The position numbers and the translations under genes are program-made. From positions 1-54,224 of the forward strand of contig JAHLLR010000033.1 of NCBI GenBank assembly GCA_020444075.1: 54,224 bases of DNA, in the 5' to 3' direction. The notes beneath the pieces are model-generated. The model had not been told where the DNA came from and ran no database searches. It saw only the letters and a program-made list of their open reading frames with translations. This document shows, one piece after another, positions 1-54,224 of the stretch; the stretch's first letter is position 1, and each line of letters starts with the position of its first letter. This DNA is from Deltaproteobacteria bacterium. Its GTDB lineage: Bacteria > Desulfobacterota > Desulfobacteria > Desulfobacterales > Desulfosarcinaceae.

Positions 1-2260
1 GATTGACCTTGGCGATATCCGAGGCAATTTCCCTCGAAAAGGCGCTGCTCTGGGCCACATTCCGATTGACATCCATGATGCCGGCAGAGGCCTGCGTCAC
101 GTTCTCGACGATCTCTGCCGCAGCGGTGGTCTGCGCTTCCACTGCCGAGGCAATGGTGGACACGATGTCATCGACTTCGCCGATCACATCGGCGACGCGG
201 CTGATATCGGACACCGTTTCGGCGGTGGAGGATTGGATGCCTTCGATTTCCAGTTTGATATCCTTGGTGGCCTCGGCCGTCTGCCGGGCCAGGTCCTTGA
301 TCTCGTTGGCCACCACGGCAAATCCCTTGCCGGCTTCTCCGGCGCGGGCCGCCTCGATGGTGGCGTTGAGCGCCAGCAGGTTGGTCTGATCGGAAATGTC
401 CGTGATCACCTGGGTCACTTTGCCGATTTGGGCAGCGGCATGGCCCAGGGTGTCCACCTTTGACGATGCCTGCCGGGCTTCCGCCACTGCCCGGCGGGTG
501 ACGGTCCGTGCCTTCTCGGAACTCTTGCCGATGTCTGAAACCGTCTGATTCATGTTGTCCATCGCCGACGCCACCAGACCGACATTGGTCGATGCCTGTT
601 CACTGGCGGCGGCAACCGAATTCATGTTCTGGCTCATTTCATCGGCAGCCCTGGCAACGGCAGCGGACTTGTCGCCCATGTCGCGGACGCCGGCGTCCAT
701 CTGCCGGGAGATGACCTGCAGCTGGTTGGCCGAGGCACTCACCGTTTCAAAATATTCAGAGATGTTCCTGACGATATCATGCAGTTTGGAAATAAAGGCG
801 TTGAACCATCCGGCCATCTGGCCGATCTCATCCCTGCTGTCCACGGCAAGCCGTCGGGTGAGGTCGCCTTCACCCTGCGCGATGTCCTTGAGCATATCGG
901 CCGTCCGCCGCACCGGGCGCACGACGACAACGGCGCAGGCAACGGCGCAGAGAATGCCCACGGCAATGGCCATCAGCGTTCCCGCCAGCATGAAGAGATT
1001 GGAACTGGCAATCTGAAGGTCCACCTTGGCCTGCTGCTCCGCCCTGGCCGCCGTGCACACCTGACCCACCTCCCGGGCGGCGCTGACCATCCGGCCTTCG
1101 GCCTGGCGCTGGCTGTTCATCAGATCCACGGTTTCATTGAAGGCAGCCTCGTATTCAGCCGCAGCGGCAATGATCGGCGTAATCTGCCCGTGAATGTCTT
1201 CGTTTTCAACCTGCGCTTTCAACGATTCCCCGGCAGCATAGATCCCCTTCATTTTTTCGGTCACTTCAGCGGCGATTGACGTATCCCGGTCGGCAACGAT
1301 CTCTTTTTCCAGCAGTCGTGCGTTCATCAGCAGGTTGGCCATGGCGTTGACGCTATGGGTTACGGCCAGTTTTTCATCGATCAGGATCTGGGTATCTTCA
1401 CGAAAAAAATCCAGCTGCTGCCGCAGTTCGAACTGAAGGGACGTGATGGACCGCGTGTAATCTTTCACCGATTGAATCATGCGGTTGAGATCTTCATACT
1501 GCAGGGTCCTCAGGTAGCCCAGTACATCGTCGATGTAAATCTTCTGCAGCTCCAGAATTCGATCGGCAAGTTTTACATTTTCGGGTGTTTGAAGCTGGGA
1601 TCGGAGTTGAACCACCTCTTCTTCGAGTTTCTGGTTGGCACCTTTCCATTGTGCCATGGTGCTCAGCTCGTTGTTGTTCATGAGGGAGACCCGGCTTACC
1701 CTGGCTTCCAGCGCTGTATTGTAAACTTGTGCGGCAGCATCAACCCATGCGGTTTTCCGGGCGGTGACCGTCTGGCTGTTCTGGCGGATGGTTTCCAGTT
1801 CGGTTTGTTCCTGATTACGAATCCGTGAGGTCAGGTCAAGGGCGAATCGGGCCTTTCCACTCATTTTGGCCGCCTTTTCCGATTGTGCGCCGACCAATGC
1901 GACAAATGCCTCAAACGCCTGCTCGTAGTCGGCCATACGTGATCGAATCACGGACAGCCGCGTGTGGAATTCGTCATCCGGATAAGCGGTCTCGGCCCGG
2001 GCGATTTCGCCCTTCATATCCTCCAGAGCCAGGCGAACGTTTTTAACGCCTTCATCCTGGCGACTGATAATGAACCCCTGTTCGTAAAGCCGCGCACGGG
2101 TCAGGTGGGCGCCAATGGCATTTACCGAATCCGAGACCCGCGTGTGTTCAACAACGCCGGAAAGGCCCCGGTAGCCCACAATCGCCAGAGCGACCAGCAG
2201 AATCAGGATCAATGCAAATCCGATAACAAACTTTTTCATCAGGCTCAATTTCTTCAGCAA
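1..2260 (-). CDS. Methyl-accepting chemotaxis protein, 3' end beyond window
   Basis: Chemoreceptor that senses a periplasmic ligand and controls CheA. The reading frame is open from 2260 to the window edge, about 753 codons, with no stop, so the gene runs off the end. The start is taken as TTG at 2260 because AAGGAG lies 6 bases upstream; an in-frame ATG at 2239 has no Shine-Dalgarno. TM1 is near residues 10-27, a long helical periplasmic region runs to about residue 412, TM2 is near 418-440, and a HAMP segment follows ([10 protein letters not shown]). The signalling hairpin tip is seen as [19 protein letters not shown]. The periplasmic part is about 380 residues and mostly helical, resembling the HBM (double four-helix bundle) class; that class call is inference. 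No che gene is adjacent; the che operon lies 35 kb away. Confidence 0.93.
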
Positions 2261-2632
2261 AACAATCTCCTTAAAAAAGACAGACCCACGGTCAGGTTTG
2301 ACGCATGCAAAATAAAGTCATGATAATGCGGTTTTCTGATTCTTTTCAGATCGACCGTTCCATGGAATTCTTTAGCGCTAAACCGGAATTGACAGCGAAA
2401 AGCATGGCGCCGGTGATCGCGGCCCCATGATACGACCGTTCACCCTGACCGTTTTCATGGTCTGCTTATACGCCGTCATCGGGACGACGACATCCTCGCA
2501 GACGATAGCTGGAAAACAGCGACATTTTAGCTAAACCGGCTTGACCCCTTCCGGTCCTGATGTTAAGAGAAACCATCCGGATACCTGCGAAATAACCGAA
2601 TTCCAGCAATTTGAAAGGGACGGGCACTCATC
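2261..2632. other. Intergenic region between the chemoreceptor and the first DUF2080-like gene
   Basis: 372 bases without a convincing gene. It carries the chemoreceptor Shine-Dalgarno (about 2266-2271) and the sigma-28-like site. A 35-codon reading frame at 2427-2534 (plus, beginning MIRPFTLTVF) looks like a short secretion signal but has no clear ribosome binding site. Two imperfect copies of a TTTAGC...TAAACCGG-type word occur near 2371 and 2527. No strong promoter for the plus-strand genes was found; TTGACC near 2541 is only a weak -35 candidate. Confidence 0.5.
2348..2374 (-). promoter_or_regulatory. Candidate sigma-28 (FliA) promoter of the chemoreceptor gene
   Basis: On the minus strand TAAAGAAT, 11 bases, then GTCGATCT. 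This matches the flagellar/chemotaxis sigma-28 pattern TAAAGTTT-N11-GCCGATAA at 6 of 8 and 5 of 8 positions with exact spacing. It would give a leader of about 80 bases before the TTG start at 2260. FliA control of chemoreceptors is well known; this site is inferred only from the match. Confidence 0.42.
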
Positions 2633-2818
2633 GTGGCAGACGATAAAAAAAACCAGATGGCCGAAACGCCGCCCAGCCTACCGCCCACCAAAGTTAAGTT
2701 CGAGATATACGGGGAAGAGATGATCGAGAAGCTGGTAAAATCAAGCGGGAACAGCGGCCGGGTGTATCTGCCGCCGGACTGGGTGGGCCGTCATGTGAAG
2801 ATCATCCGAGTCGATTAA
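2633..2818 (+). CDS. DUF2080-like small protein (copy 1)
   Basis: 61 residues, GTG start. The N-terminal 20 residues are polar and Pro-rich. The C-terminal 44 residues are a compact beta-rich module with the core SGRVYLPPDWVGRHVKIIR. The shape, VK-x-G-N-SG-x-VYLP-x-x-W-VG-x-x-VKII, is that of the DUF2080 'transposon-associated' small proteins, and it resembles the AbrB/MazE swapped-hairpin fold; the fold link is my inference. About 30 of 44 C-terminal residues are identical to the second copy at 11702-11902. It lies 35 bases upstream of a GNAT gene on the same strand, so the two are probably co-transcribed. No transposase is nearby, so the family name should not be read as evidence of a mobile element. 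Function unknown. Confidence 0.72.
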   Translation: MADDKKNQMAETPPSLPPTKVKFEIYGEEMIEKLVKSSGNSGRVYLPPDWVGRHVKIIRVD

Positions 2819-2853
2819 CCCAATCACGCAATTGAAATAAAAGGACCGTTTAC

Positions 2854-3288
2854 GTGGAAAATATTCGGATCAGAGAACTTGAAGCATCAGATACGGATGA
2901 CATCGCCGACATCTACGCATCCATTGTCCGCAAGCCCGTGGACCCCGACTTTAAAGCCTTGATCGAAAAGCATGCCAGAACCGAAAACGATATCTGTTAT
3001 GTGGCCGAGTTGGACAGCCGGGTCATCGGATTCATGATCAGCTATATCCTCACATTTGGTTTCGGCATCGAAAAGAGCGCCTGGATCGCCACCCTTGGCG
3101 TGGATCCGGAATTCATGGGCCAGGGAATCGGCGACCGGCTGGCCCGTGAAATTTTCAAGCTCTACAAGCGCATGGGAATCAGCCGCGTCTACACCTCTGT
3201 CCGCTGGGACTCGACCGATTTGCTCTCATTTTTCAAAACCCTGGGGTTCGACCGCAGCAAATTCATCAATCTGAAAAAAGAACTTTAG
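2854..3288 (+). CDS. GNAT-family N-acetyltransferase (copy 1)
   Basis: 144 residues, GTG start with AAGGA 8 bases upstream. Single GNAT domain: IRELEASDTDDI at the N-terminus, central beta strands (VIGFMISYIL), the acetyl-CoA pyrophosphate loop GVDPEFMGQGIGDRL around residues 86-100, and a C-terminal LLSFFKTLGF motif. GNAT enzymes move an acyl group from acyl-CoA to an amine such as a protein lysine or N-terminus, or a small molecule; the substrate cannot be read here. It is a clear paralogue of the convergent gene at 3354-3806, sharing GVDP, GIG-x-x-L, W-[DN]-[SD] and SK-x-INL. It pairs with the DUF2080-like gene just upstream. A role in acylating Bam proteins or regulators is only a hypothesis. 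Confidence 0.88.
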   Translation: MENIRIRELEASDTDDIADIYASIVRKPVDPDFKALIEKHARTENDICYVAELDSRVIGFMISYILTFGFGIEKSAWIATLGVDPEFMGQGIGDRLAREIFKLYKRMGISRVYTSVRWDSTDLLSFFKTLGFDRSKFINLKKEL

Positions 3289-3353
3289 CCGGTCGGTGCC
3301 TGGCCACCCGGTGTCTTTACCACCGATCGTCAAGGTCGCGATTTCCACCCGCA

Positions 3354-3806
3354 TCACATGCTTCGTTCCAGGTTGATGGTTTTTGAGGGGCTGAATCGGT
3401 TCGCGCTGAAGAATTGGATCAGTTTGGAATCATTCCAGTCGACCAGGGTGTTAACTTTTCGAACGCCGAGTTTCCTTAAGTGCTCCATGAATTCATTAAT
3501 TAACTGTTCACCGATACCCTTATGCTGGCAATCAGGATCCACGCCGATGGTATCCAGGCTGGCCTCTTCCTTGAAAATGCCAAATTCTCCCACATAAAGC
3601 GCCCCCATGACAAACCCCACCACCGTTCCATCGGTTTCCTCTGCCACAAGCGACGTAGGGAGATAATCCTTTGATTTAAAAAGTTTTTCAAATTTCATTT
3701 CATAGTACTCCGGGCGTGATGTCTTGAGTACTTTCTCGTCAATCCCGACCACCGCGTCAAAATCGTCAGCCTTCATGAGTCTGATTTTAATGGTGCGCTC
3801 GTTCAT
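3354..3806 (-). CDS. GNAT-family N-acetyltransferase (copy 2)
   Basis: 150 residues with a GNAT fold: IKIRLMKADDFDAVVGID at the start, TVVGFVMGAL in the central sheet, the acetyl-CoA loop GVDPDCQHKGIGEQL around residues 91-105, and LIQFFSANRF near the end. Start ATG at 3806 has GAGG about 4 bases upstream. It lies 102 bases downstream of bamF on the same strand with no obvious terminator between, so it is likely the last gene of the bam operon. It is homologous to the facing GNAT gene at 2854-3288; the two are convergent with 65 bases between. The acyl acceptor is unknown. Its place after a benzoyl-CoA reductase operon makes a regulatory acylation role worth testing, but the sequence does not show it. 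Confidence 0.87.
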   Translation of the reverse strand: MNERTIKIRLMKADDFDAVVGIDEKVLKTSRPEYYEMKFEKLFKSKDYLPTSLVAEETDGTVVGFVMGALYVGEFGIFKEEASLDTIGVDPDCQHKGIGEQLINEFMEHLRKLGVRKVNTLVDWNDSKLIQFFSANRFSPSKTINLERSM

Positions 3807-3908
3807 GGGGCCTCATTTCCCTTTCGGGTCATATGTTGTGGTTCAACAAAAAATATTGAAAAGTTTACTACTGGTCAGCGAAGGATCGTTGCTAAAAAAC
3901 AAATTTTC

Positions 3909-4709
3909 TTATTCGGAAAGTTGAAGCGGGCCAGGCTCGCCGGTAATCTTTTCCACCGCCCCAAAGCGGGGGGGGCAGGCGTCAAAACAAGCTCCGCATC
4001 TGATGCATTTGTCCGGGTCAATGACATGGACCTGTTTTTTGCCGCCGGCTATCGCCTCTACAGGGCATTTGCGAAGGCAAATCATACAGGCCTGGCACTT
4101 TTGCGGATCAATGTGGTACGAAACGACTTCGCGAAACAGCCGATCGACCTCGTCGCTGGTGAAATATCCGTCATACGCTGCTTCGGAATCAAGACGTGCC
4201 GCCAGTTTCTCCCGCTTGACGATCTTGATGTAAGGGATCAGCCGGGTAACGGCTTCAAGTCTGGACGCCAGTTGATCCTTGCCCATGCCTTCGGCTTTGC
4301 CGAGCGGTCCTATCGCCTTCACCTTCTGAACAAAATCCTCAACCACGTCGGTAAAGCGGATCCCTTCGCCGCCGGACATGAATGCGATACTCAACCGCTC
4401 GGGATTCATCCCGATGTGGGCCAATATTTTTTTACATAAAAGCACCAGGTTGAGTGCGTGGTAATTCCCATGGGTGATGTAATTGCATTCATTCAGTCGG
4501 CAGCCGCCGACAAACACCCCATCGACGCCGTTGGAGAAGGCCCGGAGCATAAATCCCAGGTCGACTCTGCCGGAACACATGACACGAACCAGCCTGATAT
4601 CGGTTGTATATTGTAGTCTGGAAACTCCAGCGAGGTCAGCAGCGCCGTATGCTCACCAATGGCATACAAAACCGATTATTCTGGGTTTGAACAGAGGTCC
4701 GGTACTCAT
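3909..4709 (-). CDS. bamF: BamF-like MvhD-family electron carrier, selenoprotein
   Basis: 266 residues when the UGA at codon 19 is read as selenocysteine. Start ATG at 4709 has AGAGGAG about 10 bases upstream. The N-terminus reads KPRIIGFVCHW-U-AYGAADLAG, where homologues have Cys at the U position. The MvhD/FlpD part binds a [2Fe-2S] cluster in relatives: C16, U19, then CSGRVD and GGCRLNEC. The C-terminal part holds two [4Fe-4S] motifs, CQACMICLRKCP and CIRCGACFDACP. A conventional reading would start at an internal ATG (4580) and lose 43 residues and the catalytic motif. It follows bamE by 39 bases. In the Bam complex this subunit is thought to link HdrA-like BamE to an electron donor or acceptor. 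Selenocysteine at this site is known in archaeal VhuD, and I recall it in Geobacter BamF. Confidence 0.9.
4618..4655 (-). promoter_or_regulatory. Selenocysteine UGA codon and predicted bacterial SECIS hairpin in bamF
   Basis: UGA is at 4655-4653. After 22 bases comes CUGGA-GUU-UCCAG (4630-4618), a perfect 5-bp stem. The apical loop starts about 28 bases after the UGA, inside the range usual for bacterial SECIS elements, and it begins with G as is typical for SelB binding. Protein similarity on both sides of the UGA is continuous. Confidence 0.75.
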
Positions 4710-4748
4710 TCGTCGTCATCTCCTCTGCCGGCAGTCCCGGCGTGATTA

Positions 4749-7700
4749 TCAATGCGCTTCCGCAGGTTCTTCAATCGCCGCATCAATTTGGCTCAAGAGC
4801 GCTTCATCGGTGAAATGCTTCAGGATAATCGCCCCTGTCGGGCACACGGCGTTACACAGGCCATCGCCCTTGCAGATCACCGGATTGACGACAGCCTTTT
4901 TGCCCTGTCGCGTCTCACGAAACTCGATGGCTCCGTAGGTACAAACCGAGATACAGGCCCCACAGCCCATACACTTCTTCTCAGTGACCTCGCAAACCGA
5001 GCCTGAAACGGTGACGATATCATGGGAAAGCAGGGTCAACACCCGACCTGCCGCCCCATAGGCCTGGTTGATCGCTTCCGGGATATGCTTGGGATAGTGC
5101 GCCATTCCGCAAAGGAAAACGCCGTCTGCGGCAAACTCGACCGGTCTGAGCTTAACGTGGGCTTCCTGGAAGAAACCATCCGGACCCACGGGCACTTTGA
5201 AGAATCGGGATATTTCCTGGGCGCCGGCCGATGGAATGACCGCGGCGGCCAGGGCCAGCAAATCGGCGTCTATCGCAATCTCGCGATCTAAAATGGGATC
5301 GGTCACGATTACCCTTAAAACGTCACGGCCATCGGCTTTCGCGACTTCCACCCGGGGTTTGCCATCCGGCTCCCATCGGATGAAACGGACACCTTGATTC
5401 GACGCTTCCCGGTAATAATCCTCATTGAAGCCGTAGGTTCGCATGTCCCGGAAGAGAATACTGACGTCCATATCGGGGTTGATCGCTTTCAGTTTCAAGG
5501 CGTTTTTTACCGCATGGCTGCAACATACCCGGGAGCAGTAATTTCTGTCTTCATTCCTGCAGCCGACGCACTGGATCATCGCGATGCCGGTCGCGTGAAT
5601 CACCTTCTCGTCCGCCCGGGCGATCCGCTCTCCCAGCTCAAGGTGGGTCACGACCCGGTCATCTTCTCCATAAAGGTATTCGGCTGGCCGGTATTCCTCC
5701 GCACCGACGGCTATGACGGCTGCACCGTGCGTTATCTGGGTACGCCCTCTCTCAGAGGTCACCGTGGTTACGAAATTGCCGACATACCCGGTTGCTTCGG
5801 TAATGGTTGCGCCGGTATATACATGGATCGAGGGGTGCCGGTAAACCTTGCGCACAAGGTCACGCAGATAGGCCTGAATATCCTGCCCGTCCAGCGTAAA
5901 ATGGATTCTTCTGGCCGTTCCGCCCAGGTCCGCATCCTTTTCCAGAAGGTAGACCTCATGTCCCTGGTCGGCGATGGAAAGCGCACAGGTCATGCCCGCC
6001 ACCCCGCCGCCCACCACCAGGGCCGCTTTGTTGACCGGCAGGTCGAACTCCTGCAGGGGCTCCAACGCAGCCGTTCGGGCGACCGACATCCGGGTGATAT
6101 CCTTCGCCTTGCGGGTAGCCGCCTCCTTTTCCTTCGAATGGCACCAGGAGCAGTGTTCCCTGATATTGGCCATGTCGGTGAAGTATTGATTAATTCCCCC
6201 TTCCCGAAGGGTCTCCCGGAACAGCGGTTCGAGGGTCCTGGGGCTGCAGGCAGCGACAACCACACGATTGAGCCCCTTTTCCTTGATCATGTCGGTTATT
6301 TCTTTGGCCGAATTGGTGGCGCACGAAAAGAGCTGTTCCTGCGCGTGGACGACATAAGGCAAGGTCAAGGCATATTCAACGGTGGAAGGCACATCCACGA
6401 CCCTTCCGATATTGGTGCCGCAGTGACACACAAAGACGCCGATGCGTGGCTCCTCCGTGGAGACATCCCTTTCCGGGGGGTATAATTTGGCCCGGGTGAG
6501 TTTCCCGCGCCTGTGGTCAAGGCGTTCACCGCATTGGGCGCCGGCTCCGCTGGCAGTATAAACCGACTCGGGAATATCCATCGGCCCCTGAAACGCACCG
6601 CTGACAAAAATCCCCGGCCGAGTGGTTTCCATGGGATTGGATGGACGCGTCTTACAGAATCCGTGGGCGGTAAGCTCGATGCCGAACTTCTTTTCCAGCT
6701 CTTTGGCGTCAGCCGGCGGATTCAATCCGACCGATAATACCACCAGATCGAATTCTTCCTCTTTTACACCATCAGCGGGAGTCGCATATTTTACGATTAC
6801 ATTCCCGCTTTCCGGGATCTCCCGTGCAATCGAGGCGAAGCTTCTTATAAACCGGATCCCGGGAAGCTGCTCAGCCCTTTGGAAGAAAACTTCGAAACCC
6901 TTGCCATAGGAACGAATATCGTTGTGGAATATCGTGCAGGCCACCGCTTCGTCATGATCTTTGGTCAAGATCACCTGTTTCTGGGTATAGGTGCAGCATA
7001 CGGATGAACAATAGCTGTTGTTGCCCGGCGTAACACGCCTGGAACCGGCGCATTGAATCCAGGCGATGTTGTGGGGGTGCCGCTTGTCGGAAGCACGCCG
7101 GATCTCACCTTCGTATGGCCCGGTGGCGCACAGCAGCCGTTCATAGTCCATACTGGTTACCACGTTCTGCATCTTTCCGTAGCCGTATTCGCCCCCGACT
7201 GTGGGGTCAAACACGTCAAATCCAGGAGACAGAAGGATCGCCGCGACGTTCAGGTTAACCTTCTGCGGGGTTTGATGGAGATCGATGGCGTCATTTTTAC
7301 AGACGCCTTCACAGATGCGACATTTCTTCTCTTTCAGGTAAAGACAGCTGTCGTCAATATAGGCGATCAGCGGAATGGCCTGCGCGAAGTATATATGAAC
7401 GGCTTTGTTGCTCGATATATCCTGATTGAATTGATCGGGATACTCGACCGGGCAGTATTCCACGCAGGTCGTGCAACCCGTGCATTTGCCCTCGATCACG
7501 TATCTGGGCTTCTTGATCAGGGTTACCGAAAAGTCTCCCGCCTCACCTTCCACACTGTCCACTTCAGTATAACTCAGGACCTCAATATTTGGATGCCGGC
7601 CGACCTCGACCAGTTTGGGAGAAAGTATTCACATGGAGCAGTCGTTAGTCGGATAGGTCTTGTCAAGCTGGGCCATATGGCCGCCAATGGCAGGTGATTT

Positions 7701-7844
7701 TTCAACCAGGTAGACCTTGAACCCCGCCGTGGCCAGATCAAGCGATGCCTGAATGCCGCTGATCCCACCGCCGACCACCATGACATCTCCAAAATTACTG
7801 TCCCCCAGACGACGACAAAGCTGATCAATCTGTTCTTTTTCCAC
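4749..7844 (-). CDS. bamE: BamE-like HdrA-family flavin/iron-sulfur subunit, selenoprotein
   Basis: 1031 residues, with UGA at codon 72 read as selenocysteine. Start GTG at 7844 has AAGGA 9 bases upstream. Order: FAD-binding Rossmann motif [16 protein letters not shown] near residue 23; [18 protein letters not shown] with Sec where HdrA proteins have Cys; a ferredoxin insert beginning [12 protein letters not shown] near residue 121; CHCGTNIG near 470 opening a second HdrA-like half with [17 protein letters not shown] near 605; and two C-terminal [4Fe-4S] motifs, [11 protein letters not shown] and [11 protein letters not shown]. The fused double-HdrA architecture and length fit BamE of class II benzoyl-CoA reductases. 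HdrA-type flavin is the bifurcating centre in relatives. It sits 33 bases after bamD. Standard gene calling gives two pieces (7844-7629 and 7562-4749), which is not a frameshift. Confidence 0.93.
7596..7631 (-). promoter_or_regulatory. Selenocysteine UGA codon and predicted bacterial SECIS hairpin in bamE
   Basis: UGA is at 7631-7629. After 15 bases comes CUGGUC-GAGGUC-GGCCGG (7613-7596): a 6-bp stem including two G-U pairs and a 6-base loop that begins with G. The loop starts 21 bases after the UGA, within the normal window for SelB recognition. The flanking protein DCSM-U-ILSPK matches the HdrA cysteine motif, so read-through is strongly supported. Confidence 0.8.
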
Positions 7845-7877
7845 GTTTTTAATTCCTTATCGGATTTTTTCATCTTG

Positions 7878-9029
7878 CTAAATCACTTCCTGGACAATCT
7901 CGGTAATGTCCTTGATCTCCAGGGTCGCATCATCCTTCAGGGCCAATCGGCTGTCCTCGAAATTGGCGATGCAATAGGGGCAGGAGGTGACCAGCACCTG
8001 GGCGCCGACCGCGATGGCTTGCTCCACCCTGATGTCGGAAAAGCGTTCCCCCTTGGGAGTTTCCATCCAGATCCGGCCCCCTCCCCCCCCACAGCAGAGA
8101 CTGTCTCTCCGCGAGTCGGGCATCTCAATCAATTCCAGGCCGGGTATCCGGGTCAAGGCCTGCCGGGGTTCGTCATACAAGCCATTATGCCGACCCAGGT
8201 AACAGGGGTCATGATAAGTCACTTTTTTTTCATATTCCTGGGTGACTTCAAGCCGGCCTGAATTGATCAGCTCACACAGATACTGGGAGATATGAACCAC
8301 CTCAAAGTTCACCATGAATTCGGGATATTCATTTTTAAAGGTGTGGTAGCAATGGGGGGAGGACACCAGTATTTTCTTCACGCCATGCTCGACAAAGGTT
8401 TTGATGTTTTCCCGGGCCAGTCGTTTAAACAGTTCCTCGTTGCCCGTCTTGCGGATGCTTTCGCCGCAGCAGTTCTCCTTGGCGCCCAGGATGCCATAAT
8501 CGATTCCCGCCTTGTTAAGGATTTTGGCAGTGGCGGCAGCCACCTTTTTCAAGCGCGGGTCATAGCTGAGATAGCAGCCGGGAAAATATAAAAGGTCCAT
8601 CTCCTCGGTGAATGGTTTTACAGAAAGGCCCTTTGACCAATCGGCTCGGGTCTTTCGATCTTCACCCAAGGGGTTGCCTGCGCCGGTAAGGCTTGCGCTT
8701 ACGGTACGCAGCGGCTTGACGGCATTGGGGAAAATGCCATATTCCGTGGCAAGCCTGCGCAGGGAGACTCCGGATTCGATCTGTCTGACGTCCCTGGGGC
8801 ACTGCTGCGGGCAGCTGCCGCAGGTGGTGCAACGCCAGATATCCTCACTTTCAATGTCCGTCATACCGAAGGTGGCTTCACGGACAATCTTGCGCATGCT
8901 GAAGGAGATAACCCGATTCCACGGGCAAACCGCATCGCATAAGCCGCATTGGAAGCATAATTTAAATGCGTCTCCACCTTTTGCGTTGATTTCGTCGACG
9001 ATCTCTTTGTAATCGGCTACCGTCTCCAC
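7878..9029 (-). CDS. bamD: BamD-like HdrD-type iron-sulfur protein with two CCG domains
   Basis: 383 residues. Two N-terminal [4Fe-4S] ferredoxin motifs are C25/C28/C31/C35 (CFQCGLCDAVCP) and C67/C70/C73/C77 (CTTCGSCPQQCP). Two CCG domains follow: C152 with CC187-188 (NCCGES), and C276 with CC312-313 (CCGGGGG) plus C350/C353. In HdrB/HdrD relatives the CCG cysteines bind unusual non-cubane [4Fe-4S] clusters that reduce disulfides or relay electrons. In Bam complexes BamD connects BamE to BamC/BamB; the site of benzene-ring reduction is not here. The protein is soluble, with no membrane segment. It is the third bam gene, 19 bases after bamC, and is followed by bamE after 33 bases. Confidence 0.92.
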   Translation of the reverse strand: METVADYKEIVDEINAKGGDAFKLCFQCGLCDAVCPWNRVISFSMRKIVREATFGMTDIESEDIWRCTTCGSCPQQCPRDVRQIESGVSLRRLATEYGIFPNAVKPLRTVSASLTGAGNPLGEDRKTRADWSKGLSVKPFTEEMDLLYFPGCYLSYDPRLKKVAAATAKILNKAGIDYGILGAKENCCGESIRKTGNEELFKRLARENIKTFVEHGVKKILVSSPHCYHTFKNEYPEFMVNFEVVHISQYLCELINSGRLEVTQEYEKKVTYHDPCYLGRHNGLYDEPRQALTRIPGLELIEMPDSRRDSLCCGGGGGRIWMETPKGERFSDIRVEQAIAVGAQVLVTSCPYCIANFEDSRLALKDDATLEIKDITEIVQEVI

Positions 9030-9048
9030 TGGTTTGTTTTATCCTCTT

Positions 9049-9591
9049 CTATCCCTTTTTGGCCAGCGACATCCTGGCAACCGTATCTAAAATTTTCTGC
9101 AACCCATGTTTGTTGACCAGCGACGCCAAACCGATCTCCAATTCCTCACGCTCCTCCACGTCTTCGACTTCCTCTTCCCTTTCTTCTAGAATCAGGGCAT
9201 CGTTGATGCACCACTTGACGCACAAGGGTTCGTCTTCGCCTTCACACATATCGCATTTCAGAGGCAATCCGGAATCGGGTTCCTTGAAAATATCACGGGA
9301 GGGACACGACGACCGGCAGAAGGCACACTCGTCGTATTCCTTTCCGTCAATCACATATTTATCCCTGCCCATACATTCTGCCGGCGCATACTCACCCGCG
9401 TATACCGGAACGTATATATCTTTCAGGGGATGACGAATCACCCGGATACGCGACCGCTCCGGATTGTTGCTGCTGTACTTCGGCGCCGCGTGAAAGGCGG
9501 AGCAGATGACCTCACAGGCCCGGCAGCCATTGCATTTGTCAGCATCAATTTTAATGGTCTTGATGATCTTCTTTTTCTTCTCACCGGTCAC
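9049..9591 (-). CDS. bamC: BamC-like polyferredoxin electron-transfer subunit
   Basis: 180 residues, GTG start whose GTGA overlaps the bamB stop by 4 bases, implying translational coupling. Twelve cysteines can bind three [4Fe-4S] clusters: C20/C23/C26/C30 (CNGCRACEVIC), C73/C89/C92/C96 (CAFCRSSC) and C113/C116/C124/C128 (CDMCEGED, CVKWC). The C-terminus is a very acidic stretch (EEREEEVEDVEEREE) followed by a short helix. BamC forms a tight BamBC heterotetramer in Geobacter and brings electrons to the tungsten site. Length and layout fit that role. Confidence 0.93.
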   Translation of the reverse strand: MTGEKKKKIIKTIKIDADKCNGCRACEVICSAFHAAPKYSSNNPERSRIRVIRHPLKDIYVPVYAGEYAPAECMGRDKYVIDGKEYDECAFCRSSCPSRDIFKEPDSGLPLKCDMCEGEDEPLCVKWCINDALILEEREEEVEDVEEREELEIGLASLVNKHGLQKILDTVARMSLAKKG

Positions 9592-11603
9592 GGCTGCACC
9601 TCCCTGTCTTTCCCCTCCGGGGTCGTTTCGGATGGTGCCTCTCCGTTTTCTGAATAGACCCCTCTTTTTTCGAAATCTTCAAATACGTAATCCAAACCCA
9701 ATTCATGCAAAGACGCTTGGGTCGGAATTCCCTGGTCATTCCAGCCCTTGAATCGGTAATAGGTATCCAGGAGCTTTTCTTCCAGCTCGGGAAATCGTTT
9801 CTTCCAATGGTTCTCGGGCGGTTTCTCGTCTTTTCTGCGCATGCCTCTTCGTATGTTATTGGCCCTGACTAAGGTCCGGTATCGTTTGGCGGCCTGGGTG
9901 AGCTTGGCTTCATCCATATCGACCCCGGCGCCGGATGCGATAAATTTTGGGTAGTTGTGGATATGATACGGAGGTTTTAGAGGAAATGAGGACAAACCGG
10001 CGCACATGCCGAGGGCATCATCGATGTAGTGCATCCGCTCCTGCCAGTCGACAATATCACAGCACATCTCAGGCGTCGGGTAATAGGGGATCGATTTTTC
10101 TCCGCGGGGTTCCCAGTCCAGAAAATATTGTTTGAACTTTTCATCCGGAACCTGGAACCAATCCGCTACGAACTCCTCTCTCTGCTCGATTTTTGGGAAC
10201 GGCGCCTGGGGGAACTGCCCTTCAATCTGGGTGATGTTCATTTTCTCCCCGGTCGCATACATGAGGAAGTAAATCGGATTGAGCATGGACAGCTTGAGCG
10301 GCAGCTGCTCATGCTTTTTGATGTTGTTGTGGGCATATGCTTCCGCACCCTTGCCGATCTTCCGGGCCGCCCAGTAGGTACCGTTGGCCAGGACATCGCC
10401 GATGCCTTCCCGCCTGACAATTTTGTCGAGCAACCAGTAAAACCGCCCCTCATTATCGGAGGGCATGCCGGGAAAATCATCGTCAGTCAATATCCCGTTT
10501 TCGTAAAGTTCGAGGGCGAAGGCCATCACCTGCGGGGCCGAGAATCCATCCACGCCGTACTCGGTGGCGCTCTGAGCGATCCCCAGACCGAATTCCAGAT
10601 CGGAAAAGGCCGCCATGGTATAGGTCAGCTTTGAGAAGCATTTCATCATGTATGTGGGCAGTCCCGGGGGGGAGATGGTTGCCCCGCAGGTCATCGGGCA
10701 GTTATAGCAGCTGATCAGCCGCGTCCGCATCGTGTCCAGCGTCTCCGTCCACGCTTTGGCGATGTCTTCGTTCCAGAAATCTTTTCTGCGGACACGGGAA
10801 TTCCCCCACATGAAATTTTCGGTGTGCCATTTTTCATCATGGACTTTCATCTCCTGCGGTGAGCCCAATCCGGCTAAAATGGGCATGACCCCCGGAATCG
10901 GATTTTCATTGCGGAATTTGATATACTGCATGACGTCGTTGCACAGCCCCATGAATTCGGCCGGCCGGGCGACATTGACGTCTTTGGTCCCACGAACCAC
11001 GACCGCCTTTACGCCTTTGTCTCCCATCACGGCCCCGATGCCGCCCCGGCTGGCACTGGACCGCCCCTGCTCGATCGAGGCAAAATAGACCCTGTTTTCA
11101 CCGGCCAGGCCAATCGCCGCCACCTGGGCTTTGGGCTCCTTCAGTTCCTGCCGGATAAGCTCTGCCGTCTCAACAGCGCCTTTTCCCTTCAGATGCGTGG
11201 CATCCCGTATTTCCACCTGATCGTCTTTGATCCACAAATAAACCAGATCGGGGGACTTGCCGCGTAAGATGACTTTATCGTACCCGGCATATTTCAATTC
11301 GGGCGCCCAAAATCCCCCCATCATTGAAAATGCCATCAATTCGGTCTGCGGAGAAATGGTGGAAACAATGGTGCGGTTGCAACCGATGGCGGGCGTACCG
11401 CATAACAGGCCGGTGGCGAATATCAGCAGGTTGTCAGGAGAAAAGGGTTCAACCTCGGGAGGAACCCGATCCCACAATATCTTGGCGTTGGTACCCAACC
11501 CCCCCAGATAGAGCTCGGTGTCTCTCGGGTCGGTCTCCACCCGTTCAATGTTGCCCCGGGTCAGATCGACTTCCAGATTATAGCCTGTTTCCGCGTAACG
11601 CAT
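9588..11603 (-). CDS. bamB: BamB, tungsten active-site subunit of class II benzoyl-CoA reductase
   Basis: 671 residues. ATP-independent reduction of benzoyl-CoA to a cyclic 1,5-dienoyl-CoA, the dearomatising step of anaerobic aromatic degradation. Aldehyde:ferredoxin-oxidoreductase family, so a tungsten bis-metallopterin and one [4Fe-4S] cluster are expected. Seen here: cluster cysteines C299/C302/C306 (CYNCPMTCG) and distal C534; EMKVHDEKWHTENF placing E251, H255 and H260; and C322 (MKCFSK). From memory these are the active-site positions and numbers of Geobacter BamB. The N-terminus (MRYAETGYNLEVDL) and RSSASRGGIGAVMGDKG also match BamB rather than ordinary AOR. The last 35 residues are a polar tail beyond the usual length of about 650. 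It is a second gene after a DUF2080-like gene (98-base gap). Confidence 0.95.
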   Translation of the reverse strand: MRYAETGYNLEVDLTRGNIERVETDPRDTELYLGGLGTNAKILWDRVPPEVEPFSPDNLLIFATGLLCGTPAIGCNRTIVSTISPQTELMAFSMMGGFWAPELKYAGYDKVILRGKSPDLVYLWIKDDQVEIRDATHLKGKGAVETAELIRQELKEPKAQVAAIGLAGENRVYFASIEQGRSSASRGGIGAVMGDKGVKAVVVRGTKDVNVARPAEFMGLCNDVMQYIKFRNENPIPGVMPILAGLGSPQEMKVHDEKWHTENFMWGNSRVRRKDFWNEDIAKAWTETLDTMRTRLISCYNCPMTCGATISPPGLPTYMMKCFSKLTYTMAAFSDLEFGLGIAQSATEYGVDGFSAPQVMAFALELYENGILTDDDFPGMPSDNEGRFYWLLDKIVRREGIGDVLANGTYWAARKIGKGAEAYAHNNIKKHEQLPLKLSMLNPIYFLMYATGEKMNITQIEGQFPQAPFPKIEQREEFVADWFQVPDEKFKQYFLDWEPRGEKSIPYYPTPEMCCDIVDWQERMHYIDDALGMCAGLSSFPLKPPYHIHNYPKFIASGAGVDMDEAKLTQAAKRYRTLVRANNIRRGMRRKDEKPPENHWKKRFPELEEKLLDTYYRFKGWNDQGIPTQASLHELGLDYVFEDFEKRGVYSENGEAPSETTPEGKDREVQP

Positions 11604-11701
11604 TTTTTTCCCCTTCTATCTGATCTGAGTCCCCTGCTTGGTTTGGGTCAATCGAGCATGGCTTCTTTTTCAAAAAGATCGATTTCAAGATGATCTCTCC
11701 G

Positions 11702-11902
11702 TCAGTTCATGCGAATAATTTTGACGAGCCTGCCCACCCAATCGCCTGGGAGGTATACCCGACCGGTTTTTCCGCTCGTTTTGACCTCCTTTTCGATCAT
11801 CTCTTCCCCGAGGACCCTGAACTCGGTCTTGGGGGGCGTGGCAGGGTCTACCGGTACCCCGCTGATCTCTTTAGGAATCTTTCCTTTATCCTGGGCAACC
11901 AT
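11702..11902 (-). CDS. DUF2080-like small protein (copy 2), head of the bam operon
   Basis: 66 residues. The C-terminal module, GEEMIEKEVKTSGKTGRVYL followed by PGDWVGRLVKIIR, is about 68 percent identical to copy 1 at 2633-2818, while the N-terminal 20 residues differ. Family resemblance is to DUF2080 small proteins; the VK-x-SG-x-x-GRVYLP-x-x-W-VG core also looks like an AbrB/MazE-type DNA-binding hairpin (inference). It is the first gene downstream of the promoter and direct repeats at 12062-12121 and lies 98 bases upstream of bamB on the same strand, so it is probably the first gene of the operon. It could be an autoregulator or a small Bam-associated factor. Experimental function is unknown to me. 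Confidence 0.72.
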   Translation of the reverse strand: MVAQDKGKIPKEISGVPVDPATPPKTEFRVLGEEMIEKEVKTSGKTGRVYLPGDWVGRLVKIIRMN

Positions 11903-12061
11903 ATTTTACCCCTTCGGGGTATTTCGTACATTGCTTTGGGCTCGCATCCACCGGAATTCAAAGTTCGCACCAGCATAAGGTCGTATGACGGCGAATGGTT
12001 CGTCGGAAAAACCGAATCGGCATATGGTTTCCCTGACGATCCGGACCGTTTCTGTTACCAG

Positions 12062-12099
12062 GCTATAAAATGGTTACATAGTAGCTATAAAATAGTTAT
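12062..12099. repeat. Pair of 16-bp direct repeats with 22-bp period (candidate operator)
   Basis: Plus-strand GCTATAAAATGGTTAC (12062-12077) and GCTATAAAATAGTTAT (12084-12099) differ at two of 16 positions and start 22 bases apart, about two helical turns. A GTTAC half-copy lies at 12054-12058. They overlap and follow the predicted -10 region of the bam promoter, a good place for a repressor or an activator binding one face of the helix. Confidence 0.6.
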
Positions 12100-12121
12100 G
12101 AAGTTGCCCGGAATTTGTCAA
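12093..12121 (-). promoter_or_regulatory. Candidate promoter of the DUF2080-bamBCDEF operon
   Basis: Minus strand has a perfect -35 TTGACA (12121-12116), 17 bases, and then a poor -10 TAACTA (12098-12093). A weak -10 beside a perfect -35 fits a regulated promoter, and the direct repeats overlap it. It would leave a leader of about 185 bases before the first gene. Alternative -10 phasing is possible. Confidence 0.45.
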
Positions 12122-14370
12122 GAAAAAACTCATCGGTCTATTGATGCGGCGTTCAACGATCGACGACACACGCTTTAAATTACGGCCCGGAATCTAATAG
12201 GATGACCCTGCCGGATTGAACGCCGATCATGTCGACCCTTAGGCAGGGCGCACCTTATTCCTGATTTTTTACTCAATTGTTAGGAAAAATAATTCCCATT
12301 TTTAGGATGGGTACGGATATCAAAAACGAGCTTTTTCCATTACAACATATTTAAATATTAACAAATATAATATTTTTCAACCTAATCGACAAACTGGTCC
12401 GAATTTTGATCTACCTGCCAATGAGGCAGCCGGCTGAACGATGATGCTGCGGACCGCAATGGATCGGCCAATGGACCCGCAAGTTGCCGGGTAACCGCTA
12501 TCGCCGGTAAATGGCAGCTGATGCCCGCCGCGGCCCGATTGATTGTTTCCCAGCTGTAAACGAGATCGGCGTCAGTGGAAAGCTAACCTTGAACCCGTAC
12601 CAGACCGGTGGACAACCGATGAAGCCCCCTTTTTACCTGACGATACTGTTAACAATGACCGCTATCTTTCTATCATCGATGACCGTGGCAGGGGAAGCGC
12701 CGGAACAACGGGGGAGCAGTGAACTGAAATCAGAGTTGACATCGGCAGCCCGCGGGAATGACACCCATACGAACATGGCCGGATCCAATCCCTTGATACC
12801 CGTGGCGCGATTTTATCAAGCGGTCGGCCACTATCCGGTCTGGGTCGATGCCCACGGCCTGCGCCCTCAGGGAGAGTCCCTGTTTGCCGCCATTGGAAAA
12901 TCCGACGATGACGGTCTTGAGTCGGATGACTATCTCCCGCCATTCCTGCGGGAGGCGTGGAGAGATTCGGTGGCCTTCCTAGACACGATCCCGCTTAACG
13001 ACCCGAAACGATGCCTCCAGTTTGATGTGGCCTTGACCGATGGGGTGCTGCGCTATGCACGGCACCTGTCCCGGGGGAGGGTGACGCCGCAGTCGCTTTC
13101 ACCGCAGTGGCTTGCCCGCCGAAGCGTATCCACAAGAGATATTCCCGCCGAACTGGCCCGGGCAGTGAGTGAAGGCCGGCTGAAGGCCTATATTGAATCG
13201 CTGCACCCCAACGGGCAGGCCTATCGGGGATTGAGAAAGGCCTTGCGGCAATATCTGCAGATCAAGCGGTCCGGCGGCTGGCCGGCCATCGCGCCGGGTC
13301 CCACATTGCAGAGAGGAGACAAGGGTTTTCGTGTCGAGACGTTAACGCACCGTCTGAAAATAACGGACGATTGGTCCCCGGACATACCGGAAGATCCTTC
13401 CGAATATGATGAAATCGTCGAAGCGGCGGTAAAACGGTTCCAGCGGCGTCACGGCTTACGGGCAGATGGCCGCGTCGGCCAACGCACCCGGACCGAACTG
13501 AACATCCCTGTAGAACAAAGAATCACCCGGTTGCAGCTCAACATGGAGCGCTGGCGATGGTATCCGGACAGCCTCGGCGACCGCTATCTGATGGTCAACA
13601 TCCCCGCATTTGAATTAAGCGTCGTTGAAGGCGACGCACGAATCGACAGCATGCGCGCCATTGTGGGCAGGAAACGCCGACAGACACCCATCCTGTCCGG
13701 CCGAATGACCTACCTGGAATTGAACCCCTTTTGGAACATCCCCCGAAAAATTGCCCACAGGGACATTCTTCCAAAGGCAGTCAGCGATCCGACCTACCTG
13801 ACCCGGCAGGGCATCAGAGTCTTTGACAGTTGGGACGAGCAGGCCCGGGAGCTTGATCCGACAGGCATCACCTGGGAGAACCTGTCTGCCAGCTATTTCC
13901 CCTACCGCCTGAGGCAGGATCCCTCGGAGGTGAATGCGCTGGGACGGGTCAAGTTCATGTTTCCCAACCCTCAGAGCGTCTACATCCACGACACCCCCGG
14001 CAAATCCCTCTTCAACCGGCAGCAGCGGAGTCTTTCCTCCGGATGTGTCCGGCTGGAAACACCGCTGGTCCTGGCGCAATATCTTTTACGCGAACAGGGG
14101 TGGGATCGCACCCGCCTGGAAACCGCCATTGCGAAGGAGCAGCGCCAAACCGTAGTGCTTGACAACCCCATCCCGGTACACCTTGTTTATTTTACCGCCT
14201 GGGTGGAGGCGAATGGGAGGGTGAATTTCAGGGAGGATATTTATGAGCGGGACCGGCGGCTCCAGTTCGCCCTGAGAACACCCGAGTCAGATCTTGTTTT
14301 TTGCCGTAACAATAATGCTCAGGAAGACGATCTGCTGGCGCGTTTTACCACGCCGAAAGCAGCCCCCCTC

Positions 14371-15423
<1,053 letters not shown>

Positions 15424-15425
15424 GA

Positions 15426-16418
15426 TTAACCTTCAAGTAAAAAACAACGGGCCCAGTGATCGTCGTCCACAGCCACCGGGCCGGGCGTCTCTTTGCCGCA
15501 TCGATCCATCACATGGGGACACCGATTCTGAAACCGGCACCCGGGGGGCAATTGATGCAGGCTGGGCACGGTGCCCCGGATAATGGGCAGGACGCTTTTG
15601 TTCTCCGATGACAACCTGGGCATGGAAGCCAGCAGGCCCTGCGTATAAGGATGCAGGGGCTTTTTGAAAAGGGCCGCCGCCGGTGCCGATTCGACAATCC
15701 ATCCGGCGTACATCACCGCCACTTCCTGGCAGATCTGGGCGATGACCCCCAAGGCATGCGTGATGAAAAGGACGGCCATGCCCGTCTCCTTCTGCAGGTC
15801 GAGAATCAATTCCAGGATCTGCGCCTGAATGGTGACATCCAGCGCCGTAGTGGGTTCGTCAGCGATGAGAACATCCGGTTTCCCGGCCAGAGCCATGGCA
15901 ATCATCACCCGCTGACGCATGCCCCCTGAAATCTGGTGAGGATACTCGTCCATCCGGGCCCTGGCCTCGGGAATGCCCACCCGGGACAGCAGGGCCACGG
16001 CCGCCTGATACCGTTGAACGGCGTCCAAATCCGGGCGATGCAAGTCGAAGACCTCCACCAGTTGTTGACCGATGCGATGGACCGGGTTCAGTGCCGTCAT
16101 GGGTTCCTGGAAAATCATCCCGATCCGCCGTCCCCGGATCCGATGCATCTCATCCGGGGCCAATTGCACCAGATCCACACCGTTGAGCCGGATGGCACCA
16201 CTTTCGATGACCCCGGCGGGTCGCGGCAGCAGCCGCATGATCGACAGCGCCGTAACGCTTTTACCGCAGCCGGATTCTCCCACCAGCCCTAAAATGGTTC
16301 CGGCTTTCAGCGAAAAACTCACCTGATCCACCGCCCGCACCCGTCCGGCGTCGGTGTCAAAGGTCGCCACCAGGTGGTCAACGGTTAAAATGGGCTGTCC
16401 ATTGTTCATCTTCGCCAT
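15426..16418 (-). CDS. Peptide ABC transporter ATP-binding protein, OppD/DppD type
   Basis: 330 residues. Walker [16 protein letters not shown] near residue 40, signature [16 protein letters not shown], Walker [13 protein letters not shown] and the switch His in [12 protein letters not shown]-terminal oligopeptide-transporter extension with [14 protein letters not shown]. It follows the solute-binding-protein gene by 9 bases. Provides one ATPase of the heterodimer. The substrate is not determined by this subunit. Confidence 0.93.
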
Positions 16419-16427
16419 CCATTCCGG

Positions 16428-18377
16428 TCAGGGCTTATAGGTCCGATCCACCACGGTGACCGGTTCAAATGAACGACCATCGGCCATGGCCTCCCGGGTC
16501 TGATCGAAAAGCGTTTGATCGAACCAGAACAGCCCCCCGCTGCCGCTGCTGAAAGCATCGAACAGGCTCCCCGAGGTGCGCGTGGCAGGCGGCTGAGGAA
16601 GGCGCCACCATCGCCAGTAAACCTCTCGGAAATAAGGTACCATGAAGGTGGGAACAAAGGCACCGATCTCATGAACCCTGACCTGGATCCGTTTGGCCAG
16701 ATCGATGCGTTCCGCCTCCTCCAGGGAGTTGCGGTAGGCATCGATCAGACGATCCATTTCCGGGTCATCGGTGTTGGTGATATTGTTGGTCTGTCCCTTG
16801 TGGGCGTTGGCCGAGTGCCAGAACTCCCAGAAATGGGGCCGCAGCCCCGTGCTCCACCCGAGCCAGGCCACGTCATGCCGCTTTTCCAGAATTTTCTTGA
16901 AGGCCGTGGATGGATCCAGTTTGAGCAGTTGCAGTTCGATGCCCGCTTTTTTGGCCTCTTCCTTGAGCACCACCAGGCGCTGCGTGTGGTCGTCACGGTA
17001 GTAGACCACCTCCACGCTGTAGCGTCGGCCGTTTTTGGCCCAGATACCGTCGGGTCCCCGCAGCCAGCCGGACTGGGTCATGTACGCCTCCACCTTGCCG
17101 ATATCGTAGCGCCGCGCCTTGATGGTCGAATTGGTGTACGGGCCGTAGCCGACATAGGCGCTTTCCAGGCGGAAGTAATCATTGCGCAATACGTCGGTGA
17201 TCACCTTCTCCACGTTCATGGCATGGGCAAAGGCATACCGCAGGTTGATATCCTTGAAAATCTCCCGGTCCAGGTTCATCCACAGTCCCATGGCCGATTG
17301 GGGGGTGTCGTTGAAAAACCACATTTTATGCACATACCCCTTTTCTACCACGGGCGTCCGGGTCTTGATATGCCAGTATTGAGGAACTGTCGCCGGGTAG
17401 ACATCCAACTTGCCTTTTTTGAAATACTCCCATTGAAGATTGGGATCGCGGATGACCTTGAACAGCACCGTGTCCACATTGAAGCGGTGCTTGAAATAGG
17501 GCAGGTCATCGCCCCACCAGTTTTTCTTACGCGCAAAGCGCACATAGCGCCCCTTTTTAAAGCGATCGATCTGATAAGGACCGGTGTTCGGGACAATCAA
17601 CCAGTTGGTCTTACGGATAAAATCCTCCGTCAGGGGTTCAAAGAAGTGGCGCGGCGTGGGTCCGATGCTGATCTTCAGGTGCAGATCCGGCTGGGCCTTG
17701 GTGCTGACCACCGCCAGAGTGTAGTCGTCATAGACGATAACACGGTCGATCTCGCTCGTATAATAGTCGTTGTACCAGGGGGCCACGATATAGGGCGAAC
17801 GCATGAAATCCAGGGTATAGGCAAAATCGTCGGCAGTGACCGGCACCCCGTCGGACCAGCAGGCTTTCGGGTTGAGCTTGAAATACATGGTCTTCTTGTC
17901 ACTGCCGTAAGCCCAGTGGGTGGCCAGTTCCGGAACGATGTTCAGCGTGTTGGGATGGATGCCGGTGAGCCCCAGCTGGTTGCCCAGAACGGCGCTCCGG
18001 AAGCTGGTGTTGGAATCGGGCCCCACCACCCGGAAGGTCAAGGGAAATGACTCCAGGGCCAGGTGCAGGGTACCACCCCGGCGCGCATCCGGGGAGGCAA
18101 ATGGTGGATCGGTGTCGTTGGTGAGCCACATGATGCCGTCGGGCAGTGGTTCACGCGGAACTTTTGGTGCCGGACGGGTCGTGCTTCCCTTTTCAGCAGT
18201 TGAGACAGTCCCGTCCGACGGCTGTCTATCCGGGGAACAGCCGCCGGACAGGAGAAGCATGCCTGCGGTCAGGCAAAGCCAAAGAACCGTTCGCCGGCTG
18301 ATACCGGTGGCCGGTTTGCCTAAAGGGCTATGCCGATAGGCCGGAGCAGGCTGGTCGAGGCCGGTTGTCGCCATCAC
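16428..18377 (-). CDS. YejA-like peptide-binding lipoprotein (SBP family 5)
   Basis: 649 residues. N-terminal RRTVLWL, a hydrophobic stretch and lipobox LLSGGC, so a lipoprotein after cleavage near residue 47. The body is an SBP_bac_5 protein: GGTLHLALESFPLTFRVVG, WSDGVPVTADDFAYTLDF, and a long C-terminal lobe. The opening and the GPDSNTSFRS segment resemble YejA, the binding protein for microcin C and muropeptides, more than OppA. The ATG overlaps the upstream permease stop by 4 bases. Captures a peptide in the periplasm and presents it to the two permeases. The real ligand (peptide or muropeptide) is inference from family and neighbours. Confidence 0.9.
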   Translation of the reverse strand: MMATTGLDQPAPAYRHSPLGKPATGISRRTVLWLCLTAGMLLLSGGCSPDRQPSDGTVSTAEKGSTTRPAPKVPREPLPDGIMWLTNDTDPPFASPDARRGGTLHLALESFPLTFRVVGPDSNTSFRSAVLGNQLGLTGIHPNTLNIVPELATHWAYGSDKKTMYFKLNPKACWSDGVPVTADDFAYTLDFMRSPYIVAPWYNDYYTSEIDRVIVYDDYTLAVVSTKAQPDLHLKISIGPTPRHFFEPLTEDFIRKTNWLIVPNTGPYQIDRFKKGRYVRFARKKNWWGDDLPYFKHRFNVDTVLFKVIRDPNLQWEYFKKGKLDVYPATVPQYWHIKTRTPVVEKGYVHKMWFFNDTPQSAMGLWMNLDREIFKDINLRYAFAHAMNVEKVITDVLRNDYFRLESAYVGYGPYTNSTIKARRYDIGKVEAYMTQSGWLRGPDGIWAKNGRRYSVEVVYYRDDHTQRLVVLKEEAKKAGIELQLLKLDPSTAFKKILEKRHDVAWLGWSTGLRPHFWEFWHSANAHKGQTNNITNTDDPEMDRLIDAYRNSLEEAERIDLAKRIQVRVHEIGAFVPTFMVPYFREVYWRWWRLPQPPATRTSGSLFDAFSSGSGGLFWFDQTLFDQTREAMADGRSFEPVTVVDRTYKP

Positions 18378-19417
18378 TCATATACCGTATGCATTTTTGG
18401 ATCAAAGGCCTCCCGAACCGCTTCCCCGACAAAAGTGACCGCCACCAGGGTTACCACCATAGCCGCAATTACCGAAAACCCCAGCCACCAGGCACTGAAG
18501 TTGGCCCAGGCCTGCTGGAGCAGTTCGCCCCAGCTCGGCGTCGGTGGCGGCAGTCCGAATCCCAGATAGTCCAGAGAGGTGAGGGCCACGATTCCGCCCG
18601 AGATGGAAAAAGGGATGTAGGTAACGATGACCGAGACGGTATTGGGCAGGATGTGCCGGAAGATGATCCGCAGGTCCGAAGCCCCCAGGGCCTTGGCGGC
18701 CAGCACATAATCGCGCGCCTTTTCCTTGTAGGTCACCGTTCGAATCGTCCAGGTCACGCCCATCCAGCCGAATATGACCATGATGGCGATGAGCCACCAG
18801 AAATTGGGCACCACAATGGACGAGATAATAATCACGACATATAAGAAGGGCACCGTTGACCAGATTTCGATGATGCGCTGCAAAAGAATGTCGAACCAAC
18901 CGCCGAAATAGCCCATGGCGCAGCCGATGCTGATACCCACCGCATAAGTGGTCACCAGCAGGCCCAATGAAAATAAAATGGCGATACGAAAGCCGTATAC
19001 CAGGCGGGCCAGCACGTCCCGGCCGGAGGTGTCGGTTCCCAGATAATGGCGGCGCAGGATCGTCGGTGGCTCCGGTGGCAGGATGTCCTGCTGCAGGTCG
19101 TTCTCAAAGGCGCTGTAGGGCACCGGCGGGAGCAGGACCCAGTTTCCGGCCTTCTGCGCCTTGAAATGTTCGTCCAGATCCCGATAATTGGTTTCGTAGT
19201 CGTATGCCAGCCCGAAGGCTTTTCCCGGGATGATGTCTCCATACGTGGGGAAATACCAATGGCCTTGATAACAGACGATCAGGGCGCGATTGCTGACCAG
19301 CAGTTCGGCCCCCAGGCACCCCAGGATCATGGCCACCAGAAGCACAAAGGCGTAGTATCCGCGCTTGATGGCGTGGAACCGCTTGAGCTTTTTTATGGTC
19401 AGGGGGCTGATGGTCAT
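18374..19417 (-). CDS. YejE-like peptide ABC transporter permease
   Basis: 347 residues. One N-terminal TM helix (residues 20-40), then a periplasmic loop with the YejE-type segment YQGHWYFPTYGD and NYRDLDEHF, LGTDTSGRDVLARLVYGFR, and five more TM helices. The coupling motif is ALGASDLRIIFRHILPN. The long loop and the WYFP segment distinguish YejE from ordinary OppC. It follows the YejB-like gene by 10 bases. Forms the membrane channel with YejB. Confidence 0.92.
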   Translation of the reverse strand: MTISPLTIKKLKRFHAIKRGYYAFVLLVAMILGCLGAELLVSNRALIVCYQGHWYFPTYGDIIPGKAFGLAYDYETNYRDLDEHFKAQKAGNWVLLPPVPYSAFENDLQQDILPPEPPTILRRHYLGTDTSGRDVLARLVYGFRIAILFSLGLLVTTYAVGISIGCAMGYFGGWFDILLQRIIEIWSTVPFLYVVIIISSIVVPNFWWLIAIMVIFGWMGVTWTIRTVTYKEKARDYVLAAKALGASDLRIIFRHILPNTVSVIVTYIPFSISGGIVALTSLDYLGFGLPPPTPSWGELLQQAWANFSAWWLGFSVIAAMVVTLVAVTFVGEAVREAFDPKMHTVYE

Positions 19418-19427
19418 ATTCGTTTCG

Positions 19428-20453
19428 CTATTCGAATTTTACCCGCGGATCCACGGCGGCCACGCACATGTCGGACAGGATATTGCCCACGAGAAACAAT
19501 ATGCTGGAGATTGCCAGTACACCCATCACCACCGGATAGTCGCGCTCAACCACCGATTCATAGCCCAACAAGCCCATGCCGTCGATGTTGAACACTTTTT
19601 CCACCAGAAAGGAACCGGACAGAATCACGCTGATATTGTTGCCGAAGGTAGTGGCAATGGGGATCATGCTGTTTCTCAGCGCATGGCCGAATACGGCCCG
19701 CCGAAAGGTGAGTCCCTTGGCCATGGCCGTTCTGACATAGTCCGCCGCCAGGTTGTCCATCAGCGTGTTTTTCATAAGAAACGTCATAAAGCTGAAGGCC
19801 CCGATCAGATAGGCTGTCAAGGGCAGCATGGAGTGCCAGGCCAGGTCCAGCGCCTTTTCCCAGAGCGACATGGTATCGAAGTTCTCACCCACCAGTTCTC
19901 CCAGCGGGAAAATTTCCCAATGGGAAGCAAACACCAGGATCATCAGGATCCCCGCCACCCAACCGGGGATGGCATATCCCACGAATACGAGAACCGACGA
20001 GGCGTCGTCAAAGGCGCTCTTGTGGCGGATGGCCTTGGCGATTCCCAGGGGAATGCAGACGCCATAGGTGGCGATCAGGGTCAACAGGCCAAAATACAGG
20101 GAAATGGGAATCCGTTCCCGGATCATCGCCCACACCGGATCATAGTAGCGGGTGGAGATGCCCAGATCGCCGCGGACCAGCTTGCCCAGCCAGCTGACAT
20201 AGCTGACAAGCACCGGTTTGTCGAACCCATAGTACTTTTTCAGAAGCTCGATCTGATCGTCGGATAGCGGCTGGCGCTGCACCGTTTCGGAAACGGCCGC
20301 TGAGCCGCCTTCAAGGGCCTGCTGCTGGGCCTGGGCGATGATCCGCTCGATGGGGCCGCCGGGAACAAACCGGGTGATCACAAAAATCAGTATGGTGATA
20401 CCGAGAAATGTGGGAACGATCAGCAGAAATCGGCGGATGAAATAAGCGGTCAT
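19428..20453 (-). CDS. YejB-like peptide ABC transporter permease, first gene of operon
   Basis: 341 residues. Six predicted TM helices; N-terminus TAYFIRRFLLIVPTFLGITI and RFVPGGPIERIIAQ are typical of OppB/YejB. It has the YejB-like linker rich in Gln and Ala, then YYGFDKPVLVSYVSWLGKLV. Coupling loop: AMAKGLTFRRAVFGHALRNS. First of five minus-strand genes (permease, permease, binding protein, two ATPases), all within 10 bases of each other. Lies 292 bases from the divergent M24 peptidase gene. Confidence 0.92.
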   Translation of the reverse strand: MTAYFIRRFLLIVPTFLGITILIFVITRFVPGGPIERIIAQAQQQALEGGSAAVSETVQRQPLSDDQIELLKKYYGFDKPVLVSYVSWLGKLVRGDLGISTRYYDPVWAMIRERIPISLYFGLLTLIATYGVCIPLGIAKAIRHKSAFDDASSVLVFVGYAIPGWVAGILMILVFASHWEIFPLGELVGENFDTMSLWEKALDLAWHSMLPLTAYLIGAFSFMTFLMKNTLMDNLAADYVRTAMAKGLTFRRAVFGHALRNSMIPIATTFGNNISVILSGSFLVEKVFNIDGMGLLGYESVVERDYPVVMGVLAISSILFLVGNILSDMCVAAVDPRVKFE

Positions 20454-20745
20454 GGTAATGCTCTTTAGGGTAGCTGTTCCCTTTTTATCAGGAACGAAGC
20501 ATCATGACAGGGTCAAATGATCAGGAAGATTTATCATACATCAACACCGCTTCATTATCAAGATTCCAGGTCCAATACACGACGAGCATATATGCCGGCC
20601 CACCGCAGGGTTGAGAAAATTGATTTCCGGCAGTGGATCTGAGCACTTGACTTTATCCTGGATTGCACCCTATTTTCGGTGGTGTTTTTCCGCCTGCCCC
20701 GGTGATGCAAGCCTTCACCGCGTTCAAGAAAGGATCTCACGTCCC

Positions 20746-21945
20746 ATGAGCGATCAAGATTATTCCACACCGAAAACCGAAATCGATGACCGCATCGAAA
20801 AGCTCCAGCGACATTTGCTGCAAGAGGGCATCGATGGCGCTTTGATTCTGCAGAACACGGATCTTTTTTATTTCTCGGGAACCATCCAGCAATCGCATCT
20901 CTATATACCTGCCCAGGGCCCGCCGCTGTTGATGGTTCGCAAAAGCCTGCAACGGGCCACAGCGGAGTCACCCCTTTCAACCATTCTCCCTTTGAACAGC
21001 CCCAAACAGCTGATCGCCCTGCTTCGGGAAAATGGCCTGAAACCGCCGTCCGTCATGGGCATGGAACTGGATGTACTGCCGACCAACCTCTATTTTTCCT
21101 ACAAGCGGCTGTTTCCAAAGGTGGACATTCGGGATATTTCCATACCGATCCGCCTGGTCCGGGCAGTCAAGTCCGCTTACGAACTCAATTTGATTCGGCA
21201 GGCGGCGGCCTTTTCCGACCAGGTGGCTGAAACCTTGCCCAATCTGTTAAGAACGGGAATCACGGAAATCGAGTTGGCCGGCATGGTGGAAGCGCAGGCC
21301 CGCCGGCTGGGCCACCAGGGCATCGTACGCATGCGCTTGTGGGGGGCGGAAATGTTCTATGGACACCTCATGGCCGGCCCGGCCGCCGCGGTGCCCAGCT
21401 TCCTGGCCTCTCCCACCGGCGGTGCATCGGTCAGTGCAGCGGTGGCCCAGGGGCCGAGCTTCAGAAAGATACGTCGCCATGAACCGATTTTATTTGATTA
21501 TGTGTTTGCCTGGAAAGGTTACATCAGCGACCATACCCGCATCTATTCCATCGGGCGCCCACCGCAGAAGTTGGTGGAAGCCCATGCCCACATGCTGGAT
21601 CTGCAGGAACGGATTAAAGCCATGGCTACGCCCGGCGCCGTCGCCGGCGATCTCTATACGGCGGCGATAAAGATCGCCGCGCGAAAAGGAGTGGGTGAGC
21701 ATTTCATGGGTGCCGGCGTCGACCGCATACGGTTTATCGGTCACGGCGTAGGGTTGGAACTGGATGAATTCCCTTTTCTGGCCGATGGCCAGAAAACTGA
21801 ATTGAAAGAAGGCATGGTGATCGCACTGGAGCCGAAGCTGATATTTCCGGGCAAAGGTGTCGTCGGGATCGAAAACACCCACGTGGTCACCCCTACGGGT
21901 CTCGAGCAGTTGACCCATGCCGAGCAGCGGATTGTATCGGTTTAA
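20746..21945 (+). CDS. M24-family metallopeptidase (Xaa-Pro aminopeptidase/dipeptidase-like)
   Basis: 399 residues from ATG at 20746; AAAGGA lies upstream. An N-terminal creatinase-like domain (about 1-160) precedes the pita-bread catalytic domain. Metal-ligand motifs are seen: DYVFAWKGYISDHTR (two Asp), FIGHGVGLELDEFP (His), ALEPKLIFPG and GIENTHVV (two Glu). Cleaves Xaa-Pro or related bonds in the cytoplasm in relatives. It is divergent from the peptide importer operon, which suggests it processes imported peptides. A strong terminator at 22008-22039 follows. Confidence 0.9.
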   Translation: MSDQDYSTPKTEIDDRIEKLQRHLLQEGIDGALILQNTDLFYFSGTIQQSHLYIPAQGPPLLMVRKSLQRATAESPLSTILPLNSPKQLIALLRENGLKPPSVMGMELDVLPTNLYFSYKRLFPKVDIRDISIPIRLVRAVKSAYELNLIRQAAAFSDQVAETLPNLLRTGITEIELAGMVEAQARRLGHQGIVRMRLWGAEMFYGHLMAGPAAAVPSFLASPTGGASVSAAVAQGPSFRKIRRHEPILFDYVFAWKGYISDHTRIYSIGRPPQKLVEAHAHMLDLQERIKAMATPGAVAGDLYTAAIKIAARKGVGEHFMGAGVDRIRFIGHGVGLELDEFPFLADGQKTELKEGMVIALEPKLIFPGKGVVGIENTHVVTPTGLEQLTHAEQRIVSV

Positions 21946-22007
21946 CCGGATGTTGAAAAAAAATAGCCGGCTTGACCATTGGGGGTTGTTCAATTCACCC
22001 CAACGCA

Positions 22008-22039
22008 AAAAGGGAGCAGAATACATTCTGCTCCCTTTT
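22008..22039. terminator. Bidirectional intrinsic terminator between M24 peptidase and rpsI
   Basis: Perfect 14-bp inverted repeat AAAAGGGAGCAGAA / TTCTGCTCCCTTTT with loop TACA. The A and T tracts at the two ends give a U tract on either strand, serving the convergent peptidase and rplM-rpsI transcripts. Confidence 0.9.
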
Positions 22040-22061
22040 GAAAAATATGAAATCGGGACGA

Positions 22062-22457
22062 TTAACGCTTTGAGAACTGGAACCGGGCCCGGGCGCCCTT
22101 CTGCCCGTATTTTTTTCTCTCTTTTTCTCTCGGGTCCCGCTTGACGAAACCGGCCCGTTTCAGGGACGATCTCAATTCTGGGTCGAAGAGGATCAGGGCC
22201 TTGGTGATGCCATGGCGCACCGCGCCCGCCTGCCCGGAGATCCCGCCCCCGTGAACCTTGACGGTAATGTCGAAGGCATCCAGATTATTGGTCAGGGCCA
22301 GCGGCTGCCGCAGGATGGTCTGTGCCGTGCTTACCGCAAAATACTCATCCACAGGCCGATCGTTAACAGTAATGACACCGGTGCCGGGCTTGATCCATGT
22401 TCTTGCGATGGCACTTTTTCTTTTTCCGGTAGCGTAATTTGTTTTTTCTGTTGCCAT
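22062..22457 (-). CDS. rpsI: Ribosomal protein S9
   Basis: 131 residues. Binds the small subunit near the P-site t[22 protein letters not shown] at the start and the conserved basic C-terminal tail RARFQFSKR are diagnostic; the last Arg touches tRNA in known structures. Partner gene rplM lies 47 bases upstream, the usual rplM-rpsI operon. Confidence 0.98.
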
Positions 22458-22504
22458 GAAGTTCCCCAGTAATGGACTTTATTCTTTGGTTTTCCCTGAC
22501 CTAA

Positions 22505-22939
22505 TCAAATACTCATCGTTTCCGGCTGCTGGGCCTCGTGGGGATGCTGTTCCCCGGCGTAGACCTTGAGTTTCTTATACAGTCTGCGCCCCAGACTGTT
22601 TTTGGGCAGCATCCCTTTAACGGCGAAACGGACCACATCTTCAGGTCGTTTCTCAATCAGCTTTTTGGCGGTAATGGTCTTCAACCCGCCGGTGTAGCCA
22701 CTGTGGCGGTAGTAGTTTTTCTGCTCCATTTTTCTGCCGGTCAGCACGATTTTTTCGGCATTGATCACGACCACCGAATCACCCAGGTCCGCATGGGGGG
22801 TATAGAGTGGATTGTTTTTTCCACGAAGTGCAGCGGCAACCTGGGATGCCAGCCGGCCAAGGATGGCACCCTCGGCATCAACCACCCACCATTTGTTCTG
22901 ATTGTCAGAGTCTTTTGCGCTGTAAGTATATTTTTTCAC
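22505..22939 (-). CDS. rplM: Ribosomal protein L13
   Basis: 144 residues, GTG start with CAGGAG upstream. Early assembly protein of the large subunit. WWVVDAEGAILGRLASQVAA, GDSVVVINAEKIVLTG and VKGMLPKNSLGR are family hallmarks. First gene of the rplM-rpsI operon, about 29 bases after a predicted transcription start. Confidence 0.98.
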   Translation of the reverse strand: MKKYTYSAKDSDNQNKWWVVDAEGAILGRLASQVAAALRGKNNPLYTPHADLGDSVVVINAEKIVLTGRKMEQKNYYRHSGYTGGLKTITAKKLIEKRPEDVVRFAVKGMLPKNSLGRRLYKKLKVYAGEQHPHEAQQPETMSI

Positions 22940-22974
22940 CGTTTATACTCCTGTTCGTTTCATAGAATCAGGGA

Positions 22975-23003
22975 CTATTAATAGATAATCCCACCGGTGT
23001 CAA
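22975..23003 (-). promoter_or_regulatory. Candidate promoter of rplM-rpsI
   Basis: Minus strand -35 TTGACA (23003-22998), spacer of 17 bases, -10 TAATAG (22980-22975). The -35 is perfect and the distance to the GTG at 22939 is short and sensible for a ribosomal operon. Confidence 0.55.
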
Positions 23004-23104
23004 GAAAAAAGTAGGCTGAACAAAGGCTTGAATCCGCCATTTTTATTCGCCGGGGCATCTATTGTTTTGACAACGGTTTCCATTTCTGTAATTTACCAAT
23101 TGCC

Positions 23105-23728
23105 ATGGAACATCTTGAAATCGAATTGAAATTTTACATTTCAAATTTTTCCGCCCTTCGGCGCCGCCTCCAGGAGCTCGGCGCAGCGTGCATCTGCCAA
23201 CGCACCTTCGAACACAATGCCCGCTACGAAACGGAAGATGGCCGGCTGCTGAAAAATAAATGTCTGCTTCGTTTGAGGAAAGACCAGGGCACCTCGCTCA
23301 CCTTCAAGTCTCCGCCGCCAGCGGTCGGCACCCGCTTTAAGGTCTATCGGGAGCTGGAGGTGAGCGTCAACGATTTCGACACCATGGACGCCATCTTGAA
23401 TGCCCTGGGCTACTTTTGCTGCCAGGTCTACGAAAAATGGCGGGAAACCTGGCAGTTGAAAGACACGACCCTTTGCATGGACACCTTGCCCTTTGCCGGG
23501 TTTCTGGAGATCGAAGGCTCCCCGGAACCGATCATGCAGATTATCCGCGACCTGGGGTTGCGCTGGGAGCACCGGATCCTTGCCAGCTATCTGGGCATAT
23601 TCGAGGCCCTGCGCAAAAAGGAGAACCTGCCGTTTTCAGACGTCACTTTCGACAATTTTAAAAGCGTCAGCATCCCCTTTAACCGATACGCCCACCTGTT
23701 CGAAGCAGACGATCCCGGCGGCCGATAA
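23105..23728 (+). CDS. CYTH-domain protein (triphosphate tunnel metalloenzyme)
   Basis: 207 residues. The N-terminus EIELKFYI carries the E-x-E-x-K motif of CYTH proteins; LLRLRKDQ, TFKSP and YRELEVSV supply the tunnel Arg/Lys/Glu residues. Relatives are class IV (CyaB-like) adenylate cyclases, thiamine triphosphatases and inorganic triphosphatases; the similarity pattern (early ALRRRLQELGA, later YEKWRETW and GFLEIEG) is that of the CyaB-like group. Substrate cannot be fixed. Divergent from rplM and convergent with the bactofilin gene 18 bases away. Confidence 0.85.
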   Translation: MEHLEIELKFYISNFSALRRRLQELGAACICQRTFEHNARYETEDGRLLKNKCLLRLRKDQGTSLTFKSPPPAVGTRFKVYRELEVSVNDFDTMDAILNALGYFCCQVYEKWRETWQLKDTTLCMDTLPFAGFLEIEGSPEPIMQIIRDLGLRWEHRILASYLGIFEALRKKENLPFSDVTFDNFKSVSIPFNRYAHLFEADDPGGR

Positions 23729-23746
23729 CATCGCCGACGAAAACAA

Positions 23747-24097
23747 TTATTTTTTTCCCTGAACCTGAACCGGCCCTTTGCATGTCACCCGTGCATCCAG
23801 CCGGCCTCCGGCCTCTACGACCAGGTCCCCGCAAAGAATCTCACCGGTGCATTTTCCAGTGGCGAGAATCACCAACTGCCCCGATGTTTCCACACGGCCT
23901 TCAAATCTGCCGCCGACGGTCATGGTTTCAGCTTTGGTATCGGCCGCGATGTGCCCCTCTTCGCTGATGACCACGCTTTCGCCGGTAAGGGTCCCCTTGA
24001 CCGATCCCTTGACCACCAGATTGCCCCTGCCCACCAGGGAACCGTCTACGGTCATGCCCTTGTCGATGATGGAAAACTTATTGCCATTGTCCTTCAC
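23747..24097 (-). CDS. Bactofilin (polymer-forming cytoskeletal protein)
   Basis: 116 residues of repeated short beta-strand turns (GRGNLVVKGSVKG, VVISEEGHIAAD, GGRFEGRVETSG, GDLVVEAGGRLDARV), the right-handed beta-helix of DUF583. Bactofilins polymerise without nucleotide into filaments at the inner membrane and scaffold wall or shape enzymes. The N-terminal tail is short (about 13 residues). It is 66 bases downstream of a membrane-anchored protein on the same strand, a plausible partner. Confidence 0.93.
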   Translation of the reverse strand: MKDNGNKFSIIDKGMTVDGSLVGRGNLVVKGSVKGTLTGESVVISEEGHIAADTKAETMTVGGRFEGRVETSGQLVILATGKCTGEILCGDLVVEAGGRLDARVTCKGPVQVQGKK

Positions 24098-24163
24098 ATC
24101 CGCTCTCCTGATAACTGGGTCGGTTGCATCTTAAACGGGTCCTAAAATTAACGCTTCCCAAGT

Positions 24164-25354
24164 TTAAAATCGGGAACGGCCGTCTTCTCTCTTGACCGGC
24201 CCAACGCCTTCGGTCAGCGATGGATCATCCCCAGGCACGCCGGACGGAACCGGCGGCGACGCGGCCCCGGCATCGCTTTGCGGGGAAGGTACCCTCGGCA
24301 GGTTTCCAACACCTTCGCCTGGATCCTTGACAGGCGCCTGCGGCTCGACCGTCATAACGGATGGCGGCGATGCTTCCGGTACCGCCGGAGCAACGGTTGC
24401 CTCGGATGCGCTGGCGGGTTGGACCGCCGGCGTGGAAACCGGTTCCGGGGCCGGCTGGGGAACAGGAAGATCGATAGGGAAATCTTTTTCCAGAGTTTTA
24501 GTCCCGTCGGTATCAAACACATAAACAGTAGCCGTTTTGAAGGACGACGGGTCCGTCTGTCCCATGGCCTTGATCTCCATGTCTCTGAATCGGGAGATCT
24601 TGAATGCCTGTCCCCGCTCCCCGTCCGGCCTACCGTTCACGAGGGTGACCTCCGGCATGGCCAGCCATTTCCCGGGTCCCGTCTGGTCGTTTTTAAGCAC
24701 TACCACACACCGGCCCGCAACCGGTGAAGACCGGGGGCCTGTATTTTTTACGCGGAATCGCGCCACGAGGATCCTTTTTTCGGCGTCGTGCTTAATTTCC
24801 AGATCATCGATGGCAACTGCCGGTTGCTCAGGTTCCGCGGTTACTTCAGCCGGGGCTGCTTCAGGGACGGCCTCCTCGGCGGCGCTGTCCGGGGGTGTTG
24901 CTGCCGATGGGACGGCTGGCTGGATTTCGGCCGCCGGACTGGCCGTGGCCGCGGGTTCCGTTTCTTTGGCGACGCCATCTTTTTTCGGTTCAGCATCCGG
25001 TTTGGCAGGGGCTGTTTTCACTGGTGGTTGTTGGGCAATCCGCTCCTGTCGCCGAGGTACCTGCAAGCCGGCTTTTTCCATGCGCGCTTCGGCCAACACC
25101 AGTTCGGCGGTAATCAATTCATGTTCGCTTTTATAGCGGGCCACCTGACGGTTGGCGTCCGCAAGCTGCGATAGTGCCCGGCGATGCCTGACTTTTTCCG
25201 CGGTCAGCTGCCAGCCCAGACCGGCGCATGCCAGACCCAGAACCACCAACAGGATCGCCAGCGTCACAGCGATTCCCTTGATTCTCTTGAAAGGAATGAT
25301 TCGCCCGTCGTCAGCCACCAGTAAAAGCTGCCAGCGCTTTTCGGGTTTTGCCAT
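24164..25354 (-). CDS. Membrane-anchored Ala/Pro-rich protein of unknown function
   Basis: 396 residues. A short basic cytoplasmic N-terminus, one TM helix (about residues 28-50), a heptad-like helical segment (51-100), an Ala/Pro/Glu-rich linker (about 100-175), then a folded domain (about 176-300) with strands such as ILVARFRVKNTG, GRCVVVLKND and ATVYVFDTDGTKT, and a Pro-rich tail. The folded domain resembles the periplasmic domain of DUF6776-type proteins; low certainty. Orientation: N-in, rest periplasmic. Directly upstream of bactofilin, so it may anchor or be positioned by the filament. I do not recognise it as a named gene. Confidence 0.75.
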   Translation of the reverse strand: MAKPEKRWQLLLVADDGRIIPFKRIKGIAVTLAILLVVLGLACAGLGWQLTAEKVRHRRALSQLADANRQVARYKSEHELITAELVLAEARMEKAGLQVPRRQERIAQQPPVKTAPAKPDAEPKKDGVAKETEPAATASPAAEIQPAVPSAATPPDSAAEEAVPEAAPAEVTAEPEQPAVAIDDLEIKHDAEKRILVARFRVKNTGPRSSPVAGRCVVVLKNDQTGPGKWLAMPEVTLVNGRPDGERGQAFKISRFRDMEIKAMGQTDPSSFKTATVYVFDTDGTKTLEKDFPIDLPVPQPAPEPVSTPAVQPASASEATVAPAVPEASPPSVMTVEPQAPVKDPGEGVGNLPRVPSPQSDAGAASPPVPSGVPGDDPSLTEGVGPVKREDGRSRF

Positions 25355-25470
25355 GGGTCAGGCTTTCCTCACGTTTTCTATGGCACGGTGAGTGCCGTTT
25401 ATCGGTTCACGGTTCAGGTCAAACGCCCCGGGACCCGTTGATGGTTTCCAGGGTCCGAGATCCTTCTGAA

Positions 25471-26511
25471 TTAAAAGAGCTTCTGCTGGACGGGAACGCC
25501 CAAATGCCGGTAGGCCGCATCTGAGGTCCGCCGACCCGATGAGGTACGTATCACCATACCGATCTTCAACAGGTAAGGTTCCACTACGTCAACCAGGGTA
25601 TCGGTCTCTTCCTGAAGGGTCGCGGAGATGGCTTCGATACCCACGGGTCCACCGCCGTAATAATCGATGATGGTTTTCAGGTAGCGGTGGTCCAGCCGGG
25701 TGAGTCCTCGGCTATCCACCCCCTCCAGCGTCAGGGCAGCTTCCACGGTGGGTTTGGAAATGGCGCCGTCGCCGCGGACCTGGGCATAATCCCTGACCCG
25801 CTTGAGCAGCCGGTTGACGATTCGCGGTGTTCCCCGGGAGCGTTTGGCCAGCTCCAGAGCACCGGGTTCGTCGATGGCCACATCCAGAAGGGCCGCCGAC
25901 CGGGTAGTGATGCGCACCAGGTCATCGAGCCCGTAAAAATCGAGACTTCGGAAAATACCGAAGCGATCCCGCAACGGTGCGGAGAGCAGACCGACCCGCG
26001 TGGTGGCCCCAACCAGTGTAAAGCATTTCAACCGGTAGCGGTGGCTGCGGGCGTGAATTCCCTTGTCGAAAACAAAGTCCACGGCAAAGTCTTCCATGGC
26101 CGGGTAGAGAAATTCTTCCACCGTCTTGGGCGTCCGGTGGATTTCATCCACAAAGAGTACGTCCCCTTCTCCTAAATGGGTGAGAATCCCGATCAGGTCT
26201 CCCCCCTTTTCCAGAGCCGGTCCCGATGTCACGGTCAGTGTCCCGCCCATTTCATTGGCAATGATGTGGGCCAGCGTGGTCTTGCCCAGCCCCGGAGGAC
26301 CATGAAACAGAACGTGCTCCAAGGGTTCAGCCCTTAGTTGGGCTGCCTCGATGGCGATCTTCAGGGTTTCTACCACCTCGGCTTGCCCCACGTATTCATG
26401 CAGCCGTTCGGGACGCAGGGATAAGATATCCGGATCCCGGTCATCCGGCTGAAGGGCGCCATCGACAACGGCGGTGTCATCTGAATTGTGCGTTAGAATT
26501 TGATCGGGCAT
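25471..26511 (-). CDS. ruvB: Holliday junction branch migration ATPase RuvB
   Basis: 346 residues from ATG at 26511 (GTG at 26523 is also possible; no clear Shine-Dalgarno favours either). AAA+ motor that drives branch migration on RuvA. Walker [15 protein letters not shown], Walker [10 protein letters not shown], sensor [18 protein letters not shown], and the C-terminal winged helix ([24 protein letters not shown]). Third gene of ruvC-ruvA-ruvB. Confidence 0.97.
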
Positions 26512-26577
26512 CAATGGGCCCACGGTTTACGTTCAATCATTTTCCATCAACCATTTTAATTCAGCAGGCCCGGCTGT

Positions 26578-27195
26578 TTATTGCCGCTGCCCCCGGTAAA
26601 TTTCATCAAACAACAGCTCCGCCGTGGTAATGGCCTTGTTTCGCTTCATGGCATCGGCGACCAACTGCCGGGCATCAGTGGTTTTGTAGCCCAGCTGCGA
26701 CACCAGCACATCCATCACCATCTGGATGAAATCCTCATCCACCAGAGCCCGAACGCCGTCTTCCTCATGCCTTATCAGGGCGAATTTGTTCATCTTACCC
26801 TGCAGAGAGGCAACGATTTTATGGGCCGTACGGTCACCGATCCCGCTCAACTGCTTCAACGTCTTGACATCACCGCATTCGATGGCATGGGCGATATCCC
26901 CCACCGAGATGTTCAAGGCCTTGACGGCCTTCAGTGGGCCGATGGCCTCTACGGAAATAAAATACTGAAAAAATTCCTTTTCCGCCTCCAGGTTGAATCC
27001 GATAAGCACCGGTTTGGGTTGTCTTTCAGTCTGGTAGAAATAGATGTACAGGGAAACCTCGTCACCGATGGCCTTTTTGGACAGGGTTTCCATCACCACC
27101 ACCGGAACAAGGACTTCGTATCCCACCTGGTTCACCAGGAGAAGAATCCGGTCCTTATCCTTTTTCATCAATCTGCCTTCAAGGTAACCGATCAT
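26578..27195 (-). CDS. ruvA: Holliday junction DNA-binding protein RuvA
   Basis: 205 residues. Tetramer that binds the four-way junction. N-terminal OB fold (MIGYLEGRLMKKDKDRILLL), two helix-hairpin-helix motifs (LNISVGDIAHAIE, LKQLSGIGDRTAHKIV), and the C-terminal RuvB-contacting helices (QLGYKTTDARQLVADAM). 80 bases downstream of ruvC. Confidence 0.97.
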   Translation of the reverse strand: MIGYLEGRLMKKDKDRILLLVNQVGYEVLVPVVVMETLSKKAIGDEVSLYIYFYQTERQPKPVLIGFNLEAEKEFFQYFISVEAIGPLKAVKALNISVGDIAHAIECGDVKTLKQLSGIGDRTAHKIVASLQGKMNKFALIRHEEDGVRALVDEDFIQMVMDVLVSQLGYKTTDARQLVADAMKRNKAITTAELLFDEIYRGQRQ

Positions 27196-27275
27196 CTCTT
27201 CTCAACCCGACAATGCGGCGTCACGGACAGCCATGGACATTCGATGATCCCTCCGATGCAACCTCAGCCCGGCCA

Positions 27276-27758
27276 TTATATCGGATGATGGCGGAACAGG
27301 CCGATCAAAGCCAATCCCAATGCATCGGATGCATGAAAGGGACGGATAGGCATCGGGGCGCAAAGGGTGCTTCGCACCGCCCGTTCCAGCTGTAACTTCG
27401 AGGCCTTGCCGTTGCCGGTGAGAATCTGCTTGGCCTGCCGCACCGGCACTTCAATCAGGGGCACACCGGACTGGGTACCCGCCAGCAGCACGACCCCGCA
27501 TACCTTTCCTAAAACGATACCCGACTTGGGATATTTTTCAAGGGAAAAGACATCCTCCAGCACCATAAGGTCCGGTTTCTGGTCTGCCAGCACCTGCCTG
27601 ATTTTCGTGTAGATCTGCTCCAGTCGACAGGCTGCGGATTCCGCCTTGGATGTGGATATGGTGCCGTAGGCATAGCCATGGACCTTCAGGTCGCTGCCAC
27701 GGACAATGCCGATCCCGGTATCGGCCAGGCCGGGATCAATGCCGATCACTTTGATCAT
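27276..27758 (-). CDS. ruvC: Holliday junction endonuclease RuvC
   Basis: 160 residues. Resolves Holliday junctions by paired nicks. RNase H-like acidic residues are seen: D8 in VIGIDPGLADTG, Glu in LMVLEDVF, and the Asp in FHASDALGLAL. First of the ruvCAB set and downstream of the tol-pal genes on the same strand. Confidence 0.96.
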   Translation of the reverse strand: MIKVIGIDPGLADTGIGIVRGSDLKVHGYAYGTISTSKAESAACRLEQIYTKIRQVLADQKPDLMVLEDVFSLEKYPKSGIVLGKVCGVVLLAGTQSGVPLIEVPVRQAKQILTGNGKASKLQLERAVRSTLCAPMPIRPFHASDALGLALIGLFRHHPI

Positions 27759-27851
27759 GGTCGATTATCGCACCCTGCAATGGCCCGGCATGCACCGCCC
27801 GGACAGTTTTTTATCTCATGAAAGATCAGATGTCCGCCGGCGTCATACGGA

Positions 27852-28760
27852 TCAGAGGGATTCCAATTTCTGCTTGGCGATACTGGCTTCATTGGTGCTT
27901 GGATGCTTGGCAACCAATTCTTTAAGGACCAGGCGGGCGTTGTTGGTTTCTCCGATATTCAAAAAGGATAGCCCTTGCTTCAGCAAGGCAGCGGGCACCT
28001 TGTTGCCGGAAGGGTATTTCTCAATCACTTTCTGGTATTCAAGGATGGCTTTCTCATACCATTTTTCCCGGTAATAGGTTTCTCCGATCCAGAACTGGGA
28101 GTTGTCCGCCTCCTGGGACTGGGGATAATCGGTAATCAGCTTTTCAAAACCTTTCCGGGCCGCGTCAAGGTTCCCGTCGTCGAATGCTCGCTTTGCCTCA
28201 AGGTAAAGGGCCTGATCCGATGCCGGTGCCGGTGCGGCAGCAACAGTCGGGGAAGCAGGCGGTTTTTCCGCTTTCTGCGCCTGGGCGGCTTCGAGGTTCA
28301 GGTAATGGTCGATAATATCGATGCGCTTCTGGACGGCGGCCGTATCGGCGGCCAGCCGGTCCATTCGGTCCCGGTTCTTCAACTGATTATCTTCAAACCC
28401 CTCGAGTTTCTGCTTCAGCAGATATTCCATCTCGTCGAGCCGACCGGAAAGCATCTGGGACGATTCCTGAACCGCCTGTACCTGCGCAACCAACCCGGCA
28501 TACTGCCCACGAAGTTCTATTTCATCATCCCGCCGGGTCTGGTCCAGTCCTTCGACCCGGCTGGAAATCGTCTCTTTGGCCTGGAGCAGATCCTGGTTGA
28601 GTTTTTCGAGTTCGTGATTCTGTTTTTCCAGGTCGAGATTCCGCCGCTCCAGAGCGGAAAGGCGATGGTCCAGCGTGTAGACATCCTCCTGAAGCGCACA
28701 ACCGCAGAGCAAAACTGCCGCGACAAGGCCAATCCATACGGTTTTGTTTTGCATGGTCAC
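27852..28760 (-). CDS. cpoB: CpoB/YbgF-like Tol-Pal coordinating protein
   Basis: 302 residues. N-terminal hydrophobic signal with VAAVLLCGCALQ, a lipobox-like Cys, so a lipoprotein is likely. A coiled coil runs about residues 30-160 (heptads such as LSALERRNLDLEKQNHELEK), followed by a linker and three TPR-like repeats (YLEAKRAFDDGNLDAARKGF, SQFWIGETYYREKWYEKAI, ALLKQGLSFLNIGETNNARL). CpoB links outer-membrane constriction to septal wall synthesis. Follows pal after a 245-base gap holding a long hairpin. Confidence 0.92.
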   Translation of the reverse strand: MTMQNKTVWIGLVAAVLLCGCALQEDVYTLDHRLSALERRNLDLEKQNHELEKLNQDLLQAKETISSRVEGLDQTRRDDEIELRGQYAGLVAQVQAVQESSQMLSGRLDEMEYLLKQKLEGFEDNQLKNRDRMDRLAADTAAVQKRIDIIDHYLNLEAAQAQKAEKPPASPTVAAAPAPASDQALYLEAKRAFDDGNLDAARKGFEKLITDYPQSQEADNSQFWIGETYYREKWYEKAILEYQKVIEKYPSGNKVPAALLKQGLSFLNIGETNNARLVLKELVAKHPSTNEASIAKQKLESL

Positions 28761-28827
28761 CTTCCCATGGTATCACCGGGCCCGCAAGACCCGCAAAAAG
28801 GACGGTGCATGATGCCGTCCCATATAG

Positions 28828-28870
28828 AATATGCAGCAACGGCTGATTTTCTGGCCGATTGCTGCATATT
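28828..28870. repeat. Long imperfect hairpin between pal and cpoB
   Basis: AATATGCAGCAA (28828-28839) pairs perfectly with TTGCTGCATATT (28859-28870); inside, CGGC pairs with GCCG (one bulged A), loop about 9 bases. No U tract follows on either strand. A second near-palindrome, GGACGG...CCGTCC, lies at 28800-28820. On the pal-cpoB transcript this could be a processing, stability or attenuation structure. Confidence 0.75.
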
Positions 28871-29005
28871 CGGTGAGTTACATATGGGTTTGATTGCGTT
28901 GCCGCTCCCGCTGTCCGGTTCGGAAAACCTAAACGGAACCGGCACGTTCATCCTCCGTAAAGTCGGCAGGATGACGCGGAGCGCCGACGCCATATTTTTA
29001 AAACA

Positions 29006-29605
29006 TTACTCCAGGACAAAGGCATCGCGACGGTTTTTCGCCCACGCTTCTTCGTTGTGTCCCAAGTCAAGGGGTTTTTCCTCACCGTAGCTGATGGTGG
29101 TCAAGCGTGCACCGGAAATTCCCAGATTCACGAGAAACGCTTTAGCGCTTTCGGCGCGGCGTTCACCCAGCGCCAGGTTGTAGGCGTTGGTGCCCCTTTC
29201 ATCGCAATGCCCTTCGATGACAACTTTGGCATCCGGGAAGTCCCTCAGCCACATGGCCTTTTGCTTCAGCAGCTCCTGAGCCTGGTTGTCCAAGGTGGCG
29301 CTGTCGAAAGCAAAATGGATATTTTCGTTGAGGAAACGGTTTTTCGACATCATCATGTCCCGCTGCATGGCTTCGGCCTTAAGCTTCTCTGCGCGTTCGG
29401 CAGCCAGACGTTCCTCTTCCAACTGTTTCTGGCGTTCCATCGCTTGCTTCTTTTCCAGTTCCGCCTTTCGGGCGGCTTCATCAGCAGCCGACGTATCCGT
29501 GGTGGACGGTTCCGTCATAACGGCCTTTTTGGCACATGAAACGCTAAACAACATGGCGGGAATAACAAACAACATGGCCAGAATAATCCACTTTCTTTTC
29601 ATCAT
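29006..29605 (-). CDS. pal: Peptidoglycan-associated lipoprotein Pal
   Basis: 199 residues. Signal peptide with lipobox LFSVSC (C near residue 24), a charged helical linker rich in Glu/Lys/Arg (about 40-95) that is longer than in E. coli, then an OmpA-like domain: [39 protein letters not shown], with the mDap-binding Asp and Arg. Anchors the outer membrane to the wall and cycles with TolB. 31 bases after tolB. Confidence 0.96.
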
Positions 29606-29636
29606 CTACTCCTCCTTTTTCGGGTACACATACGAT

Positions 29637-30959
29637 TCATGGGTTTAAGATATTCGGAGACCACTTTGGGTTGGACTGCTCACCGGGCAAGGTGAGCAGA
29701 CGTCTCTGGTCGGTTCCGTAAGCGGTCATCACGTAAAGCCTGCTTTTACCCTCCCGCGTCGAGCTGAAGACAATAAGGCTACCGTCAGGTGCCCATGTCG
29801 GCGCCTCATTGCTGCCTTGATTCTCCGTGAGCTGAACGGGCTCGCCACCTTCGGGGTTGATGGTAAAGATATCGATGACGCCATTTTCCATGGCGGAATA
29901 AGCTATTCTGTCTCCTTTGGGAGACCAGCTGGGCTGGGTGTTGTAGCGCCCTTCAAAAGTCAGCCGCTGAACCCGGTTAGAAACGGTATCGTAAATGAAA
30001 AGCTGGGGAGTGCCCGATCGATTGGATACAAACACCATGCGTTTGCCATCCGGAGACCACGATGGCTCCACGTCAATCCCCATGCTGCTTGTCAATCTTT
30101 TAATCACTTTCCCATTGCCGGTCAACAGATAAATTTCCTGATCACCGGAAAAGGAGAGGCTGGCTGCCAGTTCAAATTTGCCGGGAACCCACGCCGGAGC
30201 TGCCTGCAGGCCAGGCTTGTCGATTCTTGCAGCCCGGTTTTCACTCACATGCTGAATACGGATCCGCGGCGATTTGTCCGCATAGGTGGTATACGCAATC
30301 CATCGGCCATCCGAAGACCAGTCGGGAAATAGCGAAATACTGTTGTGGTGAGTAAACTGGCTGATGTTGCTGCCGTCAAATTCACACACAAAGATTTCCT
30401 TGTGGCCGGAACCGTTGGAAACAAAGGCAATTTTCGAATCGAAAAAACCGCGACTCCCGGTTATGGCAAACACCACCTCGCTGCAGAACCGTCGGGCCAC
30501 CTGACGGTCGTCTTCAGGGCTGCCCCGATAGCGTTTCCCCACCAGCATTTTTTCTTTTACCGTGTCAAACAGGCGAAGCTCGAATTCAGTATTCCCATCC
30601 CGGATCTCCACACCGCCGGTCACCAGCAGTTCTGCACCGATGGCCGTCCAGTTCCGGTAACGAATGCCGGACCCCGTAATATCCATTTTCTGCGGATCTT
30701 CAAGAAAGGCCGTCGGGTCGCTGAAGGTGAAATAGCCGGTAAAGTCCAGATAAAACTTCAACAGCTCCGATGCCGCCTTGGCTGCCGCCATGGCTGACGG
30801 ATTCTGGGCATCAGCTTTGAAACTCGGTACGGCAATGGGGGTTTTCCGAAGAAAAGGGTTGGAAATATCGATATAGTTGTATTGCGCGGCCACAACCGGC
30901 CAGGGCAGCAGCATACATAGCAACACAGGCATAACCAGCATCAATCGGCGTCGAATCAT
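29637..30959 (-). CDS. tolB: Tol-Pal periplasmic beta-propeller TolB
   Basis: 440 residues. Signal peptide (RRRLMLVMPVLLCMLLPWP), N-terminal alpha/beta domain with IDISNPFLRKTPIAV, then a six-bladed propeller with repeated SWSPDGKRMVFVSNRSG and SWSPKGDRIAYSA blades. The N-terminal strand is the TolA-binding box and the propeller binds Pal in relatives. Located between tolA and pal. Confidence 0.96.
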   Translation of the reverse strand: MIRRRLMLVMPVLLCMLLPWPVVAAQYNYIDISNPFLRKTPIAVPSFKADAQNPSAMAAAKAASELLKFYLDFTGYFTFSDPTAFLEDPQKMDITGSGIRYRNWTAIGAELLVTGGVEIRDGNTEFELRLFDTVKEKMLVGKRYRGSPEDDRQVARRFCSEVVFAITGSRGFFDSKIAFVSNGSGHKEIFVCEFDGSNISQFTHHNSISLFPDWSSDGRWIAYTTYADKSPRIRIQHVSENRAARIDKPGLQAAPAWVPGKFELAASLSFSGDQEIYLLTGNGKVIKRLTSSMGIDVEPSWSPDGKRMVFVSNRSGTPQLFIYDTVSNRVQRLTFEGRYNTQPSWSPKGDRIAYSAMENGVIDIFTINPEGGEPVQLTENQGSNEAPTWAPDGSLIVFSSTREGKSRLYVMTAYGTDQRRLLTLPGEQSNPKWSPNILNP

Positions 30960-31033
30960 ACGAATATGGTATCCTTGGTTTTTGTTTACGGCCGTTGGAA
31001 CCCGACAGATGAAGACAGCGCACGCGGCAGCGG

Positions 31034-31939
31034 TTACCGGATGCCCTGTGGGGTGAACCGGATGGCCATGACCACATAGGGTTGAGCGAGCCCGTCAGGG
31101 TGGCGGTCGACCGGGTTGGATTTCACAATGGCCTTGTAGGCCGACTCGTCCAGATAATTATTGCCGGATCGGTCCGTGAAAAAGATATCCCGAATTTCGC
31201 CATCGGGCATCACCTTGAAAACGATGGCAGCCACCAGAGATTGGTCACCACCGGCCATCTGCTCGTTAAACGCCCAGTTTTTCTGGATCTGGTAAGCAAT
31301 CTCAATGCGGTAGAGATCGATCAACTCGGCTGTCTTCTTTCCGTTTTCATTGAACTTTCCAAGTTTTCCACCCGTTTTCCCTGCTGACGGGTCAGTGCTT
31401 GTCCCGGATGGCGCCGACCGGTTGGCCTCAGCCTTGCCCACCTCTTGCCGCAACCTTTCCAAAGCGGATTTCAGTGGCTCCGGTTGGGCCGCGTCCGTCT
31501 TCTCTTCCGTTTTGACATCCACCTGTTTTTCCAGCTGTTCGATGGCGCGTTTAACCACCTGGGTGGATTTAAATGTCTTTTTTTTCAGGGATGTCTTGGG
31601 CTTCGGGGGCGGCGTGTCCGCTTCTGCGGCCGCTTTTTTAACCGGAGGCGTGACGCTCGGCTTTTTCACCACCTCGGGCTTTTCGATTTTGGGAGCCTTG
31701 TTTTCCACCGCAGGTTTTTCGGAACCCTCCGTAGCGGGATTTTTTAAGGACACCATGCTGACATTGATCACGGACTGGGTTTGGAATTTTTCAGATTGCA
31801 GACTGGGGGTGATCACGAAAAGCAGCAGGAATACCACGTGACTGACCAAGGAAAGGGCCACGGGATAAAACAACGGCGTCTGCCCATCGCCCCGCAGGTC
31901 CTGGCTGGAAGACACCGGAACGCGGATGTTTTTTTTCAT
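31034..31939 (-). CDS. tolA: TolA/TonB-type energy-transducing protein
   Basis: 301 residues. One TM helix (about residues 24-46, PVALSLVSHVVFLLLFVITP), a long Lys/Pro/Glu-rich linker with KPSVTPPVKKAAAEADTPPP-like sequence and a C-terminal TonB-like domain (LVAAIVFKVMPDGEIRDIFF, YVVMAIRFTPQGI). Its ATG overlaps the tolR stop (TGATG). Spans the periplasm, coupling TolQR motor force to TolB/Pal. Position fixes it as TolA although the C-terminal domain looks TonB-like. Confidence 0.9.
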   Translation of the reverse strand: MKKNIRVPVSSSQDLRGDGQTPLFYPVALSLVSHVVFLLLFVITPSLQSEKFQTQSVINVSMVSLKNPATEGSEKPAVENKAPKIEKPEVVKKPSVTPPVKKAAAEADTPPPKPKTSLKKKTFKSTQVVKRAIEQLEKQVDVKTEEKTDAAQPEPLKSALERLRQEVGKAEANRSAPSGTSTDPSAGKTGGKLGKFNENGKKTAELIDLYRIEIAYQIQKNWAFNEQMAGGDQSLVAAIVFKVMPDGEIRDIFFTDRSGNNYLDESAYKAIVKSNPVDRHPDGLAQPYVVMAIRFTPQGIR

Positions 31940-32379
31940 CAGCCTTTTTTACCGGAGGTTTTACCGATGGTCTGATCGTCGAAGGGGTCGGTCACCATGC
32001 CCAGTTTTTCGACACCGGCAGCCTTGATTTGCGCCATCACACTGACGACAACGCCGTAAGGGACGTCTTTGTCCGCCCGAAAAAAAACCTCCCGGTCCGT
32101 TTTTGCCGCAAGGATCTTTTCCAGTTTGTCTTTCAGAAAATCCATCCGCACCTGAAAATCGTTGATATAAATGTTGGAATCCCTGTCGATGGTCACGGTG
32201 AGATTTTCCTTTTCGGTCACCATGGGGGTCGCGCTCACCTCGGGAAGCGCCACGTCGACCCCTTGAACCATCATCGGTGCCGTCACCATGAATATTATAA
32301 GCAGTACCAGCATGACGTCCACAAAGGGAGTCACGTTGATGTCCGACATGAGCCGATCACTGCCGCTGCCGATTGCCAT
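31939..32379 (-). CDS. tolR: TolR (ExbD-family) motor component
   Basis: 146 residues. ExbD/TolR: N-terminal cytoplasmic DINVTPFVDVMLVLLIIFMV with the proton-path Asp in the TM helix, then a periplasmic domain (DKDVPYGVVVSVMAQIKAAG). Works with TolQ as a proton-driven motor. 12 bases after tolQ. Confidence 0.95.
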   Translation of the reverse strand: MAIGSGSDRLMSDINVTPFVDVMLVLLIIFMVTAPMMVQGVDVALPEVSATPMVTEKENLTVTIDRDSNIYINDFQVRMDFLKDKLEKILAAKTDREVFFRADKDVPYGVVVSVMAQIKAAGVEKLGMVTDPFDDQTIGKTSGKKG

Positions 32380-32391
32380 ATCGCCTCCCTG

Positions 32392-33105
32392 TTATCGAAG
32401 AATATCCCGGTCTAGGATATTGAGAAAATCAGCCGAAAAACTGTGCAGTTCCGTTTCAATCACGCGAATCTTCTGCATGAAATGGTTGAACGCGATGACG
32501 GCGGGAATGGCTACCGCCAGACCGGCGGCCGTTGCCACCAGGGCTTCTGAAATACCCGGCGCCACCACGGCAAGGCTGGCCGACCCCCGCTGTCCGATGC
32601 CATGGAAGGAGTTCATGATCCCCCACACCGTCCCGAACAACCCGATAAACGGGGTCGTGTTGCCGGTGGTCGCCAGAAACGGAACCATCTGATTGATGCG
32701 GGTCATTTCCGTATTGATGGCCCGGCGAAGAGCCCGTTTCACGTTGTCGGTGCCCGAAAAGCCGTGGCGCAGGGAGGGACTGCTCTCATCGGGAATAAGG
32801 TCGTCGCCGGGTTTGCCGCTGGGGTTGAGTTTACGCAGTTCCGCGTAGCCGATTCTGAAAATGCGGGCAACCGGGCTGCCGCTCAGCTGTTTGGCCTTGG
32901 TAAAGGCACCGGCCAGATCCCGGCTTTTCCAGAAATAATCGATAAAAATATCCGATTCCTTAAACGCCTTGCGGATATACCGGATCTTGATGATAATAAT
33001 CGACCAGGACATCACGGAAAAGAAAAGCAGCATCAGCAGGACAAATTTCACCATCAGGCTGGCGTTGCTGATGATGTGAATATAATCCATCTGGGAAGGC
33101 ACCAT
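32392..33105 (-). CDS. tolQ: TolQ (ExbB/MotA-family) motor component
   Basis: 237 residues from ATG at 33105, favoured because GGAG lies 8 bases upstream; ATG at 33111 would sit right on the Shine-Dalgarno. Three TM helices (about 12-35, 145-165, 175-200). Motif TPFIGLFGTVWGIMNSFHGI and ALVATAAGLAVAIPAVIAFN are characteristic. First gene of tolQRAB-pal-cpoB. Confidence 0.95.
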   Translation of the reverse strand: MVPSQMDYIHIISNASLMVKFVLLMLLFFSVMSWSIIIIKIRYIRKAFKESDIFIDYFWKSRDLAGAFTKAKQLSGSPVARIFRIGYAELRKLNPSGKPGDDLIPDESSPSLRHGFSGTDNVKRALRRAINTEMTRINQMVPFLATTGNTTPFIGLFGTVWGIMNSFHGIGQRGSASLAVVAPGISEALVATAAGLAVAIPAVIAFNHFMQKIRVIETELHSFSADFLNILDRDILR

Positions 33106-33224
33106 ATTCATCTCTCCACTATATGATAAGTAAAGCGTGCGAAGGGTTTGCTCCGCCCGGGCGTCCACGGGCAACCGTTACGGCAACGTCGATGCGTGCA
33201 ACCCCTTGAAAAAGGTTTCGTATA

Positions 33225-33251
33225 ACTATACAAGCCTCCAGATCGTGTCAA
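33225..33251 (-). promoter_or_regulatory. Candidate promoter of the tol-pal operon
   Basis: Minus strand TTGACA (33251-33246), spacer 15, TATAGT (33230-33225). Both boxes are strong but the spacer is short. The -10 lies in GTATAACTATAC, an inverted repeat. The leader would be about 115 bases. Confidence 0.4.
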
Positions 33252-33396
33252 GCAGTTTGACGTTTGAACAGCCGCGGTTCAAGGCTTTGCGGCAGGCGGT
33301 CAGGCCGTTATCGCACGATGCATGCAATTGAACGTCCGGTGCCGGATGGACGGTTATCCAGCGACCACAAAAATCAATACACACAAGGGAGAGAGG

Positions 33397-33966
33397 ATGG
33401 ATCGAATCGCCGAATTCTTGTTTGAAACCATGCTGTTGAAACGAGTCCGCCGCACCGGGTATCAGTTCCTCGGACCGGGAAAAGAATCCGTGGCCGAACA
33501 CACCTTCGGCGTCATGTGCATCGCCTGGACCCTGGCACGCCTGGCCCCGGAAGCGGATGAGGGCCGTTTGCTGGCCATGTGTCTGATACACGATCTCCCC
33601 GAAGCCAGGATGGGTGATCTGAACCATGTTCAGAAAAAATATGTAACGGCCAATGAAAAAATGGCGGTGGCCCACATGACCCGCGGCCTCCCTTTCGGAC
33701 CGGACATTCAGGTTCTGCTCGACGAGTTCAATGCCCGCGAAAGTTTGGAAGCCCAACTGGCCCATGACGCGGATCAACTGGCCTTCCTGCTGGATCTGAA
33801 ATCCCTGTCGGACATGGGTTATGCCGCTCCGGACAAATGGGCCGGCCATGTAAAAACACGCCTTCAGACGGCTGCCGGCATCAAACTATCGGAAAGCATA
33901 GCGAAAACTGAATGGGATTCATGGTGGTTTAAATTATTTATTGACAGCGATGGGAAAGAAAAATAG
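33397..33966 (+). CDS. HD-domain phosphohydrolase, YfbR-like
   Basis: 189 residues from ATG at 33397, with GGGAGAGAGG upstream. HD_3 fold: His in VAEHTFGVM, HD pair in CLIHDLPEARMGD, and the distal Asp in AHDADQLAFLLD. Relatives act as 5'-deoxynucleotidases or unspecified metal-dependent phosphohydrolases. The substrate is not shown. Divergent from tolQ; 52 bases upstream of the succinate dehydrogenase operon, which has its own good ribosome binding site. Confidence 0.88.
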   Translation: MDRIAEFLFETMLLKRVRRTGYQFLGPGKESVAEHTFGVMCIAWTLARLAPEADEGRLLAMCLIHDLPEARMGDLNHVQKKYVTANEKMAVAHMTRGLPFGPDIQVLLDEFNARESLEAQLAHDADQLAFLLDLKSLSDMGYAAPDKWAGHVKTRLQTAAGIKLSESIAKTEWDSWWFKLFIDSDGKEK

Positions 33967-34018
33967 TTTAGATCCCTTATTCAAAAATTCTGGCAATCAC
34001 TTCAAACGGGAGGCAACG

Positions 34019-34660
34019 ATGAACTGGATTACCGGCACGCTGGGGTCATCCATCGGGAAAAAACTGATGATGGCCATCACGGGGTTTAGTTTTTGCGGTT
34101 TTCTGGCTGCCCATCTGGCTGGAAACCTGACCATCTACGGGGGCAAGGAAGCCTTCAACGGCTATGCCGCCCATCTTCACGCGCTGGGGCCGCTGCTGAC
34201 GGTGGCTGAACTGGGCCTGCTGACCTTCGCCCTCGTTCATGTGATCACTGGTCTGACCCTGTTTCTGGGAAATCTCAAAGCCCGACCGGTGCGCTATGCG
34301 GTAAACAAATCCGCCGGCGGTCGAACGGTCGGATCCGCCACCATGCCATACACCGGTGTCATTTTGTTGGCCTTCATCATTTTCCACCTGATGAATTTCC
34401 ACTTCGTGGACAAAACCGACACCACCATATTCAACATCGTTGCCAACGCCTTTTCCAATACCGGTTATGTATTGGTCTACATCGTGGCCATGGTGGCTGC
34501 CGCCATCCATGTCAGCCACGGATTCTGGAGCGCCTTTCAAACGGTGGGCGCCAACCATCCCAAGTACATGCCCCTGTTCCGCACGGTGAGCATCGCCTTT
34601 GCCGTGGTGGTGGGCATCGGATTCGGTTTTCTGCCCATTTACATTTTCCTGTTGGCCTGA
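34019..34660 (+). CDS. sdhC: Succinate dehydrogenase/fumarate reductase cytochrome b subunit
   Basis: 213 residues from ATG at 34019 with GGGAGG upstream. Five predicted TM helices; the B. subtilis/Wolinella-type diheme cytochrome b family. His residues suited to heme binding lie in [28 protein letters not shown] and [10 protein letters not shown]. Anchors the FeS/flavin subunits and exchanges electrons with menaquinone. The order C-A-B matches that family. Direction (succinate oxidation or fumarate reduction) cannot be decided. Confidence 0.94.
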
Positions 34661-34749
34661 TGAGCCAGTTGGCGCAACGCCAGGCTTTTGCCACCTTTAA
34701 AACACATTACGGGGTTGCCCACCCCCAACCTGTCCAGAAAGGGAATACC

Positions 34750-36663
34750 ATGGCACTTGACGCGAAAATACCCGGAGGACCGATTGCCGAGAAATGGGAC
34801 CGTCACCGTTTTGAACTGAAGCTGGTCAATCCGGCCAACAAACGGAAATTCACTGTTATCGTTGTCGGCACCGGCCTTGCCGGTGGTTCGGCTTCCGCCA
34901 CACTGGCCGAACTGGGGTACAATGTAAAAACCTTCTGCATTCAGGATAGCCCGCGGCGAGCCCACAGCATTGCGGCCCAGGGCGGCATCAACGCCGCCAA
35001 GAACTACCCCAACGACGGCGACAGCATCTGGCGACTGTTCTACGATACGGTCAAGGGCGGAGATTTTCGGGCCAGGGAGGCCAACGTCTACCGCCTGGCC
35101 CAAGTAAGCAACGACATCATCGACCAGTGCGTGGCCCAGGGCATCCCCTTTGCCCGGGATTACGGCGGCCTGCTGGACAACCGCTCCTTCGGCGGCGCCC
35201 AGGTCTCGCGGACCTTCTACGCACGGGGGCAGACCGGCCAGCAGCTCCTCCTGGGAGCTTACAGCGCCCTGATGCGCCAGGTCGCCGCCGGTAAAGTCCA
35301 GATGTTCCCCCGGCGCGAGATGCTGGATGTGGTGCTGGTAGACGGTCACGCCAAGGGCATCGTCGTTCGGAATATGATCAACGGACAGATGGAGCGCCAC
35401 GCGGCCGACGCCGTGGTTCTCTGCACCGGCGGGTACGGAAATGTGTTTTTCCTCTCTACCAACGCCATGGCATCCAATGTGACAGCCGCGTTCAGGGCCT
35501 ATAAAAAAGGTGCCTTTTTCGCCAACCCCTGCTTCACTCAGATCCACCCCACCTGCATCCCGGTGCACGGCACCTTCCAGAGCAAATTGACCCTCATGAG
35601 TGAGAGTCTGCGAAACGACGGGCGGGTGTGGGTGCCTAAAAAGCCTGGCGACACCCGCAAACCGGACCAGATCCCCGAGTCGGAGCGTGACTACTATCTG
35701 GAAAACAAATATCCCAGTTTCGGCAACCTGGTCCCCCGGGATGTCGCTTCCCGCAACGCCAAGGAGCAGTGTGACATGGGCAAGGGGGTCGGCGAAACCG
35801 GCCAGGCCGTTTATCTCGATTTCGCCGATGCCATCAGCCGCGACGGCAGGGATGTCATCGCCAAAAAATACGGCAACCTGTTTCAAATGTACGAAAAGAT
35901 CACGGCGGACGACCCATACGAAACCCCCATGATGATCTACCCGGCCATTCACTACACCATGGGCGGTCTGTGGGTGGATTACAACCTGATGAGCACCGTC
36001 CCCGGGCTCTTTGTCCTCGGCGAAGCCAACTTTTCCGACCACGGCGCCAACCGGCTGGGGGCCAGCGCGCTGATGCAGGGTCTGGCGGACGGCTATTTCG
36101 TGCTGCCCTACACCATCGGCGGCTACCTGGCCGGCACCGCCAAGGCGAATGTCACCACCGGCCACAAAGCCTTCGAGGAATCGGAAAAGCAGGTCACCGG
36201 ACGCATCGATCGGCTAATGTCCATCAACGGTAAACGGACGGTGGACGATTTTCACAAAACCCTGGGACGCATCATGTGGGAATACTGCGGTATGGCCAGA
36301 AACAACGAAGGTCTCGCGATGGCCCGCGGGATGATCCAGGAACTTCGGGCCGAGTTCTGGGAAAATGTCAGGGTGCCCGGAACTGCGGCCGACTTCAACC
36401 AGAGCCTGGAGCGCGCCGGACGCGTGGCCGATTTTCTCGAATTCGGTGAATTGATGATCATTGATGCGCTGGCGCGTCAGGAATCGTGCGGCGGACACTT
36501 CAACGAAAAATTTGAAACCGAGGAGCACGAGGCCCTCAGGGATGATGACAATTTCTGTCATGCGGCGGCATGGGAACATACGGGGGACGGCCAGGAACCT
36601 GAATTTCACAAAGAGCCCCTGGTATTTGAAAACGTCAAACTTACGCAAAGGAGCTACAAGTGA
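34750..36663 (+). CDS. sdhA: Succinate dehydrogenase/fumarate reductase flavoprotein subunit
   Basis: 637 residues from ATG at 34750 with AAAGGGA upstream. FAD Rossmann motif [20 protein letters not shown], the covalent-FAD His in [19 protein letters not shown], and the active-site and cap region including QIHPTCIP and [31 protein letters not shown] is near the C-terminal FAD site. 89 bases after sdhC and overlapping sdhB by 4 bases. A 508-codon antisense reading frame on the other strand is a codon-bias shadow. Confidence 0.97.
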
Positions 36664-37424
36664 CAAAGACGATTAATTTGACACTGAAAGTGTGGCGCCA
36701 GAAGGGATCCAAAGACAAGGGACGATTCGATACCTATCATGCCGAGAACATATCCACCGACATGTCCTTTCTGGAAATGCTGGATGTGGTCAACGACCAG
36801 TTGACGATTGATGGCAAGGAACCCATCGCCTTCGATCATGATTGCCGGGAGGGCATCTGCGGCATGTGCGGTTGTGTAGTGAACGGGCGGGCCCATGGCG
36901 CGGAAAAAGGAACCACCCTATGTCAGCTGCACATGCGCCATTTTAATAATGGCGACACCATCGCCATCGAGCCTTTCCGGGCCATGGCCTTCAAGGTGAT
37001 CAAGGATCTCGCCGTGGACCGCAGCGCCCTGGACAAGATCATCCAGGCCGGCGGTTATGTTTCGGTCAACACCGGCGGTGCCCAGGACGCCAATGCCATC
37101 CTGGTTCCCCAAGAGGTGGCCGATCTGGCCATGGATGCGGCCCAGTGCATCGGCTGCGGTGCCTGCGTGGCATCGTGCCCCAATGCCTCGGCCATGCTCT
37201 TTACCAGCGCCAAAGTCTCGCAGCTGGCACTGCTGCCCCAGGGAAAGCCCGAGGCGGCCAAACGGGCGCTCAACATGGTCCGGACCATGGATGAGCTGGG
37301 TTTTGGCAACTGCACCAATGAAACGGAATGCGAAGCCGAATGCCCCAAAGAGATCTCCATCACCAATATCGCCCGGCTGAACCGTGAATACCTCAAAGCC
37401 GGCTTCTTCTCCAGATCGATGTAG
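36660..37424 (+). CDS. sdhB: Succinate dehydrogenase/fumarate reductase iron-sulfur subunit
   Basis: 254 residues, GTG start overlapping the sdhA stop (GTGA). [2Fe-2S] motif in [16 protein letters not shown] with a distal Cys in TTLCQLH; [4Fe-4S] [12 protein letters not shown]; [3Fe-4S] motif [12 protein letters not shown] with the Cys set. Passes electrons between FAD and the quinone-linked heme subunit. Last gene of the sdhCAB operon. Confidence 0.97.
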
Positions 37425-37887
37425 CCCGCGTCGAATAGCAATTGATCGACGTCCATGATTCTGCCGGGAAAGGCTGCCCGTTGGCGCCTGACCCGGCAGA
37501 GCCCTCTCCTCTCCCCCAAGCGTGTACCGAAATGACCTGCCTTTCCTGTTTTTCTTTTGAAACGCTCAATTGTTGAGAATTCATCAGGCGGCCCACCGAA
37601 GTTGTTTCTTCATAATTTTTGATATCTTAAAAACACCTAAAGTTTTTCACGGGGTTGCGGATATAAGTTCATAGAAATTGCTCGGTGGTTTCCCATGGAC
37701 ACAAAATGATCGAAATGGAAGGATCATTAAATCGTTGGAAACGCCGGTTCCAAACCGGATTGCAGCTTGTTGAGGGCACCTTCCCGGTGCCGGCATCAGG
37801 TTATAATATTTTGAAATAATATATAAAAGTATTTTCAGACAGGTTTTCGAACAAGACGCTATCATTTTTCGGTAAAAGGAGCATACC
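37425..37887. other. Intergenic region upstream of cheA with two hairpins and a -10 box
   Basis: 463 bases with no supported gene. CCGGTT-CCA-AACCGG (37744-37758) and GGCACC-TTCCC-GGTGCC (37775-37791) are perfect 6-bp inverted repeats. A perfect TATAAT is at 37802-37807, ending 80 bases before cheA; the expected -35 position lies inside the second palindrome, suggesting an activator-dependent or repressed promoter. cheA has AAAAGGAG 6 bases before its ATG. Confidence 0.5.
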
Positions 37888-40800
37888 ATGACCATTCAGG
37901 ACGACGAAACTTTACAGATGTACCTGGAGGAATCCATCGAGCATCTGGCGGATATCGAAACTGATCTGCTGGCCATCGAGGAGGCCGGTGCCGACATCGA
38001 TGAAGATATCGTCAACAAAGTATACCGGGCCGCCCACTCCATCAAGGGAGGCGCGGGATTCATGGGTTTGACCACCATCAAGGACCTCACCCACGAGATG
38101 GAAAATATCCTCGGCAAAATCAGAAGTCGGGAGATGGTTCCCACGCCTGAAATCGTCAATGTATTGCTCATGGCCTCCGATACCCTCAAAGCCCTGATGA
38201 ACGATGTGTTCACCAGCAACGATGTGGACATCTCGCAGCATATCGAGGCCCTCCAGGCTATTGCCGAAGGCAGACCGGTACCGTCGGCACCCGCCACGTT
38301 GCAGCCGGATGAGCCGCCTGCCTCGGAATCGGCAATGGATGAGAAAGCCGGACGGATATCTGAAGACGAACCGGCAAGCAAATCAGAAGTGGTCACCCTC
38401 GCTGCCGCTGATAACCGCATTGCTATCGATGCGGACCGCGCCATGGTGGAAGGTCTGATGAATGAAGGCAAATTTGTCTACCTGGCGACCATCGACCTGA
38501 TAGCCGATGTGATCGACAAAGGTAAAAAACCCAGTGCAACCATCGAAGAGATGGAACAGACCGGCACCCTTATCGCCTGCAGCACGTCCCCTGACCGGGT
38601 CCGGTCCATGAAGCTGAAAAAAGGTCAGGCCGCTGATCCGTTCATTGTTCTGTTTGCCACAATCTTAAAGCCTGAAGACATCAATGTCCTGTTTGAAATT
38701 CCCGACCATCAGATCCATCAGGTCATGCCGGATATGACCGTCCAGTGCCTTGGGCAAAAATCAGCGGCCGCTGTGACGGTGGACGACACACCTGAACCGG
38801 CAAGTGCCGTCAAATCGGATCCGATGGCCGCAGCCGAACCGGAACCGGTCGCTACCCCTGCGCCGGTGGAAATTCCTGCGCAGGTTCAGCCGAAAACGAC
38901 CGCCAAGAAAGCAGAAACAGAAACCAGTCTGCGCGTCCATGTGAGTTTGCTGGACCAGTTGATGACCCTGGCGGGCGAATTGGTGCTCAGCCGCAATCAG
39001 TTGCTCCAGTCCATGAGTTCAGAAGATCACCGGGGGTCTGAAATTGCCGGTCAGCGTATTGACCTGATCACATCCGAGCTTCAGGAAGCAATCATGCTCA
39101 CCCGGATGCAGTCCATCGGCAACGTATTCAATAAATTCCCGAGGGTGGTCCGTGACCTCTCCCAGACGCTCGGGAAAAACGTGGACCTGCACCTGGAAGG
39201 CAAGGACGTCGAGCTGGATAAAACCATCATTGAAGCCATCGGTGACCCGTTGACCCACCTGGTGCGAAATGCCGTGGATCACGGCATCGAGATGCCGGAC
39301 GTCCGCAGGGGTGTGGGGAAGAATCCGGTGGGAAAAATTTTCCTTAAAGCCTACCACGAAGCCGGCCAGGTAAACATCGAAATTTCCGATGACGGCAAGG
39401 GATTGGACGGCCAGGTATTGGCCCAGAAAGCCTTGGAGAAAGGATTGATCAGCGAAGACCAGGCCAAGGTCATGTCCGAAAAGGAAAGGACCAATCTCAT
39501 TTTTCTGCCCGGTTTTTCCACGGCCGAAAAGGTCACCGACGTATCCGGCCGTGGCGTGGGCATGGATGTGGTCAAAACCAATCTGGACAAACTCGGTGGC
39601 ATCATCGACATCGACTCGGAACTGGGCAAAGGGGCTACGATCCGGATCAAGCTGCCCCTCACCCTGGCCATCATCCCCTGCCAGATTGTCATGACCGGTC
39701 AGGAGCGCTATGCCATTCCCCAGGTCAACCTGGAGGAGCTGCTTCGAATTCCCGCGGACCAGGTGAAAGACCGGATTGAACGGGTGGGCGATGCGGAAGT
39801 GGTCCGTCTCAGGGGAAATCTGCTGCCGTTGATCAAACTGGCCACTGTGATCGACACCGAGGCCATTTACGTCGATCCGAAAACCGGCAAGAAGGGATTG
39901 GATCGACGAAAGTCCATATCAGACAGGCGGTCCAAAGAGAGTCCCCTGTTCGCCTCAGCGGAGCAAGACACCAAAGGGAGGTCCTCTGGAGAAAACGGCA
40001 ATCAGGAAAGCGATACCCGGCAACCCGAAGATCGCCGGTATCACGCCGCCAGCGCCCTGAATGTCGTAGTCGTGTCTACCGGTGCCATGAAATACGGCCT
40101 GGTAGTGGATGAACTGCACGACTCGGAAGAAATTGTCGTCAAGCCATTGGGCAGAGATCTCAAAAAGTGCAAGGGTTACGCCGGGGCCACTATCATGGGA
40201 GACGGCCGGGTCGCTCTGATTCTGGATGTGGCCAACCTGGCCCAGATGGCCGGCCTGACCTCCATCGAAGGTTCTTCTCGAGCGGCGGAAGTGATACAAG
40301 AAAACCTGCGTTCCATCCGCGAGCAAAAGGATCGCCAGTCCCTGCTGGTTTTCCGCAGTGCTGAAAATGAGCAGTTCGCGACACCGCTTAACATGGTGGA
40401 ACGAATAGAAAAAATAAAGGCTACCGATATTGAAACCGTGGGAGGCAAGCGCGTCATCCGCTACCGCGGCAGCAGCCTGCCGCTGTTTTCGGTTGACGAA
40501 GTCGCCATGGTCCAGCCCCTGGCCGACGTTGAAGATCTGCTGGTCATCGTCTTCATCATCAACGGCAAAGAGATTGGCCTGTTGGCCATCGGTCCGGTGG
40601 ATGCCATCGAGTTTTCTCTGGATGTAGACGGCCGGACCTTAAAGCAGGCCGGCATCATGGGTTCAGCCATCATCAACGACCACACGACCCTGATGGTGGA
40701 CGTGTACGAAATCGTTCAGACCTTGAATCCGCAATGGTTTGAAAACATGGAAGCGGCAACCAACGATAAAGGCGAGGCCGCCAAAATTCTTTTCGCCGAA

Positions 40801-41148
40801 GATTCGAATTTTTTCCGCAACCAGGTAAAAAGCTACATGGAGGACGAGGGATACGCGGTGATCGAGGCAGAGGACGGAGCCATCGCCTGGGACCTGCTGC
40901 AGAAACATGCCGATGAGATCTCGCTGGTGGTGACCGATATCGAAATGCCGAACATGAACGGATTCGAACTGACCCGGCGGATCAAAGCAAGCAATGCCTA
41001 CTCCCATCTTCCTGTCATCGCACTGACCACGCTGGCCGGTGAAGAGGATATTGAAAAAGGACGTCAAGTGGGGATCAGCGACTATCAGATCAAGCTTGAC
41101 CGGGAGAAATTGGTCCGCAGCATCTACGGATTTCTAACCAGCATGTAA
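37888..41148 (+). CDS. cheA: Hybrid chemotaxis histidine kinase CheA with double CheW and REC domains
   Basis: 1086 residues. Hpt domain with phospho-His H50 (YRAAHSIKGGAG); a P2-like segment (about 185-290); dimerisation P3 near 345-410 (LLDQLMTLAGELVLSRNQLL); kinase ATP-binding region (HLVRNAVDHGIE, SDDGKGLDGQ, GRGVGMDVVKTN); a CheW-like P5 that contains a charged insert around residues 670-715; a second CheW-like domain (about 810-950); and a C-terminal receiver (FAEDSNFF, TDIEMPNMNG). Autophosphorylates and passes phosphate to CheB, receivers and its own REC. The extra CheW and REC are not in E. coli CheA. First gene of the operon. Confidence 0.96.
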   Translation: MTIQDDETLQMYLEESIEHLADIETDLLAIEEAGADIDEDIVNKVYRAAHSIKGGAGFMGLTTIKDLTHEMENILGKIRSREMVPTPEIVNVLLMASDTLKALMNDVFTSNDVDISQHIEALQAIAEGRPVPSAPATLQPDEPPASESAMDEKAGRISEDEPASKSEVVTLAAADNRIAIDADRAMVEGLMNEGKFVYLATIDLIADVIDKGKKPSATIEEMEQTGTLIACSTSPDRVRSMKLKKGQAADPFIVLFATILKPEDINVLFEIPDHQIHQVMPDMTVQCLGQKSAAAVTVDDTPEPASAVKSDPMAAAEPEPVATPAPVEIPAQVQPKTTAKKAETETSLRVHVSLLDQLMTLAGELVLSRNQLLQSMSSEDHRGSEIAGQRIDLITSELQEAIMLTRMQSIGNVFNKFPRVVRDLSQTLGKNVDLHLEGKDVELDKTIIEAIGDPLTHLVRNAVDHGIEMPDVRRGVGKNPVGKIFLKAYHEAGQVNIEISDDGKGLDGQVLAQKALEKGLISEDQAKVMSEKERTNLIFLPGFSTAEKVTDVSGRGVGMDVVKTNLDKLGGIIDIDSELGKGATIRIKLPLTLAIIPCQIVMTGQERYAIPQVNLEELLRIPADQVKDRIERVGDAEVVRLRGNLLPLIKLATVIDTEAIYVDPKTGKKGLDRRKSISDRRSKESPLFASAEQDTKGRSSGENGNQESDTRQPEDRRYHAASALNVVVVSTGAMKYGLVVDELHDSEEIVVKPLGRDLKKCKGYAGATIMGDGRVALILDVANLAQMAGLTSIEGSSRAAEVIQENLRSIREQKDRQSLLVFRSAENEQFATPLNMVERIEKIKATDIETVGGKRVIRYRGSSLPLFSVDEVAMVQPLADVEDLLVIVFIINGKEIGLLAIGPVDAIEFSLDVDGRTLKQAGIMGSAIINDHTTLMVDVYEIVQTLNPQWFENMEAATNDKGEAAKILFAEDSNFFRNQVKSYMEDEGYAVIEAEDGAIAWDLLQKHADEISLVVTDIEMPNMNGFELTRRIKASNAYSHLPVIALTTLAGEEDIEKGRQVGISDYQIKLDREKLVRSIYGFLTSM

Positions 41149-41239
41149 GCAATAGGGGCATAACCAATCCCGCCTGGCGGTTGCCGACGTAGACGCACCG
41201 ACAACCGCCGCGACCGTTGATTGGATAAGGAGATGTGTG

Positions 41240-41698
41240 ATGGAAAGACCGGAAGGAAAAAAAATGGCAAGTCGAACCGTTGAAATGGCCACTTTCTATG
41301 TAGGCAAAGCCCTTTGCGGCATGGACATTCTCAATGTACAGGAAATCAACAAACTGATGGACATGACAACCGTTCCCCAGGCACCGGAATATGTGATGGG
41401 GATCCTGAATCTGCGGGGACAGATCGTTACCATCATCGATCTGGGTAAGAAGCTCAATCTGGGCGAAACCGAGATGGGCGACATGAGCAGAAATATCATA
41501 GTCAACTCTAAAGACGAGTATATCGGCCTGCTCGTCAGTCGCATCAGCGATGTGGTGGAAGCGGATTGGGACAAGGTGGAACCACCTCCGTCCAACATCG
41601 GTGGTGTCCAGGGTAAATTTTTCAAGGGGGTATTCAAAACCAAAGAACGCCTTATCGGCATCCTGGATGTGGAAAAGGTGCTGGATAATGAAAAATAG
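41240..41698 (+). CDS. cheW: Chemotaxis adaptor CheW
   Basis: 152 residues from ATG at 41240, 7 bases after AAGGAG. Two SH3-like beta barrels. MATFYVGKALCGMDILNVQ, VMGILNLRGQIVTIIDLGKK and NIIVNSKDEYIGLLVSRISD are family features. Couples chemoreceptors to CheA. 91 bases after cheA. Confidence 0.95.
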   Translation: MERPEGKKMASRTVEMATFYVGKALCGMDILNVQEINKLMDMTTVPQAPEYVMGILNLRGQIVTIIDLGKKLNLGETEMGDMSRNIIVNSKDEYIGLLVSRISDVVEADWDKVEPPPSNIGGVQGKFFKGVFKTKERLIGILDVEKVLDNEK

Positions 41699-41764
41699 AC
41701 TGACTGTCGTCAATCCCCTGGGCATTTCCTCCTCCTGGGATATCCAGTCTTCAATGAGGACCGC

Positions 41765-42886
41765 ATGTCGATGATGAATCGCAAACCGCTGCGGGTCATG
41801 GTGGTGGATGACACCGTCCTGTACCGCAAAATAGTCAGCGATACGCTGGCCACACTTCCCGGCGTGGAAGTGGTAGGCAGCGCCCACAACGGGAAAGCCG
41901 CGATAGCCAAGCTGGCCACCTTGAAGCCCGATCTGCTCACCCTCGACATCGAAATGCCGGAGATGAACGGCATCGAAGTGCTGGATCACATTCGCCGGCA
42001 TGCCCCGCACATCGGGGCTATCATGCTCAGCACGCTGACCCACGAGGGCGGCGCAATGACCATGAAAGCCCTGGAATTGGGGGCATTCGATTTTATTCCG
42101 AAGCCCCAGACCGGCACCATGGCCGAAAACCGGGAAAAGATCGAATCCGCCATTGCCCCCATGATCCGTGCCTTCCAAAGGAGCGCTCGAATCCCCGGCA
42201 TATTGAAAACCGCTTCACGCCCGGGCAGAACCGCCATCACCCCGGCGTCCGGAAAATCGTCGGCATCGGCAGTGAACATACTGCGCACGCCCTTCAAGCA
42301 TTCCAAGTCGGAAATCATCGCCATCGGTATTTCCACAGGCGGCCCCAATGCATTGGCCAAGATGCTGCCCATGATTCCCGGGGACATAGGCGTACCCATT
42401 CTGATCGTTCAGCATATGCCGCCGATGTTCACTCAATCGCTGGCCAACAGCCTGGCGTCCAAATGCGCGATTGCAGTGAGAGAGGCCAAACAGGGAGACC
42501 CCCTGCTGCCCAACACCGCTTTCATCGCACCGGGTGGCAAACAGATGAAGATCGTCGCCGGGGCGGATGGGAAGAACCGCATCATCAAAATCACGGACGA
42601 TCCTCCGGAAAATAGCTGTAAACCCAGTGTAGACTATCTCTTTCGATCCGTGGCTCACCACTATGTGGGCCGATCCACCGGCGTGATCATGACCGGAATG
42701 GGATCGGACGGGACCCAGGGTCTAAAACTGTTGAAAAAAAACGGGGCTACGATCATCGCCCAAAACGAGGCAACCTGTGTGGTGTTCGGCATGCCGAAAG
42801 AGGCGGTGGAAACCGGGCTGGCGGATACGGTTCTGCCGCTGAATCAGATTGCCGACATGATCGTAAAAACCGTACGCGTGGGTTAA
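41765..42886 (+). CDS. cheB: Chemotaxis methylesterase/glutamine deamidase CheB
   Basis: 373 residues. N-terminal receiver with phospho-acceptor D61 (LLTLDIEMPEMNG) and a C-terminal methylesterase with the Ser-His-Asp triad in GISTGGPNAL, VQHMPPMFT and GMGSDGTQG. Removes methyl groups from receptor Glu residues when phosphorylated. The linker (about 125-180) is long and Ala/Thr-rich. Start ATG has GAGG upstream. Confidence 0.96.
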   Translation: MSMMNRKPLRVMVVDDTVLYRKIVSDTLATLPGVEVVGSAHNGKAAIAKLATLKPDLLTLDIEMPEMNGIEVLDHIRRHAPHIGAIMLSTLTHEGGAMTMKALELGAFDFIPKPQTGTMAENREKIESAIAPMIRAFQRSARIPGILKTASRPGRTAITPASGKSSASAVNILRTPFKHSKSEIIAIGISTGGPNALAKMLPMIPGDIGVPILIVQHMPPMFTQSLANSLASKCAIAVREAKQGDPLLPNTAFIAPGGKQMKIVAGADGKNRIIKITDDPPENSCKPSVDYLFRSVAHHYVGRSTGVIMTGMGSDGTQGLKLLKKNGATIIAQNEATCVVFGMPKEAVETGLADTVLPLNQIADMIVKTVRVG

Positions 42887-42940
42887 TCCGCACTATCTGA
42901 AGGCGGAGGGACGCCGCCGGCCATTGCGCCAGGAAAGAAC

Positions 42941-43780
42941 ATGGTAAAAATCAGACCCGAAGAAATTAAGGTTCTCTCCAATTACATTTATAATGTATCG
43001 GGCATCACCATTGATGCATCCAAAGCCTACCTGCTGGAGACCCGGTTTGGAAAACTTCTGGATGAGGAGGGCTGCAAATCATATAGTGAATTTTACCACA
43101 AGGCCAAATCAGATCCCCGAAGAATGCTGGAAAAAAAGATCATCGATGCCATCACCACCAACGAGACGCTATTTTTTCGGGACACCAGCCCGTTTGACCT
43201 CTTAAAACATAAAATCCTGCCGGATCTAATCGATGTCCGTTCCGGCAAAGGAACCCGCCCTGGAACCACCAATCTGAAAATCTGGAGCAGTGCCTGCTCC
43301 ACCGGCCAGGAATTATACAGTATCGCCATCGTCATCAAAGAACTCCTGGGCAATAACGGCAACCATAAAACGACCCTAATGGGCACCGATCTTTCCAATG
43401 CCGCCGTTGCCCAGGCCAGTGCCGGCACCTACAACAAATTTGAGATCGAACGGGGACTTCCCCGGGAGAAACTCCATCGTTATTTCACCCCGGCGGGCGG
43501 CAACTGGAAAATAAAGGATGAGATCCGAGCCATGGCTTCCTTCCGGCACATGAACCTGATGCAGCCGTTTGTGGGGATAGGCAAGTTCGACATTATTTTT
43601 TGCCGGAATGTGGCGATTTACTTCACCCTTCAGGATCGGAAAAAGCTGTTCGACAAAATTGCCGATGTACTGGAACCCGACGGGTATCTGCTTATCGGCT
43701 CCACCGAATCGCTGACCGGGATTTGTCCGCGATTTATCCCCAAGCGTCACTTGCGATCGGTTTATTATCAGTTGCAGTGA
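42941..43780 (+). CDS. cheR: Chemotaxis receptor methyltransferase CheR
   Basis: 279 residues. N-terminal helical domain (KIRPEEIKVLSNYIYNVSGI), SAM-binding domain with IWSSACSTGQELYSIAI, GTDLSNAAVAQA and DIIFCRNVAIYF. Methylates chemoreceptor Glu residues, opposing CheB. 54 bases after cheB. The C-terminus ends at the catalytic fold; no TPR is attached. Confidence 0.96.
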   Translation: MVKIRPEEIKVLSNYIYNVSGITIDASKAYLLETRFGKLLDEEGCKSYSEFYHKAKSDPRRMLEKKIIDAITTNETLFFRDTSPFDLLKHKILPDLIDVRSGKGTRPGTTNLKIWSSACSTGQELYSIAIVIKELLGNNGNHKTTLMGTDLSNAAVAQASAGTYNKFEIERGLPREKLHRYFTPAGGNWKIKDEIRAMASFRHMNLMQPFVGIGKFDIIFCRNVAIYFTLQDRKKLFDKIADVLEPDGYLLIGSTESLTGICPRFIPKRHLRSVYYQLQ

Positions 43781-43845
43781 TTGCAGGACGAATGATTTTG
43801 AAACTGACCCAATTGCCTGGACGGCTTAATCAGGGAGAATGATCA

Positions 43846-44415
43846 ATGACATTTCTTAAGATTCTTGTGGTCGATGACGATCCGGTCACCCGGACCCTGT
43901 TAACCAAACGGTTGATCAATGAGGGGTACACCATCGATACCGCCGAGGATGGCCGGGTTGCCATTGAAAAACTCGCCCGGCAGTTTTACGATGTGGTGCT
44001 CACCGACCTTATAATGCCGGGCGGGGTGGACGGCATCGGGGTGCTTGAAGAAGCCAAACGGATCAACATCAAGACCGAAGTCGTCCTGATCACGGCTCAT
44101 GGCTCGGTGGACAACGCCATTGAAGCCATGAAAAAGGGGGCCGTGGACTACCTGCAAAAACCCATCAATTTTGACGAACTGTTCCTGCGGCTGGATAAAA
44201 TCCGCAATCTGAAAATGCTGGTCAAAAATGCCAGCGATCTTCGCGAAGCCATGGATGTCACTGAAAAGACATCCGCAGAGACCATCCAGGATCTGGAAAT
44301 CCTGGTGACCGAGTTAAACGGACGACTGTCCGCGATCAGGGCCACACTGCTTCAGGAAGGCATGGCACCGGAATCCCGCATTCGCCAGGTACTTGATGGA
44401 CTCGATGAAGCATAG
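43846..44415 (+). CDS. Response regulator with C-terminal coiled coil
   Basis: 189 residues. Receiver domain (1-122) with acidic pair DDD, phospho-acceptor D54 (DVVLTDLIMPGG), the Thr/Ser in VVLITAHGS and the Lys in DYLQKPINFDE. The C-terminal 65 residues are predicted helical, with no DNA-binding or enzyme domain. Could be a CheY-like output or phosphate sink for CheA; the YLQKP form is more like NtrC receivers. Last gene of the che operon, 65 bases after cheR. Confidence 0.9.
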   Translation: MTFLKILVVDDDPVTRTLLTKRLINEGYTIDTAEDGRVAIEKLARQFYDVVLTDLIMPGGVDGIGVLEEAKRINIKTEVVLITAHGSVDNAIEAMKKGAVDYLQKPINFDELFLRLDKIRNLKMLVKNASDLREAMDVTEKTSAETIQDLEILVTELNGRLSAIRATLLQEGMAPESRIRQVLDGLDEA

Positions 44416-44782
44416 TCTGTCGATGCCGGTCCACAGCCCGGCGGCCGGTATCCCCTTGTTGCAGCCGTAATGGGCCTGCAGCCGATCTACCGGCTGTCAC
44501 CGACATCCGCATCCGGATAGTCCGTCATGCCCATAGCGAGTCCCGCCGGCCCTGCTCAAGAGGTCTCCTGCGACCGGCTTTGGCCGGCTGTCGAAACGCC
44601 TTTCCCCTCCTGGCGATAGCACCACCTACCATGGCAACATGGCATGCGTACCAAAAACGATCGCTGGCATGAATGCCCAGGTTAATCCTGGCGACAGGCC
44701 TTTTCCCATTAACAATCGGTCAAAAAAATGGTAGGGATCCCCAGCAGTCGACTGGCGGACTCCCCTCTTCCAAAGGTTATCC
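44416..44782. other. Intergenic region between che operon and MscS
   Basis: 367 bases with no supported gene. Several short GC-rich hairpins follow the che operon, for example CAGCCG-ATCTAC-CGGCTG (44479-44496), none with a U tract. No convincing promoter for the channel gene was found, and only the weak CCAAAGGTTATCC precedes its ATG. Confidence 0.4.
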
Positions 44783-45910
44783 ATGGAGACCATCACTATC
44801 TATATCGATCGGGTTATTTCCTTTTTCGGCACCGGGGCCTCCCTGTCGAAAAGTGGGGCCAACGCTCTTCTGACCCTGCTCGCCGCCTTCATCCTGTGGC
44901 TGCTCATCAAACGGTTCCTGACCACCCTTGGAAATAAAGTCGGCCGTTTCAAGCTCATTCACGTGCGCAAGGAACTGTTCGTCATCCTGCGAAAAACGGC
45001 AGGCCTCCTGCTGATATGGCTGGTGGGCGTGATGTGGATCCGGCTGTTTCATTTGACGGTGGTCGAAAAGATGTTCCACGCCGTCTTCATCATCGTTGCC
45101 GCTACCCCCGTCAAATCTTTTCTTCTCATTTTTTTGGAATACCTGGAACGCAACCTGGCCAAACGCACGGAAACCGCCATAGACAACATCGTTATCGATC
45201 TGCTCAACAAGTTTTCCGGCGCCATTGTCTACGCCACGGCAGCGATCATCGCCCTTGATGTACTGGGCGTCAACGTGATGCCCTTTATCGCCGGTGCCGG
45301 TGTTATGGGGGTCGCCGTGGGTTTTGCCGCCAAAGACACCCTGTCCAATCTCATCGCCGGAATCCTGCTCATCATCGACCGGCCCTTTGAAATCGGCGAT
45401 CGCATCGAAGTGTGGAGCGCGCCGGCCGGCAGCGCCTCGTGGGGGGATGTCATCGATATCGGGTTGAGGGCCACCCGCATCAAAACGACGGACAATATCG
45501 TGGTGATCATCCCCAACAACGAAATCATGACCCGGGATATCGTCAACTACACGATTATCTCTTCATCCATCCGGGTGCGCGTCAATATCGGCATCGCCTA
45601 TGATGCAGACATGGTCAAAGCCAAGACGCTGATCATTCAAGCGGCGCAGTCGGCCGACTGGATTTTGGCCGAACCGGCGCCCAAGGTGGTGGTGCGGGAT
45701 TTTGGAGAATCAGCGGTGAGCCTTCAGCTCAGAGTCTGGATCAAGGATGCCCGCAAACGCATGGATACGATCTCCTATATCACCGACACGGTGAAAACCC
45801 TGTTTGACGAAAACGGCATTGAGATCCCCTTCCCAAAGAGGGACATCACCATTGTTGATCGTCACGCCGGCAAACCCCTTCGCCAGAAAAAACATGACTC
45901 TGCCTCTTGA
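44783..45910 (+). CDS. MscS-family mechanosensitive channel
   Basis: 375 residues. Three to four TM helices in the first 160 residues, the pore-lining TM3 with VMPFIAGAGVMGVAVGFAAK, then the beta domain (ILLIIDRPFEIGDRIEVW, ITPNNEI-like IIPNNEIMTRDI) and C-terminal vestibule. Opens when membrane tension rises and releases solutes on hypo-osmotic shock. First of a group with HTH-EIIA, CLC and UspA genes on the same strand. Confidence 0.93.
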   Translation: METITIYIDRVISFFGTGASLSKSGANALLTLLAAFILWLLIKRFLTTLGNKVGRFKLIHVRKELFVILRKTAGLLLIWLVGVMWIRLFHLTVVEKMFHAVFIIVAATPVKSFLLIFLEYLERNLAKRTETAIDNIVIDLLNKFSGAIVYATAAIIALDVLGVNVMPFIAGAGVMGVAVGFAAKDTLSNLIAGILLIIDRPFEIGDRIEVWSAPAGSASWGDVIDIGLRATRIKTTDNIVVIIPNNEIMTRDIVNYTIISSSIRVRVNIGIAYDADMVKAKTLIIQAAQSADWILAEPAPKVVVRDFGESAVSLQLRVWIKDARKRMDTISYITDTVKTLFDENGIEIPFPKRDITIVDRHAGKPLRQKKHDSAS

Positions 45911-45980
45911 TTATTCTTCAGTAACAGCGTATTTTTTTTGTTTTTAAATTTTTCAGGAGCGGCCTGAACGGAATGCAGCC

Positions 45981-46670
45981 ATGAAACTTCCCATAATAAC
46001 CTTAGCCGGGGCGCTAAATCTTCCCGCGTCAACGATCGAACGCTGGATCCGTCAGGGAAGAATCCCGATCCAGCGCAGCGGTACCAGCGGCACCGAGGTG
46101 ATCTTTTCACACGCGGCATTGGAAAAATGGGCGGCAACGCACAATTTACCCTTTTCCCTGACTGGTGACCAGGCGGAGGATCTCCTACCCGAAACCCTCG
46201 AGTCACTAGTTTCAGCAATGCAGCGGGGAAAGGTTTGTCATCGGGTAGCCGGAGACGATGCAGCGGCTGTCTTGAGATCGGCAGTCGACCGCATCGACTT
46301 CCTCTCCGAAGAGATCCGCGAGGAACTTTTTGAAAAACTGATGGAACGCGAACAGTTGGCATCCACCGGTATTGGCAACGGCATCGCCATTCCCCACCCC
46401 CGGGATCCACTCTCCCGGCCTCCCGAGACGCCGGTCATCACCACCTGTTTTCTGGAAAAACCGATAAATTTCAACGCTATTGACGACCAGCCGGTGTCTG
46501 TCTTCTTTATACTGATCAGTCCCACGGTGAAACATCACCTGCACCTGCTGTCCAGACTCTCCTATTGCATTCGGGACAAGGCATTTGTGAGCTTTTTAAA
46601 CCAGCACCCCGACGCAGCGGCTCTCCATTCGCGTATTGCCGAGTTTGAAAAACAGCTGGACGACCTCTGA
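45981..46670 (+). CDS. HTH (MerR/excisionase-like) fused to PTS EIIA-fructose/Ntr domain
   Basis: 229 residues. An N-terminal helix-turn-helix (about 5-50: TLAGALNLPASTIERWIRQG, then SGTEVIFSHAALEKW) is fused to an EIIA domain (about 75-225) with the phospho-His H139 in GNGIAIPHPRDP. EIIA-Ntr proteins regulate K+ transport and stress in proteobacteria, and a DNA-binding N-terminus makes a direct gene regulator plausible (inference). No EI or HPr gene is in the window. It lies between two ion channel genes. Start ATG at 45981. Confidence 0.88.
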   Translation: MKLPIITLAGALNLPASTIERWIRQGRIPIQRSGTSGTEVIFSHAALEKWAATHNLPFSLTGDQAEDLLPETLESLVSAMQRGKVCHRVAGDDAAAVLRSAVDRIDFLSEEIREELFEKLMEREQLASTGIGNGIAIPHPRDPLSRPPETPVITTCFLEKPINFNAIDDQPVSVFFILISPTVKHHLHLLSRLSYCIRDKAFVSFLNQHPDAAALHSRIAEFEKQLDDL

Positions 46671-46797
46671 TTGTCATGAATTTGAATAGACCATCCCCCT
46701 GGACAAACAACACGTCCCGGACCGACTTAATTTTCTTTCCGGATCGGCGCCCGTGGCCACCGGTGAATCATTCTGAAAGCGGAACCAGCGGCACCTC

Positions 46798-48528
46798 ATG
46801 GCACGCCTTTTTAAAAAATTAAAATATCCAGGCAGTTGGTCCCTGTTCAGGTCCGACGACCGCCTGCTGCTCATACTCTTCGCCATCGCCGTCGGCATCT
46901 GCAGCGGTCTGGCAGCCCTGGTGCTAAACCGCAGCCTGGAAACCATGCTGGAGTGGCTGCATCACTATCGGACTTACTGGTGGGCCATTTTCCTACCTGC
47001 AGCCGGAGCGGCCCTCTCTTCCTTGTTTCTGGAAAAAATCGTTAACGAAGGGGCCGGCCATGGTGTTCCCGAAGTCATCTACGCCGTTTCCCGATATGGA
47101 GGCCTGCTGCGCCTGCGGTCCAGTTTTTCGCGATTGATCTCCAGTTGCCTGACCATCGGCAGCGGCGGATCCGCCGGACCAGAAGCCCCGGTGGTAATGA
47201 GCGGAGCGGCCATAGGGTCAAACATCGCCCAGGCCTTTTCACTCAACGACCGCCAGCGGGTTGCGCTGGTGGGATGTGGTGCGGCAGGTGCAATTGCCGC
47301 CATATTCAACGCACCCATTTCAGGCATGGTGTTCGCTATCGAGGTCATCCTCGGCGAGTGGAGCACCATGAACATCATCCCCATCGCCATTGCCGCAGTG
47401 GCTGGCACCGAGGTGAGCCGTCTGCTCAAGGGGAACCAGATCGCCTTTGCGCACAGGGATTTCAACATCCACTTCAACGATATTCTCGCCTGTGTGGGAC
47501 TGGCCATATGTTGTGCGCTGGCCTCGATCCTGTTGACCCGGGCGTTGCGGTCTATCCATCACGTGTCCAAGGGTGTTGCCCTGCCCAAGTGGATCCGGGC
47601 CGCCATCGGCGGCAGCATGGTCGGCGCTATCGGTTATTTTCTGCCGTATGCTCTCGGCGAAGGCTATCATGCCATCCGCACCGCCATCGATGGGGAGTTC
47701 TCGGGCGGACTGGTACTGGTGACGGTAATCGCCCTGGTCAAGATTCTGACAACTTCACTCACCCTTGGATCGGGCGGTTCAGGCGGTATTTTTGCCCCCT
47801 GTCTGGTCATCGGTGCATTCGTGGGACTTAGTTTTCATCGGTTCCTGGCAGCGGTTTGGTCCTCCGCACTCTGGGTCAACGAGGGCTGTTTTGCCCTGCT
47901 GGGCATGGCCGGCCTGATCAGCGGCATCCTGCAGGCACCGCTCACTGGCATTTTTCTGATCATTGAGATAACCGGGGGCTACGGCGTCATCCTCCCCTTG
48001 ATCGTCGTCTCAGCCATTTCCACCACGCTCTGTCACTATCTGGAGCCGGCTTCATTTTATTTGAAGGACCTGGTGGAACAGGGCCAATTACTCCGTCCGG
48101 GCACCGATGCCCGCGTGCTGACCGACCTGAGCATACAGGAGCTTTTGGAAACCGATTGCATCTGCGTTCACCCCAATATGCGTCTGGCGGACTTCATTGG
48201 CATTGTCAAATCCTCCCACCGTAACTATTTTCCCGTGGAAGATCAGGAAAACCGCCAATTTGTGGGGATGATTCACCTGGATGACATCCGGCCCTACCTC
48301 TTCGATCCAGCCATGCACCACGCCGTGCTGACCGGCCAGCTGATGAACACTCATGTAAAAACCGTATCCCTGCATGATGACCTGTCCGAAGTCCTGCAGA
48401 AAATGGATGAAGGACGCATTTTCAGCATGCCGGTGGTTTCGGACAACCGTTTTCTGGGCATGATATCCAAAGCGACCCTGCTGGACCAGTACCGAAAAGA
48501 ACTGATGGTGCAGACCGGCCGATTTTGA
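46798..48528 (+). CDS. CLC chloride channel/transporter with CBS pair
   Basis: 576 residues. About ten or more TM helices. CLC filter motifs: GSGGSAGPEAPVVMSGAAIG (GSGIP and GREGP equivalents), LGSGGSGGIFAPCLVIGAF, and GMAGLISGILQAPLTGIFL. Two CBS domains at about 445-570 (IQELLETDCICVHPNMRLAD, GQLMNTHVKTVSLHDDLSEV) may bind adenosine nucleotides. GPEAP carries Glu in the gate position, as in antiporters; anion selectivity is not certain. Start at 46798 is the first ATG of a good frame. Confidence 0.93.
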   Translation: MARLFKKLKYPGSWSLFRSDDRLLLILFAIAVGICSGLAALVLNRSLETMLEWLHHYRTYWWAIFLPAAGAALSSLFLEKIVNEGAGHGVPEVIYAVSRYGGLLRLRSSFSRLISSCLTIGSGGSAGPEAPVVMSGAAIGSNIAQAFSLNDRQRVALVGCGAAGAIAAIFNAPISGMVFAIEVILGEWSTMNIIPIAIAAVAGTEVSRLLKGNQIAFAHRDFNIHFNDILACVGLAICCALASILLTRALRSIHHVSKGVALPKWIRAAIGGSMVGAIGYFLPYALGEGYHAIRTAIDGEFSGGLVLVTVIALVKILTTSLTLGSGGSGGIFAPCLVIGAFVGLSFHRFLAAVWSSALWVNEGCFALLGMAGLISGILQAPLTGIFLIIEITGGYGVILPLIVVSAISTTLCHYLEPASFYLKDLVEQGQLLRPGTDARVLTDLSIQELLETDCICVHPNMRLADFIGIVKSSHRNYFPVEDQENRQFVGMIHLDDIRPYLFDPAMHHAVLTGQLMNTHVKTVSLHDDLSEVLQKMDEGRIFSMPVVSDNRFLGMISKATLLDQYRKELMVQTGRF

Positions 48529-48587
48529 GAGGAAAACACCTGCCGGCACCGGACAGGGACCGAGGAAAGAAAAAAGGAGAAACAGGC

Positions 48588-49415
48588 ATGGCACAAAAAT
48601 TATTGCATATATTCAGAAATACGCCGCTGGGCAGAGAAACCCTGCTCCAGTCCATCTATTTCTGCCAAAGGATGGGCGTCCTGCCAACCGTTTATATACC
48701 TGAATTTACAAAGTTTTTAATGTATTTTGAAAATGAGGTGGTCCAGGTGGATCTGGATCCATCGTACCTCAACGACCCAGACACCGCCGTCACGCACGCG
48801 GAGCAGCTGCTGCAGAAGGCAAAGATCAAACCCGAGCTGTTCACGCCGAAAAATTTCACTGCATCCACCCTGCCCGACATTCCCACCAGTTTCGAGTTCA
48901 TGTGCTGTCCGCGAAGCATCAGCGATCTTTCCTCAAAAATCGGCCTGGGCTATATCGGCCCGCGGGTTCGCCGCATCATCCAGGCGGCCCGGTTCCCAGT
49001 GCTCATTACCAGCCCGGTATACAAACCCTGGAAGAATATCGCCGTCTTTTTCGGTGGATCCGCCAACGCGATCAATGCCCTGCGGCTGGGGATCAGGATC
49101 GCCAAAGTGACGGGCATGCACCTCGACATCTACACGCAGGTGGGAAAAAATACCCCCTCGGAATATCGGGCCATTGTCCAGGAAAAGGGCCTGGAAAAAC
49201 CGCTGGAAAGTATTCTGGGTCAGTGGACGTTTTTCGAAAAGGGCCGCTTCGAGGACAACCTGTACGAAGTTCCCCACGATGCACTTGTCGTTCTGGGTGC
49301 CTACGGCCACGGGATTATCAAAGATATCATGTTCGGCAGCATGATGGAAAAAATTCAATCCACCATCTCCAACAATCTGCTCATCGCCGGTCCTAAGTAC
49401 ACGATGATCGGATGA
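48588..49415 (+). CDS. Universal stress protein (UspA family)
   Basis: 275 residues from ATG at 48588 with AAAAGGAG 9 bases upstream. Two Usp-like halves: the N-terminal half has degenerate motifs (LHIFRNTPLGRETLLQSIYF), and the C-terminal half is a usual Usp with IAVFFGGSANAINALRLGIR and LVVLGAYGHGII, the G-2x-G-9x-G-S/T nucleotide loop (GAYGHGIIKDIMFGSMMEKI). 59 bases after clc. Likely ATP binding and a stress role. A strong terminator follows at 49452. Confidence 0.88.
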   Translation: MAQKLLHIFRNTPLGRETLLQSIYFCQRMGVLPTVYIPEFTKFLMYFENEVVQVDLDPSYLNDPDTAVTHAEQLLQKAKIKPELFTPKNFTASTLPDIPTSFEFMCCPRSISDLSSKIGLGYIGPRVRRIIQAARFPVLITSPVYKPWKNIAVFFGGSANAINALRLGIRIAKVTGMHLDIYTQVGKNTPSEYRAIVQEKGLEKPLESILGQWTFFEKGRFEDNLYEVPHDALVVLGAYGHGIIKDIMFGSMMEKIQSTISNNLLIAGPKYTMIG

Positions 49416-49451
49416 AGGGCAGCCCATCCGGTCTCCGTGCTCTAAAAAACA

Positions 49452-49494
49452 AAAAAGCCTCCCGACAGCTAACATGGCTGTCGGGAGGCTTTTT
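49452..49494. terminator. Bidirectional intrinsic terminator after the UspA gene
   Basis: Perfect 18-bp inverted repeat AAAAAGCCTCCCGACAGC / GCTGTCGGGAGGCTTTTT with loop TAACATG. It ends in T5 on the plus strand and has A5 on the opposite side, so it can stop both the usp and the convergent CsgG-like transcripts. Confidence 0.95.
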
Positions 49495-49526
49495 ACATTC
49501 CGATGGTTAACCGACCGCGTCTTGCA

Positions 49527-50330
49527 TCAGTACTTCATGTACTCCTGCGGCGTGTTTTCTGCGATGAACTTGGTCGCATTGTAAAGGCAGGTCCGAATGG
49601 CTTTTTCCATGGGCGTTTTTGCGTATCCACCCAGACCGCCAGCCATTCCGCCGCTGCCGCCGAAGCCGGCCAACGCTGCCCCGAGGTTCACGTCCTTGGC
49701 CACGCCTTCCACGCGAGTGGCCGCCAGCACTTCAGAAGTGTGGGTATCGACGATACGGATATCCATGGCCATTGAGGATTTGCTGTAAGCCCCTCGAACA
49801 GCACCGAACAGCGCCGAGGCCTGGCCCAGCATTCCGCCGCCGCCAAGGCCGCCGCCGCCGCCAGATGTGCCCGGCTCCCATCCGGTGACCGCACCCATCA
49901 CCAGAAGATCCGCGCCCTTGACGCCACCTTTGGTAACACCGGTCTTGTCCGTATATCCCGATCCGGAAAGCGCCATTTCGCTTTTTAAGGAATCCAGGTT
50001 CTGGCGCTCCAGCACCCGGTAGCGTTTGGTCTGAACCATGGCCGTAGTAAGCATGTCCCGCAGGCCGGTGGAATATCCGGAGCTTTCGGAGGATGAGATG
50101 GTCATGGTCTGGCCGCCGAAACCGATTTTGGTGGTGCTGCCGCTCTCATCGACCTTCCATTCGAAATCCGCCACGGCTACCCGGGCACGCGGGCCACTGT
50201 ATGGGGGAAGCCCCATTTCTTCCCCCGTGTCGGTTTTTGCCTCGGGTTTGACCATGCTCTCCATGCACCCGCAAAAGGTGAGCAGAACTAAAAGGGAAAG
50301 CAGAATTCTCAACATCGCCTTCTTGTTCAT
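49527..50330 (-). CDS. CsgG-like outer-membrane lipoprotein
   Basis: 267 residues from ATG at 50330 with GGAGGACA upstream. Signal peptide with lipobox-like FCGC (Cys near 22). ARVAVADFEWKV, LRDMLTTAMVQTKRYRVLER and GADLLVMGAVTGWEPG match CsgG, the curli secretion pore. Two Gly-rich loops (about 173-190 and 230-245, GGGGGLGGGG and GGSGGMAGGLGG) are unlike classical CsgG. No csgA/B/E/F neighbour. Could be a sensor or a secretion/pilus-related factor. Convergent with usp across the terminator. Confidence 0.85.
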   Translation of the reverse strand: MNKKAMLRILLSLLVLLTFCGCMESMVKPEAKTDTGEEMGLPPYSGPRARVAVADFEWKVDESGSTTKIGFGGQTMTISSSESSGYSTGLRDMLTTAMVQTKRYRVLERQNLDSLKSEMALSGSGYTDKTGVTKGGVKGADLLVMGAVTGWEPGTSGGGGGLGGGGMLGQASALFGAVRGAYSKSSMAMDIRIVDTHTSEVLAATRVEGVAKDVNLGAALAGFGGSGGMAGGLGGYAKTPMEKAIRTCLYNATKFIAENTPQEYMKY

Positions 50331-50535
50331 CGCATGTCCTCCATAGGTTTTTACAACTGTTTGTTTTGCTATAAAAAAAAACACATTCAAGCATTATTTG
50401 CATTTTGTTGCACAATTCTTCCAAGGTGTCAAGGCGGCGTTTGGGCAATAGGGAAAAGGTCTTGCATATCACTATCGATTGTGCTCCATTTATTGGCAAC
50501 GCTATCCAAAAAGTGCAGTCTATCAGGAGAAAGTC

Positions 50536-50811
50536 ATGAATCCCCATTCAGCGATACCGGCCATGAGCCAGAAAATATTTTCCATGAAACTGGGTGTTGA
50601 AACGGTGTCTCTCTACCTGTTGTGCTGCGCGGTGGCCGATGCGGGGGCAGCGATCACCCGATCAACGCTGCAGGAGAAATGGAACGGCAACCGGACCGCC
50701 CTTGAACGGGAACTGCACCGGCTTGAGGACAGAAATATCTTAAGCGGCGATAACGAGGAGGCCCAGGGGGAAACGGTGTATCGAATGGTGGATGAGAAGA
50801 GATGGCGTTGA
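50536..50811 (+). CDS. Small winged-helix-like hypothetical protein
   Basis: 91 residues from ATG at 50536; CAGGAG lies 7 bases upstream. Mostly helical; ETVSLYLLCCAVADAGAAIT, TRSTLQEKWNGNRTALERE, HRLEDRNIL and TVYRMVDEKRW suggest a small winged-helix or HTH fold (inference). No close family is recognised. It starts 205 bases from the divergent CsgG-like gene. Confidence 0.6.
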   Translation: MNPHSAIPAMSQKIFSMKLGVETVSLYLLCCAVADAGAAITRSTLQEKWNGNRTALERELHRLEDRNILSGDNEEAQGETVYRMVDEKRWR

Positions 50812-50869
50812 CAACTGCGGTGCCCATCCCATTTTTGGCTCGGGAGCACCGATCAATTTAACAGAAGGG

Positions 50870-51268
50870 TCATAAGTCCAGGGCTTTTTTCACGCATTCG
50901 AGGATTTTATGAACCGGTGCGTCGGCATCCATTCCCGGGCAGGATGACGCCATGGCCTGCCAGTTGCGCACATCTACCAGAATGCTGCGGATAAAGGGCC
51001 ATTGACGGCACATTTTCGGTTTTACCGGATGGATGGTGCACACCTTGTCCCAGAAAATGCAGTAGCCGTTATCCCCCTGCGCAAGCAGCCGTCTACCGCC
51101 GGACTCTCGGGTATAGTGCGCCATCAGCCAATCCGCCGAAATCCCCAGATAACTCGAAATCGTATCGATGTCCGTCCCGGACAGGTAGGTCCCGCCATAT
51201 CCCTTGCAGCATTCGCCGCACCGGATGCAGACGAACAGCGATTCGCAGGTCCCGTCACCCGATCCCAT
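50870..51268 (-). CDS. YkgJ-type CxxCxxCC cluster-binding protein
   Basis: 132 residues from ATG at 51268; a longer start at 51286 is also open. CIRCGECCKGYGGTYL at the start, then CIFWDKVCTIHPVKPKMCRQWPF: the cysteine set of the YkgJ/UPF0153 family, thought to bind zinc or an iron-sulfur cluster. The ATG overlaps the recR 3' end by 14 bases, so it is translationally coupled to dnaX-ybaB-recR. Function unknown. Confidence 0.86.
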   Translation of the reverse strand: MGSGDGTCESLFVCIRCGECCKGYGGTYLSGTDIDTISSYLGISADWLMAHYTRESGGRRLLAQGDNGYCIFWDKVCTIHPVKPKMCRQWPFIRSILVDVRNWQAMASSCPGMDADAPVHKILECVKKALDL

Positions 51269-51860
51269 GGCGGCTCTCCATCGCACGCTTCAGTGTCACC
51301 TGGTCCACATATTTTAAATCGCCGCCCATGGGTACACCCGATGCAATACGGGTCACTTTGACCGGCAGGGGAGCCAGAATCCCGGCAATGTAGGCAGCCG
51401 TGGATTCTCCTTCCACATTGGTTCCGGTAGCCAGAATGATCTCTCGCACATCCTCTTTTTCCACACGGGCCACCAGTTCCGCAATTTTAATATCATCGGG
51501 CCCGATCCCATCCATAGGCGAGAGCCCTCCCCCCAGGATATGGTAGCGTCCCTTAAAGGCACCGGACTTTTCGATGGATGCCATGTCGGCCGGCTGTTCC
51601 ACGACACAGATCAGTCCGCTTTCACGGGAGGGGTCATTGCATATCCGGCAGAGGACATCGTCACTGAGAGAATAGCACCGGGAGCACAGCCGCAGCCTTT
51701 TTTTCAATTCCACAATGCTTCTGGCAAGTTGATGGGCAACTTCGTCAGGTTGTTGAAGAATATGCATCGCCAACCGCTCGGCGGTTTTCTGGCCAATGCC
51801 GGGCAGTCGGGCCAAGCTTCTGATCAGTGTTTTGATTGAGCCAGGGTAGTAGTCCATCAC
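51255..51860 (-). CDS. recR: Recombination mediator RecR
   Basis: 201 residues. Helix-hairpin-helix ([20 protein letters not shown]), zinc finger ([16 protein letters not shown]), Toprim domain ([31 protein letters not shown]). Loads RecA at gaps with RecO/RecF. Overlaps ybaB by 4 bases. Confidence 0.97.
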
Positions 51861-52168
51861 ATCAGGCCGGGAATTTTCATTCCGCCGGTGAGTTTTCCCA
51901 TCTCTCCCGAAACCATCTCCTGGGATTTTACCAGTGCATCATTAACCGCGGCAAGAACCAGGTCCTGGAGCATCTCCACATCATCAGGATCCACGACTTC
52001 CTTTTCAATCTTTATCGAGACGATCTGCTGGGCTCCGTTGGCCACCACCTTGATCATGCCTCCGCCGGCTGAGGTCTCAATGGTTTTTGTGGCCAGTTCC
52101 TCCTGCATGCGCAGCATTTTGGATTGAAGTTTCTGAGCCTGCTTCATCATGTTTCCCATGCCCTTCAT
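51857..52168 (-). CDS. ybaB: YbaB/EbfC family nucleoid-associated protein
   Basis: 103 residues. [20 protein letters not shown] at the N-terminus (helix) and [17 protein letters not shown]-like strands; small DNA-binding tweezer dimer. Sits between dnaX and recR as in most bacteria, 11 bases after dnaX. Confidence 0.95.
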
Positions 52169-52179
52169 AGGCTTTCCTC

Positions 52180-53865
52180 CTATCTGATTTTTATCTCTTC
52201 TATTTTCCCGCCGAAAATTTCCACGGCATCCGCCACCAGCGGATGATTGAGCAGTTGCTGTTTGATGTCATCCGCCTTCTGTTTCGCCGATGTCGCATGT
52301 TTTTCATCCGTGTCACCACTGGAAAAGTCCACATGGATCCCCCTGCCGGCAAGTTCGCGGCAGGCGGCGTCGATCATGGGCAGATTCTTTTTGACCAGGT
52401 TCATCGAGTAGTCGTTGTCACGCACCCTCACCGTAAAGGCCTGTTCCGATACGGATATCAACTGTGACCGGGAAAGCGCCGCAGCAATGGAGGGTTTGGT
52501 TTTCGCGATAAGGGCAATAATCGTAAGCCAGGTCTCTTTGCCGGTACCATGATCATCCGGCCGAGCCCCATCTGGATTACCGGGGGCGCCATTGCCCGCG
52601 GACTCCGGTCCAACGGCAGGGTCATCTGCCATTGACATGCGGTGTCCTTCGGCCGGGGGGGGGATGGCGGCGTCCCCATAGCCGGACTGCGCCTCGACGA
52701 TACCAGACACCGGCTTCAGGTGCGGATCGTGCAAGAGACTGTCCAGCCGTTCAATCAACAAATCGATGGGCAACGCCGGTGTGATTTGTTGAATCTTGAA
52801 AAAGACCATCTCAATAGCCAGCCTGGGCTGGGCGGCATACCGAACGCTGGATTCGGCGTTAAACAGCAGGGTGAACACCTGATCGATAAAAGTGATTGGA
52901 ACCCCTTCCACCTGTCTGGCCAGAATCTCAATTTCGTTGGGGGAAAGATCCACCAGCACGTCGGGCCGGGCATTCATTTTTATCAGCATCAGGTGGCGAA
53001 AATGCATCAGCAGGTCTGCATAGAAGCGCTTCAAATCCTGCCCGTTTTTATAAACGGTGTCGATGGCGGCCAGTGTTCGAGAGATATCTCTGGAAAAGGT
53101 TGCTTCGGAAAGATCGAAAAGCACCTGACGGTCCATCCCCCCCAGCAGGTTCATCACATATTCATCGTCCACCTGACCGTCTCGGCAGGCCAGGATCTGG
53201 TCCAGCAGGCTCAAGGCATCTCGCATGCTGCCGCCGGATTCACGGGCAATGGTCCACAGATTACCCGGGGAGATGGACACCGCTTCGTGCCGGCAGAGGG
53301 CTTCCATTTGCTGCGAAATAGCGGCAATATCGATTCTCTTGAGGTCGTGGCGCTGACAGCGTGAAAGAATCGTGATGGGAATTTTGTGGGCCTCGGTGGT
53401 GGCGAAGAAAAACAATACATGGGCCGGCGGTTCTTCGAGGGTTTTGAGCAGGGCATTGAAGGCAGCAATACTCAACATGTGGACTTCATCGATAATGTAG
53501 ATCTTGTAACGGCTGTGAGCCGGCATGTATCGACTGTTGTCCCGCAGTTCTCTGATCTGGTCCACGCTGTTGTTGGAGGCGCCGTCGATCTCGAACACAT
53601 CCACACCACGTCCGGCCGTAATGTCCTTGCAGGAGCGGCAGGCATTGCACGGAATCGGTGTCGGTCCGGATTCACAATTCACGGCCTTGGCCAGTATCCG
53701 GGCAATGGTGGTTTTTCCGGTTCCCCGCGGTCCGGAAAACAAGATGGCGTGTGCCAACCGGCCGCCGCTGATGGCATTTTTCAGGGTTCGGGTGACGTGT
53801 TCCTGTCCGACCACCTCCTCAAAGGTCTGTGGCCTGTATTTTCGTGCTAAAACCAGATAAGCCAT
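52180..53865 (-). CDS. dnaX: DNA polymerase III tau subunit DnaX
   Basis: 561 residues from ATG at 53865 ([20 protein letters not shown]); the frame is open further upstream but that part overlaps the tRNA gene and is not coding. Clamp-loader ATPase: Walker [16 protein letters not shown], zinc module [16 protein letters not shown], Walker [15 protein letters not shown] box [13 protein letters not shown]. The C-terminal half after residue 370 is a shorter tau region. No evident frameshift site for gamma was found. First gene of dnaX-ybaB-recR-ykgJ. Confidence 0.96.
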
Positions 53866-54024
53866 TTTACAGTTCCTTGAACGCTGTTTTGCCGCCTTAA
53901 GTGTATCCCATAGACCGTCGGGTGGCAACCCACCACCTCCCGGGCACCGTCTGTCAGGGGTCGGGAAAAGCAGTCTGAAAAAACGGATATCTGTGAAGTG
54001 AGGTGGGACAGGCCAACAAGGTTG

Positions 54025-54118
54025 TGGCGGAGAGAGAGGGATTCGAACCCTCGGTGCCGCTATAAACGACACACACGATTTCCAGTCGTGCTCCTTCAGC
54101 CAACTCGGACATCTCTCC
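54025..54118 (-). tRNA. tRNA-Ser (anticodon GGA)
   Basis: Type II tRNA with a long variable arm. Acceptor GGAGAGA pairs with TCTCTCC; anticodon loop CTGGAAA with GGA at 54083-54081; T arm GGTTCGAATCC. Discriminator G and an encoded CCA (54027-54025). Reads UCC and UCU serine codons. Confidence 0.95.
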
Positions 54119-54224
54119 GCATAGGGCAGACAAAACCGAACGGTACTGGTACGGGCTCTCTCTCAAATAGGGCGGGCGCCTGGAGCGCTCTCCCCGAACC
54201 GTGAAGAGAACCGGTAATGGCGGA

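Follow-up and report, generated by a model that had tools for sequence, protein, structure and literature searches.

A UGA codon in bamE of a class II benzoyl-CoA reductase gene cluster is probably read as selenocysteine

An HdrA-like gene of a deltaproteobacterium of the family Desulfosarcinaceae carries an in-frame TGA at codon 72. Is this gene broken, does it encode two separate polypeptides, or is the UGA of its messenger read as an amino acid, presumably selenocysteine (Sec), as the initial annotation of the sequence had proposed? We addressed this question by computational analysis of a stretch of 54,224 nucleotides (contig JAHLLR010000033.1 of assembly GCA_020444075.1; hereafter the window), of the rest of the source genome, and of homologous loci in other genomes.

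Results

The interrupted gene is bamE

A 71-residue open reading frame (ORF) with a GTG start runs from 7844 to 7629 on the minus strand and, as read from the frame, ends at the TGA at 7631-7629. Past this codon the frame is unbroken as far as the TGA at 4751-4749, and reading through codon 72 joins the 71-residue ORF to one of 937 residues, giving a fused HdrA of 1031 residues and an estimated mass of about 113 kDa, BamE. The fusion proposed in the initial annotation was therefore confirmed with exact coordinates. The protein scored 612 bits against the HdrA structure 5odc and 612.8 bits against 8rvu, and the top Foldseek matches of its structural model were HdrA structures; with the HdrA2 model it reached 927.1 bits, under the full-length cut-off of 1100 of that model. 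On the same strand, bamB, bamC and bamD lie upstream and bamF lies downstream. BamB matched the Geobacter benzoyl-CoA reductase 4z3w with 1269.6 bits across residues 1-651. This identifies the gene as bamE, within a cluster bamB-C-D-E-F for a class II benzoyl-CoA reductase, an enzyme system of anaerobic benzoate degradation. The following features of the cluster are considered first.

9588..11603, minus strand: bamB, tungsten benzoyl-CoA reductase subunit (match to 4z3w)
9049..9591, minus strand: bamC, Fe-S protein
7878..9029, minus strand: bamD, HdrD/HdrC-HdrB-like
4749..7844, minus strand: bamE, fused double HdrA of 1031 residues, predicted Sec at residue 72, natural stop TGA at 4751-4749 (ORFs, HdrA family matches, Foldseek)
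7629..7631, minus strand: predicted Sec codon TGA, residue 72, motif DCSM-U-ILSPK (frame and codon column of the homologues)

The genes for B, C, D and F were all found, at 40% identity or more, around 47 of the 96 Sec-form bamE rows described below; at the other 49 at least one of the four was not found, many of these stretches being short or ended by the contig.

The cluster is flanked by genes for two small, closely related proteins (one contains ..VKFEIYGEEMIEKLVKSSGNSGRVYLPPDWVGRHVKIIR..), at 2633-2818 (plus strand) and 11702-11902 (minus strand) of the window. Two ORFs that resemble GNAT acetyltransferases by eye also adjoin it, at 2854-3288 (plus strand) and 3354-3806 (minus strand); bamK of Geobacter is annotated as an N-acetyltransferase (PMC1924859).

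Codon 72 encodes Cys or is TGA in all homologues read

We compared codon 72 in 110 rows of roughly at least 70% identity, namely the gene of the window, 80 named loci and 29 loci of the order to which the source belongs. It was TGA in 96 rows, TGC in 14 and never anything else. Merging nine exact duplicates left 101 distinct genes, the window gene included, with 87 TGA, 14 TGC and no other codon, so that Sec prevails at this site in the close relatives of BamE. Laboratory strains with the Sec form include Desulfococcus multivorans and Desulfosarcina alkanivorans, both able to grow on benzoate. The 80 named loci were the best 80 of 304 confirmed stretches; there was no selection for TGA among them, because the peptide patterns used in the search exclude the Sec motif. 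The search of the order yielded 30 matches that were taken as loci (29 of them new) among the matches listed. Among those listed at 68% identity or more, all but three, which begin after residue 72, had an in-frame TGA, the position of which was verified solely at the loci that were read.

More distant proteins gave a similar picture. In 20 double-HdrA paralogues, chosen by hand among the matches listed at 46-51% identity, the column held 7 TGA, 9 TGT and 4 TGC. The initial annotation had placed the TGA at the HdrA cysteine motif and had named any residue other than Cys or Sec in homologues as evidence against its reading; none was encountered in the 110 rows or in the 20 paralogues. In a protein alignment of 41 of 49 rows (L096, L114, L126, L132, L145, L149, L153 and L154 were left out), Cys69 and Cys/Sec72 were invariant in 41 of 41. 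All computable dN/dS ratios, before as well as after the TGA, stayed under 0.13, and one value was saturated; five comparison rows were used, of which L051 and L085 are the same gene.

Some bamE homologues carry further stops (TAA, TAG or other) besides the TGA at the Sec position, for instance G112:C293, G127:C25, G006:C1112 and G010:C1, and also L145.

A conserved hairpin follows the TGA

7596..7613, minus strand: putative SECIS hairpin CTGGTCG-AGGT-CGGCCGG, 7-bp stem, beginning 15 nt past the TGA (fold and conservation)

In bacteria, a SECIS element is a hairpin that follows the UGA at a short and fixed distance and has a G within the first two positions of its loop; the pairing of SelB with its SECIS is often specific to a species. 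The 18 nt listed above are predicted to fold into a 7-bp stem with the loop AGGU (-10.2 kcal/mol), and 22 nt separate the UGA from this loop; the hairpin has both the short fixed distance and the G in the first two loop positions. The initial annotation had correctly placed its start 15 nt after the TGA, but its 6-bp stem with a G-leading loop of 6 nt gave way, in the fold, to 7 bp and AGGU.

Evidence for selection on this element came from synonymous codons. We scored the uniformity of each codon relative to the rows' own codon usage in the 96 TGA rows, over 540 testable codons (positions where 90% or more of the TGA rows agree on an amino acid for which synonymous codons exist). Codons 78, 79, 80, 81 and 83, all of them inside the hairpin, took ranks 1-5. 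The exact hairpin was present in 73 of the 87 distinct TGA genes, and most of the 14 others kept the stem: nine had a G-to-A change in the 3' arm, turning G-U into A-U, and one a U-to-C change in the 5' arm, while pairing was kept through a swap of the closing pair from G-C to C-G in L059 and of the basal C-G to A-U in two genes. The loop or a loop-closing base was changed in one of the two genes with the basal swap and in one further gene. The six pairs of the stem as initially drawn were standard pairs in 96 of 96 TGA rows and were paired in 57-100% of the 14 Cys rows. The 14 Cys genes have a different sequence at this place and lack the hairpin, with a mean fold of -3.87 kcal/mol versus -10.75 kcal/mol in the TGA genes. 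The same 18-nt hairpin was also found in five of the seven TGA paralogues, despite less than 51% protein identity; the other two, L159 and L161, carry a different sequence.

Taken as a single sequence, the 24-nt stretch with the hairpin ranked only 11th of 1010 by z-score, and the one starting one codon earlier ranked 7th (30 synonymous recodings each); the proof therefore rests on conservation and not on fold energy. Judged by this conservation, the hairpin downstream of codon 72 is the predicted SECIS element of bamE.

These data bear on the alternative that survives best, namely that translation normally stops at the TGA and starts independently for the 937-residue ORF, at a GTG of its own (7562), resulting in a split HdrA. 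Both ORFs exist mechanically, a short HdrA-N ORF near a large HdrA-like ORF on another contig of the source genome (C14, see below) represents such a split arrangement, and bamE of Desulfococcus multivorans is given as two loci, dmul_C24500/10 (PMC5109826). We nevertheless consider two polypeptides very improbable, in view of the sense codon TGC found at the site in 14 of the 101 distinct genes, of the frozen SECIS and of the conservation of the codons between the TGA and the second GTG. Some termination at the UGA under selenium shortage is possible.

Genes for selenocysteine synthesis and decoding

The initial annotation had tied its reading to the presence of selA, selB, selC and selD in the genome. 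We found selA on contig C67 (607.9 bits), selB on C27 (372 bits), a second, divergent selB on C148 (295.9 bits), selD on C88 (371.5 bits), which itself contains one in-frame TGA, and a tRNA-Sec with the anticodon UCA on C148 (50.6 bits for a cut-off of 47). All components were present, though the tRNA-Sec is divergent. Among 14 control genomes of unverified Sec use, the same cut-offs were exceeded by selA in 1, by selB and selD in 2 each and by tRNA-Sec in 5, which makes the tRNA-Sec model the least specific one.

When the source genome and 20 others were searched, a tRNA-Sec match over the cut-off was obtained in 16 of the 21. A form scoring 73-77 bits was the best match in 14 of the 20 other genomes. 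This form, usual in the relatives and within the genus, was not found in the source assembly (95.75% complete), where the divergent tRNA was the only match over the cut-off. G248, a genome of the same genus, likewise has the divergent tRNA-Sec only, adjoining the divergent SelB. The usual tRNA-Sec may be missing from the incomplete assembly, or the divergent tRNA-Sec/SelB pair may do the decoding work. The contig C148 may be foreign; the contamination estimate is 2.09%, and the G+C content and tetranucleotide make-up of C148 are close to those of the window.

In both genomes the divergent tRNA-Sec(UCA) lies about 30 nt upstream of the second, divergent SelB gene (L043, G000:C148:23176-25192, and L189, on G248:C140). 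A similar tRNA in G005 (L190, G005:C128) was called tRNA-Cys, with the anticodon GCA. A TAA seen in frame in an HdrA match on C148 simply terminates a short HdrA-N ORF of the Cys type.

We also looked for selA in the 47 genomes that contain 50 of the 80 named loci, 14 with the Cys form and 36 with the Sec form; L090 was not among these loci, but it is on the same contig as the Cys-form locus L143, counted as G202. selA was over the cut-off in 43 of the 47 genomes, corresponding to 30 of 33 with the Sec form and 13 of 14 with the Cys form. A full selA over the cut-off was absent from three Sec-form genomes, G220 (partial), G222 and G239.

Could a variant tRNA insert Cys or Trp at the UGA instead? 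The only tRNA-Sec match is divergent and sits beside a divergent SelB, a similar tRNA in G005 was called tRNA-Cys, and Cys is the sole alternative residue at the site. Against this, the tRNA of the source genome has the anticodon UCA, canonical selA, selB and selD are present, and selA accompanies the Sec form in nearly all genomes surveyed (30 of 33), so that we give such a decoding slightly less credit even than two polypeptides. A nonsense mutation, pseudogene or assembly error, of which a lone stop within an otherwise good gene is the usual look, is refuted by the homologue column, with the same TGA in 87 distinct genes of many named lineages, and is made negligible by the low dN/dS on both sides and the conserved hairpin.

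We therefore favor, with a probability of about 0.96, the reading that bamE is an intact selenoprotein gene, in which UGA 72 would be read as Sec via the SECIS with SelA, SelD and SelB, the product being the double-HdrA BamE of the bifurcating class II benzoyl-CoA reductase complex, with Sec72 likely at the cluster of residues 464-604. In this reading the hairpin would direct the insertion of Sec at UGA 72, the Sec-tRNA being made by SelA and SelD and delivered by SelB. We infer the actual insertion of Sec at residue 72 from sequence, as well as the role of this residue in the low-potential electron branch.

A second TGA in bamF and other selenoprotein candidates

3909..4709, minus strand: bamF, MvhD/VhuD-like, 266 residues, predicted Sec at residue 19 (VCHW-U-AYGAADLAG)
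4653..4655, minus strand: second predicted Sec codon TGA, in bamF, at the MvhD-type CxxC motif
4618..4630, minus strand: SECIS-like hairpin of bamF, CTGGA-GTT-TCCAG

BamF had a TGA in 84 of 84 distinct Sec-BamE loci at which it was readable (of 87). At the 14 Cys-BamE loci, the BamF codon was TGA in 5, Cys in 7 and unreadable in 2. Of the 89 distinct TGA bamF genes, 87 have enough sequence around the codon, and the exact bamF hairpin stood at an unchanged offset in 76 of these 87. By these comparisons, BamF is the predicted second selenoprotein of the cluster, with an estimated mass of about 29 kDa. With Sec in 87 of 101 BamE and a TGA in all 84 readable BamF beside a Sec-BamE, the complex should need selenium in most of these lineages.

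Contig C14 of the source genome holds another likely selenoprotein cluster, read by eye (L042, G000:C14:15000-33000; features at 5709 to about 6100 and at 11465-12361). It comprises a short HdrA-N ORF whose TGA falls at the CxxU site seen in BamE (DCAM-U-IISP), together with an MvhD that has Cys in its CxxC motif but a TGA in another motif (VSG-U-HPGECHY).

Cysteine forms of BamE

The 14 Cys-BamE genes (L097, L101, L123, L124, L128, L130, L132, L140, L143, L145, L147, L150, L154 and L155) made up one side of a branch with an SH-aLRT of 100, nested among the Sec genes, in a quick IQ-TREE tree with a midpoint root and long outgroup branches. This tree fits a single change from Sec to Cys. Two further substitutions, L74E and V81C (giving Glu74 and Cys81), were present in 14 of 14 distinct Cys-BamE genes and in 0 of 87 Sec genes. 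Among the paralogues, Cys81 was found in 3 of 13 Cys forms and in 0 of 7 Sec forms. Cys81 was thus confined, among the rows read, to genes with Cys72, but it is not required, since the other 10 Cys-form paralogues do without it.

The idea that Cys-form genomes would be devoid of Sec machinery was not borne out. As 13 of these 14 genomes have selA, the change is not explained by a loss of Sec decoding. Both forms can occur side by side: contig JAENYQ010000011.1 carries two tandem bamB-C-D-E-F clusters, one with a Sec-BamE (L090) and one with a Cys-BamE (L143). BamB of the former is 75% identical to the BamB of the window, compared with 51% for BamB of the latter. The two clusters possibly represent selenium-dependent isoforms or serve different substrates.

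Sec72 as a predicted cluster ligand

6033..6455, minus strand: N-terminal-type Fe-S domain opening the second HdrA unit, residues 464-604, predicted partner of Sec72 (alignment to the N-terminal domain of 5odc and 8rvu)

BamE, a component of the electron-bifurcating class II benzoyl-CoA reductase complex, has two HdrA units per chain. A match to the N-terminal Fe-S domain of HdrA (5odc) was confined to residues 464-630, at the start of the second unit, and Cys 473, 475, 508 and 533 were invariant in 41 of 41 rows. The DCSxC motif, searched by eye, is in the first unit only, with none in the second, and residue 72 aligns without gaps with residue 197 of 5odc. In HdrA, the N-terminal [4Fe-4S] cluster of one copy has Cys197 of the other copy as a ligand, and in fused HdrAs one half has the N-terminal domain and the other Cys197 (PMC9012536). 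We took the structure described there to be 5odc because position and motif agree, although its source is named M. wolfeii in PMC9012536 but Methanothermococcus thermolithotrophicus in the PDB title of 5odc. The AlphaFold2 model of BamE had a mean pLDDT of 86.5 and a pTM of 0.88, with a pLDDT below 50 for residues 58-66.

Its alignment with Cys197, the ligand of the partner's N-terminal cluster, leads to the prediction that Sec72 links both halves of BamE via such a cluster. The first unit carries residue 72 and no N-terminal Fe-S domain, while the second has that domain and no DCSxC. Sec72 would thus replace Cys197 of HdrA and most likely ligate, or gate, the cluster bound in the same chain by residues 464-604. 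Cys 473, 475, 508 and 533 would be ligands by analogy with the HdrA described in PMC9012536.

We tentatively go one step further, with somewhat less than even confidence: a [4Fe-4S] cluster bridging the fused HdrA halves may have Sec72 as a selenolate ligand and thereby form a natural Se-ligated cubane in the very-low-potential electron branch to benzoyl-CoA reduction, and the lineage that lost Sec may have compensated with the linked L74E and Cys81. If Sec72 is a cluster ligand, comparing the Sec and Cys forms of BamE, both available on the L090/L143 contig, would show the effect of selenium on an Fe-S cluster in electron bifurcation. A literature search on Sec as a natural [4Fe-4S] ligand returned nothing, which says little, as most papers in subscription journals were outside the search; in the literature covered we came across no such ligand prediction for Sec.

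Comparison with known systems

BamE of D. multivorans DSM 2059 was listed in 2016 as a selenocysteine gene with a UGA and a SECIS (PMC5109826). It has the same gene name and belongs to the same complex as bamE of the window, in a different species; the part of that account consulted contains no survey of SECIS conservation or of Sec and Cys forms. Gene callers that stop at TGA would split bamE into two fragments, and the D. multivorans gene indeed bears two locus tags. The same list includes mvhD of D. multivorans (dmul_C28840/50) as a Sec gene, which is apparently not the neighbouring BamF, since its locus number is far from that of bamE.

Sec-HdrA and Sec-FrhD/MvhD are known selenoprotein families (PMC1794560, PMC13188914). 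BamE has the HdrA homology and the CxxU motif in common with the Sec-HdrA of methanogens and deltaproteobacteria described in these papers, but it fuses two HdrA units and is encoded in a benzoyl-CoA reductase cluster instead of an hdrA-frhD-frhG-frhA hydrogenase operon. In Geobacter metallireducens, bamB to bamF are likewise on consecutive tags, Gmet_2087-2083 (PMC1924859). Table 3 of PMC1794560 lists FrhD (BamF type) but no HdrA in the selenoproteome of this species, the BamE of which is therefore presumably a Cys form. BamF of Geotalea daltonii has been treated as selenite-binding (PMC13119186).

The closest architectural parallel that we consulted is the fused double HdrA of ANME archaea (HdrA 3 and 4), in which one half has the N-terminal Fe-S domain without Cys197 and the other half the reverse (PMC9012536). 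BamE shows this division too, but its halves come in the opposite order, and Sec is predicted at the position of Cys197. Sec-BamE itself is already known from D. multivorans (PMC5109826); what is added here is the survey, the paired TGA in BamF and the prediction of a cluster ligand.
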